From the NCBI RefSeq assembly GCF_003002895.1, contig NZ_PVTI01000004.1, positions 62,001 through 126,000 on the forward strand: 64,000 nt of DNA, read 5' to 3'. The position numbers were made by a program, and so were the translations under genes. The notes beneath the pieces are model-generated. The model did not search any database. It was not told the DNA's origin and was given only the letters and a program-made list of their open reading frames with translations. The stretch's first letter is position 1; every line of letters begins with the position of its first letter. The stretch comes from Knoellia remsis. GTDB taxonomy: Bacteria > Actinomycetota > Actinomycetes > Actinomycetales > Dermatophilaceae. Below are positions 1 through 64,000 of this stretch, in pieces.

Positions 1-1857
1 GATGAGCTCACCCTTGCGCGACCCGGCGCCCGAGACCTCGATGCGGTGCAGCGGCGGCACCGCGGCATACACCTTGCCCGCCTCGACGAGCGGGCGCATG
101 TAACGGAAGAACAGCGTGAGCAGCAGGGTGCGGATGTGCGCGCCGTCGACGTCAGCGTCGGTCATGATGATGACCTTGCCGTAGCGGGTGGCGTCGAGGT
201 CGAACGTGCGCCCCGACCCGGCCCCGATGACTTGGATGATCGCGGCACACTCGGCGTTGCCGAGCATGTCGGTGAGCGAGGCCTTCTGGACGTTGAGGAT
301 CTTGCCGCGGATCGGCAGCAGCGCCTGGACGTCGGAGTCGCGGGCGAGCTTGGCCGTGCCGAGCGCGCTGTCACCCTCGACGATGAAGAGCTCGGTGCGC
401 TCGACGTCGTTGCTGCGGCAGTCGGCGAGCTTCGCGGGGAGCGAGGACGTCTCGAGCGCGTTCTTCTTGCGCTGGGTCTCCTTGTGCAGCCGCGCACTGA
501 TGCGCGACTTCATCTCCGCGGTGACCTTCTCGAGGACGAGGGCGGCCTGCTGCTTCTCGCCGCGCTTGGTCGAGGTGAGCCGTGCGGTCAGCTCCCGCTC
601 GACGACGCGGGCGACGATGGCGCGCACGGCGTTGGTGCCGAGCACCTCCTTGGTCTGCCCCTCGAACTGCGGCTCGGCGAGCCGGACCGTGACGACGGCC
701 GTGAGGCCGGCGAGGATGTCGTCCTTCTCGACCTTGTCGCTGCCGACCTTGAGGCGGCGGGCGTTGACCTCGAGCTGCTTCTTGAAGACCTTGAGCAGCG
801 CCTGCTCGAAGCCGGCGAGGTGGGTGCCGCCCTTGGGCGTGGCGATAATGTTGACGAAGGAGCGGACCTTGGACTCGTAGCCGGTGCCCCACCGCAGCGC
901 GATGTCGACCTCGCACTCGCGCTCGACCTCCTGCGGGGTCATGTGCCCCTTGGCGTCGAGGACGGGCACGGTCTCGGTGAAGCTGCCGCTGCCCTGCAGG
1001 CGCCACACGTCGGTCACCGACGGGTCGGGGGCGAGGAACTCCACGAACTCGCTGATGCCGCCGTCGTGGACGAACACCTCCTCGTGCGGCCCGTTCTCCC
1101 CCGCGGTCCCGGGCAGGCCACGCTCGTCGCGGATGACGAGGGTGAGTCCCGGCACGAGGAAGGACGTCTGGCGGGCGCGCTGGACCAGCCCGTCGTAGTC
1201 GAACTCGGCGTCCTTGAGGAAGATCTGCGGATCGGCCCAGTAGCGGATGCGCGAACCGGTCGCGCCGCGCTTGGCCTTGCCGATGACGGCGAGCTCGGAG
1301 GAGCGCTCATAGGGCGTGAACTCGTGGTCGGGGCTCTTGTCGTCGCTCGCGACGTCGGGGAAGTAGCCGGGCTCCCCGCGCCGGAAGCTCATCGCATAGG
1401 TCTTGCCGCCGCGGTCGACCTCGACGTCGAGACGGGCCGAGAGGGCGTTGACGACGGAGGCCCCGACGCCATGGAGGCCACCGGACGCGGTGTAGGAGCC
1501 GCCACCGAACTTGCCGCCGGCGTGCAGCTTGGTGAAGACGACCTCGACACCGGTGAGCCCGGTCCGCGGCTCGATGTCGACGGGGATGCCCCGGGCCTGG
1601 TCGCGCACCTCGACCGAGCCGTCCTTGTGCAGGATGACCTCGATCCGGTCGCCGAAGCCGCCGAGCGCCTCGTCGACGGCGTTGTCGATGATCTCCCAGA
1701 GGCAGTGCATGAGCCCGCGGCTGTCGGTGGAACCGATGTACATGCCCGGCCGCTTGCGGACCGCCTCGAGCCCCTCAAGGACCTGGAGGTGGTGCGCGCT
1801 GTAGTCGGACGAGGACTTGCTCGTCGCGGCCTTCTTGGCCGTGGACGTGGGGCTCAT
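1..1857 (-). CDS. parE: DNA topoisomerase IV subunit B (ParE), 3' end cut by window edge
   Basis: B subunit of a type IIA topoisomerase: ATP-driven strand passage, mainly chromosome decatenation with ParC (not in the window). Translation starts at ATG 1857 and stays open through base 1, so about 619 N-terminal residues are present and the C-terminal tail is missing. Visible are the GHKL ATPase (EIIDNAVDEALGG, GGLHGVGASVVNAL) and the TOPRIM domain (FIVEGDSALGTAK, then the metal-binding DADVDGAH). EGDSALG and PIRGKILNVQKAS fit actinobacterial ParE rather than GyrB (EGDSAGGS, PLRGKILNV). The first 20 residues form a Ser/Thr/Lys-rich tail. High confidence in the family; ParE over GyrB rests on these motifs. 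Confidence 0.9.
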   Translation of the reverse strand, partial: MSPTSTAKKAATSKSSSDYSAHHLQVLEGLEAVRKRPGMYIGSTDSRGLMHCLWEIIDNAVDEALGGFGDRIEVILHKDGSVEVRDQARGIPVDIEPRTGLTGVEVVFTKLHAGGKFGGGSYTASGGLHGVGASVVNALSARLDVEVDRGGKTYAMSFRRGEPGYFPDVASDDKSPDHEFTPYERSSELAVIGKAKRGATGSRIRYWADPQIFLKDAEFDYDGLVQRARQTSFLVPGLTLVIRDERGLPGTAGENGPHEEVFVHDGGISEFVEFLAPDPSVTDVWRLQGSGSFTETVPVLDAKGHMTPQEVERECEVDIALRWGTGYESKVRSFVNIIATPKGGTHLAGFEQALLKVFKKQLEVNARRLKVGSDKVEKDDILAGLTAVVTVRLAEPQFEGQTKEVLGTNAVRAIVARVVERELTARLTSTKRGEKQQAALVLEKVTAEMKSRISARLHKETQRKKNALETSSLPAKLADCRSNDVERTELFIVEGDSALGTAKLARDSDVQALLPIRGKILNVQKASLTDMLGNAECAAIIQVIGAGSGRTFDLDATRYGKVIIMTDADVDGAHIRTLLLTLFFRYMRPLVEAGKVYAAVPPLHRIEVSGAGSRKGELI

Positions 1858-2137
1858 GCGTTCCTATCGATCGTGGTGGCGTGCGACATCGTCGTATGCC
1901 GGCCGCGCGCCTGTCGTGCGTCGTCCTCAGGCTACGTCCGGGCACGGACGCACCCGGGCAGCGGCACGCTGACGGGGGCGGACGGCATACGTCCCGAAGT
2001 CCCGGAGGGGCATCGGAAAGGTCACAACACGGGACAACTCCCGCGCGGGAAGAGGTCGACGTGTTTGACTGTTGCAACGCTCGAAGCCCGCACGAGGTGT
2101 GTGGGCTCCACTGACGAGATCAGCCGAGGAGGCCGAT

Positions 2138-2356
2138 GTGAACACCGCACTGGCACCCACCCTGACCGCTGCGGACCGTTGTGACCGCTGCGGCGCCCAG
2201 GCCTACATCCGGGCTCGTCTCCACGTCGGTGGTGAGCTGCTGTTCTGCGCGCACCACGGCCGGGAGCACCTGCCCAAGCTGCGTGACCACGCAGAGATCA
2301 CCGACGAGAGCGACCGGCTCACCGAGCCCCCGACCGTCGCGGACGTCGAGGCCTGA
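2138..2356 (+). CDS. DUF7455-type small zinc-ribbon protein
   Basis: A 72-residue protein with CDRCGAQAYIRA followed about 20 residues later by LLFCAHHGREH, a C-x2-C...C-x2-H arrangement expected to bind one zinc ion. It matches the short DUF7455 proteins conserved in actinobacteria, whose function is not established. GTG 2138 is chosen because GAGGAGG lies at 2126-2132 with normal spacing. It is divergent from parE across 280 bp; that gap holds a TTGACT hexamer near 2064 and the palindrome GTTGCAAC just after it, but no -10 I can pair with them. DUF456 follows 23 bp downstream on the same strand. Confidence 0.8.
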   Translation: MNTALAPTLTAADRCDRCGAQAYIRARLHVGGELLFCAHHGREHLPKLRDHAEITDESDRLTEPPTVADVEA

Positions 2357-2379
2357 CGCGGCCCTGACCTGACCACCGC

Positions 2380-2877
2380 GTGAACCTCCTGCCGGAGGGC
2401 ACCAGCATCTGGGTGCCGGCGATCCTCATCCTCGTGGGGATCGTCGGCATCGTCGTTCCGGTCATCCCGGGGCTGCTCGTCGCCGTCCTCGGTGTGCTGC
2501 TCTGGGCGTACGAGACCGGCGGCACGACCGCGTGGACGTTCTTCGGGGTGTGCCTGGCGATCTACCTCGTCGGCGTCGTCGTGCAGTTCCTCGTGCCGGG
2601 CAAGAAGCTGCGTCAGCAGGGCGTGAAGACCTCGACGCTGTTCCTCGCCGTGGTGCTCGGCCTCGTCGGGATGGTCGTCATCCCCGTCGTCGGCTTCTTC
2701 ATCGGCTTCGTGGGCGGCATCTTCCTCGTCGAGCAGGGTCGCAGCCGTAACCGGGCGCAGGCATGGGCTCGCACGAAGCACGCCCTTGTCGCCGTGGTCA
2801 CGAGCATGGGCATCGAGCTGTGCGCCGGCGTCCTCATCGCCGTGACGTGGGTCGTCGGCGTCCTCGCGACGACCTAG
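2380..2877 (+). CDS. DUF456 domain membrane protein
   Basis: A 165-residue integral membrane protein made largely of hydrophobic segments (roughly residues 10-45, 54-74, 86-112 and 135-162), with the glycine-rich VGFFIGFVGGIFLVEQGR stretch typical of DUF456. The molecular function of the family is unknown. Start GTG 2380 sits 23 bp after the DUF7455-type gene, with no strong ribosome site visible, so co-transcription with that gene is likely. It converges on the DUF3040 gene with only 8 bp between the stops. Confidence 0.75.
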   Translation: MNLLPEGTSIWVPAILILVGIVGIVVPVIPGLLVAVLGVLLWAYETGGTTAWTFFGVCLAIYLVGVVVQFLVPGKKLRQQGVKTSTLFLAVVLGLVGMVVIPVVGFFIGFVGGIFLVEQGRSRNRAQAWARTKHALVAVVTSMGIELCAGVLIAVTWVVGVLATT

Positions 2878-2885
2878 GGTTCAGC

Positions 2886-3296
2886 TCAGCGCCAACCGTC
2901 CTGGCTGCGCCGGTCCCAGCGGTCGTCGAGCTTGTCCATGAAGCCGGAGCCGCTCTTCTGACGGCCTCCACCGCCGTGCCCGCGGCTCGGGCCGGTCGTG
3001 CCGTCCGCACGGACCGCGGCGAGGCCGCCTCGGCCCTTGCGTGGCGGGGCGAGGGCGTAGGCGACCGCAGCCACCATGACCGCGAAGCCGGCGGCACCGA
3101 CCCACATCGTCGTGTTGATGCCGAGGAGGACGAGCCCGAGGCCGGCGACGACGCCGACGACGGCGATGACCCAGCGGGTGCGCGTGGGGCCACCGCGGCG
3201 TGAGCCCTCCATGCTCGAGGCGAACTTGGGGTCCTCGGCCGCGAGTGCCTGCTCGAGCTGGTCGAGCATCCTCTGTTCGTGCTCCGACAGCGGCAC
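2886..3296 (-). CDS. DUF3040 domain membrane protein
   Basis: A 136-residue protein beginning PLSEHEQRMLDQLEQALAAE, the signature start of DUF3040, followed by two hydrophobic segments (about 45-62 and 68-87) and a charged, Gly/Arg-rich tail. GTG 3296 is chosen because GGGAGGA lies just upstream and because the family begins at this motif; an upstream in-frame start would add unrelated sequence. In actinobacteria DUF3040 genes often sit beside dinB, as here (dinB ends at 3404, upstream on the same strand). Function unknown; probably a small membrane-associated protein. Confidence 0.8.
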   Translation of the reverse strand: MPLSEHEQRMLDQLEQALAAEDPKFASSMEGSRRGGPTRTRWVIAVVGVVAGLGLVLLGINTTMWVGAAGFAVMVAAVAYALAPPRKGRGGLAAVRADGTTGPSRGHGGGGRQKSGSGFMDKLDDRWDRRSQDGWR

Positions 3297-3403
3297 GGCG
3301 TCCTCCCGGTGTGTGGTGCTGGTGCGGTGAGTTCGGGGTTTCACTCACCACAACGCACGAGACCACGGTTTCGTTGCTTGGCCCAGCGGCGGTGCTGGTC
3401 CCT

Positions 3404-4657
3404 TCAGGATAGGTCCCCATCGCCGCGCGCGGAAGGTCGGCTGGTGTCAATGAGGCTGGCGGGGCGAACCGAGCCCGCTCCGAAGCGCGCGCTGGCCCGG
3501 TCGACGGCCCGGTCGGCCTCGCGCCAGCCGTGCTCGGACTCGCCGAGCATGCCCTGGATCGGGGCGGCCTCGAGCCCGACGAGCTTCTCCATGCGCACGC
3601 CGACGAGCCGGATCCGGGCCCGCTGCAGCCCGAGGGCGTCGAAGAGCCCCGTCGCCGTCTCGTAGATCGCCCGGCTCGTGTCGGTCGGCTCACGCAGGGT
3701 GCGGGCACGCGTGATCGTCGTGAAGTCGGCGAAGCGGACCTTGATCGAGACGGTGCGGCCGGTGAGCCGGGCCGAGCGCAGCCGCGCGGCGACCTTGTCG
3801 GACAGGCGCAGCAGCCGGCGGTGGATCTCACGCGGGTCGTCGATGTCGTACTCGAAGGTCTCGTCGGCGCCGATGCTCTTCTCGCGGTGCTCACGCTCGA
3901 CGGGGCGCGGGTCGCGCCCCCACGAGAGGGCGTGCAGGTGCTGGCCGGTGGCCTCTCCGAGCCCGCGCACGAGGGTGGGCAGCGGGGTGTGCGCGATGTC
4001 GCCGACGGTGCGCAGCCCGAGACGGGTCAGCTGCTCCTCGGTGCGCTCCCCCACGCCCCAGAGTGCCGCGACCGGCAGCTGCTGGACGAACGAGATGACC
4101 TCGTCGCGCGGCACGACGACCATGCCGTCTGGCTTGGCGAGCCCGGAGGCGATCTTCGCGACGAACTTCGTCGGGGCCACGCCGACCGAGCAGGTGATGC
4201 CCTGCTCGTCGTGGACGGTGTCGCGGATGAGCGCGCCGATCGTCGCGGGCGACCCGAGCCGGCGGACCGCGCCCGAGACGTCGAGGAACGCCTCGTCGAG
4301 CGAGAGCGGCTCGATCTCCGGGGTGACCGAACGGAAGGTCTCCATGACTGCGGAGCTGATCGCGGCATACAGGCCGTGCTCCGGCGGGAGGACCGTCGCC
4401 TGCGGGCAGAGCCGGCGCGCGCGGGTCATCGGCATGGCCGAGGTGACGCCGAAGCGGCGGGCCTCGTAGGTCGCCGAGAGCACGACGCCGCGGTTGCCGC
4501 CGCCGATGATGACCGGGGTCCCGACGAGCTCGGGGTGCGACAGCAGGGTCGCGGACGCATAGAAGGCGTCCATGTCGACGTGCAGGATCGTGCAGCCGGT
4601 GTCGTCGGGCGGCTCGCTCGACGAGCGCTCGGGGAGGCTGAACTGGCGGCGGGACAT
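3404..4657 (-). CDS. dinB: DNA polymerase IV (Y family)
   Basis: Error-prone Y-family polymerase for translesion synthesis. Palm-domain catalytic carboxylates are visible in HVDMDAFYAS (Asp28, Asp30) and SLDEAFLDV (Asp121, Glu122). The thumb helix-hairpin-helix region (ALWGVGERTEEQLTRLG) and little-finger domain follow. 417 residues is a normal length. The start ATG 4657 is preceded by GAGGAA. No LexA-type palindrome was seen upstream, so unlike dnaE2 it is not obviously SOS controlled. The methyltransferase gene ends 16 bp upstream on the same strand, suggesting one transcription unit. Confidence 0.92.
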   Translation of the reverse strand: MSRRQFSLPERSSSEPPDDTGCTILHVDMDAFYASATLLSHPELVGTPVIIGGGNRGVVLSATYEARRFGVTSAMPMTRARRLCPQATVLPPEHGLYAAISSAVMETFRSVTPEIEPLSLDEAFLDVSGAVRRLGSPATIGALIRDTVHDEQGITCSVGVAPTKFVAKIASGLAKPDGMVVVPRDEVISFVQQLPVAALWGVGERTEEQLTRLGLRTVGDIAHTPLPTLVRGLGEATGQHLHALSWGRDPRPVEREHREKSIGADETFEYDIDDPREIHRRLLRLSDKVAARLRSARLTGRTVSIKVRFADFTTITRARTLREPTDTSRAIYETATGLFDALGLQRARIRLVGVRMEKLVGLEAAPIQGMLGESEHGWREADRAVDRASARFGAGSVRPASLIDTSRPSARGDGDLS

Positions 4658-4673
4658 GACCCGTGGGGATTCC

Positions 4674-5462
4674 TCAGGGGCGGGTGGCGATGACGTGCAG
4701 GGAGGTGCCGATGTCGGCGAGGACCGCGAAGTCCGGGTGCTCGGTCACGGCGCGCTCGAGGTTGACGAGCGCGCTCCGGTCGGCGGCGGAGTCGACGAGC
4801 GCCGACGGCACGAGGTCACTGAAGATCCGTATGCCGTGTGCGCGCTGTGCGCGCAGGCCGGTGGTCTCGACGAGGGCGAGGACGGCGCCCTTGTCGAAGC
4901 GGCGCGGCACCGGGTCGGCGTCGCCCCAGCGTCCGTCGGGTCGGTCGAGGGCGGCCCGGGCCTGGGCGAACTGGCCGGCGAGGGCTCGTGCGACGACCGC
5001 CGCTGACCGCTGCGGGACGACGAGGCTGAGGATGCCGCCCGGCGCGAGGACCTCGGCGATGCGGCGCAGCGTGGCCTCGGGGTCGTCGACGTACTCGAGG
5101 GTGCCGTGGCAGAGGACGAGGTCGGGTCGGTCCCGCCCGACGAGGGACTCGAGGGTGTCGGCATCCCCTTGGACGGCGCTGACCCGGGAGGACGCCTGGG
5201 CCTCGGCCGCGCGGCGACGCAGGGAGGCGAGGGCGTCCGGGCTCGGGTCGACGACGGTGACGTCGTGTCCGGCGACGGCCAGCGGGACGGCGAGACCGCC
5301 CGTGCCGCCACCGAGGTCGATGACGCGCAGGGGCCGGCCGAGCTCGGCCTGCCGGTGCGTCACGACCTCGTCGACGGCGGCCCACATGGCGGCGGTGCGG
5401 GGCGAGGCCGAGACGCCGGTGTGGCGCGCGGTCGTCGCGTCCTCGGTCACGAAGGTCACCAC
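4674..5462 (-). CDS. Class I SAM-dependent methyltransferase
   Basis: A 262-residue Rossmann-fold methyltransferase. Motif I is VIDLGGGTGG (about 47-56), followed by VTVVDPSPDAL for the acidic ribose-binding loop and DLVLCHGTLEYVDDP for motif IV. The overall pattern resembles the UbiE/SmtA-like group (Methyltransf_11/25), but the substrate cannot be told from sequence. Start GTG 5462, immediately followed by a second GTG, with a weak GAGAG upstream. It lies between the DUF1801 gene and dinB on the same strand; there is no evidence that it takes part in DNA repair. Confidence 0.75.
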   Translation of the reverse strand: MVTFVTEDATTARHTGVSASPRTAAMWAAVDEVVTHRQAELGRPLRVIDLGGGTGGLAVPLAVAGHDVTVVDPSPDALASLRRRAAEAQASSRVSAVQGDADTLESLVGRDRPDLVLCHGTLEYVDDPEATLRRIAEVLAPGGILSLVVPQRSAAVVARALAGQFAQARAALDRPDGRWGDADPVPRRFDKGAVLALVETTGLRAQRAHGIRIFSDLVPSALVDSAADRSALVNLERAVTEHPDFAVLADIGTSLHVIATRP

Positions 5463-5538
5463 TTCTCTCGTCGGGAGGGCGCGGCGGCGGACGCCGCAGC
5501 GTGTCCGGCCAGCCTAGTTGGCGGCGGTGACGGCGAGG

Positions 5539-6027
5539 TCAGCCGACGGCCTTGCGCACGAGGGTCGCGATGAACTTCTCCTGCTCGGCGTCGAGAGCCG
5601 TGATGGCGTAGGCGGTCGGCCACATGGTACCGTCGTCGATCTTCGCGTCCTCGTTGAACCCCAGCTCGGAGTAGCGCGAGCCGAACTTCGAGGATGCCTT
5701 GAAGAAGCAGACCGTCTTCCCGTCGGCGTTGGCCCAGGCGGGCATGCCGTACCAGGTCTTCGGCAACAGGTCGGGTGCGACCTCGGTGACGATGCGGTGG
5801 ATCGTCTCGGCGAGGGCCCGGTCGGTGTCGGGCATCTCGTCGATCTTGGCGCGGAGGTCGGCCTCGCCCTTGACGCGGTTCTTGGCGCCCTTCTCCTCGG
5901 CGCGCAGCTCCTTGGCGCGTTCCTTCATCGCGGCGCGTTCGTCGGCGCTGAACCCGCTCGTGGTGTTCCTGCTCGCGGACTTCGTGCTCGTGGACTTCGT
6001 GCTCGTGGACTTCTTGGCGGTGGTCAT
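5539..6027 (-). CDS. DUF1801 (YdhG-like) protein with KSTST-repeat N-terminus
   Basis: A 162-residue protein whose C-terminal 110 residues fit the DUF1801/YdhG-like fold (LPKTWYGMPAWANADGKTVC, then SELGFNE). Members of this fold have been linked to iron handling in Bacillus, but a role here is not shown. The N-terminus is a low-complexity Lys/Ser/Thr segment encoded by three 15-bp tandem repeats at 5971-6015, followed by a basic region (about 25-60). TAGCGT lies 6 nt before ATG 6027, indicating a leaderless transcript. It is upstream of the methyltransferase gene on the same strand. Confidence 0.65.
   Translation of the reverse strand: MTTAKKSTSTKSTSTKSASRNTTSGFSADERAAMKERAKELRAEEKGAKNRVKGEADLRAKIDEMPDTDRALAETIHRIVTEVAPDLLPKTWYGMPAWANADGKTVCFFKASSKFGSRYSELGFNEDAKIDDGTMWPTAYAITALDAEQEKFIATLVRKAVG
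5971..6015. repeat. Three 15-bp tandem repeats inside the DUF1801 gene
   Basis: Units at 5971-5985, 5986-6000 and 6001-6015 are near identical (GCTCGTGGACTTCGT consensus). Each encodes five residues of the Lys-Ser-Thr-Ser-Thr N-terminal segment, so copy number can change without frameshift. Confidence 0.85.
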
Positions 6028-6033
6028 GGCTCC

Positions 6034-6039
6034 ACGCTA
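6034..6039 (-). promoter_or_regulatory. -10 element of the DUF1801 gene (leaderless)
   Basis: TAGCGT on the minus strand, followed by GGAGCC and then ATG 6027: a TANNNT hexamer 6 nt from the start codon, the usual geometry for actinobacterial leaderless transcripts. No clear -35. Confidence 0.45.
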
Positions 6040-6080
6040 GGTCGGCGCCGTGGCCGTCTGCTTCTCGATTCGTGACCATG

Positions 6081-9000
6081 TCAGTGGCCAGAGCTGCCGG
6101 GGCTGGAGTGCCACAGCTTGCGCGACGGGGTGCCGTGGTCGGGTACGGCGGGGACGATGCTCCCGACGCGGTGGCCGTCGGAGGTGGGCGTTCCCGCGGG
6201 GCGCGTGTCGGCATACGGCGACTGCCGGAACCCCGACGCGTGGACGAGGACCCTCCGACCCGACCGGGTCCGGCTCGCCTCGGCCTCCGCCTCCCCTGCC
6301 TCGGCCCGGGCGCGCCCCTCGGCGTCGGCGGCCTCGAGGGCGGCGAGCACCGCGGGCAGCCCGCCGTCACGCCAGGCCTCCCAGAGCCCGGCGAGCTCCC
6401 ACGCCCCGGTGGCGCGGACCGAGATGCCGCGCGACCCGGTCCGCCGCACCTCGCCGCGCACGAGGAGCAGCCACGAGTGGAACACGGTCGCGGCATACGG
6501 ACCCTGGACGTCCTCGAAGAAGGTCGCGTCGACCGGCCCGGTCGTGTCGTCGAGGGTGAGGAAGACGACCCGGCGACCCGACCGGATCGGCGGGGTCTGG
6601 GTGGCGACCTTGACCCCGGCGACCCACACCTCGCCGCGGCTGCGGGCGCGCAGCAGGTCGCGGCTGCGGGTGACGCCGAGCGCGTCGAGCATCGGCCCGT
6701 AGAACTCGACGACGTGCGCGGACGCGTCGAGCCCGAGGACGTCGAGCTCGGCCCGCACCCGCTCGGTCCCGGTCATCTCGGGCAGCCCGGCGCCGGGGGT
6801 GAGCTCGGGCCGGTCGCCGAGGTCGAGGGCGAGCTGGACCGGCTGGTCCGCGGCGGCGACGACGGGGCGTGCGGCCTGCGACTGGGCGGCAGCGCGTTCG
6901 CGCACCAGGGTTCCACCACGGCCGTCTCCCTCGAGACGCCCTCCGGGGATGACCGGCGGTGGCGTATGCCGTCCGCGCCGGCCCGCGCGTCCGGCGCCGG
7001 TGTGCGTCGTCGCCCGTTCCCACCGGTCGAGCTCGCTCACGTGGAGCAGCAGGTCGCGCCGGGTGATCCGGCCGCGCCGGCCCAGGCCGGAGCCCGCCGG
7101 GCCGATGCCGTGCATGGCGTCGAACGCGCCCGCGAGGACGAGCCGCTCGACGACCGGGCGGCTCACCCTGGCCCGGGTCCAGAAGTCACCGAGACTCGAG
7201 AACGACTGTGCCGCAACGATGCTCGCAACCTCGGCCTCGCTGATCCCCTTGACGTCGGTGAGCGAGAGACGGATGCCGTAGTCGCTCGCGTCGGGTAGGT
7301 CCGGGTGCGCCGGGACGACGGCGCGCTGCGCGGCATACGGCTCGGAGGACCCCGCTGGACCGACGACGGCACCGACGCGATCCCCCTCGTCGAGACGCTC
7401 GATGCGGTAGGTGTCGCCGGAGGCGTTGACGTCGAGACCGAGGACGCTGATCCCGAGCGAGCGGGCGTCGTCGAGGATGAGCCGCTTCGGGTACATGCCC
7501 GGGTCGTGGGTGAGGACTCCCGCGAGGAACGCCGCCGGGTGGTGGGTCTTGAGCCACGCCGAGTGGTAGGTCGGGAGGGCGAACGCGGCGGCGTGCGCCT
7601 TGCAGAACCCGAACGACGCGAAGGACTTCAGCACCGCCCAGATGAGGTCGACCTCCTCTGGCGTGTAGCCGCGCGCCGCTGCCGCGGGGCGCCACCACGC
7701 CTCGATCTCCTCCTGGCCGCGCGGGGTGCCCATGGTGCGGCGCACCTCGTCGGCCTGGGCGAGGGTCACGCCGGTCGTCTCGGCGACGATGCGCAGCACC
7801 TGCTCGTGGAAGACGACGACACCCTCGGTCTCGGCGAGGGCGGGCCACAGCGTCGGATGGAGGATGCGCGGCTTGGACCAGCCGTGCCGGCTCTCGAGGA
7901 ACGGCGTGATCATGTCGGACTTCACCGGCCCCGGCCGGAAGAGGGAGATGTCGATGATGAGGTCGTTGAACCGCTCCGGCCCGAACTTGCCGATGAGCTC
8001 GCGCTGACCCGGGCTCTCGATCTGGAAGCAGCCGAGGGTGTGGGTCGTGCGGATGAGCCGGAACGTCGCCTCGTCGTCGAGCGGCACCTGCGCCTCGTCG
8101 TCGAGGTCGACGTCGACGCCGTCGACGCGCCGCACCTCGGCGAGCGCGTGCGCCATCGCAGACTGCATGCGGATGCCGAGGACGTCGAGCTTGAGCAGCC
8201 CGAGCGTCTCGACGTCGTCCTTGTCGAACTGGCTCATGGGGAAGCCGAGCCAGCTCGCCTCGACCGGGGTGCGGTCGAGCAGCCCGGCGTTGGACAGCAC
8301 GACGCCGCACGGGTGGAGGGCGATGTGCCGGGGCAGGCCGTCGAGGCGCTCGACGAGCTCGAAGAAGGTGTCCATGCGTGCGGAGTCCAGCCCGCGAGAG
8401 CGCAGCTCGGGCAGGTCGGCGATGGCGCTGCGGGCGTCCTTGGCGCGGATGTGCGGGAACGCCTTGGCGATCTCGTCGACCTCGACCGGCGGCATGCCGA
8501 GCGCGGCGCCGACGTCGCGCACGGCGTGACGCACCTTGTAGGTGTCCATCATCGACACGCACGTCACCCGGTCCCCGCCGAACCGGTCGAGGATCGCCTC
8601 ATAGATCTCGGTGCGTCGGGCGGACTCGACGTCGATGTCGATGTCGGGCAGCTCGGCCCGCAGCGGTGAGCAGAACCGTTCCATGAGCAGGTCGTGCCGG
8701 ATCGGGTCGATGCCGCTGATCCCGAGGAGGTAGTTGACGAGCGACCCGGCGCCGGAGCCCCGCGCCGCGACGCGCACGCCGCGCTCGCGGATGAGGTCGG
8801 TCACCTCGGCGACGGTGAGGAAGTAGGTCGGGTAGCCGAGGTGGGCGATGACGCGCAGCTCGTCGTCGAGCCGGGAGAGGACCGTATGCCGCTGCGCCGC
8901 ACCGGAATCGGGGTACCTCGCGTTCACGGCGGCGCGGCAGCGCTCGTCGAGGACGCGTTGCGGGTCGTCGCCGGGCGCGATGTTCAGGACTCCCGGCTCG

Positions 9001-10004
9001 GGCAGGTGGACGGCGCCGATACCGAGGTCGGTGCGGGCATCCTGGACGCACTCGTCGGCGAGGTCCCGGGTCACGGCGAGCAGGGCCGCGGCACGCGTGT
9101 CGTCGCCGGTGACGTCGAGGGCGCGGGCCCACATCTGCGCGCTGCTTGCAAGGTGTCCGGCGTCGGTGACCCGGTCGAGGTGGCGGGAGTCGAGCACGAC
9201 GAGGCGGCGGGCGGCGTCGAAGACGTCGACGGTGCGCACCTCGCCCCGGTCGGCGTGCCGGACGGCGGCGGTGAGGACGGCCGGCACCCCGGCCTCGTCG
9301 GCGAGGCCGAGCAGCCGGCGGGCGTGGGCACGGGAGCCGGGAGTCCCCTCGGGGCCACCGGTCATGACGACCTCGATCGCGAGCGCGTCCGGTGGCAGCA
9401 GCTCCCGCCACGCCTCGAGCCGGGCGCGGGCCTCCCCGAGCCGGCGGGCGAGCAGGGCCCGCCCGACGTCGGAGTCGGGTCCGAGGAGCACCCGCAGCCG
9501 ACTCGCCTCATCCGGCTCGATCACTGCTCCCCCACGGCACCAGCGGTCGAGCAGCCGCGGCGTCGTCACCGGTGTGCCGCGCTCGCCGCGCAGGTGGGTG
9601 TCGGTGACGAGCCGGCACAGCGCCGCCCAGCCGAGGCCCCGCCCGACCGCGGCTCCGCGCCCCCGGGCGAGGACGGTGACCCGGGGCAGCCGCGGGTCCA
9701 CGATGGCGCCGCCGCGCACCGGGGTGCGGACCTTCGGCGCGGGTCGTGCGGGTCGCTGCGGCCCGTGTGACCGCCCGCCGGGGTCCTCCCCGACGGCGAG
9801 GTCGACCCCGAGGATCGGCGCGATCCCGGCCTCACGACAGGCGGTCGCGAAGCGCACCGCGCCGTAGAGACCGTCCCGGTCGGTGAGGGCGAGCGCGGGC
9901 TGGCCGTCGGCGGCGGCGCGCTCGACGAGGGCCTGCGGGGTGGACGCGCCGTAGCGCATCGAGAACCCCGACGCGACGTGCAGGTGCACGAACTCCGTTG
10001 CCAT
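6081..10004 (-). CDS. dnaE2: Error-prone DNA polymerase III alpha subunit DnaE2 (ImuC)
   Basis: C-family polymerase responsible for SOS mutagenesis. Domains in order: PHP domain (HLHVASGFSM at 7-16, then LALTDRDGLYGAVRFA), palm with the catalytic triplet region LPDIDIDVESARR, fingers and a tandem HhH region (GFCKAHAAAFALPTYHSAW, DVKGISEAE), and a C-terminal OB fold (RVVFLTLDDTTGPVDATFFED). The end, KLWHSSPGSSGH, matches the conserved DnaE2 C-terminus. At 1307 residues it is longer than the usual 1050-1150; extra Pro/Arg-rich sequence lies after the PHP start (about 75-130) and in a linker around 1010-1070. The HEPN-domain gene ends 6 bp upstream, so it belongs to the SOS-box operon. No imuA or imuB is present. 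Confidence 0.93.
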   Translation of the reverse strand: MATEFVHLHVASGFSMRYGASTPQALVERAAADGQPALALTDRDGLYGAVRFATACREAGIAPILGVDLAVGEDPGGRSHGPQRPARPAPKVRTPVRGGAIVDPRLPRVTVLARGRGAAVGRGLGWAALCRLVTDTHLRGERGTPVTTPRLLDRWCRGGAVIEPDEASRLRVLLGPDSDVGRALLARRLGEARARLEAWRELLPPDALAIEVVMTGGPEGTPGSRAHARRLLGLADEAGVPAVLTAAVRHADRGEVRTVDVFDAARRLVVLDSRHLDRVTDAGHLASSAQMWARALDVTGDDTRAAALLAVTRDLADECVQDARTDLGIGAVHLPEPGVLNIAPGDDPQRVLDERCRAAVNARYPDSGAAQRHTVLSRLDDELRVIAHLGYPTYFLTVAEVTDLIRERGVRVAARGSGAGSLVNYLLGISGIDPIRHDLLMERFCSPLRAELPDIDIDVESARRTEIYEAILDRFGGDRVTCVSMMDTYKVRHAVRDVGAALGMPPVEVDEIAKAFPHIRAKDARSAIADLPELRSRGLDSARMDTFFELVERLDGLPRHIALHPCGVVLSNAGLLDRTPVEASWLGFPMSQFDKDDVETLGLLKLDVLGIRMQSAMAHALAEVRRVDGVDVDLDDEAQVPLDDEATFRLIRTTHTLGCFQIESPGQRELIGKFGPERFNDLIIDISLFRPGPVKSDMITPFLESRHGWSKPRILHPTLWPALAETEGVVVFHEQVLRIVAETTGVTLAQADEVRRTMGTPRGQEEIEAWWRPAAAARGYTPEEVDLIWAVLKSFASFGFCKAHAAAFALPTYHSAWLKTHHPAAFLAGVLTHDPGMYPKRLILDDARSLGISVLGLDVNASGDTYRIERLDEGDRVGAVVGPAGSSEPYAAQRAVVPAHPDLPDASDYGIRLSLTDVKGISEAEVASIVAAQSFSSLGDFWTRARVSRPVVERLVLAGAFDAMHGIGPAGSGLGRRGRITRRDLLLHVSELDRWERATTHTGAGRAGRRGRHTPPPVIPGGRLEGDGRGGTLVRERAAAQSQAARPVVAAADQPVQLALDLGDRPELTPGAGLPEMTGTERVRAELDVLGLDASAHVVEFYGPMLDALGVTRSRDLLRARSRGEVWVAGVKVATQTPPIRSGRRVVFLTLDDTTGPVDATFFEDVQGPYAATVFHSWLLLVRGEVRRTGSRGISVRATGAWELAGLWEAWRDGGLPAVLAALEAADAEGRARAEAGEAEAEASRTRSGRRVLVHASGFRQSPYADTRPAGTPTSDGHRVGSIVPAVPDHGTPSRKLWHSSPGSSGH

Positions 10005-10010
10005 GAGCCG

Positions 10011-10433
10011 CTATCCGCTCTCGCGCGCGGCGGCGAGACGGTATGCCGTCCGCGCGCCACCCGGCATACCGAGCGTTGCGGCGACGACGTCGACGAAGGT
10101 CTCCGCGGCGCGCAGGAGGTCGTCGGCCTCGCGGACCGTGACGTGGGTGCGACGGGTCTCGATCTCCTCGCGGCGGACGGCGGCGAGGGCGAAGTGCTCG
10201 GCCCACTCGCGCAGCTGTGGTGCGTCCGCGGCGAGGAGCGGCCACAGGTCGCGGCGGGCGCGGCGGGCGCCACCGCGGCGGGTGGCGGGACGACCGGCGA
10301 CGTGCGCGGCGGCGGCGCGCATGGCGGCGTCGAGGGCGGCGACGAAGCGCGCCGTGGCGAGCTCGGCGGCATACGCGTCGGCGAGCGAGCCCCGGGACTG
10401 CTCGAGGAGGGCGAGGGCGGGTGCGGCGGCCAT
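10011..10433 (-). CDS. SAV_6107-family HEPN domain protein
   Basis: A 140-residue, Ala-rich helical protein matching the SAV_6107 HEPN family conserved next to dnaE2 in actinobacteria. HEPN domains are all-helical and often RNA-binding or RNase modules; I see no clean R-x4-6-H catalytic motif, so nuclease activity should not be assumed. It lies between DUF6504 (12 bp upstream) and dnaE2 (6 bp downstream) in the operon behind the LexA box at 10880-10895. That points to a DNA-damage-induced accessory role, which is inference. Confidence 0.7.
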   Translation of the reverse strand: MAAAPALALLEQSRGSLADAYAAELATARFVAALDAAMRAAAAHVAGRPATRRGGARRARRDLWPLLAADAPQLREWAEHFALAAVRREEIETRRTHVTVREADDLLRAAETFVDVVAATLGMPGGARTAYRLAAARESG

Positions 10434-10445
10434 GGTGGGGTCCCC

Positions 10446-10781
10446 TCAGTCCTGGGCGAGCAGCAGGACCCACGGGTCGCTGCAGCCGTCGGCGGAGTCG
10501 GAGGCGAGGTCGTAGACGCCGGTGCCCGCGGCGCTGCCGGCGACGACGCGCCAGACGTGCCGCTCGTGGCGTTCGGAGTCGCCCGCCTCGCCGAGGTCGC
10601 GCCACCAGGCTCGGCGCTCGCTCCAGTCGTCGAGCACCTCGCGGACGACGAGGATGCGCCCGCGCCAGACGAAGGCCCGCGGCCGGGGCCGGACCGCGAC
10701 GGCACCCCCGGCGGGGTCGACCCCGGCAGGCGAGGCCGCCTCGACCCGGACCTCGACGCGTTCTTCGTACCGGCGCACCAC
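10446..10781 (-). CDS. DUF6504 protein, first gene of the dnaE2 operon
   Basis: A 111-residue protein with the DUF6504 pattern RRYEERVEVRVEA...FVWRGRILVVREVLDDW...WRV. The start GTG 10781 is chosen over an in-frame start at 10889 because GAGGAGG sits 9 nt upstream and the longer form would include the LexA box. DUF6504 genes usually accompany SAV_6107, ImuB-type Y polymerases and dnaE2; their role is unknown. The perfect LexA box 10880-10895 is about 100 bp upstream, so it is probably induced by DNA damage. Confidence 0.7.
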   Translation of the reverse strand: MVRRYEERVEVRVEAASPAGVDPAGGAVAVRPRPRAFVWRGRILVVREVLDDWSERRAWWRDLGEAGDSERHERHVWRVVAGSAAGTGVYDLASDSADGCSDPWVLLLAQD

Positions 10782-10879
10782 GACAGAAGCCTCCTCGGGC
10801 AGGATGGATCGGGCGGCCGGTGAGCCACCGGCACCGCCTCGGACAGTCGACACGTGCGACCGCGGCCATGTGACGCGTC

Positions 10880-10895
10880 TCGAACACACGTTCGA
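10880..10895. promoter_or_regulatory. Perfect actinobacterial LexA (SOS) box
   Basis: TCGAACACACGTTCGA is a perfect palindrome with the TCGAAC-N4-GTTCGA pattern recognised by actinobacterial/Gram-positive LexA. It lies between DUF6504 (GTG 10781, minus) and the YbaK-type gene (ATG 10953, plus). Its distance from DUF6504 fits control of the DUF6504-HEPN-dnaE2 operon. Confidence 0.9.
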
Positions 10896-10940
10896 ACTAC
10901 TGTCACTCTACAACTGGCGGACGCGAGGCCGTCAACCCCC

Positions 10941-10946
10941 TACGCT
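10941..10946 (+). promoter_or_regulatory. -10 element of the YbaK-type gene (leaderless)
   Basis: TACGCT followed by GACGCC and ATG 10953. It lies 46 bp from the LexA box, so LexA bound there could in principle affect this promoter as well. Confidence 0.5.
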
Positions 10947-10952
10947 GACGCC

Positions 10953-11474
10953 ATGACCGAGCCAGGGGAACTCGTCCCGGAGCGCGACCTCAGCACCCAC
11001 CCGTCCGTGGCCGTGGTACTGAACACCCTTGCGGCACACCACATCTCGCCGACGGTGCGCTACCTCCCCGATGCCGTCCGGACGGCCCGCGCGGCCGCCG
11101 ACGCGCTGGGCGTCACCCCCGCCGAGATCGCCAACTCGCTCGTCTTCGCAGGACAGGGTCACGACGGCTCGGTCGAACCCGTCCTCGTCCTCGCCTCCGG
11201 CGGGCACCGGGTCGACGAGGACCGCGTCGCCGGGCTGCTCGACCTCGCCGCGCTCGACAAGGCCACTCCCGAACAGGTCCGGCAGTGGACCGGTTTCGCC
11301 ATCGGTGGCGTCGCCCCGATCGGGCACCCTGCTCCCCTGCGGACCGTCGTCGACGTCACCCTCGGCGGCTTCGACCACGTGTGGGCCGCGGCCGGACACA
11401 GCCACTCCGTCTTCGAGACGACCTACGACGAGTTGCTCCGCATCACCGGCGGCAAGGCGATCGAGGTCGACTGA
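10953..11474 (+). CDS. YbaK/EbsC-family aminoacyl-tRNA deacylase
   Basis: A 173-residue YbaK/ProX-type editing domain, expected to hydrolyse mischarged aminoacyl-tRNA (for example Cys- or Ala-tRNAPro) in trans. Visible family features are EIANSLVF, the conserved basic/Gly segment, FAIGGVAPIGHPAPLRTVVD and WAAAGHSHSVFETTYDEL. ATG 10953 is chosen because TACGCT lies 6 nt upstream (leaderless). It is divergent from the SOS mutasome operon and followed by an inverted repeat at 11504-11561. Confidence 0.85.
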   Translation: MTEPGELVPERDLSTHPSVAVVLNTLAAHHISPTVRYLPDAVRTARAAADALGVTPAEIANSLVFAGQGHDGSVEPVLVLASGGHRVDEDRVAGLLDLAALDKATPEQVRQWTGFAIGGVAPIGHPAPLRTVVDVTLGGFDHVWAAAGHSHSVFETTYDELLRITGGKAIEVD

Positions 11475-11503
11475 CCGCACCCGACGGCGGTCCCGACGAG
11501 AAG

Positions 11504-11561
11504 GGCCGCGTTGCCGGGATGACGAGCGCCCCTCCACACTCATCCACCCGGCAACGCGGCC
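11504..11561. terminator. Long inverted repeat after the YbaK-type gene
   Basis: A perfect 15-bp stem (11504-11518 pairing with 11547-11561) encloses 28 nt that add ATGA/TCAT pairing at the base of the loop. No T-tract follows, so it is either a U-tract-less terminator or another structured element. Confidence 0.5.
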
Positions 11562-11598
11562 GCAGGCATCACTCTGGCGGTTCGGGCCGGGCGGACGG

Positions 11599-11610
11599 AT
11601 CCGTACGGAT
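11599..11610. promoter_or_regulatory. 12-bp palindrome upstream of the NTF2-like gene
   Basis: ATCCGTACGGAT is perfectly self-complementary and lies 54 bp upstream of the -10-like hexamer of the NTF2-like gene. Its size and place suit an operator for a dimeric repressor; the protein is unknown. Confidence 0.35.
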
Positions 11611-11663
11611 ACTCAGATTCACCCGGACGACCTACTCAACCCGGGACTGTCGGCGGGCTCGTC

Positions 11664-11669
11664 CATGCT
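11664..11669 (+). promoter_or_regulatory. Possible -10 element of the NTF2-like gene (leaderless)
   Basis: CATGCT, then GGGCCC, then ATG 11676. One mismatch from TANNNT at the first base, with the same 6-nt geometry as the other leaderless starts. Confidence 0.3.
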
Positions 11670-11675
11670 GGGCCC

Positions 11676-12098
11676 ATGACGACATCGAACCTCGTTCCCG
11701 CCTCGGCCAAGCCCTCGGCCGCTACCGCCTCGGCCACGGCCACCGCTGGAGAGATCCTCGTGCGGTTCGCGAACTCCATCGACACCCAGGACTGGGAGGC
11801 GTTGGGCGCCCTGCTCGAGCCGGAGTTCGAGGCGACCTACGTCCACACTGGTGAGACCTTCGATCGCGACGGCTTCGTCGCCCTCAACCGCGACTACCCA
11901 GGTTCGTGGCGGTTCGAGCACCAGCAGGTGGTCGACGGCGGCGACGTGGGTGCGTTGCGGGCCCGGGTCAGCGACGCCACGGGCGAGAGTGACGAGGTGC
12001 ACCACGTCGCGACGTTCGCCCGGGTGCGCGGCGGCCTTGTCACCGAACTCACCGAGGTGTGGGCGGAGGTGAGCACACCCGACCCGAGCCGCCGATGA
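11676..12098 (+). CDS. NTF2-like (SnoaL-type) protein
   Basis: A 140-residue protein with a 25-residue Ala/Ser/Thr N-terminal stretch, then a cone-shaped NTF2-like fold: EILVRFANSIDTQDWEALG, LLEPEFEATYVHTG, FDRDGFVALNRDYPGSWRF and strands ending VTELTEVWAEV. Such folds serve as enzymes, binding proteins or ECF-sigma regulatory tails, and no catalytic set can be recognised here. It converges on metF, whose stop is 26 bp away. A 12-bp palindrome lies in its upstream region. Confidence 0.65.
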   Translation: MTTSNLVPASAKPSAATASATATAGEILVRFANSIDTQDWEALGALLEPEFEATYVHTGETFDRDGFVALNRDYPGSWRFEHQQVVDGGDVGALRARVSDATGESDEVHHVATFARVRGGLVTELTEVWAEVSTPDPSRR

Positions 12099-12124
12099 AG
12101 GGCTCCGGACTGCCTCTGCCTGCC

Positions 12125-13012
12125 TCAGCGGGCGCCGGTGGACAGACCGAGGTTGTCGTGGACCTCGAGTGTCGCGGTCGAGCGGTTCATCGTGATGAAG
12201 TGCAGCCCCGGCGCACCCTCGGCGAGCATGCGCTGCGCGAGCTCGGTCGCGATCTCGACACCGACGGCACGCACGTCCTCGGGAGACCCGGACGCGGCCT
12301 CGAGACGGCTCACGACGGCCGGCGGCAGCGGTGTCCCCATGAGCTGGGCCATCCGGGTGATCTGCTTCAGGTTCGTCACCGGCATGAGCCCGGGCGTGAT
12401 CGGGAGGTCGCGCCGCTGCGCCACCCGGTCGCGCAGGCGGAGGTAGGTGTCGGCGTCGAAGACCATCTGCGTCACGGCGAAGCTCGCGCCCGCGTCGGCC
12501 TTCTTGACCATGATCTCGACGTCGTGGTCGAGATCGGGCGAGGCGGGGTGCTTGTCGGGGAACGCCGCGACGCCGATGGTGAAGTCCCCCAGGGTGCGCA
12601 CGAGCGCCACGAGGTCGGTGGCGTGGTCGAGCCCCTCAGGGTGGGCGACCCACTCGCCACCCGGGTCGCCCGGCGGGTCGCCGCGCAAGGCGAGGATGTT
12701 GCGGACTCCAGCGGCGGCATACTGCCCGACGACGCGCCGGATGTCGGCGACCGAGGCGCCCACACACGTGAGGTGGGCGAGCGGGGTGAGGGTCGTCTCG
12801 CGCGCGATGCGCTCGGTGACGCGCACGGTGCGGTCCTGGGTGCTGCCGCCCGCGCCATAGGTCACGGAGACGAAGTCCGGGTGGACCCGCTCGAGCCGGC
12901 GGATGGCGTCCCACAGCCCCGCCTCGGACGCGTCGTCCTTGGGCGGGAAGAACTCGAAGCTCACCGAGGGCCGCTCACTGGCGAGCAGTCCGGGGATCGA
13001 GCGGGGCGTCAT
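12125..13012 (-). CDS. metF: 5,10-methylenetetrahydrofolate reductase
   Basis: A 295-residue TIM-barrel flavoenzyme that reduces 5,10-methylene-THF to 5-methyl-THF for methionine synthesis. Seen: SFEFFPPKDD near the N-terminus, VSVTYGAGGST, HLTCVG, NILALRGDPP and TQMVFD, all MTHFR signatures. ATG 13012 is chosen because TACCCT ends 7 nt upstream (leaderless); a longer frame from 13057 lacks family similarity. It diverges from idsA, as Rv2172c does from idsA2 in M. tuberculosis. Confidence 0.92.
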   Translation of the reverse strand: MTPRSIPGLLASERPSVSFEFFPPKDDASEAGLWDAIRRLERVHPDFVSVTYGAGGSTQDRTVRVTERIARETTLTPLAHLTCVGASVADIRRVVGQYAAAGVRNILALRGDPPGDPGGEWVAHPEGLDHATDLVALVRTLGDFTIGVAAFPDKHPASPDLDHDVEIMVKKADAGASFAVTQMVFDADTYLRLRDRVAQRRDLPITPGLMPVTNLKQITRMAQLMGTPLPPAVVSRLEAASGSPEDVRAVGVEIATELAQRMLAEGAPGLHFITMNRSTATLEVHDNLGLSTGAR

Positions 13013-13019
13013 GCGGGTG

Positions 13020-13025
13020 AGGGTA
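13020..13025 (-). promoter_or_regulatory. -10 element of metF (leaderless)
   Basis: TACCCT on the minus strand, then CACCCGC, then ATG 13012. Confidence 0.5.
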
Positions 13026-13042
13026 GTCGAGGGGCGAGGTCG

Positions 13043-13048
13043 TAGGCT
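13043..13048 (+). promoter_or_regulatory. Possible -10 element of idsA
   Basis: TAGGCT about 75 nt upstream of the idsA start, leaving a leader that contains a ribosome site. It is 18 bp from the divergent metF -10, so the two promoters would be close to back to back. Confidence 0.35.
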
Positions 13049-13122
13049 CGGGCCCACACACCGTGAGATGGCCGCGCCAGACGCCCCCGCGCCGCCCCCG
13101 CCACTTCAGCCGAGGAGTGCTC

Positions 13123-14208
13123 GTGACCAGCCCGTTGGACGAGGCAGACCTGCGCGCCCGGGTGCAGACCTGCCTCGACGGCGAGCTGCATCACCAGGCG
13201 GACGTACTCGCCGAGCTCGGGCCCGACGTTTCCGACCTGCTCGACCGCATCGGCTCGCTGCTCTCGGGCGGCAAGCGGCTGCGCGCGGCGTTCCTCTACT
13301 GGGGTCACCGCGCCGCCGGACGCCCGGACTCCGATGCCCTCGTCCGGCTCGCGAGCTCGATGGAGCTCTTCCAGGCCGCCGCGCTCATCCACGACGACGT
13401 CATGGACGACTCGGACACGCGCCGCGGTATGCCGTCCGCGCACCGTGCGCTCGCGACCGCCCACACCGAGCGTGGCTGGGGCGGTGACGACGAGCGTTTC
13501 GGCCAGGCGGGCGCCATCCTCGCCGGCAACCTGTGCCTCACGTGGACCGACGAGCTCTATGCCACGAGCGGTCTCGATGCGGCCGACCTCGCGCGCGGAC
13601 GGGGCGTCTTCGACCGGATGCGGACCCAGCTCATGGCCGGGCAGTTCCTCGACGTCGTCGACTCGGTCCGGCCGTGGGACGACCTCGCGGAGGACGAGCG
13701 CATCGAGCGCGCGCAGCGGGTCATCCGCTACAAGAGCGCGAAGTACACCGTCGAGCACCCCCTCCTCATCGGGGCGACGACGGGCGGACTCGGCGCGAGC
13801 GACCTCGACCGGCTCTCGGCCTACGGCCTCGACGTCGGGCACGCCTTCCAGCTGCGCGACGACCTGCTCGGTGTCTTCGGCGACCCGTCGGCAACGGGGA
13901 AACCGGCCGGCGACGACCTGCGCGAGGGCAAGCGCACCGTTCTCATGGCGCACACGCTGAGCGGCACCAACGCTGCGGGCCGCGCCCTCCTTGACGCCTC
14001 CCTCGGCCGACCGGATCTCAGCGATGCCGAGGTCGACGAGCTGCGTGCCGTCATCGTCGCCTCCGGCGCCGTGGACGCCGTCGAACGGGAGATCGGCGAG
14101 CTCGCCTCGCGCGCCCTCGCGGCACTCGCCGAGGCCCGCTCCATCACCGACGAGTCGCGGACCGTCCTCGCCGCCCTCGTCGAGACCTCGACCGCGCGCA
14201 GCACGTAG
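13123..14208 (+). CDS. idsA: Polyprenyl (geranylgeranyl-type) diphosphate synthase
   Basis: A trans-prenyltransferase of 361 residues that condenses IPP with allylic diphosphates. GGKRLRA near residue 50, the first Asp-rich motif HDDVMDDSDTRRG (about 89-101) and the second motif LRDDLLGVFGD (about 244-254) are all present. Product length (C15, C20 or longer) cannot be fixed from sequence. GTG 13123 is preceded by GAGGAG at 13112-13117. The position between metF and the Rv2175c-like gene equals that of idsA2 (Rv2173) in M. tuberculosis. Confidence 0.9.
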   Translation: MTSPLDEADLRARVQTCLDGELHHQADVLAELGPDVSDLLDRIGSLLSGGKRLRAAFLYWGHRAAGRPDSDALVRLASSMELFQAAALIHDDVMDDSDTRRGMPSAHRALATAHTERGWGGDDERFGQAGAILAGNLCLTWTDELYATSGLDAADLARGRGVFDRMRTQLMAGQFLDVVDSVRPWDDLAEDERIERAQRVIRYKSAKYTVEHPLLIGATTGGLGASDLDRLSAYGLDVGHAFQLRDDLLGVFGDPSATGKPAGDDLREGKRTVLMAHTLSGTNAAGRALLDASLGRPDLSDAEVDELRAVIVASGAVDAVEREIGELASRALAALAEARSITDESRTVLAALVETSTARST

Positions 14209-14224
14209 CCCCCGTCACAGACCC

Positions 14225-14269
14225 GCCTGCCACGGGCCTGCCTGCCACGGGCCGGCTCGCCACGGGCCG
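14225..14269. repeat. Three imperfect 15-bp tandem repeats after idsA
   Basis: Units 14225-14239, 14240-14254 and 14255-14269 share GCCACGGGCC with small changes at the ends. They lie in the 93-bp gap between the convergent idsA and Rv2175c-like genes. Confidence 0.7.
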
Positions 14270-14301
14270 GCTCGCAGGACGAGCCCCTCTGAGGACTCGG
14301 C

Positions 14302-14757
14302 TCAGAAGGCGAGCTCCATGGCCCGCCGACGCACCTCGGTCTTGAACCCGCCACGCAGGGAGTCGATCGGCGCGCCCTCGACGGGGAAGGTGTCGTCGGG
14401 GGTGAAGAGCCAGCGCAGGATCTCCTCGTCGTTCATGCCGCCGTCAGCGAGGACGGTGAAGGTTCCCTTGAGCGCGGGCAGCACCCCTTCGTCGTCGAGG
14501 AACTTGGCGGGGACGGCGACGACGTTGCGCTCGCCGACCCGGGAGGCCAGGAGCTCCCGGTCGTCGATGAGCCGACGAACACTCGAGAGCGGGACGTCGA
14601 GCCGCTCGGCGAGGTCGGGCACGGTGAGCCAGTCGCCGACAAGGCGTTCGAGGGAGCTCGCGGAGGTGTCGGAGGCGGAGGAGGTGGACGCCGCCTCCGC
14701 ATTCTCCGCGGCGGGCATGTCGCGATCCTGGGCGTGCTGGTCGGGCGTGTCACTCAC
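14302..14757 (-). CDS. Rv2175c-family DNA-binding protein
   Basis: About 151 residues. After an acidic, Ser/Ala-rich N-terminal 40 residues comes a winged-helix/excisionase-like segment (DWLTVPDLAERLDVPLSSVRR), then the Rv2175c C-terminal domain (LRWLFTPDDTFPVEGAPIDSL...GFKTEVRRRAMELAF). In M. tuberculosis Rv2175c binds DNA and is phosphorylated by PknL, encoded next to it; the same pair is kept here, with a wall-hydrolase gene between them. GTG 14757 is used; another in-frame start lies at 14775. Several Thr/Ser residues in the N-terminal tail could be phosphorylation sites (inference). Confidence 0.85.
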   Translation of the reverse strand: MSDTPDQHAQDRDMPAAENAEAASTSSASDTSASSLERLVGDWLTVPDLAERLDVPLSSVRRLIDDRELLASRVGERNVVAVPAKFLDDEGVLPALKGTFTVLADGGMNDEEILRWLFTPDDTFPVEGAPIDSLRGGFKTEVRRRAMELAF

Positions 14758-14821
14758 GGCGTCAGGGTGCCACACGCACGTCCGGTGGATGACATCCCTC
14801 GCCTGAACTAGTCACACCCGC

Positions 14822-14827
14822 TACTCT
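14822..14827 (+). promoter_or_regulatory. Possible -10 of the LysM/SLT-kinase unit
   Basis: TACTCT about 100 nt upstream of ATG 14928; no convincing -35. The leader between them shows no riboswitch that I recognise. Confidence 0.25.
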
Positions 14828-14927
14828 GGCCACGTCTGTCACAGAAGTCCCACAGGTACCCCTTCGACAGGCGCCTCAAACCATCGCCGCGGCACCGCCG
14901 CCGCGACGACCCGGAAAGGACGACCCC

Positions 14928-16058
14928 ATGGTCATCGCCCTGCCCCCTGCCACCGTCCCCCCGACCGCCGTGCTTCCCGCGCACACCGTGACGACGCCGA
15001 GTCCCGCACCCAGCGGCTGGACGAGCTACACGGTCAAGAACGGCGACACCCTCTACGGCCTCGCGGCGACGTTCCGCACGACGGCGCAGGCCCTCGCGGC
15101 GAAGAACCACATCAGCGATGGGCGCCGCCTGTGGGCCGGGGCGACAATCCTCGTCCCCAGCCGTGGGGCGAGCACGACGAAGGCCGCCCCCCGCTCGACC
15201 AGCCGCGCCCTCGGCGTCCACACGGTGCGCGCCGGGGAGACGCTCTACGGCATCGCCGCCCGCTACCGCACGACGCTGCCCGCGATCACCAAGGCCAACG
15301 GCATCTCGCCGCGGGCATTCATCCACCCGGGGCAGCAGCTGCGCGTCCCGGGGGCACCCGGCCGGGCGTCCGCGGCGAAGGCCGCGAAGGGCACCCCGAA
15401 GGCGAGCGGGGCGGCATACACGGTCAAGGCCGGTGACACCCTGCTCGGGATCGCCGGCAGGCACGGCCGCACCGTCTCCGCCCTCGTCAAGGCCAACAAC
15501 CTGCGCGGCACGATGATCTATCCGGGACAGAGGCTCACCATCCCCGGCGCCGCAGCGCGCAAGACGGCGCCCAAGCCCCTGCCGAACACCTTCGCGGGAC
15601 GCACCTACCCCGACAAGGTCGTCCGCAACGCCGCCCGCAACCGCGAGATCCTCGCCGCGCGCACGCTCCCCACGCGGGCGCAGACCAAGGCGCTCATCAC
15701 CGCGACCGCTCGGCGGCACGGCGTGGACCCGAGCCTCGCCCTCGCGATCTCGATGCAGGAGTCGGGCTGGAACCAGCGGCAGGTCTCGGTGGCGAACGCC
15801 GTCGGCATCATGCAGGTCATCCCCTCCGCGGGTGACTGGGCCTCGTCGATGGTCGGGCGCGACCTCAACCTGCTCGACCCCAAGGACAACGCCACCGCCG
15901 GCGTCGTCATGCTGCGGGCGCTCATCCGCATGTCGGGCTCCGAGAACGTCGCCATCGCGAGCTACTACCAGGGATATGCCTCGGTGAAGTCCCGCGGCAT
16001 GTACAGCGACACCAAGACCTACGTCGCGAACGTCAAGGCACTCAAGGGCCGTATGTGA
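14928..16058 (+). CDS. LysM / SLT-domain peptidoglycan hydrolase
   Basis: A 376-residue protein with three LysM repeats (about 34-77, 97-140 and 163-206, each starting YTVKNGDTLYG-like), Ala/Lys-rich linkers, and a C-terminal lysozyme-like SLT domain (about 255-376) carrying MQESGWN with the catalytic Glu and AVGIMQVIP. It should bind and cleave peptidoglycan glycan strands. No classical signal peptide is seen from ATG 14928 (upstream GGAAAGGA); the N-terminus is only weakly hydrophobic and Pro-rich, and an in-frame upstream extension does not supply one. Its stop overlaps a GTG by 4 nt (GTGA), linking it to the PASTA kinase gene. Confidence 0.85.
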   Translation: MVIALPPATVPPTAVLPAHTVTTPSPAPSGWTSYTVKNGDTLYGLAATFRTTAQALAAKNHISDGRRLWAGATILVPSRGASTTKAAPRSTSRALGVHTVRAGETLYGIAARYRTTLPAITKANGISPRAFIHPGQQLRVPGAPGRASAAKAAKGTPKASGAAYTVKAGDTLLGIAGRHGRTVSALVKANNLRGTMIYPGQRLTIPGAAARKTAPKPLPNTFAGRTYPDKVVRNAARNREILAARTLPTRAQTKALITATARRHGVDPSLALAISMQESGWNQRQVSVANAVGIMQVIPSAGDWASSMVGRDLNLLDPKDNATAGVVMLRALIRMSGSENVAIASYYQGYASVKSRGMYSDTKTYVANVKALKGRM

Positions 16059-16108
16059 CATCCACGGCGGCCGACCGCGAGGTCCACGGAGGGAGCACGT
16101 CGAGTCCG

Positions 16109-16114
16109 TACACT
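16109..16114 (+). promoter_or_regulatory. -10 element within the kinase gene start region (leaderless)
   Basis: TACACT, then CGACGG, then GTG 16121. It would give the kinase its own leaderless transcript in addition to read-through from the LysM gene. Confidence 0.45.
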
Positions 16115-16120
16115 CGACGG

Positions 16121-18073
16121 GTGTCCACCGCCTCCACCGACAACCTCGTCGGAGAGATTCTCGACGGCCGCTACCGGGTCCTCGAGCGTCTCGCCGACGG
16201 CGGGATGGCGACGGTCTACCTCGCGGTCGACACGCGCCTCGACCGCGAGGTCGCCCTCAAGGTCATGCGGCCACACCTCGCGCAGGACGAGGCGTTCCGG
16301 TCGCGCTTCCACCGTGAGGCCCGTTCCGCGGCGCGCCTGTCGCACCCCGGCATCGTTGCGGTCTTCGACCAAGGCGAGGACGACGGCGCGATGTTCCTCG
16401 CGATGGAGTACGTCCCGGGGCAGACCCTGCGCGAGGTGATCCGCGCCGAGGGTGGGCTCACCCCGCGGGCCGCCCTCGACATCATCGTGCCGGTGCTCGA
16501 CGCCCTCGGCGCGGCACACAGGGCCGGCATCGTCCATCGCGACGTCAAGCCCGAGAACGTCATCCTGCGCGAGGACGGCGCCGTCAAGGTGGCCGACTTC
16601 GGGCTCGCCCGCGCCGTCACGTCCCAGACCGTCACGTCGTCGTCGGGCCTGCTGCTCGGCACGGTGTCCTACCTCTCCCCCGAGCAGGTCGAGCGCGGCA
16701 TCGCCGACGCCCGCAGCGACGTGTATGCCGCGGGGCTCGTCCTGTTCGAGATGCTCACCGGGTCCAAGGCGTTCGACGGGGACACGGCGATCAACGTCGC
16801 CTACCAGCACGTCCACGGGGGCGCGCCGCGGCTGAGCTCGCGGATGCCGGACGCGCCCGACGTCCTCGACGAGCTCGTCGCGGCCGCGACCTCTCGCGAC
16901 CCGGACGAGCGTCCCGTCGACGCGGCCGCCTTCGCCGCGATGGCGCGGACGGCGCGGCGAGAGCTCACGCCCGGTGAGCTCGACGACCGCCCGGCCACCG
17001 CGGCCGACGGCGAGTCCACCCTGGCCCGCACGACCGCACTCCCGCTCGAGCGACCGACGCGCGACCAGACCCCGGCCACCGTCGCGGCTGCCCCCGTGGA
17101 CGGTCCGTCCCTGCGCGAGCAGGTGCGCGGGGCCCCTCCCGCGACGGCGGGTGTCGCGACGCGCCCGGCGCGCGACCCCGGACTGCGGCGCCGCGCGGTG
17201 TGGCCGTGGCTGCTCGTCGTGGTCTCGGCAGCCATCGCCGCCGTCACCGCATGGTTCTTCCTCGCCGGCCCGGGCGCCCCGACGATCGTGCCCGCCGTCG
17301 TGAACCAGCCGCTGGCGGCCGCCGAGGCGAGCCTGCGCGCCCAGCACCTCGACCCCAACGCCGAGGAGGCGTTCAGCGAGACCGTCGCCAAGGGCCTCGT
17401 CATCTCGACCGACCCCGTCGCGAGCCGCGAGGTGCGGCGCGGCACCGCCGTCACCGTCGTCGTCTCCAAGGGGCCGGAGCGGTATGCCGTCCCGCCCCTC
17501 GCCGGGGTGACCCTCGCCGAGGCCCGCCAGCGTCTCGGCGACCTCAACCTCACCGCGGGGAAGGTCACCGAGAAGTTCGACGAGAAGGTCCCCGAGGGTC
17601 AGGTCATCGCCACCGACCCCAAGGCGGGCACGGCCCTCAAGCGCGACGCCGCCGTGGCCCTCACGGTGAGCAAGGGACGCCAGCCGATCGAGGTCACGAA
17701 CTTCACCGGCAAGCCGCTCGACACCGCGAAGGCCTCACTCGAGAAGGCCGGACTGTCACTCGAGGTCTCGGGCGAGCAGAACCACGACACGATCCCGGCC
17801 GGGTCGATCATCAGCCAGGACCCGACCGGTGGCACGCTGTTCAAGGGCGGCAAGGTCACCGTCGTCGTCTCCAAGGGTCCGGTGCTCGTCGCCGTCCCGG
17901 ACGTCACCCGCAAGCAGGTCGGCGAGGCGACGCAGATCCTCGAGGCGGCCGGGTTCAAGGTCGCGGTGCGCCAGGCGATCCCGGGCCTCAACTTCGGGAC
18001 GGTCCAGGCGATGGACCCGGCGGCGGGGACGCAGCTGCCCAAGGGCTCGACGGTCACCCTGACGACGGTCTGA
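16121..18073 (+). CDS. pknL: PASTA-domain Ser/Thr protein kinase (PknL/PknB type)
   Basis: A 650-residue membrane kinase. The Hanks-type domain (about 15-275) has GGMATVYLA, Lys in VALKVM, HRDVKPEN (about 137), DFG in VADFGLA (about 157) and a Thr/Ser-rich activation loop ending SYLSPEQ. One transmembrane helix (about 361-382) is followed by four extracellular PASTA repeats (about 385-452, 453-520, 521-588, 589-650), expected to sense muropeptides or lipid II. GTG 16121 is chosen for the -10 six nt upstream; an alternative GTG 16055 overlaps the LysM stop and adds 22 residues. Synteny (idsA, Rv2175c, aroG) matches pknL, though M. tuberculosis PknL lacks PASTA repeats. Confidence 0.9.
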   Translation: MSTASTDNLVGEILDGRYRVLERLADGGMATVYLAVDTRLDREVALKVMRPHLAQDEAFRSRFHREARSAARLSHPGIVAVFDQGEDDGAMFLAMEYVPGQTLREVIRAEGGLTPRAALDIIVPVLDALGAAHRAGIVHRDVKPENVILREDGAVKVADFGLARAVTSQTVTSSSGLLLGTVSYLSPEQVERGIADARSDVYAAGLVLFEMLTGSKAFDGDTAINVAYQHVHGGAPRLSSRMPDAPDVLDELVAAATSRDPDERPVDAAAFAAMARTARRELTPGELDDRPATAADGESTLARTTALPLERPTRDQTPATVAAAPVDGPSLREQVRGAPPATAGVATRPARDPGLRRRAVWPWLLVVVSAAIAAVTAWFFLAGPGAPTIVPAVVNQPLAAAEASLRAQHLDPNAEEAFSETVAKGLVISTDPVASREVRRGTAVTVVVSKGPERYAVPPLAGVTLAEARQRLGDLNLTAGKVTEKFDEKVPEGQVIATDPKAGTALKRDAAVALTVSKGRQPIEVTNFTGKPLDTAKASLEKAGLSLEVSGEQNHDTIPAGSIISQDPTGGTLFKGGKVTVVVSKGPVLVAVPDVTRKQVGEATQILEAAGFKVAVRQAIPGLNFGTVQAMDPAAGTQLPKGSTVTLTTV

Positions 18074-18074
18074 G

Positions 18075-19013
18075 GTGACCCGTCCCGCTCCCGCCCCCGC
18101 GGTGGACAGGCACTCGCGTCTCGCCGTCCTGCTGCTCCTTGCCGTCACGGCCGTGTGGGGGTCGACGTTCTTCCTCATCCGTGACCTCGTCGAGCACGTG
18201 CCGTCGGCGGACTTCCTCGCCGTCCGGTTCGCGATCGCGGCCGTGCTCATGTTCGTCGTCTTCCACCGGCAGACGCTCGCGCTCACCCGGCGCCAGCTGG
18301 CGCTCGGCGCCGGACTCGGCGTGCTGTATGCCGTGGCGCAGCTCCTGCAGACCGTCGGCCTCGAAACGACGGCTGCCTCGGTGTCGGGGTTCCTCACGGG
18401 CACCTACATCGTGCTGACGCCGGTGCTCGGGGCGCTGCTGCTCAAGGACGAGATCCCGCGGACGGCCTGGGTCGCGGCGGTCATCGCCATGGTCGGCATC
18501 GGTGTGCTGTCGCTGTCCGGACTCGCCATGGGCTTCGGTGAGGCCCTCACGCTCGGCTCGGCCCTCGTCTACGCCCTGCACATCCTCGCGCTCGGCCGTT
18601 GGTCGACGGCGCGGACAGCCTTGGGGCTGTCGACGGTGCAGGCCGCCGTCATCGCGGTGGTCTGCGGGGCCGCGGCCCTGCCGGACGGGCTCACGCTGCC
18701 CGCGACGGGTGGGCAGTGGATGTCGTTGCTCTACATGGCCGTGGTTGCGGGGGCCGGAGCGCTGATCGCGCAGACGTGGGCACAGGCGCACCTCACGGCG
18801 ACCCGGGCGGCGATCGTCATGGCGATGGAGCCCGTCTTCGCCGCCCTCTTCGCCGTGCTGCTCGGCGGCGAGTCCGTGACGTGGCGGCTCCTCGTGGGTG
18901 GCTCGCTCGTCCTCGGTGCGATGTACCTCGTCGAGCTGCGCGCCACCTCCCATGACGACGACCTCACCGCTCTCGAGGACCCGCCCGCCGAAGCGCTGCA
19001 CCACGACGTCTGA
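18075..19013 (+). CDS. EamA/DMT-family transporter
   Basis: A 312-residue integral membrane protein with ten predicted hydrophobic segments forming two EamA repeats. The first repeat begins LLLLAVTAVWGSTFFLIRD and the second LAMGFGEALTLGSALVYAL; MAMEPVFAALFAVLLGGE is the classic second-repeat end. Probably an exporter of small metabolites; substrate unknown. GTG 18075 starts one base after the kinase stop, so it is likely translated from the same mRNA. It converges on the HNH gene with 15 bp between stops. Confidence 0.82.
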   Translation: MTRPAPAPAVDRHSRLAVLLLLAVTAVWGSTFFLIRDLVEHVPSADFLAVRFAIAAVLMFVVFHRQTLALTRRQLALGAGLGVLYAVAQLLQTVGLETTAASVSGFLTGTYIVLTPVLGALLLKDEIPRTAWVAAVIAMVGIGVLSLSGLAMGFGEALTLGSALVYALHILALGRWSTARTALGLSTVQAAVIAVVCGAAALPDGLTLPATGGQWMSLLYMAVVAGAGALIAQTWAQAHLTATRAAIVMAMEPVFAALFAVLLGGESVTWRLLVGGSLVLGAMYLVELRATSHDDDLTALEDPPAEALHHDV

Positions 19014-19028
19014 GCAGTCGACCTACAC

Positions 19029-21026
19029 CTAGAACGGCGGCTCCTCGACGACGGGCGCACCGTGCGCAGCCACCGCAGCCTGCTGCGCGGTGCGATATGC
19101 CGCCGAATCGAGAACGAACGCATCGAGCCACGGTGGCGCCGGATCCTGCTGGAGGTCCCGGCGACCAGGTGGTGTCGGCTCGAGCTGTCGGCGTCGCGGA
19201 CTGACGAGGGCGAGGAACCGCTCCAGGGTGAGCTCGCCCAGCGTCGCCGCGTCGGCGGCCTGCGTGCGCCGCCCGAGGACGACGCCAGCGACACCCGCGG
19301 ACTCGTCCACCGTGCCCATGCGCGCGGACAGGCTCGCGTCGCGCGGGCGTTCGGGCGCTCCGGCACGCTGCGACACGCTCGCACCGCCCGTCGATCCGCG
19401 CTCGGTGATCCCGTTCGGCGGCATGAGCCTGTCAAGGTGGTCCACCGGATAGGTGGTCATCGTCCGCCCGGTGGGGTCGGTCCAGTGCATGACGCCGTCG
19501 GGCTCGAGGCGCACACTCCATCCGGGACGTTGTTTGACCCGATGATGTCGTCGACATCCACACGCGAGATGTGCCGCGGTCGTCGGGCCGTCCGGCCAGG
19601 GGATGACATGGTCGAGGTCGCAGTCCCGCGCGGGGACCAGACACCCGGGGAAGCGACAGGTGCCGTCGCGGGCGCGCACGAGCCGTTGCAGCGCGGCGGA
19701 GGGTCGATACTGCGGCTCCACGCGCAAGCCGACCTCAGCCGCCCCCGGGTCATCTGCCACAGTCGCGCCGTCTGCCTCATGGGCACTGTCCGCAACAGTG
19801 TCGGTGGCGTGCATTTCGGCAGCCGCGTGGTTGTCCGCGGGGTCGGCGGGTCGCGGCCGGCCATGTCTTCGAGGAGCCAGGGACGCCGGCACGTACCCGG
19901 CGACCAGGGCGCCGGTGTCGGGGTCACAGGTGAGGGTCGTCGACTCCACGACCCGCACCACGTCGGGAAGTCGAGCCGGGTCGAGCGTGGTGGTGCCGGG
20001 TCTCCCGAGCCCGCCGGCCTCGACCACCCCGCCCGCAACGAAGGCGGTGGTCCGGGCCGCGTCCACAGCCCCGGGGTTGCCGTTGTCACGCCCTTCCGCG
20101 CTCCCTGGTCCGTCGGCAGAGGGTGCACGCACCGCCCCACCGGCCGCCGCCGCGTCGAGCTCCGCCTGCACGCCCACACCCGAAGTTCCTGCGGGGACTG
20201 TCGCGTGCAGGTGCACCGTCACCGACGTCCGGTCCAGCACGAGCTCGGCCAACGCGTCGGCCCGCGCCTGCTCCAGCGTCAGCGTCGTGTCCGTTCGCTG
20301 CAGCTGATGGGCCCGCTCGTCCACCGCCGCCCACATCGGCAACGACGTCTCCACCGGGAGCCGGGCGAACCACTGATCCGCTGCCGGCCCGTCCGCGCGA
20401 CGGCTCACGCACCGCGCCCGCCGCGCCCGCTCACCGTCTCCGGCCGCAACGGACGGGTCGATGCGCCGCACCAGCCGGGCGGTGCGCGCACTCAGCGGCC
20501 CCGCCGTCTCGCCCCACCGGCCGCGCTTCGTGAACAGGTCCGCCAGCCGGTCCACCGTCTCCCGAGCCACTGACTCGTCCTCCGTCACCCGCAGCTCGGC
20601 GGTGACCAGCCGTGTCCGCCAAGCGTCCAGCTCCCCCGAACCACCGGCGTCGAGCAGCCGCGGCGTCACCCGTGTCTGGTGGACCGCGTCCTCGACCCTC
20701 CGTGTGGCCACGGGCACCGACACGCCCAGACGATCGGCGACCAGCGACGCCGCCTCATCACTGATGTGTCCCAGTGCGTGCCGCTTCCACACCCAGCCCC
20801 GAGGCGCGTCCGGAGCCGGCTCCTCATCGTGAGCAGCCACGTGCGCCAACGCCCGCGACTGCACCGCGGCCGCGACGTTCTGCACGTGCTGCATCTCCTC
20901 GACGAGCTCCAACAGCCCCGGCAGTTCCATGGACCCAGCACCACCCTCCGCAGCAGGCGCCGACACCGCGGCGTACAGCCGCTGCATCGCGTCAACCACT
21001 CCGGTGAGGTCCATGACCCCACTCAA
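19029..21026 (-). CDS. DUF222 / HNH endonuclease (13E12 repeat family) protein
   Basis: A 665-residue protein: an N-terminal DUF222 helical region (about 20-330) with VETSLPMWAAVDERAHQL, a variable acidic/Ala-rich middle, and a C-terminal HNH segment around 450-510 (CRFPGCLVPARDCDLDHV, then ACGCRRHHRVK). This is the 13E12 repeat family, often present in several diverged copies in actinobacteria. Biochemistry is poorly known; nuclease activity is inferred from HNH. The start is TTG 21026 or ATG 21014. It interrupts the otherwise conserved pknL-aroG order, the interval where M. tuberculosis carries the transposase gene Rv2177c. Confidence 0.82.
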   Translation of the reverse strand: MSGVMDLTGVVDAMQRLYAAVSAPAAEGGAGSMELPGLLELVEEMQHVQNVAAAVQSRALAHVAAHDEEPAPDAPRGWVWKRHALGHISDEAASLVADRLGVSVPVATRRVEDAVHQTRVTPRLLDAGGSGELDAWRTRLVTAELRVTEDESVARETVDRLADLFTKRGRWGETAGPLSARTARLVRRIDPSVAAGDGERARRARCVSRRADGPAADQWFARLPVETSLPMWAAVDERAHQLQRTDTTLTLEQARADALAELVLDRTSVTVHLHATVPAGTSGVGVQAELDAAAAGGAVRAPSADGPGSAEGRDNGNPGAVDAARTTAFVAGGVVEAGGLGRPGTTTLDPARLPDVVRVVESTTLTCDPDTGALVAGYVPASLAPRRHGRPRPADPADNHAAAEMHATDTVADSAHEADGATVADDPGAAEVGLRVEPQYRPSAALQRLVRARDGTCRFPGCLVPARDCDLDHVIPWPDGPTTAAHLACGCRRHHRVKQRPGWSVRLEPDGVMHWTDPTGRTMTTYPVDHLDRLMPPNGITERGSTGGASVSQRAGAPERPRDASLSARMGTVDESAGVAGVVLGRRTQAADAATLGELTLERFLALVSPRRRQLEPTPPGRRDLQQDPAPPWLDAFVLDSAAYRTAQQAAVAAHGAPVVEEPPF

Positions 21027-21147
21027 ACACCGACCACCGACAGCGCCTTCGCGCCGAGTTCCGGGAAGGCCACGCCGGCGGCGGAAACGTCACCGAGCCG
21101 TCGCCTGTCGTTCAGCATCCGCCGGGCACGAACGGCCCGGGGCGCCC

Positions 21148-21153
21148 TAGTCT
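21148..21153 (+). promoter_or_regulatory. -10 element of the DUF4375-like gene (leaderless)
   Basis: TAGTCT, then CGCTCCC, then ATG 21161. Confidence 0.45.
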
Positions 21154-21160
21154 CGCTCCC

Positions 21161-21796
21161 ATGCGCACCGACGGTCAGCAGGACGGCCAGCAGTCCTTCG
21201 ACGCGGTCGAGTACCCGGACGACCTCATCGACGACATCCTGCGCTGCGAGACGGACACAACGCGGCGCATGGTGCTCCCCCACAGCGCCGCGAACGGCAC
21301 CGACCGTGAGGTCGTCGACGGCAACGTCGCCGTCGTCAACACCGTCCTCGACCGCGTCGACAGCCCCGAGCACGTCTCGCGTGACGCCCTGCGCAGCTAC
21401 TACGCCGACCTCTACGAGGCGACCGTGACGACCTCCGGCATCGCGGCCTACCTCGAGCTCGCCGGTGGCCGCCGTGACGTCACCGACCACGTCCTGCAGG
21501 GCCTGCGGCTCATGGGCGCCGACGAGCACGTCGACCTGCTGCGGCGCGCGCTCACGTCGCCGCCCGGCGCCAACACCGCCGATCTCGACGCCGAGTTCGC
21601 GACGCTCCAGCAGTCCGATCCCATCGTGGCGCGCAACGCCGAGTGGCTGCGCACCCTGGGCAGCGTCGATGTCGTCGGGGACGACCGCGTGGGCACCGCT
21701 CTCGACATCCTCCTCCAGGGCGAGGAGCACAGCGCGGATGCGCCCCCGGTCGCGGGCGTCCTGCGCTGGCGGGGCGTCAGCGCAGCAGGTCGCTGA
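21161..21796 (+). CDS. Hypothetical protein, DMP19/DUF4375-like
   Basis: A 211-residue soluble protein. The middle (YADLYEATVTTSGIAAYLEL, then LQGLRLMGADEHVDLLRRAL) resembles the DMP19/DUF4375 helical repeat pattern, in which a xGGxxxY segment is followed by an LxxIGA helix; the first motif is degenerate here. DMP19 proteins in some Gram-negative bacteria mimic DNA, but nothing supports that here beyond weak similarity. ATG 21161 has a TANNNT box 7 nt upstream. Its 3' end overlaps ltaE on the other strand by 20 bp. Confidence 0.45.
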   Translation: MRTDGQQDGQQSFDAVEYPDDLIDDILRCETDTTRRMVLPHSAANGTDREVVDGNVAVVNTVLDRVDSPEHVSRDALRSYYADLYEATVTTSGIAAYLELAGGRRDVTDHVLQGLRLMGADEHVDLLRRALTSPPGANTADLDAEFATLQQSDPIVARNAEWLRTLGSVDVVGDDRVGTALDILLQGEEHSADAPPVAGVLRWRGVSAAGR

Positions 21797-22820
21797 AGAC
21801 CTCGGTCGCCGCGTCGGTCCCGACGTCGTCGACGTCGAGGTGCCACACCAGGCGCACCGCGCTCGGTCCGGCGGCATACGTCCGTATGCCGCGCGCGGCC
21901 GCTGCGTCGACGAGTTCCGTTGGCGTCCAACGGGTTTCGGTCAGGTCGAGCATGACGATGTTGGTCTCGACCGCCCCGGGAGAGACGACCGACGGCGCGA
22001 CCTCACCGACCGCTGCGGCGAACCGTCCGGCCCTCGCGTGGTCGTCGGCGAGCCGCTCGACGTGGTGGTCGAGGGCGTGCAGGCCCGCAGCCGCGAGGAT
22101 GCCCACCTGACGCATCCCGCCACCAAAACGCTTGCGCCACACCCGCGCTCGCTCCATGAGCTCGCGCGAGCCGACGAGCACCGACCCGACGGGAGCGCCC
22201 AGCCCCTTGGACAGGCAGACGCTCACGGTGTCGAACTCGCGCCCGTAGTCGGCGAGTGGCACACCCGTCGCGACGTGCGCGTTCCAGAGGCGTGCCCCGT
22301 CGAGGTGCATCGCGACCCCGGCCTCGCGGCTCACCGACCGCACCTCCCGGATCACCTCGAGCGGCTGCACCGTGCCCCCGCCGAAGTTGTGTGTGTTCTC
22401 GACGACGATGAGCGCGGTCCCGACCTGATACGGCCCGGCGCCGACGCTCATCAGCCCGAGCGGGCCGGCCGGCTCGAGCCGCCCCCGCACACTCGCCCAC
22501 GACCGCGACGAGATGCCGGACAGCACGGCCGCGGCACCCAGCTCGGCCCGCAGCACGTGCGCGAGCGAGTCCGCGATGACCTCCTGACCGGCCTCGACGT
22601 GCAGCCGCATCCCGAGCTGGTTGGCCATCGAGCCGGTCGGCGTGAACAGGCCCGCCTCGTGACCCAGCAGCCCGGCCACCCGCGCCTCGAGCTCCACCAC
22701 CGTCGGGTCCTCGCCGAAGACGTCATCCCCCACAGGCGCCTCCGCCATCGCCCGGCGCATCGCCTCGGTCGGCTGGGTCACCGTGTCGGACAGCAGGTCC
22801 GCGACGAACACACCCGGCAT
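21777..22820 (-). CDS. ltaE: Low-specificity L-threonine aldolase
   Basis: A PLP enzyme (fold type I, about 347 residues) cleaving L-threonine/allo-threonine to glycine and acetaldehyde. Seen: LLSDTVTQPTEAMR at the start, VGDDVFGEDPTV, ENTHNFGGGTV, MHLDGARLWNA and the PLP-Lys motif CLSKGLGAPVGSVL. ATG 22820 is chosen for GGCGAGG upstream; a GTG at 22868, 4 nt after the aroG stop, would add 16 residues and couple translation. Same strand as aroG, so probably co-transcribed. Confidence 0.87.
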   Translation of the reverse strand: MPGVFVADLLSDTVTQPTEAMRRAMAEAPVGDDVFGEDPTVVELEARVAGLLGHEAGLFTPTGSMANQLGMRLHVEAGQEVIADSLAHVLRAELGAAAVLSGISSRSWASVRGRLEPAGPLGLMSVGAGPYQVGTALIVVENTHNFGGGTVQPLEVIREVRSVSREAGVAMHLDGARLWNAHVATGVPLADYGREFDTVSVCLSKGLGAPVGSVLVGSRELMERARVWRKRFGGGMRQVGILAAAGLHALDHHVERLADDHARAGRFAAAVGEVAPSVVSPGAVETNIVMLDLTETRWTPTELVDAAAARGIRTYAAGPSAVRLVWHLDVDDVGTDAATEVFSDLLR

Positions 22821-22872
22821 ACGAGACGCCTCGCCCGACGCGGCGCCGCCGCGCGCACCCGTGACCACGACG

Positions 22873-24225
22873 TCAGTCGCGGCCGAGCATCTCGGCGACG
22901 AGGAACGCCAGCTCGAGGCTCTGCTGGTGGTTCAGGCGCGGGTCGCACACCGACTCGTAGCGCTGGGAGAGGTCGGCGTCGAGGATCTTCTCCGAGCCGC
23001 CGAGGCACTCGGTGACGTCGTTGCCGGTGAGCTCGACGTGCAGGCCGCCGGGCACCGTGCCGAGTCCCTGGTGGACCTCGAAGAACCCGCGGACCTCGTC
23101 GACGACGTCGTCGAAGTCACGAGTCTTGTAGCCGGACGCCGACTCGAAGGTGTTGCCGTGCATGGGGTCGCAGACCCACGTCACCGCGGCGCCGCTCGCG
23201 GTGACCTTCTCGACGATCGCCGGCAGTGCCTCACGGATGCGGCCGGCACCCATGCGGGTGATGAAGGTCAGCCGGCCCGGCGTGCGCTCGGGGTCGACGA
23301 GGTCGATCATCCGCAGCAGGTCGTCGAGCTGGGCGTTCGCCGAGACCTTGACGCCGATCGGGTTGTGCACCTTGCTCACGAAGTCGAGGTGGGCGCCGCC
23401 GAGGTCACGGGTGCGCTCTCCGACCCAGATGAAGTGGCCGGAGGTGTCGTAGAGGTCGCCGGTGCGGGAGTCGACGCGCGTCAACGGCCGCTCGTAGTCG
23501 AGGACGAGTGCCTCGTGCGCGGCGAAGAACTCGGTCGTGCGCATCGCCTCGAAGTCGGCGCCGCACGCAGCCATGAACTTCATCGCCTTGTCGATGTCGC
23601 GGGCGAGCTTCTCGTAGCGCTGGTTCGCGGCGTTCGCGACGAAGCCGCGGTTCCAGTCGTGGACGTGGCGCAGGTCGGCGAAGCCACCGGTCGTGAAGGC
23701 CCGCACGAGGTTCAGCGTCGCGCTGCTCGCGTGGTAGGCCTTGACGAGGCGCTGCGGGTCCGGGGTGCGCGCGGCCTGCGTGAACTCGAAGTCGTTGACC
23801 ATGTCGCCGCGGTAGGCCGGCAGGGTGACGCCCTCGCGGGTCTCGGTGTTGCTCGAGCGCGGCTTGGCGAACTGCCCCGCCATGCGGCCGACCTTGACGA
23901 CGGGGACGGACGCGCCGTAGGTGAGGACGGCGGCCATCTGCAGGATCGTCTTGATCCGGTTCTTGATGTTGTCCGCGCTCGCTCCCGCGAAGGTCTCGGC
24001 GCAGTCGCCGCCCTGCAGGACGAAGGCCTCACCGCGGCTCGCGGCGGCCATCCGGTCGCGCAGCACGTCGCATTCGCCGGCGAAGACGAGCGGCGGATAG
24101 GTCCCGAGCTCGGCCACGGCGGCGTCGAGGGCGGAGCGGTCCGGCCACACCGGCTGCTGGGCAGCGGGCAGGGCGGTGCTCACCTCGGCGGGGGTGCGCA
24201 GGTCGGCGTCGGTCGTCGTGCTCAC
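22873..24225 (-). CDS. aroG: Class II DAHP synthase (3-deoxy-7-phosphoheptulonate synthase)
   Basis: First enzyme of the shikimate pathway, condensing PEP and erythrose 4-phosphate. At 450 residues it is the plant-like type II form of M. tuberculosis AroG (Rv2178c). Seen: FVLQGGDCAETF (metal-binding Cys75), KVGRMAGQFAKPRS, LPAYRGDMVN, ITRMGAGR, WVCDPMHGNT and HVELTGNDVTECLGG. GTG 24225 has TATCCT 6 nt upstream (leaderless). The next gene downstream is ltaE. Confidence 0.95.
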   Translation of the reverse strand: MSTTTDADLRTPAEVSTALPAAQQPVWPDRSALDAAVAELGTYPPLVFAGECDVLRDRMAAASRGEAFVLQGGDCAETFAGASADNIKNRIKTILQMAAVLTYGASVPVVKVGRMAGQFAKPRSSNTETREGVTLPAYRGDMVNDFEFTQAARTPDPQRLVKAYHASSATLNLVRAFTTGGFADLRHVHDWNRGFVANAANQRYEKLARDIDKAMKFMAACGADFEAMRTTEFFAAHEALVLDYERPLTRVDSRTGDLYDTSGHFIWVGERTRDLGGAHLDFVSKVHNPIGVKVSANAQLDDLLRMIDLVDPERTPGRLTFITRMGAGRIREALPAIVEKVTASGAAVTWVCDPMHGNTFESASGYKTRDFDDVVDEVRGFFEVHQGLGTVPGGLHVELTGNDVTECLGGSEKILDADLSQRYESVCDPRLNHQQSLELAFLVAEMLGRD

Positions 24226-24231
24226 CCGTCA

Positions 24232-24237
24232 AGGATA
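24232..24237 (-). promoter_or_regulatory. -10 element of aroG (leaderless)
   Basis: TATCCT on the minus strand, then TGACGG, then GTG 24225. Confidence 0.5.
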
Positions 24238-24277
24238 GGCGCGCGTGCGCGTGGGCCCGCCAGCGCCCGTATGCCGG

Positions 24278-25015
24278 TCAGTCGCCGACGCCCGCGGCGT
24301 CGCCGTTCGGGTCCTCGAGGCCGCGGGCGAGCGCGAACCGGACGAGCTCGACCCGGTTGTGCAGGTGGAGCTTGCCGAGGGTGTTCTGGACGTGGTTCTG
24401 CACGGTGCGGTGCGAGAGGACGAGCTCGGCGGCGATCTCCTTGTAGGACATGCCGGTCGCGACGAGCCGCAGCACCTCGGTCTCCCGCTCGGTGAGCTCG
24501 GGAATCGGCCGGTCGGCGGCGCGCTGCCGCTCCCCGGCGGCCGACGAGCGCGCCGCGTCACCGTCGCCCGCCGTCGCCATGCGTCGGAACTCCCCCAGCA
24601 CCAGCCCGGCCAGACCGGGGGTGAAGACCGCCTCGCCGCGTGCCGTCGCGACGACGGCGTCGACGATCTCGGTCGCCGAGGCCGACTTCACGAGGTAGCC
24701 GGTCGCTCCGGCCTTGATCGCGGCCAGGACGTCGAGCTGCTCGCCGCTCGCCGAGAGGATGAGCACCCGCGTCTCGAGGTCGCCGAGAGCGCGGCACACC
24801 TCGTCGCCGCGCATCCCGGGCAGGTTGAGGTCGAGGACGAGCACGTCGGGCCGGGTCGCCCGCGCGCGCCGCACCGTCGACGGCCCGTCGCCCGCGGTGG
24901 CGACGACGTCGAGCCCGGCCTCGACGAGGTCGCGCTCGAGCGCCCCGAGCCACAGGGGGTGGTCGTCGGCGACGAGGACGGTGGTGCGGGCCTCGGGAGG
25001 CGGCGACGCGGTCAT
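24278..25015 (-). CDS. NarL/LuxR-family response regulator
   Basis: A 245-residue regulator: an N-terminal receiver with phosphoacceptor Asp62 in VLVLDLNLPGMRGDEV, acidic pair VADDHP and the usual Thr/Lys pattern (LILSAS, GYLVKSA), then a LuxR helix-turn-helix (about 175-235; LTERETEVLRLVATGMSYKE, LSHRTVQNHV). Its ATG overlaps the stop of the sensor kinase gene by 4 nt (ATGA), so the pair forms one two-component system. The target promoters are unknown. Confidence 0.9.
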   Translation of the reverse strand: MTASPPPEARTTVLVADDHPLWLGALERDLVEAGLDVVATAGDGPSTVRRARATRPDVLVLDLNLPGMRGDEVCRALGDLETRVLILSASGEQLDVLAAIKAGATGYLVKSASATEIVDAVVATARGEAVFTPGLAGLVLGEFRRMATAGDGDAARSSAAGERQRAADRPIPELTERETEVLRLVATGMSYKEIAAELVLSHRTVQNHVQNTLGKLHLHNRVELVRFALARGLEDPNGDAAGVGD

Positions 25016-26196
25016 ACGGACTCCTTCTCGCGGCGCGGGACGGTGATGACGACACGGCAGCCACCGCCGGGTCGGGTCGTCACCGACGCGGTGCCGCCGA
25101 GGTCCCGGGCCCGACCGATGATCGACTGGCTGACACCGAGGCGCCCGCGGTCCTCAGCGGACATGAGGTGGTCGAGGTCGTCGCCCACGCCGTTGTCGCG
25201 CACGGTCACCGAGACGTCGTCGCCACGCTCTTCGAGGAGCAGCCACGCCGTCGCCCCCGGGCCGGCGTGCTGGATGACGTTGTCGAGCGCAGCCCCCACC
25301 GCGGCGTCGAGCTCCACGGCTCGCTCCGCGGGGAGCGTCACCGGATCGGCCGGCAGGGAGACCGTGACCCGGTCGGCCTCGCGCGCGGTGAGCAGCGGTC
25401 GGAGGTCGCGCTCCGCTGCGACGACCCCGACGCGCGAGTCGTCGGTGAGGTCCTGCGTCACGAGCCGGCGCAGCGCGCGCTCCTGGTCGGCCGCGAGGGA
25501 CGCCAGCTCGGCACCGCCGTCACCGAGCTCGTCGCCGCGACGGTGGATGAAGGTCAGCGTCTGGAGCACTCCGTCGTGGACGACGCGCGCGAGCCGCTCG
25601 CGCTCGCGCAGCCGCTCGCGCTCGGCGACGACCTGGGCGTAGCGGGTCAGGCCTTCACGGGCGAGGTCGACGGCGAGCCCGATGAGCCCGCCGAGCAGGA
25701 AGAGCAGCAGGATGTTGTGCCACGTCGTCACCGTTGGTGTGCCCACCTCGAGGACGTCCGCGACGGCGATGAGTGCCGCGACGACGACACCTCCGAGACG
25801 ACCGTGCAGGACGGCAGCACCGACGACACAGCCCGCGGCCCAGATCGTCGGCAGGGTGAACTGGCCGGACGCGACCGCTTCGGGGCGGTCGGCGAGCAGC
25901 GTCGCGAAGATGCCGGCGACGGCCAGCAGCACCTCGACACCGAGCAGCAGCGTCGTGCGGCGGCGGTACGCGAGGAGGGCGAGGCTGAAGGCCATGAGCA
26001 CGGCGACGACGACATAGGCCACCCACGGCCGCGCCATCGCGTCGTGCCGCTGCCACGCCAGCCACCCGGCATACGCCGCGGCCGCGGGACGGAACCAGTC
26101 GAGCCCTCGCGAGAACGCTTCGACGACGATCGGCTCGGGCCGTCCCGTACGCACCGACCGGTCGGTCACCCCGACCAGCGCCCCCCGCAGGATCAT
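25012..26196 (-). CDS. Membrane sensor histidine kinase
   Basis: A 394-residue kinase with about five or six N-terminal transmembrane helices (residues 37-180), a coiled segment (VAERERLRERERLARV), the phospho-acceptor His207 in VVHDGVLQTLTFIHRR, and a HATPase_c domain (N box ALDNVIQHAG, G1 VRDNGVGDD, C-terminal GGCRVVITVP). The HDGVLQ form of the H box is typical of MacS/NarX-like actinobacterial kinases. The signal cannot be told. It is upstream of, and 4-nt overlapped with, the response regulator; plsC ends 15 bp upstream. Confidence 0.88.
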   Translation of the reverse strand: MILRGALVGVTDRSVRTGRPEPIVVEAFSRGLDWFRPAAAAYAGWLAWQRHDAMARPWVAYVVVAVLMAFSLALLAYRRRTTLLLGVEVLLAVAGIFATLLADRPEAVASGQFTLPTIWAAGCVVGAAVLHGRLGGVVVAALIAVADVLEVGTPTVTTWHNILLLFLLGGLIGLAVDLAREGLTRYAQVVAERERLRERERLARVVHDGVLQTLTFIHRRGDELGDGGAELASLAADQERALRRLVTQDLTDDSRVGVVAAERDLRPLLTAREADRVTVSLPADPVTLPAERAVELDAAVGAALDNVIQHAGPGATAWLLLEERGDDVSVTVRDNGVGDDLDHLMSAEDRGRLGVSQSIIGRARDLGGTASVTTRPGGGCRVVITVPRREKESV

Positions 26197-26211
26197 CGAG
26201 CCACCGCCCGG

Positions 26212-27021
26212 TCAGCCCGCGCGCTGCTCGCCGCGCGTGTCGGACTCGTCCTCGATCCCGCCGTCCAGCTCGCGCTCGAGCTCGTCCGCCGCGCGGCCCG
26301 GCTTGGCCGCCTCGGCCTGCTCGCGCTGGAGGATGCGCTTGGCCTTGCTCAGCCGGTCCTTCATCGACGCGGCGTACATGTCGACGTACTCCTGGCCGGA
26401 GAGCTCCATGAGCGCGTACATGATCTCGTCGGTCACCGAGCGCAGGACGAAGCGGTCGTCCTCCATGCCCTCGTAGCGGGAGAAGTCGAGCGGCGTGCCG
26501 ATGCGCACCCCGACGCGCATGATCTTCGGGATGATCTTGCCGGTCGGCTGGGCCTTCTCGGTGTCGATCATCGCCACGGGGATGACGGGAACGCCCGCCT
26601 CGAGGGCCATCCGGGCGACGCCTGTCTTGCCCTTGTAGAGCCGGCCGTCCGGCGAGCGCGTGCCCTCGGGGTAGAGGCCGAGCAGCTCGCCGCGACGCAG
26701 GATCTTCAGGCCGGAGCGCAGCGCGGCCTCGCTCGCCTTGCCGCCGGAGCGGTCGACCGGCACCTGGCCCACACCGCGGAAGAACGCGGCGGTGAGCCGG
26801 CCCTTGAGCCCGACGCCGGTGAAGTAGTCGGCCTTGGCGAGGAAGGTCATCCGCCGCGGCACGACGAGCGGCAGGAAGATCGAGTCCGAGAAGGACAGGT
26901 GGTTGCTCGCGAAGATCGCCGCACCGGTCTCGGGGATGTTCTCCTCACCCTCGACCCACGGCCGGAACAGCACGCGCAGGATCGGTCCGAGGACCACGAT
27001 CTTGAGCACCCAGTAGAACAC
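26212..27021 (-). CDS. plsC: 1-acyl-sn-glycerol-3-phosphate acyltransferase (PlsC-type)
   Basis: Membrane-associated acyltransferase of phospholipid synthesis, 269 residues. The HX4D catalytic motif is NHLSFSD (His41, Asp46) and the acceptor-binding motif is YPEGTRSPDGRLYKGKTG. The C-terminal 50 residues are a charged Lys/Glu/Arg tail beyond the usual domain. GTG 27021 is preceded by GGAAAGGA. It corresponds in position to Rv2182c. Divergent from the gene at 27212. Confidence 0.88.
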   Translation of the reverse strand: MFYWVLKIVVLGPILRVLFRPWVEGEENIPETGAAIFASNHLSFSDSIFLPLVVPRRMTFLAKADYFTGVGLKGRLTAAFFRGVGQVPVDRSGGKASEAALRSGLKILRRGELLGLYPEGTRSPDGRLYKGKTGVARMALEAGVPVIPVAMIDTEKAQPTGKIIPKIMRVGVRIGTPLDFSRYEGMEDDRFVLRSVTDEIMYALMELSGQEYVDMYAASMKDRLSKAKRILQREQAEAAKPGRAADELERELDGGIEDESDTRGEQRAG

Positions 27022-27179
27022 CAGCGTCCTTTCCGTCCGTTCGGTGCGACTCTAGACCACGGCACGATGCACCCGAGCCCGCTCGGCGCGGTCGAGCCGT
27101 TCCGCCCGGGGAATGGACGTGGCAGGATTCTCGCTGTCACCCCTGACGTCGCAGTCGGCTCGGCCGCGGCGCCCGCCCC

Positions 27180-27205
27180 ACCGTCCATCGAGACCGTCCA
27201 TCGAG
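27180..27205. repeat. Two perfect 13-bp direct repeats
   Basis: ACCGTCCATCGAG occurs at 27180-27192 and again, without a gap, at 27193-27205, immediately before the start of the downstream gene and overlapping its ribosome-site region. Confidence 0.8.
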
Positions 27206-27211
27206 GCCGAC

Positions 27212-27796
27212 ATGAACGAGCGCGACGTCGACGCAGAGTTCGATGCCATCGTCGCGCGGTGGGACGCACCGGCGCCGGAGCGCAGCGCCCAGCGGCCCGC
27301 CGAGCCCACCTCACCGGAGTCGGTGACGTCGCCGCAGCCGCCCGTCGACCCGGCCGCGCCCCCGCTCACGGTCCACGACATCAGCGCGGCGTATGCCGCC
27401 CTCTCGCGTCCCGAGCCCGACGCGCCTTCCAGCGCGCAGCCTTCCGGTGACGCCCACGATGACGGGGCACGGGAGGACAGCGACGCGTCGGCCTCCGAGC
27501 TCGGCTCCGGGCACACCGCGTGGCGGGAGGGTCCGAGCGTCGACGACGAGGACGACCACTTCGAGCCGGCGCCGGTGGCGCTGCCGCCGGGTGAGGACAT
27601 CGGCTACTGGGGTGCGCTGGCCGGGCTCGTCGGAGGGCCGCTCGTCCTCATCTGGGTCGTGCTCTCGTCACCGTTCTACGCCGGTTGGTGGGCGCTCGGC
27701 GGCATCGGGATCTTCCTCGGCGGCTTCGCCCTGCTCGTCATGAGGATGCCGCGCCACCGGGACCCGTTCGACGACGACGACGGCGCCCGGGTCTGA
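27212..27796 (+). CDS. Hypothetical membrane protein with disordered acidic N-terminus
   Basis: A 194-residue protein. Residues 1-130 are Pro/Ala/Ser/Asp-rich and look disordered; then come two hydrophobic helices (about 131-150 and 153-173) and an Asp-rich tail. The pattern occurs as uncharacterised actinobacterial membrane proteins beside plsC. ATG 27212 is used with GAGG in the adjacent 13-bp repeat as ribosome site; an in-frame start at 27113 would add an unlikely 33 residues. No function can be assigned. Confidence 0.6.
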   Translation: MNERDVDAEFDAIVARWDAPAPERSAQRPAEPTSPESVTSPQPPVDPAAPPLTVHDISAAYAALSRPEPDAPSSAQPSGDAHDDGAREDSDASASELGSGHTAWREGPSVDDEDDHFEPAPVALPPGEDIGYWGALAGLVGGPLVLIWVVLSSPFYAGWWALGGIGIFLGGFALLVMRMPRHRDPFDDDDGARV

Positions 27797-27850
27797 CCGG
27801 GGACTGGTCGGTCGGACCCGAGCACCGTCGCGCCTGACCTGAGTCAGGCT

Positions 27851-27871
27851 GGCTCCTCCGCGCGAGGAGCC
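27851..27871. terminator. Hairpin between converging genes
   Basis: GGCTCCTC (27851-27858) pairs with GAGGAGCC (27864-27871) over a 5-nt loop. It lies between the gene ending at 27796 (plus) and the secreted-protein gene ending at 27899 (minus); likely a bidirectional terminator without a T-tract. Confidence 0.5.
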
Positions 27872-27898
27872 GTCCGTGCGATGCCCCTCAGTGGTGGG

Positions 27899-28441
27899 TC
27901 ATCCGCCGAGGCCGAGGCCACGCAGGAGACGGTCGAGCAGTGCCGAGATGGCCTGGAGCGGACCGCCGCCGTCGAGGAGGCCGGCCACGGCGCAGAGCAG
28001 GTTGCCGAGGAGGTTGCCCGCACCCGGGACCGCGGTGATGTCGAGGCTGATCGGCGACAGGTCGATGACGAGCCCGAGGAGGTCGAGGTTCAGCGGGCCG
28101 AGGTCGAGCGTGAGGATCGAGCAGCCCTTCGGGGCGGCGAGGTTCTGGATCGGTGCCGTGAAGTCCGTGCCGCCGGTGGGAAGACCGGTGCCGGTGACCG
28201 TGCCGGTGAGCTGGAGGACGCCGTTGACGACCTCGGTGCTCAGGTTGCTCAGGGCCCCGGTGAACGCCGTGCCGTCGGCGAGCGTGCCGGCGACGGGCAG
28301 GGTCGTGGCCGCGGGCTTCGCGGCGGCCTTGGCGGCGGCTGCGGCCGGTGCGGGGGCGGCCTGGGCGGTGGCGGCGGGCCCGACGGCGAAGACGCCGGCG
28401 ACGGCGGCGGCGGTGGCCACGGAAACGAGTCGGATCTTCAT
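27899..28441 (-). CDS. Secreted protein of unknown function
   Basis: A 180-residue exported protein. The signal peptide covers about residues 1-28 (MKIRLVSV, an Ala/Val core, then TAQAAPA as the cleavage region). It is followed by an Ala/Lys linker and a domain with one Cys pair (GCSILTLDLGPLNLDLLGL, then LLGNLLCAVAGLLD), a Leu/Gly-rich pattern seen in many uncharacterised secreted actinobacterial proteins. The start has AAGGAGAG upstream. A CRP/GlxR-type palindrome is centred about 100 bp upstream, so cAMP-type control is plausible. Confidence 0.65.
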   Translation of the reverse strand: MKIRLVSVATAAAVAGVFAVGPAATAQAAPAPAAAAAKAAAKPAATTLPVAGTLADGTAFTGALSNLSTEVVNGVLQLTGTVTGTGLPTGGTDFTAPIQNLAAPKGCSILTLDLGPLNLDLLGLVIDLSPISLDITAVPGAGNLLGNLLCAVAGLLDGGGPLQAISALLDRLLRGLGLGG

Positions 28442-28534
28442 GGTCTCTCCTTGATGTGAAGGGTCCAGCGGCGGGATGTGCCGCTGTCAGGGAGGGAGAG
28501 CCATGAACCGTCGACCCGTGACGCGAGTCCCATT

Positions 28535-28554
28535 CCTGTGATCTGGATCACAGG
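28535..28554. promoter_or_regulatory. CRP/GlxR-type cAMP-receptor binding site
   Basis: Perfect 8-bp arms CCTGTGAT and ATCACAGG around CTGG. The inner TGTGA-N6-TCACA matches the CRP family consensus, including Corynebacterium GlxR and mycobacterial Crp. It lies 94 bp upstream of the secreted-protein gene (ATG 28441, minus) and beyond the end of the stressosome operon. Confidence 0.65.
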
Positions 28555-28636
28555 GACGGCCCGAGCCTGCCGAGCAGGGGCGGCGAGCGGTCCCCGACGA
28601 GATCACGCGTCACCGACGGCGGCCTGCGACGTCATG

Positions 28637-28662
28637 GTGATCGGATGGGCACGGCCGATCAC
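28637..28662. terminator. Inverted repeat after the stressosome operon
   Basis: GTGATCGG (28637-28644) pairs with CCGATCAC (28655-28662) over 10 nt, about 60 bp downstream of the last gene of the minus-strand operon. No T-tract; a terminator is the simplest reading. Confidence 0.35.
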
Positions 28663-28721
28663 GGGACGGGCCGATCGCAGGGCCGGCAGGACTGCGTGAC
28701 CGCGGCTCGGTCAGCGGGTGC

Positions 28722-29039
28722 TCACCGACCAGCGGCGCCGGGCTTCGGCGCGAGGTCACCGACCACACCGCTCGCGAGGTCGAAGGGAGCGAGCACCTCG
28801 GCAAGGAACTGCTCGGCCGAGGTGATCGTGTGGGCGGCGTCGGCGCCGTCTTCGAGGAGCGCCTCGGTGAGCACCTCGTGATGGATCGCCGAGAGGGCCA
28901 CCACGCTGACCCGTTCCTTCAGGGCCGCCCGGCCGATGTCGTAGCCGGTGAGCAGGGCGGCCTCCTCCCGCCGTGGAAGGTAGCGCAGGAAGGCCACGCG
29001 GTAGCTCTGGCGCACCCGGTCGACGGCATCGACGGTCAT
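28722..29039 (-). CDS. Stand-alone RsbU N-terminal (RsbT-binding) domain protein
   Basis: A 105-residue protein matching the RsbU_N helical domain (FLRYLPRREEAALLTGYDIG, then ALSAIHHEVLTEAL). In Bacillus subtilis this domain of RsbU binds released RsbT and switches on the attached PP2C phosphatase; here no phosphatase follows, and the protein ends in a short Pro/Gly tail. ATG 29039 is chosen because it overlaps the RsbS stop by 4 nt (ATGA). It is the last gene of the sigma/RsbT-RsbR-RsbS operon. By inference it is a docking partner or competitor for the RsbT-like domain encoded upstream. Confidence 0.75.
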   Translation of the reverse strand: MTVDAVDRVRQSYRVAFLRYLPRREEAALLTGYDIGRAALKERVSVVALSAIHHEVLTEALLEDGADAAHTITSAEQFLAEVLAPFDLASGVVGDLAPKPGAAGR

Positions 29040-29419
29040 GGTGTCCACGCGGGCCCGAGAGCCGCCGCAAGGTGGGCCATTCCCTCTTCGAGATCGAGCG
29101 CCGTGGCCACCGCTCCGGTGCCGATGCCCAGCTCCACCATGGCCTGGGCGACGTCGGGCTGGATGCCGACGATGACCGTGAGGGCTCCGCGCAGACGCGC
29201 GATCTCGGCGATGTCTCGCAGCGTCTTGCTCCCGAAGCTGTCGAGCACGTCGAGGGCCGCGACGTCGATGATGATCCCCCGGGCGCGATCCGTGCCCACG
29301 CGACCCACGAGGTCACGCTGCAGCCGAAGCAGCTGGGAGTCGTCGAGGGCAGTGTGGACCGACGCCACAAGGACCTGGCCTTGTCGCAGGATGGAGAAGA
29401 GCGCCGGTTCGGTGTCCAC
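29036..29419 (-). CDS. rsbS: RsbS-like STAS domain protein
   Basis: A 127-residue single STAS domain. In the stressosome RsbS forms the core with RsbR and is phosphorylated by RsbT on a Ser in the DSF motif; here IIIDVAALDVLDSFGSKTL gives Ser61 at that place. GTG 29419 overlaps the RsbR TAG stop by one base, and its own stop overlaps the next ATG, so the genes are translationally coupled. It should scaffold and sequester the RsbT-like domain of the sigma fusion protein. Confidence 0.85.
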   Translation of the reverse strand: MDTEPALFSILRQGQVLVASVHTALDDSQLLRLQRDLVGRVGTDRARGIIIDVAALDVLDSFGSKTLRDIAEIARLRGALTVIVGIQPDVAQAMVELGIGTGAVATALDLEEGMAHLAAALGPAWTP

Positions 29420-30312
29420 TAGCTTGCGCTGGCCTCCTCACGGGTGACGACGTAGCCGAGCAGGCGCTCGGCCTCTTCCAGACCGCCTTGCAGGTCCCCG
29501 ATGGTGTTCATCTTGCTCAGGTCCACGCCCAGGGTGACGAGGGTCTGGGCGATCGTCGGGGACAATCCGGTGATGATGACGCTCGCGCCCATGAGCCGTG
29601 ACGCGTCGACCGTCTGGACGAGGTGGTTGGCAACCGTCGCGTCCACTTCGGGAGCGCCGGTGATGTCGATGACGACGACCTTGGCGCGGTGCCGCCTGAT
29701 CCCGTCGAGGAGCTGCTCGGTGAGCTGACGGGCACGCTCTCCGTCGAGGACGCCGATGATGGGCAGCACGAGCAGACGCTCGCGCACCGGAAGCACCGGC
29801 GTCGAGAGCTCGCGCAAGGCGTCCTGCTGCTGCCGGATGACCCGCTCGCGCTCGTCGACGAAGCTCACGGCCACGGTGTTGGCGATGCGGTTCGCCGCGG
29901 GCTCGTAGGCGTCGAGGACTCGGTTGAGCAGGTCGAAGTCCTGCTGGTACTTCTCGAAGAGGGAGCGCGCGAGCACGTCGCGCAGGAGCAGGACGATCCC
30001 GACCACCTCGTGGGTCTCGACGCCCCGAGGGATGATCCGCTCGGACAGGTCCCGGGCATAGTCCTGGAGCGCCTCGACGCTGCCGGTCTCGAGGACCTCG
30101 ACGTAGTTGTCGTAGACCGACTCCGTCTCGGCGGCGATCTCCTGCGGCGTCATCGCCTCGAGCAGGTGGGCCTCCTGGATGCGGGCGGACCACTGCTCCT
30201 GCAGCACGGCGCGTCGCTCGCGCAGGTGCGCGACGAGCTGGGGCAGCAGCTGTTCGAGGTCCTCGGCGGGGGCATGGTCCCAGGAGCCGGGTTCGGTGAA
30301 GGTGTCGTTCAT
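29419..30312 (-). CDS. rsbR: RsbR-like stressosome sensor (helical N-domain + STAS)
   Basis: A 297-residue co-antagonist: residues about 15-165 form a helical sensor domain and 175-290 a STAS domain (LVLPIIGVLDGERARQLTEQ, VVVIDITGAPEVDATVANH). RELSTPVLPV keeps the Thr171 phosphosite of B. subtilis RsbRA, but the second site (Thr205 in GVPVVDT) aligns with Ala225 here; Thr226 is adjacent. Its ATG overlaps the stop of the sigma/RsbT fusion by 4 nt. It forms the sensory turret of the stressosome with RsbS; the stimulus is unknown. Confidence 0.87.
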   Translation of the reverse strand: MNDTFTEPGSWDHAPAEDLEQLLPQLVAHLRERRAVLQEQWSARIQEAHLLEAMTPQEIAAETESVYDNYVEVLETGSVEALQDYARDLSERIIPRGVETHEVVGIVLLLRDVLARSLFEKYQQDFDLLNRVLDAYEPAANRIANTVAVSFVDERERVIRQQQDALRELSTPVLPVRERLLVLPIIGVLDGERARQLTEQLLDGIRRHRAKVVVIDITGAPEVDATVANHLVQTVDASRLMGASVIITGLSPTIAQTLVTLGVDLSKMNTIGDLQGGLEEAERLLGYVVTREEASAS

Positions 30313-31382
30313 CTCGTGTCCTTTCGGTACCGGGTCATCGTGATCGTCGTGCCTCGGCCGGGGACGGACTCGATGTCGAACTCGTCCATGATCCGCCGGG
30401 CGCCGGGAAGGCCGAGGCCCAGCCCTCCGTAGGTCGTGTAGCCGTCGCGCATCGCGAGCTCGACGTCCTCGATGCCCGGACCACGGTCGCGCGCCACGAT
30501 GCGGATCCCCGGTCGTGACCTGGCCGGCTCGAAGGTCATCCGCCCCCGCTCCGCAAACTTGACGATGTTGCGGGCGATCTCGGACACGACCGTCGCGACG
30601 AGCGTGACGTCGGACCGGTCGAACCCGAGGTCGGCGGCGAGGCGACGCACGGCCACCCGCGCCTCGACGACGTCGTGGTCCTTGGCCACGTCGATGGCGA
30701 CGCGGCCGGAGTCCTGCTGAGAGCTCTCGAGGAGCGGCCCGGCCACGTCGGCGCAGAAGTCGCAGCCCGCCAAGTGGTCGTCGACGCCGGCTTCACGCCA
30801 GCGGCGCTGGTCGCGCAGCGCCACGGCCACGAGAACGGGTCGGCACCGCTCGGTCGGTGGTTCCCGATGGGAGGCGACGATGAGGTACTCGGCGCGCATC
30901 CGCGCACGGAGCCGACGCAGCTGCGCTCCGAGGGCGCCGGCGGTCGTGCCCTCGCGAGCAGCGAGGGTGGCGAGCGAGGTGCCGTCGACCTCGTGGGCCA
31001 GGAGGAGAGAACGTTCCTGCACGGACAGGGACTCCAGCGCTCGACGCACGGCGACCTGGTCCTCCCCCGCCAGCACGCCCATGTCCGGGGCATCGGGTTC
31101 GTCGAGGTCGACCATCCGCGGCTGGTAGCGCTGGAACCGCGCCTCGTCGCGCCACATCGTGGCGATGACGTTGCGTGCAGTGGTGACGGCATAGGCCTCG
31201 ATGCCGCCGTCGATGCGGTCGGACGCGGCCAGGACACGAGCCACCGTCTCCTGCACCAGGTCCTCGGCCGCGGGGTGGTTGCCCACCCGGGCGCGCACGA
31301 CCCGGGTCACGAGAAGGTGCAGCTCGGCCGCCGACGGTTCGGGCGGCCCGTCAGCACCTGAGTCAACGACCGCGGCACCCAC
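30309..31382 (-). CDS. ECF-type sigma factor - zinc-finger - RsbT kinase fusion
   Basis: A 357-residue protein with three parts. Residues about 20-82 are sigma region 2 (AAEDLVQETVARVLAASDRI, AYAVTTARNVIATMWRDEAR) and 112-168 sigma region 4 (ALESLSVQERSLLLAHEVDG, then the helix-turn-helix). Next, Cys180, His203, Cys207 and Cys210 form C-x22-H-x3-C-x2-C (HLAGCDFC), the anti-sigma zinc-finger pattern. Residues 225-357 are an RsbT/RsbW-like GHKL kinase: N box VVSEIARNIVKFA, G1 DRGPGI, G2 GGLGLGLPGARRIM, closest to RsbT. GTG 31382 follows TACGAT by 6 nt; a start at 31466 would add 28 basic residues. No frameshift is seen, so it is one polypeptide. First gene of the stressosome operon. Confidence 0.88.
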   Translation of the reverse strand: MGAAVVDSGADGPPEPSAAELHLLVTRVVRARVGNHPAAEDLVQETVARVLAASDRIDGGIEAYAVTTARNVIATMWRDEARFQRYQPRMVDLDEPDAPDMGVLAGEDQVAVRRALESLSVQERSLLLAHEVDGTSLATLAAREGTTAGALGAQLRRLRARMRAEYLIVASHREPPTERCRPVLVAVALRDQRRWREAGVDDHLAGCDFCADVAGPLLESSQQDSGRVAIDVAKDHDVVEARVAVRRLAADLGFDRSDVTLVATVVSEIARNIVKFAERGRMTFEPARSRPGIRIVARDRGPGIEDVELAMRDGYTTYGGLGLGLPGARRIMDEFDIESVPGRGTTITMTRYRKDTR

Positions 31383-31388
31383 TCCGGC

Positions 31389-31394
31389 ATCGTA
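31389..31394 (-). promoter_or_regulatory. -10 element of the stressosome operon (leaderless)
   Basis: TACGAT on the minus strand, then GCCGGA, then GTG 31382. It selects the shorter start of the sigma fusion. The -35 region is not a clear housekeeping match. Confidence 0.5.
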
Positions 31395-31462
31395 GGTCAG
31401 CCCCGGCACCCGTGTTGACCTGCGCAGTTGCGGATTTCTTGCGGGTCTGCGGCGACCACCGC

Positions 31463-32260
31463 TCACCCAGGCTGCGGGGTGTCCTCGGCCTCCTGCGCGG
31501 ACGCCTCGGCCCGGGCCACCGACTCCTCGGTGACGGTCTCACTGACCGCCTCGGCGCCCTCCTCCGCTTGCTCCTGCGCCGCCGTCGGTGCGTCGATGAC
31601 GAGGTCCACCCAGGTCGGCCGGTGGTCGCTCGCCGCGACGAGGTCCTCCTCCGACAGCTCGACATCGGCGTGGGGCGCCGCTTCGAGCCCAGGCGTGGCG
31701 AAGATGACGTCGAGGACCCGCCGGGGCCGGGCGGCGGGGTAGGTCGGCGTCGTCGGCGACACGAGCCGCATCACCCCGGCGAAGGCCTGCCACGCGGCAC
31801 CGGTCTCGGTCTCGTTGAGGTCGCCCGCGAGGACGAGCTCGCTGTCCCGACCGAGCGTGTCGAGGATGACCTTCGCGTGCGCCGCCCGCTCCGCGGCGTC
31901 CAGGCTGAGGTGCACGCTGGCGACCGCCACGGGCTCTCGACCCGGCACCGCCACCCGCGCGAGCGCGAACCCGCGGGTCCGCTGGAGCCGGGCCACCCGC
32001 AGCCGGTGGTGGCGCGACTCGACGACGTCGACGCGCAGCGAGGTGAAGATCGTCGTCCCGCCGCTCCCCCGGTGACGGCCCGACCAGAACATCCCGCAGT
32101 CGCGCGCGAACCCAGCGACCCGCTGCGACGAGAACAGCCGCCGCGGCACCTCCTGGAGGCACAGCACGTCCGGGTCGATCGCGCGCACGACGCGCGCGGC
32201 GGCATACGGGTCGCCCAGGAAGTCACGCGTGTTGTAGCTCGCGACGCGCATCGTCCGCAT
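31463..32260 (-). CDS. Endonuclease/exonuclease/phosphatase (EEP) family protein
   Basis: A 265-residue metal-dependent phosphohydrolase fold. Core motifs are VASYNTRDF, VLCLQEVPR (metal Glu), VASVHLSLD, LAGDLNETETG and SDHRPTWVDLV with the catalytic His. The C-terminal 40 residues are an Ala/Glu-rich tail. The substrate (DNA, phosphoinositide or other phosphodiester) is not evident; no signal peptide is seen. ATG 32260 has AAGGGG upstream and lies 10 bp after the ROK kinase stop, so it is likely in the same transcription unit. Confidence 0.8.
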   Translation of the reverse strand: MRTMRVASYNTRDFLGDPYAAARVVRAIDPDVLCLQEVPRRLFSSQRVAGFARDCGMFWSGRHRGSGGTTIFTSLRVDVVESRHHRLRVARLQRTRGFALARVAVPGREPVAVASVHLSLDAAERAAHAKVILDTLGRDSELVLAGDLNETETGAAWQAFAGVMRLVSPTTPTYPAARPRRVLDVIFATPGLEAAPHADVELSEEDLVAASDHRPTWVDLVIDAPTAAQEQAEEGAEAVSETVTEESVARAEASAQEAEDTPQPG

Positions 32261-32270
32261 CGGCGCCCCT

Positions 32271-33227
32271 TCAGGCCGCGGCGCGCGCGAGGTCGGCCGC
32301 GCCGATGAGGCCGGCCTCGTTGCCGAGCCGGGCCGCGACGATCCGGGCCTCGGGCCGGTAGCCGCGGCCGGTGAGCCGGCGCCGGAACGTCTCACGCGCG
32401 GGCCCGAGCAGCAGCTCCCCCGCCGCCGACACGCCACCGCCGATGACGAACGTCCCCGGGTCGAACGCGGCCGCGAGGTTGGCGATGCCGATGCCGAGCC
32501 AGTGCCCGATCTCGGCGAGCAGCTCGGTGGCCGTCGGGTCGCCGTCGCGGGCCGCCTCGGTGACGATCGGCCCGGTGAGGTCCTCGGCGCGACCGTCGAC
32601 GCGGGCGGCGAGGTCGGTTGCGACCGGTGAGTTCGCGAGGATCATCGCGCGGGCCTCGCGCACGAGGGCGTTGCCGGACGCGTACTGCTCCCAGCAGCCG
32701 CGGTTGCCGCACTCGCAGCGCTGCCCCTCGGGCACGACCTGCATGTGGCCGAACTCGCCCGCGATGCCGTAGCGGCCGCGGATCACCGTGCCGTCCATGA
32801 CGATCGCGCCGCCGATGCCGGTGCCGAGGTTGACCATCATGACGTGCGACTCGCCCTGCGCCGCGCCGAAGCGCCACTCGGCCCACGCCGCCGCGTTGGC
32901 GTCGTTGTCGACGACGATCGGCAGGTCGATGCGCTCGCTCAGGGCGTCGCGCAACGGCTCGTGCCGCCACGACAGGTGGGGTGCGAAGACGACGGTGGCG
33001 CGGTCCGCGTCGACGAACCCGGCGGCGCCGATCCCGACGGCGACCGCGTCCGGCGCCTGCTCGCGCAGCTCCTCGACGACGTCGACGATCGTGTCCTCGA
33101 CGACCTGTGGCCGCTTCGACCGGTGCGGAGTGTCCCGACGGGCCCGGAACCGGATCTCGCCGTTCTCGTCGACGACTCCCCCGGCGACCTTGGTCCCGCC
33201 GATGTCGATGCCGATGGCGGCACTCAC
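32271..33227 (-). CDS. glk: ROK-family glucokinase
   Basis: A 318-residue sugar kinase, most likely ATP-dependent glucokinase. Seen: ATP-binding AAIGIDIGGTKVAGGVVDE at the N-terminus, VVDNDANAAAWAEW with the catalytic Asp, NLGTGIGGAIVM, and the ROK zinc motif CECGNRGCWEQYAS. GTG 33227 is chosen because AGGAGGAG precedes it; it overlaps the stop of the upstream gene by 4 nt (GTGA). Confidence 0.88.
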   Translation of the reverse strand: MSAAIGIDIGGTKVAGGVVDENGEIRFRARRDTPHRSKRPQVVEDTIVDVVEELREQAPDAVAVGIGAAGFVDADRATVVFAPHLSWRHEPLRDALSERIDLPIVVDNDANAAAWAEWRFGAAQGESHVMMVNLGTGIGGAIVMDGTVIRGRYGIAGEFGHMQVVPEGQRCECGNRGCWEQYASGNALVREARAMILANSPVATDLAARVDGRAEDLTGPIVTEAARDGDPTATELLAEIGHWLGIGIANLAAAFDPGTFVIGGGVSAAGELLLGPARETFRRRLTGRGYRPEARIVAARLGNEAGLIGAADLARAAA

Positions 33228-33628
33228 GATGTCTCCTCCTCGTCGACGACGGTGATGGGCTCCGTCGGGGTGGCCGCCGCGGGGCGGCGCGTCGTCGCGT
33301 CGCCCTCGCGGGCGGTGTCCGTATGCCGTGTCGCCAGGTCCCCGAGGACCGTCGCCGCTGCCGTCGCCACGTCGGCGAGCCGGGTCAGCGTCTCGGGCGA
33401 GAGACCACGAACGATGACGACGGCCCGGCACACGGGGCACCACGAACAGGCCTCGGCATCGCCCATGGCCACGTGCTCGTGCGGCTCCGCCGCCTCCCCC
33501 ACGGCCGGCGCGGGCTCGGCAGCGGGAGCCTCCGACGGCGCTCGGCCCAGTGCCTGGAGCAACCGCGCTGCCTCCTCGGCCACCGAGCCGACCGCGGCGT
33601 CGAGTCGCGCCTCTGCGTCACCCTCCAC
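33224..33628 (-). CDS. Small protein with C-x2-C-x2-C motif, unknown function
   Basis: A 134-residue acidic, Ala-rich protein. A helical N-terminal part (EGDAEARLDAAVGSVAEEAA) is followed by CSWCPVCRAVVIVRGLSPET, a Cys cluster that could bind zinc or iron. Proteins of this kind sit between the ArsA-type ATPase and ROK glucokinase genes in related actinobacteria, but no role is known to me. GTG 33628 lies inside the ATPase 3' end (11-bp overlap), and the stop overlaps the glucokinase start. Confidence 0.55.
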   Translation of the reverse strand: MEGDAEARLDAAVGSVAEEAARLLQALGRAPSEAPAAEPAPAVGEAAEPHEHVAMGDAEACSWCPVCRAVVIVRGLSPETLTRLADVATAAATVLGDLATRHTDTAREGDATTRRPAAATPTEPITVVDEEETS

Positions 33629-34868
33629 GCGGCCACACCTCCTCGTCCCGGACGAACCGCACCCGCAGCTCGCCTGCGCGCACCCCTGCATTCTTGACGA
33701 TGCAGCGGCGCAGGACCGACGGGAGCGCGAGGACGCGCCGGACTCCCCCGACATCGATGACGAGGTCGTCGCCGCGCCGGGCGAGGTCGACGTCCCCCGA
33801 GCGGGCGAGCGGCAGCGGGAGGGCGAGCACGAACTCGGCGCCGTCCTCCTCGACGCGCAGCGCCGTCCCCCTCACCGGAGCCTCGAGGGGCGCGAGGTCA
33901 CCGTCCAGCACCTCGGTCCGTGCCGCCAGCTCGGCCAGAGCCTCGGTCCCGGTCGGCTCGCCGGCGAGGTAGGGAGCGGTGAGGACGGGTATGCCGTGGA
34001 AGGACTCGGTGATCGTCGTCAGTCCCGCGGCCTGCGCGGCGTTCCACGCCGCGCGCCACGGGTCGTCGTCGACGGGGATGACCCGGTTCACGAGGACCGC
34101 GTCCACGGCATACCCGTGCAGCGACAGGGAGGTGAGGATGCGGCGGGCCTCCGCGATGACGACGTTCTCGGGAGTGAGGACGATCCGCACGCTCGACGAC
34201 TCCGACGTCAGGATGGTCCGCACCTGCGCCATGTGCTCGCGCCACGTCGTGACGACACCGAGGACCTCGGGGCCCGGCAGCGGGACGCCCGCGGCCGCGG
34301 CTGCGGCCGGACGCATCGCGGTGAGCAGGCGGCGCTGGGCCGGGAGCAGTCGGTCGAGGTGCCAGCCGAGGACCTCCGGGAGGGCGAGCAGCCGCAGCGT
34401 CTCGGCGGTCGGGGCACAGTCGACCACGACGACGTCCCACGCGCCGCTGCTCGCGTGGTGGCCGAGGGTGAGCAGTGCGGTGATCTCGTCCGCGCCGGGC
34501 AGGGCGGTGAGCTCGTCGGCGACGACGGCGTCGACGCCGACGGAGTCGAGCACCTTGAGCAGGTAGTCGCGCAGCACCCCCCAGTCGGCCGCGACGCTCG
34601 TGCGGGCACCGACGGCCTGCGCGTGCAGGCCGGGCTCGACCTCGAGGGTCTCGTCCCACGAGGCCGCGAGCCGCAGCTCGACACCGAGGGCGTCACCCAG
34701 GCTGTGGGCGACGTCGGTCGACATGACGAGCGTGCGCCGACCGGACCGTGCGGCATCGACGGCCAGGGCGGCAGCAGACGTGGTCTTGCCCACCCCACCC
34801 TTGCCGGTGACGAGGACGACGCGGGGCCCCTCCGCCCGGACCGTGGACGCCGCCGAGGAGTTGGTCAC
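33618..34868 (-). CDS. ArsA/Get3-family P-loop ATPase
   Basis: A 416-residue ATPase of the ArsA/Get3 group (anion-transporting ATPase-like, Rv2184c type). The deviant Walker A is VTGKGGVGKTTSA (about 20-32), switch I is VMSTDVAHSLGDAL and switch II is VVVDCAPTAETLR, followed by a C-terminal beta-rich extension (about 330-416) absent from Get3. No metalloid-binding Cys set typical of ArsA and no arsenic genes are near, so a role in arsenic export is unlikely. GTG 34868 is one base after the SRPBCC stop. Confidence 0.82.
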   Translation of the reverse strand: MTNSSAASTVRAEGPRVVLVTGKGGVGKTTSAAALAVDAARSGRRTLVMSTDVAHSLGDALGVELRLAASWDETLEVEPGLHAQAVGARTSVAADWGVLRDYLLKVLDSVGVDAVVADELTALPGADEITALLTLGHHASSGAWDVVVVDCAPTAETLRLLALPEVLGWHLDRLLPAQRRLLTAMRPAAAAAAGVPLPGPEVLGVVTTWREHMAQVRTILTSESSSVRIVLTPENVVIAEARRILTSLSLHGYAVDAVLVNRVIPVDDDPWRAAWNAAQAAGLTTITESFHGIPVLTAPYLAGEPTGTEALAELAARTEVLDGDLAPLEAPVRGTALRVEEDGAEFVLALPLPLARSGDVDLARRGDDLVIDVGGVRRVLALPSVLRRCIVKNAGVRAGELRVRFVRDEEVWPRGG

Positions 34869-34869
34869 C

Positions 34870-35322
34870 TCAGCCGAGCGACTCGACGCGCTTCTTGAGC
34901 TCCTTGAGCGCGGTGTCGACGATGACCTTCTCGGCCTTGCGCTTGAGCATGCCGATCATCGGGATGCGGACGTCGACGGCGAGCTGGTAGTCGACCCGGG
35001 TGCCGTCTCCGCTCGGCGTGAGCGTGTAGGTGCCGTCGAGGGCCTTGAGGACGCCGGCGCGCACGAGGGTCCAGGACACCGTGCCGGAGCCGTCCTCGGC
35101 GATGCCGTCCCAGTCGTACTCGAGGACGTAGGTGTCCTTGATGGCGCCCGCGTCGACGACGTACTCGACCTGGTCGGCCCACCCGTCGCCGTCCTCGCTG
35201 AGGACCGACACCGTCTTCACCTGGTCGGCCCACTCGGGGTAGGCCTCGAAGTCCGCGATGACGTCGAGCACCGCGCCCGGCTCGGCAGCGATCTGGGTCG
35301 AGGACGACGTGCTCTCTGTCAT
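34870..35322 (-). CDS. SRPBCC / polyketide-cyclase-like (START fold) protein
   Basis: A 150-residue SRPBCC-fold protein (Rv2185c/TB16.3 type): VLDVIADFEAYPEWADQVKT, a beta-rich middle and a long C-terminal helix (KRKAEKVIVDTALKELKKR). Such folds bind hydrophobic ligands; the ligand is unknown. ATG 35322 has TAACCT 7 nt upstream (leaderless). It is followed after one base by the ArsA-type ATPase gene, a pairing conserved in M. tuberculosis, and is divergent from the acyl-CoA ligase gene. Confidence 0.8.
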   Translation of the reverse strand: MTESTSSSTQIAAEPGAVLDVIADFEAYPEWADQVKTVSVLSEDGDGWADQVEYVVDAGAIKDTYVLEYDWDGIAEDGSGTVSWTLVRAGVLKALDGTYTLTPSGDGTRVDYQLAVDVRIPMIGMLKRKAEKVIVDTALKELKKRVESLG

Positions 35323-35329
35323 ACCGCGC

Positions 35330-35335
35330 AGGTTA
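35330..35335 (-). promoter_or_regulatory. -10 element of the SRPBCC-ATPase unit (leaderless)
   Basis: TAACCT on the minus strand, then GCGCGGT, then ATG 35322. Confidence 0.45.
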
Positions 35336-35367
35336 CCGGGCCGGGTCCGCGCCGATGGGCCTACCTC

Positions 35368-35373
35368 TAGGAT
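35368..35373 (+). promoter_or_regulatory. Possible -10 element of the acyl-CoA ligase gene
   Basis: TAGGAT about 87 nt upstream of GTG 35460, leaving a leader with its own ribosome site. Confidence 0.3.
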
Positions 35374-35459
35374 CGGGTCACGGCGGGCACGCGCTCGCTG
35401 CCCATCCGCTGGTGACGAGGCCTCGACGACGTCGACGGGGCCGGCCCAAGGAGAGCCAC

Positions 35460-37253
35460 GTGCACGAGAAGTCCAGCCCAGCCCTCGCCCCCGCCACGAC
35501 CGAGGGAACGCTCGCCGACCTGCCCGCACGGCACCGCAGGGACAGTCCGGACCGGGCCCTCTTCGCCGTGCGCTCCGGCGGCTCGGGCTGGACCGACGTC
35601 TCCGCGCGCGACTTCGCCGACCGGGTCGACGCCCTCGCCAAGGGGTTCGTCGCGGCCGGTGTCACTCCAGGCAGCTCGGTCGGCATCATGAGCCGCACCC
35701 GATTCGAGTGGACGCTCACCGACTTCGCCCTGTGGACCGCGGGCGCGGTGCCGGTGCCGATCTACGAGACCTCCTCCCCCGACCAGGTCGAGTGGATCCT
35801 CAAGGACTCCGGCGCGGTCGGTGTCGTCCTCGAGTCCGAGAAGCACGAGCGCGCCCTGCAGAGCGTGTCGGCGAACCTGCCGGACCTCGCCCACACGTGG
35901 GTCATCGACCAGGGCGATCTCGACACGCTCGCCGAGTCCGGCTCGGGCGTCGACGACGCCGCGCTCGCGGCCGCCCGCGAGGGTCGCGACCGGTCCAGCG
36001 CCGCGACGATCATCTACACCTCGGGCACGACCGGCCGACCGAAGGGTGTCGAGCTCACCCACGGCAACTTCCTCGACCTCTCCGAGAACACCCGCGCCAA
36101 GCTCGACGCCGTCGTCGGCGCGCCCGGTGCATCGACGCTGCTGTTCCTCCCGCTCGCGCACGTCTTCGCCCGCTTCATCGAGGTCCTCTGCGTCGACTCC
36201 GGGGCGAAGATGGCGCACTCCGCAGACATCACGACCCTGCTCGACGACTTCGCGAGCTACCAGCCGACGTTCATCCTCGCCGTCCCCCGCGTCTTCGAGA
36301 AGGTCTACAACTCGGCCGAGGCCAAGGCCGTCGCCGGAGGGAAGGGCAAGATCTTCGCCCAGGCCGCGGACACCGCCATCGCGTGGTCCGAGGCGAAGGA
36401 CAAGGGCTCGGTCGGCTTCGCGCTCAAGGCCAAGCACGCCCTCTTCGACAAGCTCGTCTACGGCAAGCTGCGCGACGCCATGGGCGGCCGGGTCCAGTAC
36501 GCCGTGTCCGGCGGCGCCCCGCTCGGCACCCGTCTCGGCCACTTCTTCCGCGGTATCGGCGTGACGATCCTCGAGGGCTACGGCCTCACCGAGACCACCG
36601 CGCCGATCACGGTCAACCTCCCCGACAAGCTCAAGATCGGCACCGTCGGCCCGCCGCTGCCGGGGACGTCGGTCCGCATCGCCGACGACGGCGAGATCCT
36701 CGTCAAGGGCGTCAACGTCTTCGGGGCGTACCACAACAACGACGGCGCGACCGGCGAGGCCATCCGCGACGGCTGGTTCCACACCGGGGACATCGGCGAG
36801 CTCGACGAGGACGGCTACCTCAAGATCACCGGACGCAAGAAGGAGATCCTCGTGACCGCCGGCGGCAAGAACGTCGCCCCGGCCGTTCTCGAGGACCGCC
36901 TGCGCGCCCACCCGCTCGTCTCGCAGACGATCGTCGTCGGCGACCAGAAGCCGTTCATCGCCGCCCTCGTCACCCTCGACGAGGAGATGCTGCCGATGTG
37001 GGCCGCGAACAACGGTCTCGAGGGCATCACCCCGGCGCAGGCCCGCACGAACGAGCAGGTCCTGGCCGAGCTGCAGAAGGCCGTTGATGACGCGAACACG
37101 GCTGTCTCGAAGGCCGAGTCGATCCGCAAGTTCACGGTCCTCGAGAACGACTTCACCGAGGAGTCCGGCCACCTCACGCCGTCGCTCAAGCTCAAGCGCA
37201 ACGTCGTGATGCGGGACTACGCGGACGAGGTCGATGCGCTCTACGGCGGCTGA
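35460..37253 (+). CDS. Long-chain fatty acid-CoA ligase (FadD15-like)
   Basis: An ANL-superfamily ligase of 597 residues, activating fatty acids to acyl-CoA via acyl-AMP. Seen: P-loop TIIYTSGTTGRPKGVELTHG, VSGGAPLGTRLGHFF, EGYGLTETTAPIT, GWFHTGDIGELDEDGYLKIT and the hinge GRKKEILVTAGGKNVAP. GTG 35460 is chosen for AAGGAGA just upstream. The position next to the SRPBCC/ATPase pair matches fadD15 (Rv2187). A short hairpin follows at 37284-37300. Confidence 0.9.
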   Translation: MHEKSSPALAPATTEGTLADLPARHRRDSPDRALFAVRSGGSGWTDVSARDFADRVDALAKGFVAAGVTPGSSVGIMSRTRFEWTLTDFALWTAGAVPVPIYETSSPDQVEWILKDSGAVGVVLESEKHERALQSVSANLPDLAHTWVIDQGDLDTLAESGSGVDDAALAAAREGRDRSSAATIIYTSGTTGRPKGVELTHGNFLDLSENTRAKLDAVVGAPGASTLLFLPLAHVFARFIEVLCVDSGAKMAHSADITTLLDDFASYQPTFILAVPRVFEKVYNSAEAKAVAGGKGKIFAQAADTAIAWSEAKDKGSVGFALKAKHALFDKLVYGKLRDAMGGRVQYAVSGGAPLGTRLGHFFRGIGVTILEGYGLTETTAPITVNLPDKLKIGTVGPPLPGTSVRIADDGEILVKGVNVFGAYHNNDGATGEAIRDGWFHTGDIGELDEDGYLKITGRKKEILVTAGGKNVAPAVLEDRLRAHPLVSQTIVVGDQKPFIAALVTLDEEMLPMWAANNGLEGITPAQARTNEQVLAELQKAVDDANTAVSKAESIRKFTVLENDFTEESGHLTPSLKLKRNVVMRDYADEVDALYGG

Positions 37254-37260
37254 CGGAGTA

Positions 37261-38748
37261 GTGGAGGAGCGGTGGGGCCGGGTCCCACGCTTTGCGTGGG
37301 CCGGAGGAGTCCCGACGCGGGGGAACGGAGCCGGAAGCCGCCAGACGAGTTCAGCGGCTGACGGCGCAACCCCGGGCGGGCCCTCTTCCTTCCCGTATGC
37401 CGCGTGCGCGCTCGCGGTGGGCTGGCTCGCCTGTCTCGGGGTGCTCCAGTGGAGCGTCGTCCGGTTCCGGACGGCGATCGTCCTCACCCTCACGGCCGGT
37501 GCGGTCGGCCTGGGACTCTGGCTGTGGCGCCGGGCCGAGATCCGTTCTGCCCCACCGTGGCTCGTGCCGATGGTGCTGCTGGCCTCGGTCGCGATCACGT
37601 GGACGGTCCCGCTGTTCAGCTACCTGGGCGGGGGCGCCCTCACGGCGGCACTCACGGTGCTCACCGTCGTCGGGGTCGCCGGCGCCGCGCTCCTCGCGGC
37701 GCCCACGGCGGCACGGGCGCGGGCGGCATACGGCATCGCGGTCGTCGGCCACGTCGTCACCGCGGCGGTCGCGACGATCGGCGACCCGGCACCGAAGATC
37801 GACGTCTGGGTCACGCTCCAGCAGGCGAGCGACGCACTTGCGCGCGGCGAGAACTTCTATGACCTCACCTGGACCGACTCCCCCGGCATCCAGGACGCGT
37901 TCACCTACCTGCCGTGGACGGCGGTGCTGCTCGCGCCCGGTCGCTGGCTCGGCGGAGACGTGCGGTGGGCGCTCGCGTTCTGGTCCGTCGTGCTCTTCGC
38001 CGGGATCTGGGCGCTCTCGCGGCCGCGCCCCGGCGATGCGGCGAGCACCCCGTGCGCGAGCGCGTTCCGGGCGGCCGTCCCGGTGACCGCCCTCGTCGTC
38101 GCGCCCGGCACGCTGACCCAGGTCGACCAGGCCTGGACCGAACCGCTGCTCGCCGCGGGCATCGTCTGGTGGGCCGTCCTCGTCCGGCGCGGACACGCCT
38201 GGTGGGCGGTCGTCCCGCTCGCGCTGGCCTGTGCGAGCAAGCAGCACCTCGCCCTGCTGCTGCCGCTGCTCCTGCTGTGGCGGCCGTTCGGTGCGCGGCG
38301 GGCGGTCGCGACGGGGGCGCTCACGGGGGTGCTCATCGCGCCGTGGTTCCTCGCGTCACCGTCGGACTTCGTGAACGACACCGTGACGCTGCTGCTCGGC
38401 TTCCACCCGATCCGGTTCGCGAACACGTGGTACCTGTGGTTCCTCAACGAGCACGGCGTGACGCTGCCGTTCTGGGTCACCGGTCTCGTCGTGCTCGGGG
38501 CGCTCGCGGCGGCCGCGTGGGCGATCCATCGTCGCCAGCCCGAACTCGGGGAGCTGCTGCGCTGGTTCGCGTTCGTCCTGCTCGTCGCGAACCTCGTCAA
38601 CAAGCAGGCGTTCTACAACCAGTTCTGGCTCAGTGCCGCCCTGGTCGCGATGTCACTCGCCGTCCCCGTCCTCAGCGGTCGGGCCACCGACGACCCAGAG
38701 CCGGCTACCCCGCAAGGCGACGCAGCTCGGCGAGCCACTGCGTCGTGA
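37261..38748 (+). CDS. Multi-pass membrane protein, GT-C/GT87-like glycosyltransferase
   Basis: About 495 residues with roughly ten to eleven transmembrane helices. After an early loop, KIDVWVTLQQASDALARGENFYDLTW and FTYLPWTAVLLAP resemble the first periplasmic loop of GT87 (DUF2029) polyprenyl-phosphate-mannose transferases, with an Asp at the expected catalytic position. M. tuberculosis has a GT87 mannosyltransferase (Rv2181) in the same syntenic block, which makes a cell-envelope mannosyl or glucosyl transferase plausible. The start is uncertain: GTG 37261 is in frame but a hairpin lies at 37284-37300, so the true start may be nearer the first helix (about 37390). The 3' end overlaps the next gene on the other strand by 44 bp. 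Confidence 0.6.
   Translation: MEERWGRVPRFAWAGGVPTRGNGAGSRQTSSAADGATPGGPSSFPYAACALAVGWLACLGVLQWSVVRFRTAIVLTLTAGAVGLGLWLWRRAEIRSAPPWLVPMVLLASVAITWTVPLFSYLGGGALTAALTVLTVVGVAGAALLAAPTAARARAAYGIAVVGHVVTAAVATIGDPAPKIDVWVTLQQASDALARGENFYDLTWTDSPGIQDAFTYLPWTAVLLAPGRWLGGDVRWALAFWSVVLFAGIWALSRPRPGDAASTPCASAFRAAVPVTALVVAPGTLTQVDQAWTEPLLAAGIVWWAVLVRRGHAWWAVVPLALACASKQHLALLLPLLLLWRPFGARRAVATGALTGVLIAPWFLASPSDFVNDTVTLLLGFHPIRFANTWYLWFLNEHGVTLPFWVTGLVVLGALAAAAWAIHRRQPELGELLRWFAFVLLVANLVNKQAFYNQFWLSAALVAMSLAVPVLSGRATDDPEPATPQGDAARRATAS
37284..37300. terminator. Short hairpin after the acyl-CoA ligase gene
   Basis: CCCACGC and GCGTGGG pair over a TTT loop, 31 bp after the ligase stop. Possible terminator or attenuator, or a structure in the 5' end of the next gene. 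Confidence 0.35.
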
Positions 38749-39736
38749 ACTCGGCCCTCGTGGTGCCGAGGACCTCGCGGAAGGCTGCGTCCATCGCCGT
38801 GTCCGCCTGTGCGGGTGATGCGTTGACCGTCGACGCGACGTAGAACCGCTGCAGCGCCGCCTCGCCGTACCTCCGCACGATGAGGTCGACCGCGAGCCAC
38901 GACGCGAGGTAGGCCGGCGCGATCTCGCCTTGGCTCGGGTCGAAGTCGCCCTGCGTCGGCAGCCGTGTCGGGCCTTGGCCGGCACGCACCTTCTCGAGCA
39001 GGCCCGCGGCGAGCTCGGCGCGCGAACGGGACGACCCGGCATACCCGACGTGGTCGGCGAAACCCTCGACGAGCCACAGCGGCGCGGCACCGGGCAACGA
39101 GCTGCGCAGGGCCACGTGGGTGCTCTCGTGGGTGATGACGAACTGCCTGCCCTCCGGCGTGAGCCGGGCGAACGCCTCGGGGTTGAGGACGACCCGGTCG
39201 GCCGTGGCGCGACCCTCGGCGTCGAGGGGTCCGTCGGTGATGGCGGCGACCTGCGAGACGTCGTCTGCTCGGCCGGTTTGCTCCCGGAACTGGGTGAGGT
39301 CCGCGGGCGCGACGAGGGTGACTCGCCCCGGCCAATCGCGGGTCCAGTGCTGCTCCACGGCGGCGACCGCGCGGTCGGCCATCGCGGCGTATGCCGTGAG
39401 CGTCGCCTCGTCGGTGGTGCCGCTCACCGAGCTGGCGCGGCCCGTGACGGTGCGAGCGCCCGGGAGAGGTTTCGCCGTCGGCGCACCGGCCGGCGGCGAG
39501 GCTGAGACACTCGGTGAGACGTTCGGCGCCGGGCGGGGGCTCTCGGGGACACCCGGCGTCTGGGCCGGCGGCGCCACCGATGCCGACGTGGCGGACTCGG
39601 GGGCGCCTCCGGTCCCACACGCCGCCAGGACGGCCACGACGGCCGACAGGGTCAGGGCGACCCCGCCATGCACCGAAGCGGAGCGGACACGCGAGCCGCC
39701 GCACGGCATACGGGTCACGCTCTCGGTGGATGGCAC
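38705..39736 (-). CDS. Lipoprotein with HExxH metallopeptidase domain
   Basis: A 343-residue exported protein. Signal sequence with lipobox VLAAC (lipidated Cys40), then a 60-residue Pro/Ser/Thr linker, then a gluzincin-like domain: HESTH at 203-207 gives two zinc ligands and the catalytic Glu, and WLVEGFADHVGY supplies the likely third ligand Glu224. This is the peptidase MA-like arrangement; substrate unknown. GTG 39736 is used, with ATG 39709 as alternative. The gene converges on, and overlaps by 44 bp, the GT-C-like gene. Confidence 0.75.
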   Translation of the reverse strand: MPSTESVTRMPCGGSRVRSASVHGGVALTLSAVVAVLAACGTGGAPESATSASVAPPAQTPGVPESPRPAPNVSPSVSASPPAGAPTAKPLPGARTVTGRASSVSGTTDEATLTAYAAMADRAVAAVEQHWTRDWPGRVTLVAPADLTQFREQTGRADDVSQVAAITDGPLDAEGRATADRVVLNPEAFARLTPEGRQFVITHESTHVALRSSLPGAAPLWLVEGFADHVGYAGSSRSRAELAAGLLEKVRAGQGPTRLPTQGDFDPSQGEIAPAYLASWLAVDLIVRRYGEAALQRFYVASTVNASPAQADTAMDAAFREVLGTTRAEFTTQWLAELRRLAG

Positions 39737-39808
39737 CGGCCCATCGTGTCAGGCCGGACATGTCGCGTCCCCGGCTGACCGGCGATCGGCCCCGTCGAGC
39801 TGCCGCTC

Positions 39809-40081
39809 TCAGCCGACGGCGCGGCTCGCCGCGAGCGGCACCCGCCGGGAGCGCACCGTCGTCGCTGCCTCGGCGGTGATGAGGCCGGCGCGTACGCAGG
39901 CGGTCACCGCGGCGCGTTCGTCGGCGTCGAGCGGCAGCTCCTCCGTCGCGTCGGCCCCGCGCAGGCCCATCGACTCGATGTCGATGAGGGCGGTGACCAT
40001 GCAGTCGGCGCAGTGGAGGTCGCGCACCGGGCACCGGTCGCACAGGATCGTCAGGCTCTCGTGGGTCAGGTCGTGGGTCAT
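39809..40081 (-). CDS. Small four-Cys actinobacterial protein
   Basis: A 90-residue protein with CDRCPVRDLHCADCMVTAL (C-x2-C-x5-C-x2-C), expected to bind zinc, followed by LDADERAAVTACVRAGLI. Related short proteins are conserved in actinobacteria but unstudied as far as I know. It is not WhiB: the WhiB spacing and GVWGG motif are absent. ATG 40081 is chosen for AGAGGTGA upstream. Divergent from the nuclease gene at 40193. Confidence 0.65.
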   Translation of the reverse strand: MTHDLTHESLTILCDRCPVRDLHCADCMVTALIDIESMGLRGADATEELPLDADERAAVTACVRAGLITAEAATTVRSRRVPLAASRAVG

Positions 40082-40179
40082 GTCGTTCACCTCTTCCATC
40101 GGGTTGCCCCGACGCTACGACCGACCACTGACAGCCCCTCCCGACGCCGCGCCTCCCCGGCCCTGTCAGTGGGCGCGCC

Positions 40180-40185
40180 TACTGT
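40180..40185 (+). promoter_or_regulatory. -10 element of the DEDD/GIY-YIG gene (leaderless)
   Basis: TACTGT, then CGCAGGC, then ATG 40193. Confidence 0.45.
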
Positions 40186-40192
40186 CGCAGGC

Positions 40193-41914
40193 ATGCGGAT
40201 GGTCCAGGGCACGTTCGACGACCTGGGCACTCCTTTGTCCGATGTGACGTTCGTCGTCGTCGACCTCGAGACGACCGGAGGCAGCCCCAGCGAGTGCGGC
40301 ATCACCGAGATCGGTGCGGTCAAGGTGCGCGGCGGGGAGGTGCTCGGCGAGTTCCAGACGTTCGTCAACCCCGGTGAGCCGATCCCCGCCTTCATCTCCG
40401 TCCTCACCGGCATCACCGACGCGATGGTGCGCGACGCCCCGCGCGTCGAGACCGCCCTCGCCTCGTTCCTCGACTTCGCGGCCGGCACGGTGCTCGTCGC
40501 CCACAATGCCGGCTTCGACATCGGCTTCCTCAAGGCCGCCTGCGCCCGGGCCGAGCGCGAGTGGCCACGCTTCGCCGTCGTCGACACCGTCCACCTGGCC
40601 CGTCAGCTCATCAGCCGCGACGAGGCGCCGAACCACCGGCTCGCCTCTCTCGCAAGGCTTTTCGGCGCCACCACGACACCCGACCACCGCGCCCTGCACG
40701 ATGCCCGAGCCACCGTCGACGTCCTGCACGGCCTCATCGCGCGCGTCGGTTCCCTCGGTGTCCACTCGCTTGAGGAGCTGCGCGACTACTCCCGGCGCGT
40801 CCCGCCAGCCACCCGGCGCAAGCGCCATCTCGCCGACCACCTCCCCGAGGCACCGGGTGTCTACCTCTTCAAAGACGGGCAGGGCCGGGTCCTCTACGTC
40901 GGCACGTCGGTGTCGATCCGCACGCGCGTCCGCAGCTACTTCACCGCGTCCGAGCAGCGTCGGCGGATGGCCGAGATGGTGCGGCTCGCCGAGTCGGTCA
41001 CGCCGATCGTGTGCGAGACGGCGCTCGAGGCCGAGGTGCGCGAGCTGCGGCTCATCGCCGAGCACAAGCCGCGCTACAACCGGCGCTCGCGCCACCCCGA
41101 ACGGGCGTGGTGGGTCAAGCTCACCGTCGAGCCGTTCCCCCGGCTCTCCATCGTGCGCAAGGTCGCCGACGACGACACCCGCTACATCGGCCCGTTCGCG
41201 TCCCGCGGGTCCGCGGACGACGCGGTCGCGGCCGTCCACGAGATCGTGCCCCTCCGGCAGTGCCTCGACCGGCTCTCCGCCACGACCTCGCGGCAGCGCT
41301 CGGCCTGCGCGCTGGCCGACATGGGCCGGTGCGGTGCGCCGTGCGTCGGCGGGCAGAGCGCGCAGGAGTATGCCGAGGTCGTGGCCGAGGCGGTGGCCCT
41401 GCTCGCCGGCGACGCCCGGCCGGCGGCGACCACGTGGCGGGAGCGGATGGACCGGCTCGCCGACCAGGAGCGGTTCGAGGACGCGGGGGTCGTGCGCGAC
41501 CGCATGCTCAGCCTCGTCCGCGGCGCATCCCGGGCGCAGCGCCTCGACCCGCTCTCGCGCACGGCCGAGCTCGTCGCTGCCAGACGCGCCGACACCGGCG
41601 GGTGGGAGCTCATGTGCATCCGGCACGGCCGGCTCGCCGGCAGCAGCGTCTCCCCGCGCGGCGCCGACCCCATGCCCTACGTCGAAGCGCTGCGCGCGAG
41701 CGCGGAGCACGTCGCCACCCCACTGCCGCCCGCCACGGCCGCGCTTCCGGAGGAGAGCGAGCGGATCCTGCGCTGGCTCGACGCCCCCGGCGTGCGCATC
41801 GTCGACATCGACGGCACCTGGACCTGCCCCGTGGGCGGCGCGACCGGGCTGCGGCACGAGCTCGAGCCCGTCGAGGCGTCGAGGCGCTCGACGCCCGGCT
41901 TCCGCTCGGCCTGA
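40193..41914 (+). CDS. DEDD exonuclease fused to a UvrC/Cho-like GIY-YIG nuclease
   Basis: A 573-residue two-nuclease protein (Rv2191 type). Residues about 17-190 are a DnaQ-like DEDD 3'-5' exonuclease: VVVDLETTGG (Asp24, Glu26), LVAHNAGFDIGFL and HRALHDARATVDVLH. Residues about 220-305 are a GIY-YIG domain (APGVYLFKDGQGRVLYVGTS), followed by a UvrC-like region with a Cys cluster (CALADMGRCGAPC) and a UvrB-binding-like helix pair (about 415-445). The UvrC C-terminal RNase H and HhH domains are missing, as in Cho. A likely DNA repair nuclease. Confidence 0.87.
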   Translation: MRMVQGTFDDLGTPLSDVTFVVVDLETTGGSPSECGITEIGAVKVRGGEVLGEFQTFVNPGEPIPAFISVLTGITDAMVRDAPRVETALASFLDFAAGTVLVAHNAGFDIGFLKAACARAEREWPRFAVVDTVHLARQLISRDEAPNHRLASLARLFGATTTPDHRALHDARATVDVLHGLIARVGSLGVHSLEELRDYSRRVPPATRRKRHLADHLPEAPGVYLFKDGQGRVLYVGTSVSIRTRVRSYFTASEQRRRMAEMVRLAESVTPIVCETALEAEVRELRLIAEHKPRYNRRSRHPERAWWVKLTVEPFPRLSIVRKVADDDTRYIGPFASRGSADDAVAAVHEIVPLRQCLDRLSATTSRQRSACALADMGRCGAPCVGGQSAQEYAEVVAEAVALLAGDARPAATTWRERMDRLADQERFEDAGVVRDRMLSLVRGASRAQRLDPLSRTAELVAARRADTGGWELMCIRHGRLAGSSVSPRGADPMPYVEALRASAEHVATPLPPATAALPEESERILRWLDAPGVRIVDIDGTWTCPVGGATGLRHELEPVEASRRSTPGFRSA

Positions 41915-41955
41915 CGAGCCCCCAACGCCTGCCCGCCTCGTGTCGGCGGGCCGAC

Positions 41956-41961
41956 TACGCT
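41956..41961 (+). promoter_or_regulatory. -10 element of the RAM-domain gene (leaderless)
   Basis: TACGCT, then GCGAAGC, then GTG 41969. Confidence 0.5.
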
Positions 41962-41968
41962 GCGAAGC

Positions 41969-42250
41969 GTGATCACCGCCATCGTCCTCATCACCGCCGA
42001 CGTCAACCGGATCCCCGAGGTCGCCCAGGAGGTCGCCGAGCTCGACGGCGTGAGCGAGGTCTACTCCGTCGCCGGCGACGCCGACCTCATCGCCATGGTC
42101 CGGGTCCGCCAGCACGACGAGCTCGCCAGCGTCATTGCCGACCGCCTCAACAAGGTCGAGGGCGTCACCGGCACGGCGACGCACATCGCCTTCCAGACCT
42201 ACTCCAAGCACGACCTCGAGGCCGCCTTCAGCCTCGGCCTCGAGGGCTGA
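41969..42250 (+). CDS. Lrp/AsnC ligand-binding (RAM) domain protein
   Basis: A 93-residue protein that is only the alpha/beta RAM domain of Lrp/AsnC regulators (IVLITADVNRIPEVAQEVAE, EVYSVAGDADLIAMVRV, FQTYSK); the DNA-binding helix-turn-helix is absent. Stand-alone RAM proteins bind amino acids and form dimers or larger rings. The neighbour trpD (convergent, 21 bp between stops) invites the idea of amino-acid sensing, which is untested. Confidence 0.85.
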   Translation: MITAIVLITADVNRIPEVAQEVAELDGVSEVYSVAGDADLIAMVRVRQHDELASVIADRLNKVEGVTGTATHIAFQTYSKHDLEAAFSLGLEG

Positions 42251-42271
42251 CCCGAGGCCGGGCTCGGCACC

Positions 42272-43345
42272 TCAGCCGGCCGCGACGCGCCGGCTGGTCT
42301 CGACCCACGCCTCCAGCTGCCGCTGCGCGGCGCCGGAGTCGATCGCCTCGGCCGCGCGGTCCATCCCGGCCCGTATGCCGGTCACGACCTCGTCGCGTGA
42401 GGCACCGTCCGTCGTGCCCGCCGCCACGGCAAGGGCCGTGCCGGCGTTGAGCAGGACGGCGTCGCGCACGGGACCGAACTCACCGGCATACAGCCGCCGC
42501 GCCACGTCGGCGTTCTCGTCGGCCAGGCCGCCGCGGATGCTGTCGATGGGACTGACCTGGAGGCCGACGTCCGCGGGTTCGACCACGTGTTCGGCCACCT
42601 CACCGTCACGGACCCAGAGGACCCGAGTCGGACCGGCGACGGACATCTCGTCCAGCCCCTCCTCGCCGCGGAACACCGCAGCCGTCTGGCCACGGTCCGC
42701 GAAGACACCCGCGATGACCGGGAGGAAGCGCGCGTCCGCGACCCCCACCGCGGCATACGAGGGCTGCGCGGGGTTGGTGAGGGGACCCAGGAGGTTGAAC
42801 GCCGTGCCGACCCCGAGCTCGGCGCGCGCCGGGCCGGCGAAGCGCATCGACGGGTGGAAGGTCTGCGCGAAGCAGAAGGTGATGCCGGCATCGAGGGCGA
42901 CGGCCCGGACCTGCTCGGGTGTGAGGCTCAGTGTCACGCCGAGCGCCTCGAGGACGTCCGCCGAGCCGGACTTGGACGACGCTGCGCGGTTGCCGTGCTT
43001 GACGACCCGCAGCCCGGTCGCCGCGATGACGACGGACGACATCGTCGAGATGTTCACGGTGCCGAAGCGGTCACCGCCGGTGCCGACGATGTCGATGCTC
43101 TCCCCCGGGACGTCGATGCGGCGGGCGTGCTCGAGCATGACGTCGGCGAGGCCGCGCACCTCGGAGACCGACTCGACCTTGGCGCGCAACGCCATGAGGA
43201 AGCCGGCCACCTGCGCGGGGGTCGCCTCGCCGCCCATGATCTGCTGCATCGCCCAGCGGGCGTCCTCGACGCCGAGGTCCTCGCGGGCGAGGAGACGGGT
43301 GTAGAGGTGGGGCCACGTCGGGCCCGAGGGGGCCGTGGCCACCAC
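42272..43345 (-). CDS. trpD: Anthranilate phosphoribosyltransferase
   Basis: Second step of tryptophan synthesis: anthranilate plus PRPP gives phosphoribosyl anthranilate. 357 residues, normal length. The PRPP-binding motif is DIVGTGGDRFGTVNISTMSS, then KHGNRAASSKSGSADVLEALG, TFCFAQTFHP and NLLGPLTNPA. No other trp genes are near, as in M. tuberculosis where trpD (Rv2192c) also stands apart beside ctaE. The degenerate-receiver gene ends 14 bp upstream on the same strand. Confidence 0.94.
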   Translation of the reverse strand: MVATAPSGPTWPHLYTRLLAREDLGVEDARWAMQQIMGGEATPAQVAGFLMALRAKVESVSEVRGLADVMLEHARRIDVPGESIDIVGTGGDRFGTVNISTMSSVVIAATGLRVVKHGNRAASSKSGSADVLEALGVTLSLTPEQVRAVALDAGITFCFAQTFHPSMRFAGPARAELGVGTAFNLLGPLTNPAQPSYAAVGVADARFLPVIAGVFADRGQTAAVFRGEEGLDEMSVAGPTRVLWVRDGEVAEHVVEPADVGLQVSPIDSIRGGLADENADVARRLYAGEFGPVRDAVLLNAGTALAVAAGTTDGASRDEVVTGIRAGMDRAAEAIDSGAAQRQLEAWVETSRRVAAG

Positions 43346-43359
43346 GTCAGCGGTCCCGG

Positions 43360-43812
43360 TCAGCGGTTCGCGCGGGCGCGCGCCAGGGCGGCGACGGCCT
43401 CCGCGACCTTGATCGGGTCGAGCGGGTGCGGCACGGCGTCGTCGGCGAGCGACCAGGCGGCGAGCCAGCCGTCCTGCGGGCGTCCGGTGAGGACGAGGAT
43501 CGGCGGGCAGTCGTAGATCTCGTTCTTCAGCTCACGGCACAGCCCGAGCCCACCGTTCTTGGCCGCTTCGCCGTCGAGGACGACGACGTCCCAGCCGCCG
43601 GCGTCGAGCGCCTCGGTGACCGCGAAGGCCGTCGCGCACTCCAGCCACCGGGTGACCTCGACATCGCGAGCGGGCCGACGACCGACGGCCGCACGCACGG
43701 CGTCGCGGGTGGTGATGTCGTCGCTGTAGAGCAGGACGGAGGCCTGGACGAGGTCGCTCGAGCCCGTCTGCGTGGCGGAGGACGTGGCGGGAGCCGCGTG
43801 CGCTGAGGTCAT
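43360..43812 (-). CDS. Degenerate response-regulator receiver protein
   Basis: A 150-residue single receiver-like domain without an output domain. VLLYSDDITTRD supplies the acidic pair and VVVLDGEAAKNGG a possible phospho-Asp, and ILVLTGRP the Thr. The normally invariant Lys before the last Pro is replaced by His in DAVPHPLDP, so phosphorylation chemistry may be lost. ATG 43812 has TAGGAT 6 nt upstream (leaderless). It lies between trpD and the divergent cytochrome operon; function unknown. Confidence 0.65.
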   Translation of the reverse strand: MTSAHAAPATSSATQTGSSDLVQASVLLYSDDITTRDAVRAAVGRRPARDVEVTRWLECATAFAVTEALDAGGWDVVVLDGEAAKNGGLGLCRELKNEIYDCPPILVLTGRPQDGWLAAWSLADDAVPHPLDPIKVAEAVAALARARANR

Positions 43813-43818
43813 GCGCTC

Positions 43819-43824
43819 ATCCTA
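43819..43824 (-). promoter_or_regulatory. -10 element of the receiver-trpD unit (leaderless)
   Basis: TAGGAT on the minus strand, then GAGCGC, then ATG 43812. Confidence 0.5.
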
Positions 43825-43947
43825 GCCACGCCACGAGTGGCCTCCCGAGCGGCCCGGGAGGGGCGGACACGACCGGACCGGACGGCATACCCGACACGGC
43901 ACACCCGAAAGCGGGGGGTCGGTGCAGCGTTCACCGACAATTGACGA

Positions 43948-43953
43948 CATAAT
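43948..43953 (+). promoter_or_regulatory. -10 element of ctaE-qcrCAB
   Basis: CATAAT, one base from TATAAT, then GACGGGC and GTG 43961. It is the most AT-rich -10 in the window, fitting a strong housekeeping promoter for respiratory genes. It supports the GTG 43961 start over an in-frame GTG at 43922. Confidence 0.5.
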
Positions 43954-43960
43954 GACGGGC

Positions 43961-44620
43961 GTGGCGACAGCAGAAGCAACGAATCGAGTGTCCGGTCCGG
44001 TTCCCAGCATCCCGGACTACGGTCCGGCGACCCGACCGAACATGGTCGCGGTGGGCACGATGGTGTGGCTCTCGAGCGAGCTCATGTTCTTCGCGGCCCT
44101 CTTCGCCTTCTACTTCTCGCTCCGCGGCACGCTGCCGACCCAGTGGGCCGAGCGCTCGGAGATGCTCAACGTCCCCTTCGCCTTCGCGAACACGATCATC
44201 CTCGTCATCAGCTCGATCTGGTGCCAGCTCGGCGTGTGGCGGGCCGAGCGCGGTCAGGTGGCCCGCACCGGGTCTCTCCTGCAGGTCAAGCAGTGGGGCA
44301 TGCGCGAGTGGTACGTCCTCACCTACATCTTCGGCTCGATCTTCATCGCCGGGCAGGTCTACGAGTACGCCAAGCTCGTCTCCGAGGGTGTCACGCTGTC
44401 GACCGACTCCTACTCCTCGATCTTCTACCTCGCGACCGGCTTCCACGGCATTCACGTCACCGGTGGCCTCATCGCGTTCCTGCTGATCATCGGCCGCACC
44501 TTCACGACTCGGCGGTACACGCACCTCCAGGAGACCGGCGCCGTCGTCACGTCGTACTACTGGCACTTCGTCGACGTCGTGTGGATCGCCCTGTTCGCCA
44601 TGATCTACCTGCTCAAGTAG
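43961..44620 (+). CDS. ctaE: Cytochrome c oxidase subunit III
   Basis: A 219-residue membrane subunit of the aa3-type oxidase with five transmembrane helices ([20 protein letters not shown] first, [20 protein letters not shown] last). The short five-helix form is the actinobacterial one. In these bacteria the oxidase forms a supercomplex with the bcc complex, and ctaE leads the qcrCAB operon, as here (60 bp to qcrC). Confidence 0.94.
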
Positions 44621-44680
44621 CCGACGGCCCGAGCGCACGCACCACCAGCCCCCACCCCGAACCGCAACGACAGGACCACC

Positions 44681-45484
44681 GTGAACGCACTGGCAGCCCG
44701 CCGTCGACACCCAGCAGCGATCGCTCTGCTGCTCCTGCTCGGACTGCTCGTCACCGGCTTCGCCTACGCCGCCGTCGCTCCTCAGTCGGCGTCGGCCGAG
44801 GCGACGACCGCCGAGCAGGTCGAGAAGGGCAAGCAGCTCTTCCGGGCGAACTGCGCGTCCTGCCACGGCGTCAACGCCGAGGGTCGCAAGACGGGCATCG
44901 GCGACCAGATCGCCGGTCCCGCGCTCGCCGGCGTGGGTGCGGCCGCGGTCGACTTCCAGATGGGCACCGGACGGATGCCGATGCGCGCCCCGTCGCAGCA
45001 GGCCCCCCGCGCCACCGTGGAGTTCAACCAGGAGCAGATCGACGCCATCGGCGCCTACATCGCCTCGCTCGCCCCGGGACCGGGCGTGCCGTCCGCCGAG
45101 GACGTGGACCCGGCCAAGGGGGATCCCGCTGCCGGTGGTGAGCTCTTCCGCGTCAACTGCGCCATGTGCCACAACTTCGCCGGCTCGGGTGGCGCCCTGA
45201 CCCGCGGCAAGTACGCGCCGTCCCTGATGAACGTCGAGCCCAAGCACATCTACGAGGCCATGGAGACCGGGCCGCAGTCGATGCCCGTCTTCAACGACAA
45301 CAACCTCGACCCCGAGTCCAAGCGCGACATCATCGCCTTCCTCAAGTCCGTCGAGAACACCCCGTCCCAGGGCGGCCACCAGCTCGGCGCGCTCGGGCCG
45401 GTGACGGAGGGCTGGTTCGCCTGGGTCTTCGGTCTCGGAGTCCTCATCGCCGCCGCCGTCTGGCTCGGCCAGAAGTCCGCGTGA
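44681..45484 (+). CDS. qcrC: Diheme cytochrome c subunit of the bcc complex
   Basis: A 267-residue membrane-anchored protein with two covalent heme c sites, CASCH (Cys58, Cys61, His62) and CAMCH (Cys160, Cys163, His164). This double-heme form passes electrons directly to the oxidase CuA site and removes the need for soluble cytochrome c. An N-terminal helix (about 12-32) and a C-terminal helix (WFAWVFGLGVLIAAAVWLG) anchor it. The second Met ligand region is SMPVF. Confidence 0.94.
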   Translation: MNALAARRRHPAAIALLLLLGLLVTGFAYAAVAPQSASAEATTAEQVEKGKQLFRANCASCHGVNAEGRKTGIGDQIAGPALAGVGAAAVDFQMGTGRMPMRAPSQQAPRATVEFNQEQIDAIGAYIASLAPGPGVPSAEDVDPAKGDPAAGGELFRVNCAMCHNFAGSGGALTRGKYAPSLMNVEPKHIYEAMETGPQSMPVFNDNNLDPESKRDIIAFLKSVENTPSQGGHQLGALGPVTEGWFAWVFGLGVLIAAAVWLGQKSA

Positions 45485-45548
45485 GCCGGCCGGCCCAGCT
45501 CATGCACCCCACCGCTTCCCACTCTCCGTCGACAGGATCGATCACCCG

Positions 45549-46679
45549 ATGAACGAGCAGGACAGCCCCACCACCGGGAGCGAGGTCGCCCAGCAGGGCG
45601 AGTTCGGCTCCGGTGCCGTTCGCCTCGACGAGGGCCATGTGGTCGGCGAGGGCGGCATCCCCGATCGGTTCACCAACCCGGGATTCCCGCCGCACATCCA
45701 CCGCGGCACCGACCTCGACCCGCGCGCGGCGCGCCGTGCCGAGCGCGTCATCGGCGGCCTCTTCCTGCTCTCCGTCCTCGGCACCATCGGCTTCGTCGTG
45801 GCGTACTTCGCCATCGACAAGCGGGCCGCGGTCTTCGTGCCCGGCATCGGTGACATGAACGCCCTGCACCTCGCACTCGGCGTCACCATGGCCCTCTCCC
45901 TCCTCGGCATCGGCCTCGGCGCCGTCCACTGGGCCAAGACACTCATGCCCGACGAGGAGGAGGTCGAGATGCGTCACCCGATGCGCTCGGCCGACGAGGA
46001 CCGCGCGAAGTTCGGCGAGATCCTCGCGGAGGGTGCCGAGAGCGCCCACCTCAACCGTCGTCCGCTCATCAAGTACGCCCTCGGTGGCGCGCTCGGCCTC
46101 TTCGCCGTCCCCGTCGTCCTTCCGGTGATCGGTGGCCTCGGTCCGCTGCCGGGTGACGACCTGTCGGTGAGCTACTGGAACGGCGAGCAGGAGCAGGACG
46201 GCTCCTACCCGAACCCCAAGATGCGGCTCATGCGTGACCCGCAGAACACGCCCATCCGGGCGAGCGACGTCACCATCGGCTCGGTCTTCCACGTCATGCC
46301 CGAGGGCCTGCTCGACCTGGAGGAGGGCATCCTCGAGGAGAAGGCCAAGGCCGCGGTCCTGCTCATGCGCCTGGACCCGGACGACATCAAGTCGCAGAAG
46401 CAGAAGGACTGGGGCTACCAGGGCATCGTCGCCTACTCCAAGATCTGCACCCACGTCGGTTGCCCGGTCGGGCTGTACGAGCAGCAGACGCACCACCTGC
46501 TGTGCCCGTGCCACCAGTCGACGTTCGACGTGACCCAGGACTGCAAGGTGATCTTCGGCCCGGCCAAGCGCCCGCTGCCGCAGCTGCCGATCACCGTTGA
46601 CGACGAGGGTTATCTCATCTCCAGGGGCCCGTTCAAGGAGGCCGTTGGACCGAGTTTCTGGGAGCGTGGTTCCGCATGA
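45549..46679 (+). CDS. qcrA: Rieske iron-sulfur subunit of the bcc complex
   Basis: A 376-residue Rieske protein with three transmembrane helices (about 63-85, 101-123, 176-197), the actinobacterial topology. The [2Fe-2S] ligands are in CTHVGCPVG (Cys300, His302, Cys305) and CPCHQS (Cys319, Cys321, His322). The last four bases overlap the qcrB start (ATGA). Gap to qcrC is 64 bp. Confidence 0.94.
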   Translation: MNEQDSPTTGSEVAQQGEFGSGAVRLDEGHVVGEGGIPDRFTNPGFPPHIHRGTDLDPRAARRAERVIGGLFLLSVLGTIGFVVAYFAIDKRAAVFVPGIGDMNALHLALGVTMALSLLGIGLGAVHWAKTLMPDEEEVEMRHPMRSADEDRAKFGEILAEGAESAHLNRRPLIKYALGGALGLFAVPVVLPVIGGLGPLPGDDLSVSYWNGEQEQDGSYPNPKMRLMRDPQNTPIRASDVTIGSVFHVMPEGLLDLEEGILEEKAKAAVLLMRLDPDDIKSQKQKDWGYQGIVAYSKICTHVGCPVGLYEQQTHHLLCPCHQSTFDVTQDCKVIFGPAKRPLPQLPITVDDEGYLISRGPFKEAVGPSFWERGSA

Positions 46680-48523
46680 GCACCGAGACCTACCCGTCCG
46701 GGCGCCCGGCGGACCGTCTCCGCGACGGCGACCGCCCCGTGGCCCACGCGCCGAGCGCGGCCGCGCGCAAGGCCGGTGGCGTCGCCGGCTGGATCGACGA
46801 CCGCACGAGTGCCGCCAAGGGCGTCAACTACCTGCTGCGCAAGGTCTTCCCCGACCACTGGTCGTTCATGCTCGGCGAGATCGCGATGTACTCGATGATC
46901 GTCTGCCTGCTCTCCGGTGCGCTCCTCACGCTGTGGTTCGTCCCGAGCGCCGGGCACACGGTGTACGACGGCTCCTACGTCCCGCTGCGCGGGCAAGGCA
47001 TGTCCGAGGCCTACGCGTCGACGCTGAACATCTCGTTCGACATCAAGGGCGGCCTCATCATCCGCCAGATCCACCACTGGGCCGCGCTGATGTTCATCAT
47101 CGGCCTCACGGTGCACATGTTCCGGGTGTTCTTCACCGGCGCGTTCCGCAAGCCCCGTGAGCTCAACTGGGTCATCGGCTCCGTCCTCGCGCTCCTCGCG
47201 ATCATCGAGGGCTTCGCCGGCTACTCCCTCCCCGACGACCTCCTCTCCGGCACCGGGATCCGCGCCATGGAGGGCTTCGTCCAGACGGCTCCGGTCATCG
47301 GCTCCTACCTCGCGTACGCGATCTTCGGTGGGCCGTTCCCCGGCGAGATGATCATCCCGCGGCTCTACTCGGCCCACGTGCTGCTCATCCCGGCGATCCT
47401 CGTCGGCCTCTTCACGGCGCACATCGTCATCGTCGCGCTGCAGAAGCACACCCAGTTCCCCGGGCCGGGTCGCACGAACGACAACGTCGTCGGCTACCGC
47501 GTCATGCCGGTGTATGCCGCGAAGGCCGGTGGGTTCTTCTTCATCGTCTTCGGTGTCATCGCCCTCATCGCGGGGCTGTTCACCATCAACCCGATCTGGG
47601 CCTACGGCCCCTACGACCCCTCCCCCGTCACCGCCGGCTCGCAGCCGGACTGGTACATGGGCTTCGCCGACGGCGCCCTGCGTCTGCTGCCCGGGTGGCT
47701 GGAGTTCGAGTTCTTCGGGTTCACGCTGTCGCTCAACATCGCGCTCGGTGCGCTCGTGCTGCTGCCGCTCGTCTACACCGTGCTCGGGGCCTACCCGTTC
47801 TTCGAGCGCTGGGTCACCGGTGACAACCGCGAGCACCACCTGCTCGAGCGCCCGCGCAACAACCCGACCCGCACCGGCATCGGCATGGCGGGCATCACCG
47901 CCTACTCGGTGTTCTTCTTCGCCGCGGGCAACGACATCATGGCCATCAAGCTCGGCCTGTCGATCAACGACATCACCTGGATCTTCCGGATCGGCCTGTT
48001 CGTCTTCCCGGTCCTCGCGTTCTGGGTGACGAAGCGGATCTGCCTCAGCCTGCAGCGCCGCGACCGTGAGACCGTGCTGCACGGCTTCGAGTCGGGCCGC
48101 ATCATCCGTGGCGCCGACGGCTCCTTCCACGAGCGTCACGACCCGCTGAACAAGTACGACCAGTGGATCCTCGTCCAGCACGAGCCGGCCACGCCCATGC
48201 AGCTCACGGCCGAGGCGGACGAGAACGGCGTCGCAAGCCCCGCGGCCCGCAAGGACCGCCTGCGCGCCAAGGTGTCCCAGTGGTGGTACAAGGACGCCGT
48301 CAACCCGGTCACGCCGGCCGAGCTCGCGGCGGCCCACCACGACGGCCACGAGGCGGAGGCGCTCGAGGCGCCGCTCGACTACGAGGGCATCGAGGGTCGA
48401 CAGGACCACGCCGGCGGTGAGGGCGGAGAAGGCGCCGACACCGACGTCAAGCGCGACGACGAGTCCGACCGCGACTCCGACGTCGACTCCGGTATCGGCA
48501 GCGCGAGCCGGCTCAGGGAGTGA
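46676..48523 (+). CDS. qcrB: Cytochrome b subunit of the bcc complex
   Basis: A 615-residue cytochrome b of the menaquinol:cytochrome c reductase. The b-type heme helices include IHHWAALMFIIGLTVHMFRV, and the Qo-site region is PDWYMGFADGALRLLPGW. Beyond the eight-helix core is a hydrophilic C-terminal extension of about 150 residues ending in an acidic Asp/Glu/Ser tail, typical of actinobacterial QcrB. The ATG overlaps qcrA by 4 nt; the 3' end overlaps the DUF167 gene by 11 bp. QcrB is the known target of Q203-type inhibitors in mycobacteria. Confidence 0.95.
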   Translation: MSTETYPSGRPADRLRDGDRPVAHAPSAAARKAGGVAGWIDDRTSAAKGVNYLLRKVFPDHWSFMLGEIAMYSMIVCLLSGALLTLWFVPSAGHTVYDGSYVPLRGQGMSEAYASTLNISFDIKGGLIIRQIHHWAALMFIIGLTVHMFRVFFTGAFRKPRELNWVIGSVLALLAIIEGFAGYSLPDDLLSGTGIRAMEGFVQTAPVIGSYLAYAIFGGPFPGEMIIPRLYSAHVLLIPAILVGLFTAHIVIVALQKHTQFPGPGRTNDNVVGYRVMPVYAAKAGGFFFIVFGVIALIAGLFTINPIWAYGPYDPSPVTAGSQPDWYMGFADGALRLLPGWLEFEFFGFTLSLNIALGALVLLPLVYTVLGAYPFFERWVTGDNREHHLLERPRNNPTRTGIGMAGITAYSVFFFAAGNDIMAIKLGLSINDITWIFRIGLFVFPVLAFWVTKRICLSLQRRDRETVLHGFESGRIIRGADGSFHERHDPLNKYDQWILVQHEPATPMQLTAEADENGVASPAARKDRLRAKVSQWWYKDAVNPVTPAELAAAHHDGHEAEALEAPLDYEGIEGRQDHAGGEGGEGADTDVKRDDESDRDSDVDSGIGSASRLRE

Positions 48524-48818
48524 GCAGGGCGGCGAGCCGCTCCCGGCCCGCCGTCTCGTCAACGACAGCGACCTCGAGGACCTTCGTCCTCGAGGTCGCT
48601 CCGCTGAGCAGGGTGACCTGGCGCGGCCTCACCCCGAAGGCCGTGGCGACGGCACGCAGGACCGCCGCAGTCGCCGCGCCGTCGACGGCACGCTCGGTGA
48701 CCGCGACGACGAGCGCGGGCTCACCGGCATACCCGTGCTCTCCGGCAGGCCCATAGGAACCGCCGACGGCGGTCCTCGACGCTCCGGGCTTCACCCTGAC
48801 GGTCACGCGCACCGCCAC
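48513..48818 (-). CDS. DUF167 (YggU-type) protein
   Basis: A 101-residue protein with the DUF167 pattern VRVTVRVKPGASRTAVGGSY...LVVAVTERAVDGAATAAVLRA...LLSGATSRTKVLEV. The function of this widespread fold is unknown. GTG 48818 is selected because the family begins a few residues before VKPGASR; the frame is open further upstream but gives no similarity there. Its end overlaps qcrB by 11 bp. Confidence 0.8.
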   Translation of the reverse strand: MAVRVTVRVKPGASRTAVGGSYGPAGEHGYAGEPALVVAVTERAVDGAATAAVLRAVATAFGVRPRQVTLLSGATSRTKVLEVAVVDETAGRERLAALLTP

Positions 48819-48956
48819 ATTGTCACCCGCGCCCGCGCCACAATGGGGGCAGCCGCCTCCCGCGGATGTCGAGATCGCGTCGCCGAGCGGAACCATCTGC
48901 TCCGCCGCGCCGCCGAGGTTGAGGGCGGCCGGCGCCGCGTCTGACAGGCTGGCCGC

Positions 48957-49310
48957 GTGGATCCCATCTCCCCTGCGGACTTCGAGGCCATCGTCGAGGA
49001 GGCGCTCGACGAGGTGCCATCGGACCTCATGGACATGCTCGACAACGTGGTCTTCCTCGTCGAGGACGAACCACCGGCCGACGACCCCGACCTCCTCGGT
49101 GTCTACGACGGGGTGCCGCTCACCGAACGAGACCTCGGCTGGGGCATGGGCAACCTCCCCGACCGCATCACCCTGTTCCGTGGCCCGCTGACGCGCATGT
49201 GCGAGGACGAGGAGGACCTGCGCGAGGAGATCGCCGTGACCGTGGTCCACGAGATCGCGCACCACTTCGGCATCGACGACGCCGCCCTGCACGAGCTCGG
49301 CTGGGGCTGA
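48957..49310 (+). CDS. Zincin-like metallopeptidase family protein
   Basis: A 117-residue single-domain protein of the minimal zincin family (metallopeptidase MMP1 type). The motif is VVHEIAHHFGIDDAALHELGW: HEIAH gives the first ligands and catalytic Glu, and the extended HExxHxxxxxD pattern the third. It is short, cytosolic by prediction, and acidic. GTG 48957 has a CAGGCT hexamer 6 nt upstream, a weak leaderless signal. An 18-bp perfect terminator follows. Confidence 0.8.
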   Translation: MDPISPADFEAIVEEALDEVPSDLMDMLDNVVFLVEDEPPADDPDLLGVYDGVPLTERDLGWGMGNLPDRITLFRGPLTRMCEDEEDLREEIAVTVVHEIAHHFGIDDAALHELGWG

Positions 49311-49326
49311 CCGTCACCGCCTCGCA

Positions 49327-49368
49327 CGCGACGACGCCCCCGGCACCGTGGCCGGGGGCGTCGTCGCG
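49327..49368. terminator. 18-bp perfect hairpin, bidirectional terminator
   Basis: 49327-49344 pairs without mismatch with 49351-49368 over the loop ACCGTG. It lies between the converging metallopeptidase gene (ends 49310) and ctaF (ends 49378). No T-tract, which is common for high-GC terminators. Confidence 0.8.
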
Positions 49369-49377
49369 TGGTCAAGC

Positions 49378-49782
49378 TCAGAGAGCGCGCGGGCCCTTCC
49401 AGTACTCGAAGACCCAGCCGACGGTCGCCGGGATGACGAAGAACACCCCGACCGCGACGAGCCACCAGCCGATCGCGAGACCGAGGAAGATGATGGCGCA
49501 CGCAAGGGCGAGCCAGAACGGCCACCAGCTGTGCGGGCTGAAGAAGCCGTACTCGCCGGCGATGTCGTCGATCTGGCCGAGGGGGTCGTCCTCCGGCGGG
49601 ACACCATCGAGCTTGCGGCGGGTGATGGCGAGGTAGCCGGCCATCATGAACCCCATGAGGGCGCCCATGGTCAGACCGACGACGCCGATCGGCTCGCTCC
49701 AGTCGTTCCAGAAGCCGTAGATGACCGCCATCAGGGCGGCGAAGCCACCGAAGAGGTAGCCGATCCGCTCCATTGCCAGCAT
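49378..49782 (-). CDS. ctaF: Cytochrome c oxidase subunit IV (actinobacterial)
   Basis: A 134-residue membrane protein with four helices (about 5-27, 33-53, 86-104, 107-125) and the loop GEYGFFSPHSWWPFWLALA, the signature of actinobacterial CtaF. It stabilises the aa3 oxidase. Follows ctaD by 3 bp at the end of the ctaC-ctaD-ctaF operon. Confidence 0.92.
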   Translation of the reverse strand: MLAMERIGYLFGGFAALMAVIYGFWNDWSEPIGVVGLTMGALMGFMMAGYLAITRRKLDGVPPEDDPLGQIDDIAGEYGFFSPHSWWPFWLALACAIIFLGLAIGWWLVAVGVFFVIPATVGWVFEYWKGPRAL

Positions 49783-49785
49783 GGG

Positions 49786-51543
49786 TCAGGACTCCTTGTC
49801 GTCGTTGGACATCGCGTCGCCGCCGAGGTCCGCCGGGCCGAGGGCCTTGACCAGACCGGTCGACTCGTAGCCGGCGGGCGCAGCTTCGGGGTGGTTGAGG
49901 TCGAACGCGGGCCGCTCGGACCGGATCCGCGGAATCGAGTTGAAGTTGTGCCGCGGCGGCGGGCAGGACGTCGCCCACTCGAGCGAGGCGCCGTAGCCCC
50001 ACGGGTCGTCGGTCTCGACGAGCGGCGCGTACTTCCACGTCTTCCAGACGTTGTAGAAGAACGGCAGCATCGAGGCACCGAGGATGAACGCTCCGACCGT
50101 GGAGATCTGGTTCGCGAGCGTGAACCCGTCCTCCGGCAGGTAGTCGGCGTAACGGCGCGGCATACCCCAGATGCCGAGGAGGTGCTGGATGAGGAAGGTC
50201 GTGTGGAAGCCGATGAACAGCATCCAGAAGTGGACCTTGCCGAGCGTCTCGTCGAGCATCCGGCCGGTGAGCTTGGGCCACCAGAAGTAGAAGCCACCGA
50301 ACATCGCGAAGACCACGGTGCCGAAGACGACGTAGTGGAAGTGTGCGACGACGAAGTAGCTGTCGGTGAGGTGGAAGTCAAGCGCCGGCGACGCGAGGAT
50401 GACGCCGGTGAGGCCGCCGAAGAGGAACGTCACGAGGAAGCCGAGCGCCCACAGCAGGGGCGTCGCGAAGGTGAGCTGGCCACCCCACATCGTGCCGATC
50501 CAGTTGAAGAACTTCACTCCTGTCGGCACCGCGATGAGCATCGTCATGATCGCGAAGAAGGGCAGCAGCACCTGGCCGGTGCCGTACATGTGGTGGGCCC
50601 ACACGGAGACGGACAGGGCAGCGATGGCGATCGTCGCGTAGACCAGGGTCTTGTAGCCGAAGATCGGCTTGCGCGAGAACACCGGGATGATCTCGGAGAT
50701 CACGCCGAAGAACGGCAGCGCGATGACGTAGACCTCGGGGTGGCCGAAGAACCAGAAGACGTGCTGCCAGAGCATGACGCCGCCGCTGGCCGGGTCGAAG
50801 ATCTTCGCACCGAAGCGGCGGTCGGCACCGAGCGCGAAGAGCGCGGCAGCCAGGGCGGGGAAGATCAGGAGCACGAGGATCGACGTGATGAGCACGGTCC
50901 ATACGAAGATCGGCATCCGGAACATCGTCATGCCGGGGGCGCGCATGGTCAGGATCGTCGTGATGAAGTTGACCGCACCGAGGATCGTGCCGAAGCCGGA
51001 GAGCGCCAGGCCGAAGACCCAGAGGTTGCCGCCGAGGCCGGGGCTGTAGGACGTGTCGGACAGCGGCGTGTAGGCGAACCAGCCGAAGGCGGCCGCACCG
51101 CCGGGCGTGAGGAACCCGCCGGCGGTGATGAGCGAGCCGAAGAGGTAGAGCCAGTACGCGAACATGTTCAGTCGCGGGAACGACACGTCCGGCGCACCGA
51201 TCTGCAGCGGCATGAGCGCGTTGGCGAATCCGGCGAACAGCGGTGTCGCGAAGAGCAGCAGCATGATCGTGCCGTGCATCGTGAACAGCTGGTTGAACTG
51301 GTCGGGGTTGTCCACGACCTGCATGCCCGGCTGGAACAGCTCGGCGCGGATGATGAGCGCCATGATGCCGCCCATGAGGAACCAGAAGAACGAGGTGATG
51401 AAGTAGAGGTTGCCGATGACCTTGTGGTCGGTCGTCGTCATCCACTTGACCACGGTGGCGCCGGGAGCGAGCCGGGGACGGCTCACCGTCTCGCGCTCGC
51501 GCAGCATCGTCGCGCTGCTCGTGGTGGGGTTGGCCGCACTCAT
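49786..51543 (-). CDS. ctaD: Cytochrome c oxidase subunit I
   Basis: Catalytic subunit of the aa3 oxidase, 585 residues, about twelve transmembrane helices. Seen: [20 protein letters not shown] (low-spin heme ligand), [20 protein letters not shown] with the cross-linked His-Tyr pair, [10 protein letters not shown] (CuB histidines) and [13 protein letters not shown] (heme a3/heme a histidines). In M. tuberculosis ctaD lies elsewhere; here it is between ctaC and ctaF. Starts one base after the ctaC stop. Confidence 0.96.
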
Positions 51544-51544
51544 G

Positions 51545-52459
51545 TCAGTTCTCCGAGGTCTCGGTCGTCTTCGGGGGGCGCAGCCGCTCTGGGAGCTTCT
51601 GATCCTCGCCGGGGACGAGCTTCTCGCGGTTGAGGTCCACTCCCAGCATGCCTGTCTGGCCGCGCTGGCGCAGGTCCTCGAGGTGGTCGTTGAACTCCTG
51701 CTCGGAGACGACCTTGACGTTGAAGAGCATCTGCGAGTGGTAGGACCCGCACAGCTCGGCGCACTTGCCCTTGAAGGTGCCCTCCTCGGTCGGGACGACC
51801 TGGAACTTGTTCACCTTGCCGGGCAGCAGGTCCAGCTTCTGCAGGAACTGCGGCACCCAGAACGAGTGGATGACGTCGCGCGAGGTGAGCACGAACTCGG
51901 TCCGCTTGTTCACGGGGAGGTAGAGCGTCGGGATGGTCTCCTCGGCGCCGGGCTTGCCGGTCATGATCGCCTGGGTGCCGACCTCGTGGACGTTGCCCTC
52001 GACGTAGTTGAAGTCCCAGGACCACTGCTTGCCGACGACGTTGACGGTGACGTCGGGCTTCTTCGAGGTGTCGAGGAGTGCCACCTGGTCGCGAGCGGTG
52101 TAGAAGAAGAAGACGCCGATCATGAAGATCGGGACGATCGTGTAGAGGATCTCGAGCGGCACGTTGTAGCGCAGCTGCACGGGAAGCTCGTTGTCGTCGC
52201 GCCGACGCCGGTAGGCGACGACACACCACGCGGTGAGGCCCCAGACGAGGACGCCGACGGCGAGCAGAGCGATCCACGAGCCGATCCAGAGCGTGCGCAC
52301 GCGCTCGGAGTTCTCCGTCACGCCGCGCGGAAGGTACCCGTCCTTGAGCTCTCCGAGCTCACAGCCGCTCAGGGCCAGGACGGCCATGACCGTGACCACC
52401 GTCCACGTGGCCATTCGGCGGCCGCGTGCCCGGGGTGAGATGTGGTCCTGCTGAGGCAC
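51545..52459 (-). CDS. ctaC: Cytochrome c oxidase subunit II
   Basis: CuA-containing subunit, 304 residues. A lipoprotein-type signal ([15 protein letters not shown], lipobox LSGC) is followed by two transmembrane helices ([19 protein letters not shown] and [19 protein letters not shown]) and the cupredoxin domain with HSFWVPQF and the CuA motif [15 protein letters not shown] 52459 is chosen because GGGAGGG lies 7 nt upstream; longer frames to 52498 lack a ribosome site. Divergent from the desulfurase-like gene. Confidence 0.93.
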
Positions 52460-52540
52460 CGGAGCACCCTCCCTCATCGTGTCTGGGAACAGCACCAAAC
52501 ACTAGTGCATGAGCAGGAACTTCCCGGGGACGGGTCGCGT

Positions 52541-52546
52541 TACGGT
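52541..52546 (+). promoter_or_regulatory. -10 element of the desulfurase-like gene (leaderless)
   Basis: TACGGT, then GCAGGC, then GTG 52553; about 80 bp from the divergent ctaC start. Confidence 0.5.
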
Positions 52547-52552
52547 GCAGGC

Positions 52553-53686
52553 GTGCTCGACGCCACTCGCAGCCCTTTGCACCCGATCGCCCGGGACACG
52601 CTTCTCGCGGCGCTCGACGAGGGGTGGGCCGACCCCCGCCGCCTGCACCGCGAGGGTCGCCGCGCCCGTCTCCTCCTCGACCGGGCGCGCGAGAGCGTGG
52701 CCGCCTCGATCGGCGCCCGGCCGGACGAGCTGTCCTTCCACCCGTCCGCAGAGCACGCTCTCCTGGCCGGCGTCCGGGGGCTGGCCCACGCACGCCGCCG
52801 CACCGGCTCACGCGTCGTCACGTCGGCGGTGGACCGCCAGGTCCTGCTCGACGAGGCGTATGCCGTCGACCCCGGCTCCGCTCCCCTGCCCGTCGACCGC
52901 GACGGCCGCGTCAACCCCGCCTCGGTCGCTGCCTCGCTCGCCGAGGAGACGCCTGCGGTGCTCGTGGCGCTGCAGCAGGCGAACGGAGAGGTCGGCACCT
53001 CCCAGCCCGTCGCGGACGTGCATTCCGTATGCCGTTCCGCTGCGGTCCCGCTGCTCGTGGACGCCACTGCCTCGCTGGGTCGTGTCGACCCGCCGCGGGC
53101 ATACGACGCCCTCGTCGGGGACGCGGCCACGGTGGCCGGGCCGCCGGTCGGCGTCCTCACCGTCCGCACCGGGACCCGGTTCGACCTCCCCGGGCCACGC
53201 TGGGAGCCCGAGCACGGCCGCGAGCCGGCCGACCCGTGGGTGCCGCTGGCCCTGGCCGCGGCCGAGGCGTGGCAGCAGGCCGAGGCGGCGCGTGCCGCCG
53301 AGGCAGAGTCGGCGAGGGAGCTCGTCGACCGCATCCGGGCCGCCGCGAGGGCCGTCCCGGACGTCGAGGTGGTCGGCGACCCCGTGGACCGGCTCCCCCA
53401 CGTCGTCACCTTCAGCGCGCTCTATGTCGACGGCGAGAGCATCGTCGACGCCCTCGACCGGGAGCACGGTCTCGCGGTGGCCTCCGGCTCGGCGTGCACC
53501 TCGAGCCGGCTCGAGCCGAGCCACGTCCTCGCGGCGATGGGAGCGCTCACCCACGGCAACGTCCGCGTCACCCTGCCGCTCGCGGCCGTCGCCCCGCACC
53601 GCGAGGTCGAGGTCGACCGGCTCTGCCGGGCGCTTCCCGGTGTCATCGCCGACCTCCGGTCCCGCCTCGGGGTGGACGACCTGTGA
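52553..53686 (+). CDS. Cysteine-desulfurase-like protein lacking the PLP lysine
   Basis: A 377-residue class V aminotransferase-fold protein resembling NifS/IscS over its length: QQANGEVGTSQP, VDATASLGRVD (Asp170) and the active-site loop ASGSACTSS with Cys315. The PLP-binding Ser-x-His-Lys site is replaced by GDAATVAGPPVG (Thr193 at the Lys position), the PLP-stacking His is replaced by Arg95 (AVDRQ), and the protein contains no lysine at all. Classical PLP chemistry is therefore unlikely. It is followed 48 bp later by tusA, so it may be a sulfur carrier or an allosteric partner in thiolation (inference). GTG 52553 follows TACGGT by 6 nt. Confidence 0.75.
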   Translation: MLDATRSPLHPIARDTLLAALDEGWADPRRLHREGRRARLLLDRARESVAASIGARPDELSFHPSAEHALLAGVRGLAHARRRTGSRVVTSAVDRQVLLDEAYAVDPGSAPLPVDRDGRVNPASVAASLAEETPAVLVALQQANGEVGTSQPVADVHSVCRSAAVPLLVDATASLGRVDPPRAYDALVGDAATVAGPPVGVLTVRTGTRFDLPGPRWEPEHGREPADPWVPLALAAAEAWQQAEAARAAEAESARELVDRIRAAARAVPDVEVVGDPVDRLPHVVTFSALYVDGESIVDALDREHGLAVASGSACTSSRLEPSHVLAAMGALTHGNVRVTLPLAAVAPHREVEVDRLCRALPGVIADLRSRLGVDDL

Positions 53687-53734
53687 ACGCGCCGACCACG
53701 ATCCCCTCCGGCGCCACCCAGCGAGGAGGACGAC

Positions 53735-53971
53735 GTGTGTGACGCGACCGACAAGGCTCCGGACCTCGACGCTCGGGGGCTGAAGTGCCCGTTGCCGGTC
53801 ATCCGGCTCGCCCGCATCGCCCGCGCTGCGGACCCCGGCACGGTGCTCCTCGCCCTCGCCGATGACCCCGCGGCCGAGGCGGACATCCCGGCCTGGGCGC
53901 GGATGCGCGGCCACACGGTGACGCTCGAACGACGCGGCGCGCACACGGCATACCGCATCGTCGTCGGCTGA
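53735..53971 (+). CDS. tusA: TusA-type sulfur carrier protein
   Basis: A 78-residue SirA/TusA-fold protein with the sulfur-carrying Cys in LDARGLKCPLPVIRL. TusA accepts persulfide sulfur from a cysteine desulfurase and relays it for tRNA or cofactor thiolation. GTG 53735 has GAGGAGG at 53723-53729. The gene upstream is a desulfurase relative without the PLP lysine, so the sulfur donor may be another protein. Converges on aat with one base between stops. Confidence 0.85.
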   Translation: MCDATDKAPDLDARGLKCPLPVIRLARIARAADPGTVLLALADDPAAEADIPAWARMRGHTVTLERRGAHTAYRIVVG

Positions 53972-53972
53972 C

Positions 53973-54683
53973 TCAGCCGAAGCGCAGCGGCGGCGCTTCG
54001 AGTGCGGTGGCGAGCGCCGCGAGGTAGCGCTCGCGCGGCCACGCCGCGACGCCGAGCCGCGCGAGGTGGTCGGTCGACCACTGCACGTCGATGATCCGGC
54101 GTGGGTCGCCGTCGGCCCGGACGAGGTCGACGAGCCCGGCGAGCGCCACCTTGGAGGCGTCCCGGACGGCGTGGAACATCGACTCCCCGGCGAAGAGCCC
54201 GCCGATGGCCACGCCGTAGAGGCCGCCGACGAGCTCACCGTCCCGCCACGTCTCGACGCTGTGCGCCCAGCCGAGCCGGTGCAGCCGGGTGTAGGCGTCG
54301 ACGATGTCGTCGGTGATCCAGCGGCCCTCACGAGCCGGGTCGGCGCACCGACGCATGACCTCGGTGAACGCAGTGTCGACGCGCACCTCGAAGCGGCCGC
54401 GGGCCTGCCGCAGGGAACGGCGCTCGCGGAACTCCGCCGGGACGAGGACGCCCCGCGGCTCCGGGGACCACCAGCCGATCGGCCGCGCGCCGTCGACGCC
54501 GAGACCCATCGGGAAGAGCCCGGCGCGATAGGCCGCGACGAGGGTGCCGGGCTCGAGGTCCGCGCCGGCGGCCACGAGGTCGTCGTCGTCGGCAGCGGCG
54601 AGCTGACCGAGGGCCCACTCGCTCGGCGGCGGCTCGACCGGCGGGAACGGGACGGGGTGGGCGCTCACGGGCCGCCCGGTCAC
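53973..54683 (-). CDS. aat: Leucyl/phenylalanyl-tRNA-protein transferase
   Basis: Adds Leu or Phe to N-terminal Arg/Lys of proteins, marking them for ClpS/Clp degradation. 236 residues. Seen: LFPMGLG...IGWWSPEPRGVL, WITDDIVDAYTRLHRLGWAHS, GGLYGVAIGGLFAGESMFH, ASKVALAGLV and IIDVQWSTDHL, all conserved in Aat. GTG 54683 overlaps the adoK stop by 4 nt (GTGA); a GTG at 54665 is the alternative start. Confidence 0.92.
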   Translation of the reverse strand: MTGRPVSAHPVPFPPVEPPPSEWALGQLAAADDDDLVAAGADLEPGTLVAAYRAGLFPMGLGVDGARPIGWWSPEPRGVLVPAEFRERRSLRQARGRFEVRVDTAFTEVMRRCADPAREGRWITDDIVDAYTRLHRLGWAHSVETWRDGELVGGLYGVAIGGLFAGESMFHAVRDASKVALAGLVDLVRADGDPRRIIDVQWSTDHLARLGVAAWPRERYLAALATALEAPPLRFG

Positions 54684-55663
54684 ACCGTCGCGCAGGTGAT
54701 GTGCGGCTCGACCTCGGCGGCCGAGTCGTCGCCGTAGGACTGGGCGAGTCGGCGGAGGAAGTCGGCCTTGTCGAGGGTGTACTCCTGCGTCCCGACGGTC
54801 TCGATGACGTAGGTCGCGAGGAGCGAGCCGATCTCGCCACAGCGGCGGTGCGGCAGCCCGGCGGCGAGGCCGGTGAGGAAGCCCGCACGGAACGCGTCGC
54901 CCACGCCGGTCGGGTCGGCGCGGCGGACCTCGCCCGCGATCGGGACCTCGATGGGGTCCTCGCCGCGGGTCTGGATGACGGCGCCGTCCTTGCCCTTGGT
55001 GATGACCCGGGTCGTGACGCGCTCGGCGATGTCCTCGGCACTCCAGCCCGTCTTGCTCTCGGTGAGGTGCGACTCGTACTCGTTGGTGAAGAGGTAGTCG
55101 GCGCCGTCGATGAGCTGGCGGATGAACGGCCCGTCGGCGAAGGCGAGCTGCTGCGACGGGTCGGCGATGAAGGCGATGCCCCGCGTGCGGCACTCGTCGG
55201 TGTGGCGGAGCATCGCCTCGGGGTCGTTCGCTCCGACGAGGACGAGGTCGATGCCCTTGGCCTCCTGGATCGGCCCGAGCTCGATGAGCCGGGCCTCGCT
55301 CATGGCACCGGCGTAGAACGTCGCCATCTGGGCCATGTCGTCGTCGGTGGTGCAGACGAAGCGGGCGGTGTGCTTCGAGGTGGAGATGTGGACGTGGTCG
55401 CAGTCGACGCCGTGCCTGGTGAGCCAGCTGCGGTAGTCGGCGAAGTCCTCGCCGGCGGCGCCCACGAGGACGGGGCGCTGACCGAGGACGGCCATGCCGA
55501 AGCAGATGTTCCCCGCGACACCGCCGCGCCGGATCTCGAGGGAGTCGGCGAGGAAGGACACCGAGATCTTGTCGAGCTGCTCGACGACGAGCGAGTCCGC
55601 GAACCTCCCCCGGAAGGTCATGAGGTGGTCGGTGGCGATGGACCCGGTGACTGCGACATGCAC
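54680..55663 (-). CDS. adoK: PfkB-family kinase, probable adenosine kinase
   Basis: A 327-residue ribokinase-fold sugar/nucleoside kinase. RRGGVAGNICFGMAVLG is the substrate-binding PfkB signature 1, and RADPTGVGDAFRAGFLTG the catalytic signature 2 with the anion hole and Asp. The sequence type and position match Rv2202c, the unusual bacterial adenosine kinase of M. tuberculosis. GTG 55663 has TAGGTT 6 nt upstream (leaderless). Co-transcribed with aat. Confidence 0.85.
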   Translation of the reverse strand: MHVAVTGSIATDHLMTFRGRFADSLVVEQLDKISVSFLADSLEIRRGGVAGNICFGMAVLGQRPVLVGAAGEDFADYRSWLTRHGVDCDHVHISTSKHTARFVCTTDDDMAQMATFYAGAMSEARLIELGPIQEAKGIDLVLVGANDPEAMLRHTDECRTRGIAFIADPSQQLAFADGPFIRQLIDGADYLFTNEYESHLTESKTGWSAEDIAERVTTRVITKGKDGAVIQTRGEDPIEVPIAGEVRRADPTGVGDAFRAGFLTGLAAGLPHRRCGEIGSLLATYVIETVGTQEYTLDKADFLRRLAQSYGDDSAAEVEPHITCATV

Positions 55664-55669
55664 GGGAGC

Positions 55670-55675
55670 AACCTA
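55670..55675 (-). promoter_or_regulatory. -10 element of adoK-aat (leaderless)
   Basis: TAGGTT on the minus strand, then GCTCCC, then GTG 55663. Confidence 0.45.
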
Positions 55676-55717
55676 TCTCGCCGCGGACGGCCCGGACACC
55701 ACCTCACTCTTTTGTTG

Positions 55718-55746
55718 CCTAGTACTTGACATCGTCTAGTACTAGG
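55718..55746. promoter_or_regulatory. Palindromic operator of the padR gene, with TTGACA -35 inside
   Basis: Perfect 9-bp arms CCTAGTACT (55718-55726) and AGTACTAGG (55738-55746) around 11 nt. The consensus -35 TTGACA occupies 55726-55731 within it, so a bound dimer would block transcription of padR. It also lies 55 bp from the adoK start. Confidence 0.75.
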
Positions 55747-55761
55747 CCAAGGATGGGCGCC

Positions 55762-56100
55762 ATGTCCACCCACGACCCGCAGATGCTCAAGGGAGTCCTC
55801 GGGCTCCTCCTGCTGAGCGTCCTGCTCGACGAGCCCGGCTACGGCTACGCCATCGTCACCCGCCTGCGCGAGGCCGGCTTTGACGACCTCGCGGAGGGCA
55901 CGGTCTATCCCGCCCTCACCCGGCTCGAGGCCGCCGGGCTCCTTGAGTCCCATCTCGAGCGCTCGAGCTCGGGGCCCGCGCGCAAGTACTACCGCACCAC
56001 CGATGCCGGTCGGACCGAGCTGGCCGCCCGGACCCGGTCCTGGCACGCGCTCGTCACGGCCGTCGACACCATCACCACGAGGACAGGGGAACCCGCATGA
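55762..56100 (+). CDS. PadR-family transcriptional regulator
   Basis: A 112-residue winged-helix repressor of the compact PadR-s2 type: MLKGVLGLLLLSVLLDEPGY, GYAIVTRLREAGFDDLAEGT, VYPALTRLEAAGLLES and the wing SSGPARKYYRTTDAGR. ATG 55762 is chosen for AAGGA 8 nt upstream; ATG 55753 is in frame. Its stop overlaps the next start (ATGA). The palindrome at 55718-55746 covers its promoter, so autorepression is likely. Confidence 0.9.
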   Translation: MSTHDPQMLKGVLGLLLLSVLLDEPGYGYAIVTRLREAGFDDLAEGTVYPALTRLEAAGLLESHLERSSSGPARKYYRTTDAGRTELAARTRSWHALVTAVDTITTRTGEPA

Positions 56101-56612
56101 ACGTCATCGACACACTCCGGATCGAGTCGGCGATCCAGCGGTACGACTTCTGGCTCGAGATGCGCGGGGTGGCCGGCAAGCGTCGGCGCGAACTGCAGCA
56201 AGAGCTGCGCACGAACCTTCGCGAGGCGTCAGCCGACGTGGGCACCACCAGGGCCCTCTTCGGGATCGGCTCCCCCAAGCAGCTCGCCCACGCCGCGACG
56301 GAGACCGACCCCAGCCGTCCCCGCTGGTCCCAGGGCGCCATGGCCGCGGTCCTGACGCTCCTCGTGCTCTCGACCTGGCTGGCCCTGACCAGCCTGACCG
56401 TGCTCGACACGGCCGACGCCGCGCAGGCCGGCGGCCCGGTGTCCGTGAGCCCATTCCCGTGGTTCGGGACGACCTTCACCGTCGAGTCCACTGCCGAGCG
56501 TCTCGCCCTTTCCGTCACGGGGATGTGGCAGCTCGTGGCGGGACCGACGCTCGCCTTCCTCGCGGTGGCGCAGCCGTGGCGCCTGCTCCGCCGCAAGGGC
56601 TCTCGTGGGTGA
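56097..56612 (+). CDS. HAAS-domain membrane protein linked to PadR
   Basis: A 171-residue protein. Residues 1-65 are helical and charged (WLEMRGVAGKRRRELQQELR, FGIGSPKQLA), fitting the HAAS signalling domain that is typically encoded after padR; two transmembrane helices follow (about 82-104 and 140-163). By analogy it is a membrane partner whose level PadR controls. It overlaps padR by 4 nt. Confidence 0.65.
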   Translation: MNVIDTLRIESAIQRYDFWLEMRGVAGKRRRELQQELRTNLREASADVGTTRALFGIGSPKQLAHAATETDPSRPRWSQGAMAAVLTLLVLSTWLALTSLTVLDTADAAQAGGPVSVSPFPWFGTTFTVESTAERLALSVTGMWQLVAGPTLAFLAVAQPWRLLRRKGSRG

Positions 56613-56638
56613 CAATGCACGACCTGTGTTGGTACCCT
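56609..56638 (+). promoter_or_regulatory. Promoter of the Tat-secreted protein gene
   Basis: GTGACA (56609-56614), 18-bp spacer and TACCCT (56633-56638). It gives a leader of about 80 nt ending in GGAGG at 56716-56720. Confidence 0.45.
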
Positions 56639-56725
56639 GAAGGTGCCGAACAGGCATATCCCCCGCAGCTGCTTGGGTAGGCGGCGCGAGGCGGAGCTCT
56701 CGATCTGGATCCACCGGAGGTTTCG

Positions 56726-57775
56726 GTGTCTCAGCAGCGAGCCCGTCCCCACGGGCACGACCATCCTGCAGCACGGGCCAGACCAGCACGACGCGTTCAC
56801 GGGCGACCGTCCCGACGCGAGGTGAGCACGGCGCTCGCGTGGTCCGTCCCGACGATCGTCGCGGCTGCCACGGTCCCCATGGCCAGCGCCAGCCCGCCCC
56901 CGGCCATCCCGCACGACATCACGATGCTCGGCTGGGCGAATGTGACCGAGCTCGGGATCAGCGAGTTCCGCGCCGACTTCATCCTCGTCGCCGGCTCGTC
57001 CGAGCTGCCGGCCCAGATCCGCTACAGCTTCCTGCCGGGCGGTGCGCCCGACACCGTCCTCACGTACATCCCGGACGTGCAGCAGTCCATCGACCAGAAC
57101 TACGGCATCGTCGCGAGCGTGGACCTCGGTGGCGGGCTCCGCGAGCTCTACGTCTCTGCTCGGGGCGACCTCGGCGACGTCTTCCCCACGACGCCCACGA
57201 ACTACACCCTCACCCTGCTCGTGACCTGGCCAGACGGGTCGAGCAGCACCGAGACCTTCCCGATCCTCGTCAACCCCCCGCGGAACAACACCGGTCGACC
57301 CATGGCGGTCAACGCCTGGGACTTCACCACCGCCGGCCTGCCCGGCTACGTCGGGCCGAACTCACAGACCGGCTGGGGCAACGTTGTGCCAGCGGGTAGC
57401 ACCGCGACCCTGCTGGGCGCGAAGTTCCACGTCGACGCCATCAACTCGGGGCGGGACCTCCCCACGGGCAACGACGCCACCACCGCGCTGTACTACCAGT
57501 TCGTACGCGGTGACACCGGCGCGCCCGCCAGTGTCACGCCGCAGCCGGTCCTCGTCACCGGGCTGCCCAACCACGGCCCGGGCGTGCTGGGCCGCCTGCT
57601 CACCGAGCTGGGCAGCTTCTCGCTTGACGACCCCGGCTACTACAAGCTGCTCGTCTGGCCGCAGTCGAGCAACTCGAACGGCCGCCCCAGACCGACGAGC
57701 GCAGGCGTCGCGTGGACCCCCGGCGTCGTCTCCGAGGGGCACCAGGTCGGGTCGGTGTTCTGGCACATCGCGTGA
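56726..57775 (+). CDS. Tat-exported protein of unknown function
   Basis: A 349-residue protein. The N-terminus has an Arg/His-rich lead of about 30 residues, then SRREVSTALAWSVPTIVAAA, a twin-arginine signal with a hydrophobic core ending MASASP. The mature part is beta-rich, with two similar-sized halves (about 60-190 and 195-345) containing many Asn, Thr and Gly residues and no recognised catalytic motif; an adhesin-like or Ig-like fold is possible. GTG 56726 has GGAGG 5 nt upstream. I do not recognise the family. Confidence 0.65.
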   Translation: MSQQRARPHGHDHPAARARPARRVHGRPSRREVSTALAWSVPTIVAAATVPMASASPPPAIPHDITMLGWANVTELGISEFRADFILVAGSSELPAQIRYSFLPGGAPDTVLTYIPDVQQSIDQNYGIVASVDLGGGLRELYVSARGDLGDVFPTTPTNYTLTLLVTWPDGSSSTETFPILVNPPRNNTGRPMAVNAWDFTTAGLPGYVGPNSQTGWGNVVPAGSTATLLGAKFHVDAINSGRDLPTGNDATTALYYQFVRGDTGAPASVTPQPVLVTGLPNHGPGVLGRLLTELGSFSLDDPGYYKLLVWPQSSNSNGRPRPTSAGVAWTPGVVSEGHQVGSVFWHIA

Positions 57776-57820
57776 CGGCACCGGCTGCACGGCACAGGGA
57801 AGGCGACGAACCGGCATACG

Positions 57821-57862
57821 ACGAAGGCCCCGTCACCGATCGTTCGGTGACGGGGCCTTCGT
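57821..57862. terminator. 19-bp perfect hairpin, bidirectional terminator
   Basis: 57821-57839 pairs perfectly with 57844-57862 over a TCGT loop, between the Tat-protein gene (ends 57775) and erpA (ends 57884, other strand). Confidence 0.85.
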
Positions 57863-57883
57863 GGCGTATGCCGGGTGCGCGGC

Positions 57884-58258
57884 TCAGCTGAAGCTGTCGC
57901 CGCAGGCGCAGGAGCTGCCGGCGTTGGGGTTGTCGATCGTGAAGCCCTGCTTCTCGATGGTGTCGGCGAAGTCGATCGTCGCGCCCTCGAGGTAGGGGCT
58001 GCTCATGCGGTCGACGACGACCTCGACACCGTCGAAGTCGCGGACGAGGTCACCGTCGAGGGTGCGCTCGTCGAAGTAGAGCTGGTAGATGAGGCCGGAG
58101 CAGCCGCCGGGCTGGACGCCGACGCGCAGGCGCAGGTCGTCGCGGCCCTCCTGCTCGAGAAGCGACTTCACCTTGGTCGAGGCGACGTCGGTGAGGACGA
58201 CGCCGTGGGCCGGCGCCTCGGTGGCGGCGTCGGGGGTCTGGGTGTCGAGCTCGCTCAT
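57884..58258 (-). CDS. erpA: Iron-sulfur cluster insertion protein ErpA
   Basis: A-type carrier delivering Fe-S clusters to apoproteins. 124 residues; the three conserved Cys are in GVQPGGCSGLIYQL and AGSSCACGDSFS. The first 18 residues are an acidic extension. ATG 58258 has AGGAGT upstream. Position next to the glycerate kinase gene equals Rv2204c-Rv2205c. NadA and QcrA, encoded in this window, are Fe-S proteins that could be clients. Confidence 0.92.
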   Translation of the reverse strand: MSELDTQTPDAATEAPAHGVVLTDVASTKVKSLLEQEGRDDLRLRVGVQPGGCSGLIYQLYFDERTLDGDLVRDFDGVEVVVDRMSSPYLEGATIDFADTIEKQGFTIDNPNAGSSCACGDSFS

Positions 58259-58395
58259 GGTGACTCCTGAGGTGCGTGGGTGCTCGTGGTCGGGGGCCGG
58301 GTCGCGAGCGGGGCTCGGAACTCGGCACAGGTCCCAACCGGTGTGGCCGGTGATCTGTTCCCGACGGGCTTACAGGATACGTCGCGCGGGCGACA

Positions 58396-59559
58396 TCACC
58401 GCGCAGGGGACCACGTCCGGGCGACCCGCGCCGCCCGGGCCCGCAGCGTCCCCACGGGGTCGAGGAGCGCCGCGTCGACCTCAGCGGGAGTCTCGGCGAC
58501 GGCATACGTGCCGCTGATCCCGAGTCCCATCGTCTCGCGGCGGCCCACGAGCACCTGACCCGCGATGACGACGCTCGGGAGCCCCGCCTCGAGGGCCGCT
58601 TCGGCGACGCCCGCCGCGACCTTGCCGCGAAGGCTCTGCCAGTCGAAGCTGCCCTCACCCGTGACGACGAGGTCGCTGCCCCGCAGGACGTCGCGGAAGC
58701 CCACCGTGTCCAGGACGAGCTCGACACCGCTGACCCGGCGCCCGCCGAGCAGGTAGAGCGCGTAGCCGAGACCGCCCGCGGCGCCCGCTCCGGGCTCCTT
58801 GTCGAGCCGCCGCGGCGCTCCGGTGAGCAGGTCGGTCGGGACGGGGAGCGTGCGCGACACGATCTCCGTGAACCGGCCGAGCGCGCCCTCGAGCTCTTGG
58901 GCGACCTCCGGCGAGGCGCCCTTCTGCGGACCGAAGACGGCACTCGCGCCCTGCAGTCCCAGCAGCGGGTTGTCGACGTCGGTCGCGAGCACGAGGTCGA
59001 CCCCGGCGAACTCCTCACGCAGGGCGAGCAGCCCGCTGAGTGCGTCGTCGGGGGCGCCGGCCAGCGCTCGTCCGCCCCGGGCGAGGTGCTCCTCGGGGCC
59101 GGCGCCGAGGGCGGCGAGCAGGCCTGCTCCCCCGTCGTTGGTGCCGCTGCCGCCGAGACCGACGACGATGCGCCGCGCACCTTCGGCCAGCGCCGCGCGG
59201 AGCAGCTGCCCCACGCCCCACGTGCTCGTGAGGGCGGGGTCGCGCTCGTCCGGCCCGAGGAGGTGCAGCCCGGCCGCCTGCGCGGACTCGACGTATGCCG
59301 TCCGCTCGCCGTCGCGGTCGACCACGAGGACCGCTGCGGGCACCTCGCGACCCACGGGGTCGCTCACCGTGACGGCCACGGTCTCCCCCTCGACCGCTCG
59401 GGCGAGGACGTCGAGGAAGCCGGGCCCGCCGTCCGAGAGCGGCAGGAGCGTGAGGGTGTCGTGCGGGGCCGTGTCGTGCCAGCCGGCGGCCATGGCCTCG
59501 GCCGCCTGGGTGGCGGTCAGCGTGCCGGTGAAGCAGTCGGGGGCGATGACGACGTGCAC
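58396..59559 (-). CDS. Glycerate kinase
   Basis: A 387-residue enzyme of the GarK/GlxK family, phosphorylating D-glycerate. Seen: VVIAPDCFTGTLTATQAAEA at the N-terminus, LPLSDGGPGFLD, VGLGGSGTNDGGAGLLAALG, GASAVFGPQKGASPE, and VTGEGSFDWQSLRGK. GTG 59559 is chosen because TAGCGT lies 7 nt upstream; the longer frame to 59742 has no similarity. Upstream of erpA on the same strand, 137 bp apart. Confidence 0.9.
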   Translation of the reverse strand: MHVVIAPDCFTGTLTATQAAEAMAAGWHDTAPHDTLTLLPLSDGGPGFLDVLARAVEGETVAVTVSDPVGREVPAAVLVVDRDGERTAYVESAQAAGLHLLGPDERDPALTSTWGVGQLLRAALAEGARRIVVGLGGSGTNDGGAGLLAALGAGPEEHLARGGRALAGAPDDALSGLLALREEFAGVDLVLATDVDNPLLGLQGASAVFGPQKGASPEVAQELEGALGRFTEIVSRTLPVPTDLLTGAPRRLDKEPGAGAAGGLGYALYLLGGRRVSGVELVLDTVGFRDVLRGSDLVVTGEGSFDWQSLRGKVAAGVAEAALEAGLPSVVIAGQVLVGRRETMGLGISGTYAVAETPAEVDAALLDPVGTLRARAARVARTWSPAR

Positions 59560-59566
59560 GTGCCGA

Positions 59567-59572
59567 ACGCTA
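59567..59572 (-). promoter_or_regulatory. -10 element of the glycerate kinase gene (leaderless)
   Basis: TAGCGT on the minus strand, then TCGGCAC, then GTG 59559. It overlaps the stop of the secreted-protein gene upstream (59570). Confidence 0.45.
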
Positions 59573-60121
59573 TCGCCTCCCCCGTCGCAGCTCGTGAGCG
59601 CTCGTGGCCATGTTCGGCAAGGCTGCCGCGTCGAACCGGTTCTCGTCGAGGGTGATCGACACCCCGACACCGGGTCGCAACAGCCAGAAGACCTGGTCCT
59701 TCGCGAGCCACGCCTGGTCCCCGGCGATGAGCACCGGCTCATAGACGGCCTCGTCCGCGGGCCGCTCCTGCCATGGCACGAGCCAGTCGTGCAGGGCCAC
59801 CGCGGAGGTGAAGCGCTCGGCGCGCACGACCGTGACCGACAGGTCGACGGCAGTGCCGCCGTCAGGGCCGGCGGACTCCCAGACGCCGGTCGTGATCGCG
59901 ACCCCGTCGTCCTCGGAGTCGAAGACGCTCAGCTCCCCCAGGCCCTCGGGCAGGCCTGGGAACGCGACGCCGCCCACCTCCGCTGCCGAGCGGCTGGGCG
60001 GTACGGCGATCGAGGCCGTCGTCCTCGTGGTCTCGGGTCGCGCGACTGCCGCCGAGGCGGCGCCGGTGGTGGCCAGCAGGACGCACGTCATGGCGAGTGC
60101 AGTTCGAATGATTCGACTCAT
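59570..60121 (-). CDS. Small secreted protein of unknown function
   Basis: A 183-residue exported protein. The signal peptide covers about residues 1-25 (MSRIIRTALAMTCVLLATTG, cleavage near AASAAVA). The mature part has mixed alpha/beta character with several Trp residues (VWESAGPDGG, ALHDWLVPWQ, VFWLLRPG) and no Cys. No family recognised. ATG 60121 has AAGGAG upstream. It is divergent from the M15 peptidase gene, with 227 bp between the starts in which I see no convincing operator. Confidence 0.6.
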   Translation of the reverse strand: MSRIIRTALAMTCVLLATTGAASAAVARPETTRTTASIAVPPSRSAAEVGGVAFPGLPEGLGELSVFDSEDDGVAITTGVWESAGPDGGTAVDLSVTVVRAERFTSAVALHDWLVPWQERPADEAVYEPVLIAGDQAWLAKDQVFWLLRPGVGVSITLDENRFDAAALPNMATSAHELRRGRR

Positions 60122-60348
60122 CAGGATCTCCTTGGATGCAGTTCGGTGGGTTGCGGCCACCCTGATGCGCCGTGCCTCCCCGCCGCCACCACCGCTCGCC
60201 GACCCTGTGGATGACGACCCACGAACCCTGCGCCTGTGGACAACGGCCGAGCGTGCAGAACGGGCCCGGCGGCACGGGAACGGTGGCGGAATCGAGAGAT
60301 CGGTGGTTCGCTGCGAAGGTTCGCCATTCGCCCGCTGGAGGAGCCATC

Positions 60349-61038
60349 ATGCGCCTGCGCACCACCGTCACCGCCCTGCTCACCGCCGTCCTCGCCGCCG
60401 GCACCGCCGCGTCAACCGCGGCGTCGGCTGCCGACATCCCGGAGCGCTCGCTGCCGCCGGGCAAGGGCTTCCATGCCGTCATCCGGCCCGTCGACGACGC
60501 GACGCGGGCCACGATGATCGGCGTCTCGTGGAAGCCGGGCTGCCCCGTGCCGATCGAGGACCTGCGGATCATCGACATGACCTATCGCGGCTTCGACGGC
60601 GAGGACCACGTCGGACAGCTCATGGTTCACGAGGACATCGCCCGCGACACCATCAACGCCTTCCGAGTGCTCTACCGCGAGGGGTTCCCGATCCGCCGGA
60701 TGGAGCTCATCGAGAACTACGGCGGCGACGACGACGCGTCGATGGCCGCCGACAACACCTCGGCCTTCAACTGCCGCGCCATCACCGGCGGCACGCGCTA
60801 CTCGGTGCACTCCTACGGCAAGGCCATCGACATCAACACGATCGAGAACCCCTACGTCAAGGGCACCCTCGTCCTACCGCCGGCCGGTGCCGAGTTCCTC
60901 GACCGCACCGACGTCCGCCCGGGGATGCTCGTCGACGGCAGCGCCGAGGTCGAGGCGTTCACGAGCCGCGGCTTCGACTGGGGCGGTCACTGGACGACGC
61001 TGAAGGACTACCAGCACATGGAGATCCCCCGCACCTGA
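60349..61038 (+). CDS. Secreted M15-family peptidase (D-Ala-D-Ala carboxypeptidase-like)
   Basis: A 229-residue exported zinc peptidase. Signal peptide about 1-28 (MRLRTTVTALLTAVLAAGTA, ASAADI). The M15 zinc site is in SVHSYGKAIDINTI (His, Asp) and DYQHMEI (His), with the catalytic Glu/Asp region GFDWGGHW between. It resembles Peptidase_M15_4 enzymes acting on cell-wall peptides. ATG 60349 has GGAGGAG at 60337-60343. Confidence 0.85.
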   Translation: MRLRTTVTALLTAVLAAGTAASTAASAADIPERSLPPGKGFHAVIRPVDDATRATMIGVSWKPGCPVPIEDLRIIDMTYRGFDGEDHVGQLMVHEDIARDTINAFRVLYREGFPIRRMELIENYGGDDDASMAADNTSAFNCRAITGGTRYSVHSYGKAIDINTIENPYVKGTLVLPPAGAEFLDRTDVRPGMLVDGSAEVEAFTSRGFDWGGHWTTLKDYQHMEIPRT

Positions 61039-61139
61039 TCCGAGAGGTTCTCACTCTGGCGCGGTGTCGGACCTCGGGAGGAGAGTGTGGACCGGGCCCG
61101 CCGCCCGGTGCGGCCCGCACCCTCCCGAGAGGACCCGTC

Positions 61140-61511
61140 ATGCCGCACGGCGACATCACCCACGTGGACATCCCGGTCAGCGACCTGGAGCGAGCCACCG
61201 ACTTCTACTCCACCCTCTTCGGCTGGCAGATCGCCGAGATCCCCGGCTTCGAGGGCTACCCCATGTGGCAGGCCCCCAACAAGATCAGCGGCGGCGGCCT
61301 CGCTCCGCGCGAGGGCGACTTCACCCAGCCCCGGTCCTACGTCGAGGTCGACTCGATCGAGGAGACGCTCGCGAAGGCCACCGAGAAGGGCGCCACCGTC
61401 GTCATGGACAAGCAGCCGATCTCGGAGACGAGCTGGTGGGCCATCTTCGACGACCCGGACGGGAACCGCATCGGGCTCTACGAGGGCACCACGGACACCC
61501 TGCAGCAGTGA
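61140..61511 (+). CDS. VOC-family (glyoxalase-like) protein
   Basis: A 123-residue single-repeat-pair vicinal-oxygen-chelate protein: ITHVDIPVSDLERATDFYST, LFGWQIAEIPGFEGYPMWQA and IFDDPDGNRIGLYEGT. The metal-ligand set (His8, Glu near the C-terminus) is partly present; the reaction is unknown. ATG 61140 has GAGAGGA upstream. Followed by a strong hairpin. Confidence 0.8.
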   Translation: MPHGDITHVDIPVSDLERATDFYSTLFGWQIAEIPGFEGYPMWQAPNKISGGGLAPREGDFTQPRSYVEVDSIEETLAKATEKGATVVMDKQPISETSWWAIFDDPDGNRIGLYEGTTDTLQQ

Positions 61512-61530
61512 GCCGACCCCGGCCTCGGGG

Positions 61531-61587
61531 CTGCGTGCGTCTGCGTGGATGGTCGAGAACCTGACCATCCACGCAGACGCAACGCAG
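61531..61587. terminator. Long hairpin after the VOC gene
   Basis: 61536-61554 pairs perfectly with 61563-61581 (19 bp, 8-nt loop), and CTGCG/CGCAG extends the stem past one bulged A. Likely terminator. Confidence 0.75.
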
Positions 61588-61631
61588 GAGCGCAGGGTGA
61601 GCGGCCGGCATACGGACGGTCGGTCACGGCC

Positions 61632-61637
61632 TACGAT
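61632..61637 (+). promoter_or_regulatory. -10 element of nadA (leaderless)
   Basis: TACGAT, then CGAACC, then GTG 61644. No NrtR- or NadR-type palindrome is evident next to it. Confidence 0.5.
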
Positions 61638-61643
61638 CGAACC

Positions 61644-62837
61644 GTGACGACGACGCCAGCCGCACCGCTCCCCCTCCTCGTCCTCGGCCAGGGCCGCGAC
61701 CTGCGCACCGAGCGCGGGGTCGAGTGCCCGGGCGACCTGCCCGCGCCCTCCGACCCCGACCTCGTCGCGCGTGCCCGTGCGGCCAAGGCGGCGCTCGGCG
61801 ACAAGGTCTTCGTCCTCGGGCACCACTACCAGCGCGACGAGGTCATCGAGTTCGCCGACGTCACCGGCGACTCCTTCAAGCTCGCCAAGGAGGCGGCCGC
61901 GCGGCCCGAGGCGCCGTGGATCGTCTTCTGCGGCGTGCACTTCATGGCCGAGTCCGCCGACATCCTCACCAGCGACGACCAGACCGTCATCCTCCCCGAC
62001 CTCGCCGCCGGGTGCTCGATGGCCGACATGGCCGCGATCGCCCAGGTCGAGGACTGCTGGGAGCAGCTCACCGAGGCCGGCGTCGCGGACGTCACGGTCC
62101 CGGTGACATACATGAACTCCTCGGCCGCGATCAAGGCGTTCACCGGCCGGCACGGCGGCACGATCTGCACGTCCTCCAACGCGAAGACGGCGTTGACGTG
62201 GGCGCTCGACGAGCACGGCGGGGTCGGCGGCGAGGGCAAGGTGCTCTTCCTCCCCGACCAGCACCTCGGGCGCAACACGTGGGCGCGCGACCTCGGCGGC
62301 GCACTCGACGACTGCGTCGTGTGGGACCCGCACAAGCCGATGGGCGGGCTCACGGTGGAGCAGCTGCGCGACGCCCGGATGATCCTGTGGCGCGGGCACT
62401 GCTCGGTGCACGGGCGGTTCACCGTCGAGGCGGTCGAGGCGGCCCGGCGCGAGATCCCCGACGTGAGGGTCATCGTCCACCCCGAGTGCCGTCACGAGGT
62501 CGTCGAGCTTGCCGACGAGGTCGGGTCGACCGAGAAGATCATCAAGACCATCGCGGCCGCGCCCGACGGCACGGCGTGGGCGGTCGGCACCGAGCTCAAC
62601 CTCGTGCAGCGGCTCGCCAAGGAGTTCCCCAAGCAGCGGATCGCCTTCCTCGAGAAGAACGTCTGCTACTGCTCGACGATGAACCGCATCGACCTGCCGC
62701 ACCTCGTGTGGGCGCTCGAGTCGCTCGTCGAGGAGCGCGTCGTCAACCCGATCCGCGTCGACGAGCAGGTCGCCGCCGACGCCCGCCGAGCGCTCGACCA
62801 GATGCTTGCCCTCCCCGGCGAGACCAGCAAGGACTGA
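61644..62837 (+). CDS. nadA: Quinolinate synthase
   Basis: [4Fe-4S] enzyme condensing iminoaspartate with DHAP to quinolinate for NAD synthesis. 397 residues. Seen: LGHHYQRDEVIEFADVTGDS, FCGVHFMAESADIL (first cluster Cys), YMNSSAAIKAF, VWDPHKPMGG, HPECRHEV and ENVCYCSTMNRIDLP (last cluster Cys). GTG 61644 follows TACGAT by 6 nt; no nadB or nadC is adjacent. A large hairpin lies 53 bp after the stop. Confidence 0.94.
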   Translation: MTTTPAAPLPLLVLGQGRDLRTERGVECPGDLPAPSDPDLVARARAAKAALGDKVFVLGHHYQRDEVIEFADVTGDSFKLAKEAAARPEAPWIVFCGVHFMAESADILTSDDQTVILPDLAAGCSMADMAAIAQVEDCWEQLTEAGVADVTVPVTYMNSSAAIKAFTGRHGGTICTSSNAKTALTWALDEHGGVGGEGKVLFLPDQHLGRNTWARDLGGALDDCVVWDPHKPMGGLTVEQLRDARMILWRGHCSVHGRFTVEAVEAARREIPDVRVIVHPECRHEVVELADEVGSTEKIIKTIAAAPDGTAWAVGTELNLVQRLAKEFPKQRIAFLEKNVCYCSTMNRIDLPHLVWALESLVEERVVNPIRVDEQVAADARRALDQMLALPGETSKD

Positions 62838-62889
62838 GCCCGCGACGGGGCCCCGCGGCGCCTGCTCCTCGGGGGTTCTCTGGTTTCAC

Positions 62890-62936
62890 ATCGATGGCCT
62901 ATAGGTACGTAGGACACGTACCTATAGGCCATCGAT
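62890..62936. terminator. 47-bp perfect inverted repeat (21-bp stem)
   Basis: 62890-62910 pairs without mismatch with 62916-62936 over AGGAC. Each arm holds the smaller palindromes ATCGAT and CCTATAGG and is far more AT-rich than the surroundings. It sits between nadA (ends 62837) and the converging gene ending at 63020. It may act as a terminator, but composition and symmetry are unlike the other terminators here. Confidence 0.6.
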
Positions 62937-63019
62937 CTGTCGAGCGGGTTGGTCCCAGCCGCGGAGGGTCCTGAGGGCGACTGCCGCTGCGGAGCCCGCG
63001 TCCGCGGGCCTAGCGAAGG

Positions 63020-64000
63020 TCAGACGCGGACCAGGCCGTCGGCGCCGACGAGCGGGTTGTTCGCCGGGTCGACCCGCTCCCCCTCCGGGGGCGGGCCGGG
63101 AGGCGTGCCGTCACCGAACGGCCGGCCACCGAGCGCCTCCCGCCCGTGCGGCTCCGCCCAGTTCGTGAGGTCCGGCCCGAGGGGCACGACGCCGGTCGGG
63201 TTGATGTCGCGGTGGACCTCGTAGTAGTGGCTCTTGATCTGGGCGAAGTCGGTCGTGTCCCCGAAGCCCGGCGTCGTGAAGAGGTCGCGCGCGTAGGCCC
63301 ACAGCACCGGCATCTCGGACAGCTTGGACCGGTTGCACTTGAAGTGGCCGTGGTAGACCGCGTCGAAGCGCGCGAGCGTCGTGAAGAGCCGCACGTCGGC
63401 CTCGGTGATCGTGTCGCCGACGAGGTAGCGCTGGTCGGCGAGGCGCTCCTCGAGCCAGTCGAGCGCGGTGAAGAGCCGTTCGTATGCCGCGTCGTAGGCG
63501 GCTTGCGTCCCGGCGAACCCGCAGCGGTACACGCCGTTGTTGACCTCGGTGTAGACGCGCTCGTTGACCTCGTCGATCTCGGCCCGCAGCTCCTCGGGGT
63601 AGAGGTCCGGCGCGCCGTCACGGTGGAACCGGGTCCACTGCGTCGAGAGGTCGAGGGTGATCTGCGGGAAGTTGTTCGTCACGACTCCCCCGCTCGGCAC
63701 GTCGACGATGGCCGGCACGGTGATCCCCTTGGGGTAGCCGGGGAACCGCTTCTCGTAGGCGTCCTTGAGCCGCGGGATGCCCAGCACCGGGTCGACCTCG
63801 CCCGGGTCGAGGTCGAAGGTCCAGCTGTTCGCGTCGTGGGTCGGCCCGCAGATGCCCATCGAGATGGCGTCCTCGAGCCCGAGGAGCCGGCGCACGATGA
63901 TCGCGCGGTTCGCCCACGGGCAGGCGCGGGCGACGACGAGCCGGTAGCGGCCGGCCTCGACCGGCCACTGCTCACCACCGTCGGTGATGCGGTCCTCGAT
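63020..64000 (-). CDS. Glutathionyl-hydroquinone reductase-like GST family protein, 5' end outside window
   Basis: The frame is open to base 64000, so the N-terminus is missing; 326 residues are present. ARACPWANRAI has the Cys-Pro-Trp active site of the xi-class GST / glutathionyl-hydroquinone reductase family. WTFDLDPGEVDPVLG, VPAIVD, NNFPQITLDL and the C-terminal helical domain (FGDTTDFAQIKSHYYEVHRD) also fit. Actinobacteria generally use mycothiol rather than glutathione, so the physiological thiol is uncertain. Confidence 0.85.
   Translation of the reverse strand: MEDRITDGGEQWPVEAGRYRLVVARACPWANRAIIVRRLLGLEDAISMGICGPTHDANSWTFDLDPGEVDPVLGIPRLKDAYEKRFPGYPKGITVPAIVDVPSGGVVTNNFPQITLDLSTQWTRFHRDGAPDLYPEELRAEIDEVNERVYTEVNNGVYRCGFAGTQAAYDAAYERLFTALDWLEERLADQRYLVGDTITEADVRLFTTLARFDAVYHGHFKCNRSKLSEMPVLWAYARDLFTTPGFGDTTDFAQIKSHYYEVHRDINPTGVVPLGPDLTNWAEPHGREALGGRPFGDGTPPGPPPEGERVDPANNPLVGADGLVRV

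Follow-up and report, generated by a model that had tools for sequence, protein, structure and literature searches.

An ECF sigma factor fused to the stressosome kinase RsbT in actinobacteria, and a possible direct path from stressosome to promoter

The closest described counterpart of the locus reported here is the RsbRST-RsbU-RsbV-RsbW-SigB system of Bacillus and Listeria, where RsbR, RsbS with its acceptor serine, RsbT and RsbU_N are likewise clustered. To our knowledge, stressosome outputs outside the Bacillales are mostly unknown. For stressosome modules with a globin-sensor RsbR, the available part of PMC9237108 distinguishes eleven types of downstream architecture and presents RsbU_N as an adaptor linking RsbT to varied outputs; the output lies on RsbU_N or on a separate gene, and no sigma factor fusion stands among the architectures given there. 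ECF sigma factors with further parts on the same chain are also on record. For instance, ECF48, ECF52 and ECF53 combine a sigma factor with a zinc finger and a membrane segment (excerpts of PMC8999054 and PMC5826349), and ECF41, ECF42 and ECF56 are described, in sources likewise available in part, as ECF factors with a fused C-terminal regulatory extension.

A gene of Knoellia remsis, lying in a stretch of 64,000 nucleotides of contig NZ_PVTI01000004.1 (here called the window), departs from each of these systems. Compared with Bacillus and Listeria, RsbT forms the C-terminal end of an ECF sigma factor chain and its gene stands first, RsbU_N lacks a phosphatase, the RsbR acceptor is replaced, and the four operon genes include no RsbV, RsbW or SigB-type sigma factor. 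Unlike in the modules in the available part of PMC9237108, it is RsbT itself that carries the output. The protein resembles ECF48, ECF52 and ECF53, as far as the excerpts describe them, in having regions 2 and 4 and then a zinc-type module on one chain in Actinobacteria, but the membrane segment that is a trait of ECF52 and ECF53 is absent and the kinase follows the zinc module directly. The fused C-terminal extension recalls what is reported of ECF41, ECF42 and ECF56, but here the extension is the kinase of a partner-switching complex. The features of the locus are as follows.

30309..31382, minus strand: sigma-zinc-RsbT fusion, 357 aa (an alternative GTG start at 31466 would give 385 aa)
31137..31322, minus strand: sigma region 2, residues 21-82 (Pfam Sigma70_r2)
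30897..31052, minus strand: sigma region 4, residues 111-162 (Pfam Sigma70_r4_2)
30753..30845, minus strand: C180-x22-H203-x3-C207-x2-C210 module, resembling ZAS in its motif alone, which all 96 fusion ORFs scanned have
30333..30680, minus strand: RsbT-type GHKL kinase, residues 235-350 (Pfam HATPase_c_2; boxes; tree with free RsbT)
29419..30312, minus strand: RsbR (RsbRD_N below its cut-off, plus STAS), alanine at the acceptor position; its start overlaps the stop of the fusion
29036..29419, minus strand: RsbS (STAS), acceptor serine in LDSF
28722..29048, minus strand: stand-alone RsbU_N protein of 108 aa, without phosphatase (Pfam RsbU_N, 5.2e-11)
28494..28525, minus strand: promoter-like site CGCGTCAC-N18-TCTCCC, three mismatches to CGCGTCAT-N18-TCTTCA
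27899..28441, minus strand: predicted target gene for a conserved small, probably secreted protein of 180 aa (secretion inferred from the N-terminus)

The original prediction had placed a sigma factor, a zinc motif and a kinase in one uninterrupted frame of 357 codons, and this holds: from GTG 31382 to the stop at 30309 there is one minus-strand frame of 357 residues with Pfam matches to its parts. A plus-strand reading of 30309-31382 was ruled out by two stops. The GTG at 31382 is the likelier start, over the GTG at 31466, because it lies 19 residues ahead of the region 2 anchor and 12 of 12 homologues have an ATG or GTG 16-21 residues ahead of that anchor, which in seven of the 12 is the sole such codon within 60 residues.

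The window fusion matches Pfam Sigma70_r2 (3.8e-12), HATPase_c_2 (1.5e-11) and Sigma70_r4_2 (6.5e-06, at 26.1 bits barely above the cut-off of 25.7), and the NCBIfam model sigma70-ECF (1.2e-17). Both sigma regions are matched in all 49 members searched (Pfam, E <= 0.5), and the region 2 residues D41, Q44 and E45, which may take part in binding the RNA polymerase core, are invariant in 49 of 49. The N, G1 and G2 boxes that had been read in the kinase recur in 96 (SExxRN), 96 (DxGPG) and 95 (GLGxGLPG, the exception being L200) of the 96 fusion ORFs scanned, a set that includes many assemblies twice.

The Cys/His module is harder to place. The predicted spacing C-x22-H-x3-C-x2-C is exact in the window, the four residues C180, H203, C207 and C210 are invariant in 24 of 24 aligned fusions, and H-x3-C-x2-C, the signature of class I zinc anti-sigma domains (ZAS/ASDI) as used in the available part of PMC7406223, is present in 96 of 96 fusion ORFs. 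Of the domains anticipated for a Pfam search, Sigma70_r2, Sigma70_r4_2 and HATPase_c (in the form of HATPase_c_2) were matched, but zf-HC2 was not: neither it nor any other zinc anti-sigma family is among 25 of the 26 Pfam families matched by the 49 members at E <= 0.5, the 26th matching at most one of the 49. Solved structures gave no match to the module to E 10, and its description as a recognisable zf-HC2 domain was accordingly dropped. The label 'anti-sigma' rests on the motif and on the place of the module before a membrane-like segment in five relatives, because no relative is detectable among those Pfam families or in solved structures. The earlier suggestion of an internal inhibitor thus stands in part: with zinc binding assumed from the ligands, it is plausible that the module inhibits the sigma part, since the same cassette precedes a membrane-like segment elsewhere, but it lacks a match to zinc anti-sigma domains among those Pfam families and structures.

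The fusion is confirmed as real, more strongly than in the original prediction. Chance or assembly error as its source is excluded, because 69 named actinobacterial loci besides the window carry it in one frame, with the same domain order (the end of L139 is cut by the contig), at about 45-56% identity to the window protein. By NCBI family, 26 of these loci belong to Geodermatophilaceae, 22 to Intrasporangiaceae and 16 to Nocardioidaceae, with one each from Propionibacteriaceae, Cellulomonadaceae, Nakamurellaceae, Ornithinimicrobiaceae and a Frankiales record. No stop or frameshift is conserved at the junction of sigma and kinase parts; breaks are individual, as in L149 (a MAG whose sigma part is spread across two frames), L155 (with the kinase in a different frame) and L154 (contig start). 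The homologues come from an alignment-based profile scan that returned 334 relatives; a single-sequence scan of the genome contigs had found none. Since only the best 80 of the 334, corresponding to 79 distinct loci, were kept, the named-locus counts lean to close relatives. Among the 80 loci made up of these 79 and the window, 71 are fusions by custom profiles, L149 included; the other nine comprise sigma-zinc proteins without kinase (L156, L158), free RsbT (L157, L159-L162), the contig-cut L154 and the broken L155. In the same family, 25 of 149 genomes match at E 1e-20, 24 with the whole fusion (source genome included) and one (G143) with the kinase only. A phylum-wide draw gave matches in 30 of 396 genomes: four with the full fusion, seven with sigma-zinc proteins lacking a kinase in the chain, and 19 with free RsbT-type kinases only.

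The kinase had been called closest to RsbT, and operon and tree support this, even though the best NCBIfam kinase model is that of SpoIIAB (spIIAB, 3.7e-15; its 56 bits are far below the equivalog cut-off of 135) and the best structure scores are also against SpoIIAB. The kinase profile finds free RsbT at about 1e-43 to 1e-55, records from Bacteroidota and Acidobacteriota included, and leaves the genome's own RsbW-like protein (L165) unmatched at E 10. In a kinase tree of 57 rows, which holds no named RsbT, RsbW or SpoIIAB and in which the bootstrap is not fully settled and the window row is long, all 28 fused kinases and the unfused L052 and L053 fall on one side of a 99/97 branch. The fused kinase is accordingly taken as probably RsbT. 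L052 (G143) and L053 (G136) are kinase-only proteins within the fusion clade, with no RsbR or RsbS nearby, and are probably remnants or solo derivatives. The tree topology fits a single fusion event with two later losses.

The other half of the protein has relatives of its own. In a sigma-zinc tree of 34 rows, 25 fused rows stand on one side of a 92/80 branch, opposite nine kinase-less relatives, a split that also fits one origin of the fusion. The five of these nine that were inspected continue after the zinc module into a hydrophobic segment, which probably spans the membrane, and then into another domain. Because these five carry such a segment and domain where the fusion carries RsbT, it is probable that RsbT took the place of a membrane sensor behind a sigma-zinc cassette. 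The sigma-zinc proteins without kinase (L202-L208, L156 and L158) may also constitute an unstudied membrane-bound ECF group.

The gene order fusion-RsbR-RsbS-RsbU_N is the same in all 23 family relatives fetched (L029-L051). RsbR and RsbS stand beside the fusion in 70 of 71 fusion loci, the remaining one (L139) being at a contig end, and RsbU_N is found in 68 of 71; all gaps across the operon genes (L100, L129, L139) are contigs that end there. Identity to the window among the 23 family relatives is 82-90% for RsbR, 62-83% for RsbS and 49-56% for the fusion, and 36-56% for RsbU_N (in 21 of the 23). The contrast within one operon between RsbR at 82-90% across the family and its fused kinase partner at about 50% is unusual. 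In the case of RsbU_N, only 3-45 residues follow the match in the 68 fusion loci, and RsbU_N joined to a PP2C phosphatase was found in none of them. In free-RsbT loci, 24 of 29 of which have RsbU_N, 72-761 residues follow it, the value of 72 coming from L157, whose frame runs to the contig end. The order in free-RsbT loci is mostly RsbR, RsbS, RsbT and then, where found, RsbU_N heading a longer protein; four such long proteins, inspected by eye, contain PAS/GAF/PP2C or PAS-histidine-kinase parts.

The acceptor serine of RsbS is kept throughout, in 76 of 76 fusion-locus matches (74 DSF, one DSY and one DSV, the last from one copy of L150), and likewise in all 27 matches of the non-fusion group, the broken copy L155 included. 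The acceptor position of RsbR, the residue after TGxxx[VI]D, is presumably that of the B. subtilis and Listeria acceptor threonine. Serine or threonine occurs there in none of the 72 fusion-locus copies (56 E, 9 Q, 4 A and 3 V; A in the window), as against serine in 21 of 27 copies from free-RsbT loci (L183 counted three times); the other six of the 27 likewise lack S/T. The accessible portion of PMC9237128 names the Listeria phosphorylation sites and the reset by RsbX. Because the RsbR site is non-phosphorylatable and the operon has neither RsbX nor an RsbU phosphatase, the B. subtilis cycle cannot apply unchanged. Elsewhere, the source genome encodes one SpoIIE-type phosphatase above cut-off. 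The idea that this genome has no SigB/SigF-like sigma factor was rejected, as one was found, its kind judged by eye.

A promoter-like motif, CGCGTCAT-N18-TCTTCA, was first noticed upstream of a gene for a small, probably secreted protein beside the operon. In 830 kb of DNA (70 named loci and 23 kb of the window), exact copies of CGCGTCAT and TCTTCA number 27 at a spacer of 18 and zero at spacers of 12-17 and 19-24; with one mismatch there are 50 at spacer 18 versus 0-2 at other spacers, and with two mismatches 99 versus 0-31. The reversed motif, allowing one mismatch, has zero copies at spacers 16-20 in the same DNA. The 14-letter form was used because the form without the leading CG was swamped at spacer 17 by matches that look coding, and the shorter form was dropped. 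Sites with at most one mismatch are present in 43 of 69 loci, the DNA examined from the other 26 containing none. Upstream of the fusion gene there are 14 on its strand (at distances of 336-441 or 820-1,763 bases) and nine on the other (55-3,088 bases); downstream there are 16 on its strand (15 at 1,583-1,765 bases and one at 4,064) and 11 on the other (1,675-2,422 bases).

Within the family, the motif accompanies the fusion. Among the 149 family genomes, an exact spacer-18 site occurs in 15 of 24 fusion genomes versus three of 125 others (Fisher 6e-12, with related species treated as independent), and the spacer-17 form shows no association (five of 24 versus 17 of 125). One-mismatch sites summed over the 24 fusion genomes number 56, versus five for the reversed pattern; three of the 24 (G067, G098 and G148) have no site even with one mismatch. 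The association is partly shared inheritance, because the motif was found beside the operons. Only five exact sites, in three fusion genomes (two of them of one genus), are at a distance from the operon or on a different contig. No association was seen outside the family, since a class-wide draw of 394 genomes gave an exact site in none of four fusion genomes (G000, G032, G546 and G713) and in 18 of 390 others. The window site ranks second of 127,924 positions by a PWM of 50 sites, whose training sites overlap with the family fusion genomes, rank one lying inside the RsbR gene; by a PWM of 26 sites taken outside the family it ranks fourth in the 23-kb part. The only one-mismatch site of the source genome is on another contig (C10).

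The gene behind the window site is a candidate target. Its 180-aa product has no Pfam family at E 0.1, and the gene is present in 21 of 24 fusion genomes versus three of 125 others in the family. In the three non-fusion genomes the motif is absent, with best PWM scores of at most 2.1, and in 20 of the 21 fusion genomes the score is at least 12.2 (by the all-site PWM, whose training sites overlap these genomes), the exception being G098, a partial gene match with a weaker site further up. For 18 of the 23 family loci (placed in the family by their genus), the outside-family PWM of 26 sites gives its top score ahead of the gene for the secreted protein; in two more (L119 and L152) the top score is a site placed before that gene, and in L092, L098 and L115 it lies elsewhere. 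Genes downstream of the sites, taken by a script rule, vary and include small secreted-type proteins, a PRC/DUF2382 protein and a STAS protein. In several Geodermatophilaceae the genes for small proteins behind the motif immediately precede the fusion gene, so that the fusion would regulate its own operon in these cases. By eye, an LGPLxLxLLGL-like motif of the 180-aa protein recurs in other predicted targets. In Cellulomonas aerilata (L118), a divergent STAS-domain gene lies behind a one-mismatch site adjoining the fusion gene.

Other words were noted upstream of the fusion gene. In relatives (for instance L109, L113 and L119) the eye finds a recurrent TANNNT-like box some 7 bases ahead of the GTG start, with GGCGTA present in 32 of 71 upstream regions versus five in shuffles; the housekeeping sigma factor may therefore transcribe the operon into a leaderless message. 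CGTCAT/CATGAC words are also enriched and were left unused, being in part, by eye, the start codon of a divergent gene.

The physical tie between a promoter-recognition module and the stressosome kinase, proposed from the sequence of the gene, thus gains support from the RsbR-RsbS-RsbU_N operon and from the spaced motif. The operon, its missing phosphatase, the loss of the RsbR acceptor and the motif had not been part of the original prediction. The reading that we hold to be moderately probable is that the RsbR/RsbS complex would retain the sigma factor through the RsbT tail and free it upon RsbS phosphorylation, bypassing RsbU, RsbV and RsbW. At rest, the RsbT part would dock on the RsbR/RsbS complex and thereby keep the sigma part from RNA polymerase, with the Cys/His module perhaps also shielding it. 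On a signal, RsbT would phosphorylate RsbS and then leave the complex, and the freed chain would join RNA polymerase and read CGCGTCAT-N18-TCTTCA promoters, predicted to be mostly those of genes for small secreted proteins, and probably also that of its own operon in some lineages. The lone RsbU_N could bind the freed RsbT part, either braking it or keeping the chain open, and reset would fall to a phosphatase encoded elsewhere.

Other arrangements of the same parts have to be weighed against this one. The sigma and kinase parts share one chain, the best model and structure scores of the kinase are those with SpoIIAB, and RsbW and SpoIIAB, both GHKL kinases, are each kinase and anti-sigma factor at once. 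The RsbT part might then be an RsbW-like intramolecular anti-sigma factor, with binding to unphosphorylated RsbS/RsbR freeing the sigma part, which would be active while bound to the stressosome. This is possible but unlikely: the kinase goes with RsbT by operon and tree, and RsbT is not known to act as an anti-sigma factor. In addition, RsbW-like proteins were taken as non-interacting controls in the ECF analysis of PMC7406223, according to the available part of that paper.

A main switch in the zinc module, responding to redox or metal, with the stressosome tail only localising or fine-tuning the protein, also seems rather improbable. The four invariant ligands are in its favour, as is the existence of the cassette without RsbT in relatives, five of which, on inspection, continue into the hydrophobic segment and domain. 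However, RsbR, RsbS and RsbU_N follow the fusion everywhere except at contig ends, RsbS retains its acceptor serine, and the module has no detectable relation to known zinc anti-sigma domains. Very unlikely, in our judgement, is a sigma part that is a relic or docking domain of a protein working as a normal RsbT, by way of RsbU_N and a phosphatase from another locus, since regions 2 and 4 match Pfam in 49 of 49 members with D41, Q44 and E45 invariant, and family genomes with the fusion tend to have the spaced promoter-like motif; kinases without a sigma part (L052 and L053) do occur inside the fusion clade, and the genome does have a SpoIIE-type phosphatase and a SigB/SigF-like sigma factor elsewhere. 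Storage of the sigma factor on the stressosome and its direct release remain the preferred reading.

The original prediction knew of no described protein with this order of domains, and a literature search likewise found no fusion of RsbT to a sigma factor. The 2021 reclassification of the ECF family lay outside the reach of that search and may include an ECF group that ends in a GHKL domain. Varied stressosome outputs, the RsbU_N adaptor and ECF factors with fused zinc and membrane parts are known; within the sources as far as they were available, the fusion of RsbT to a sigma factor is not described.

Taken as a whole, it is moderately probable that in several actinobacterial families, and from one origin, the stressosome stores and releases a sigma factor directly, giving single-step control of RNA polymerase, with the RsbR acceptor lost and RsbU_N serving as adaptor or brake. 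The natural loss of the RsbR acceptor offers a clean case for the separate roles of RsbR and RsbS phosphorylation. As the output is written into the kinase, and both its promoter sequence and its target genes are predicted, four proteins, RNA polymerase and a single DNA fragment would suffice to test the whole path from stressosome to promoter. The arrangement suggests that in many soil actinobacteria a stress sensor may release a transcription factor directly, without the usual protein relay.
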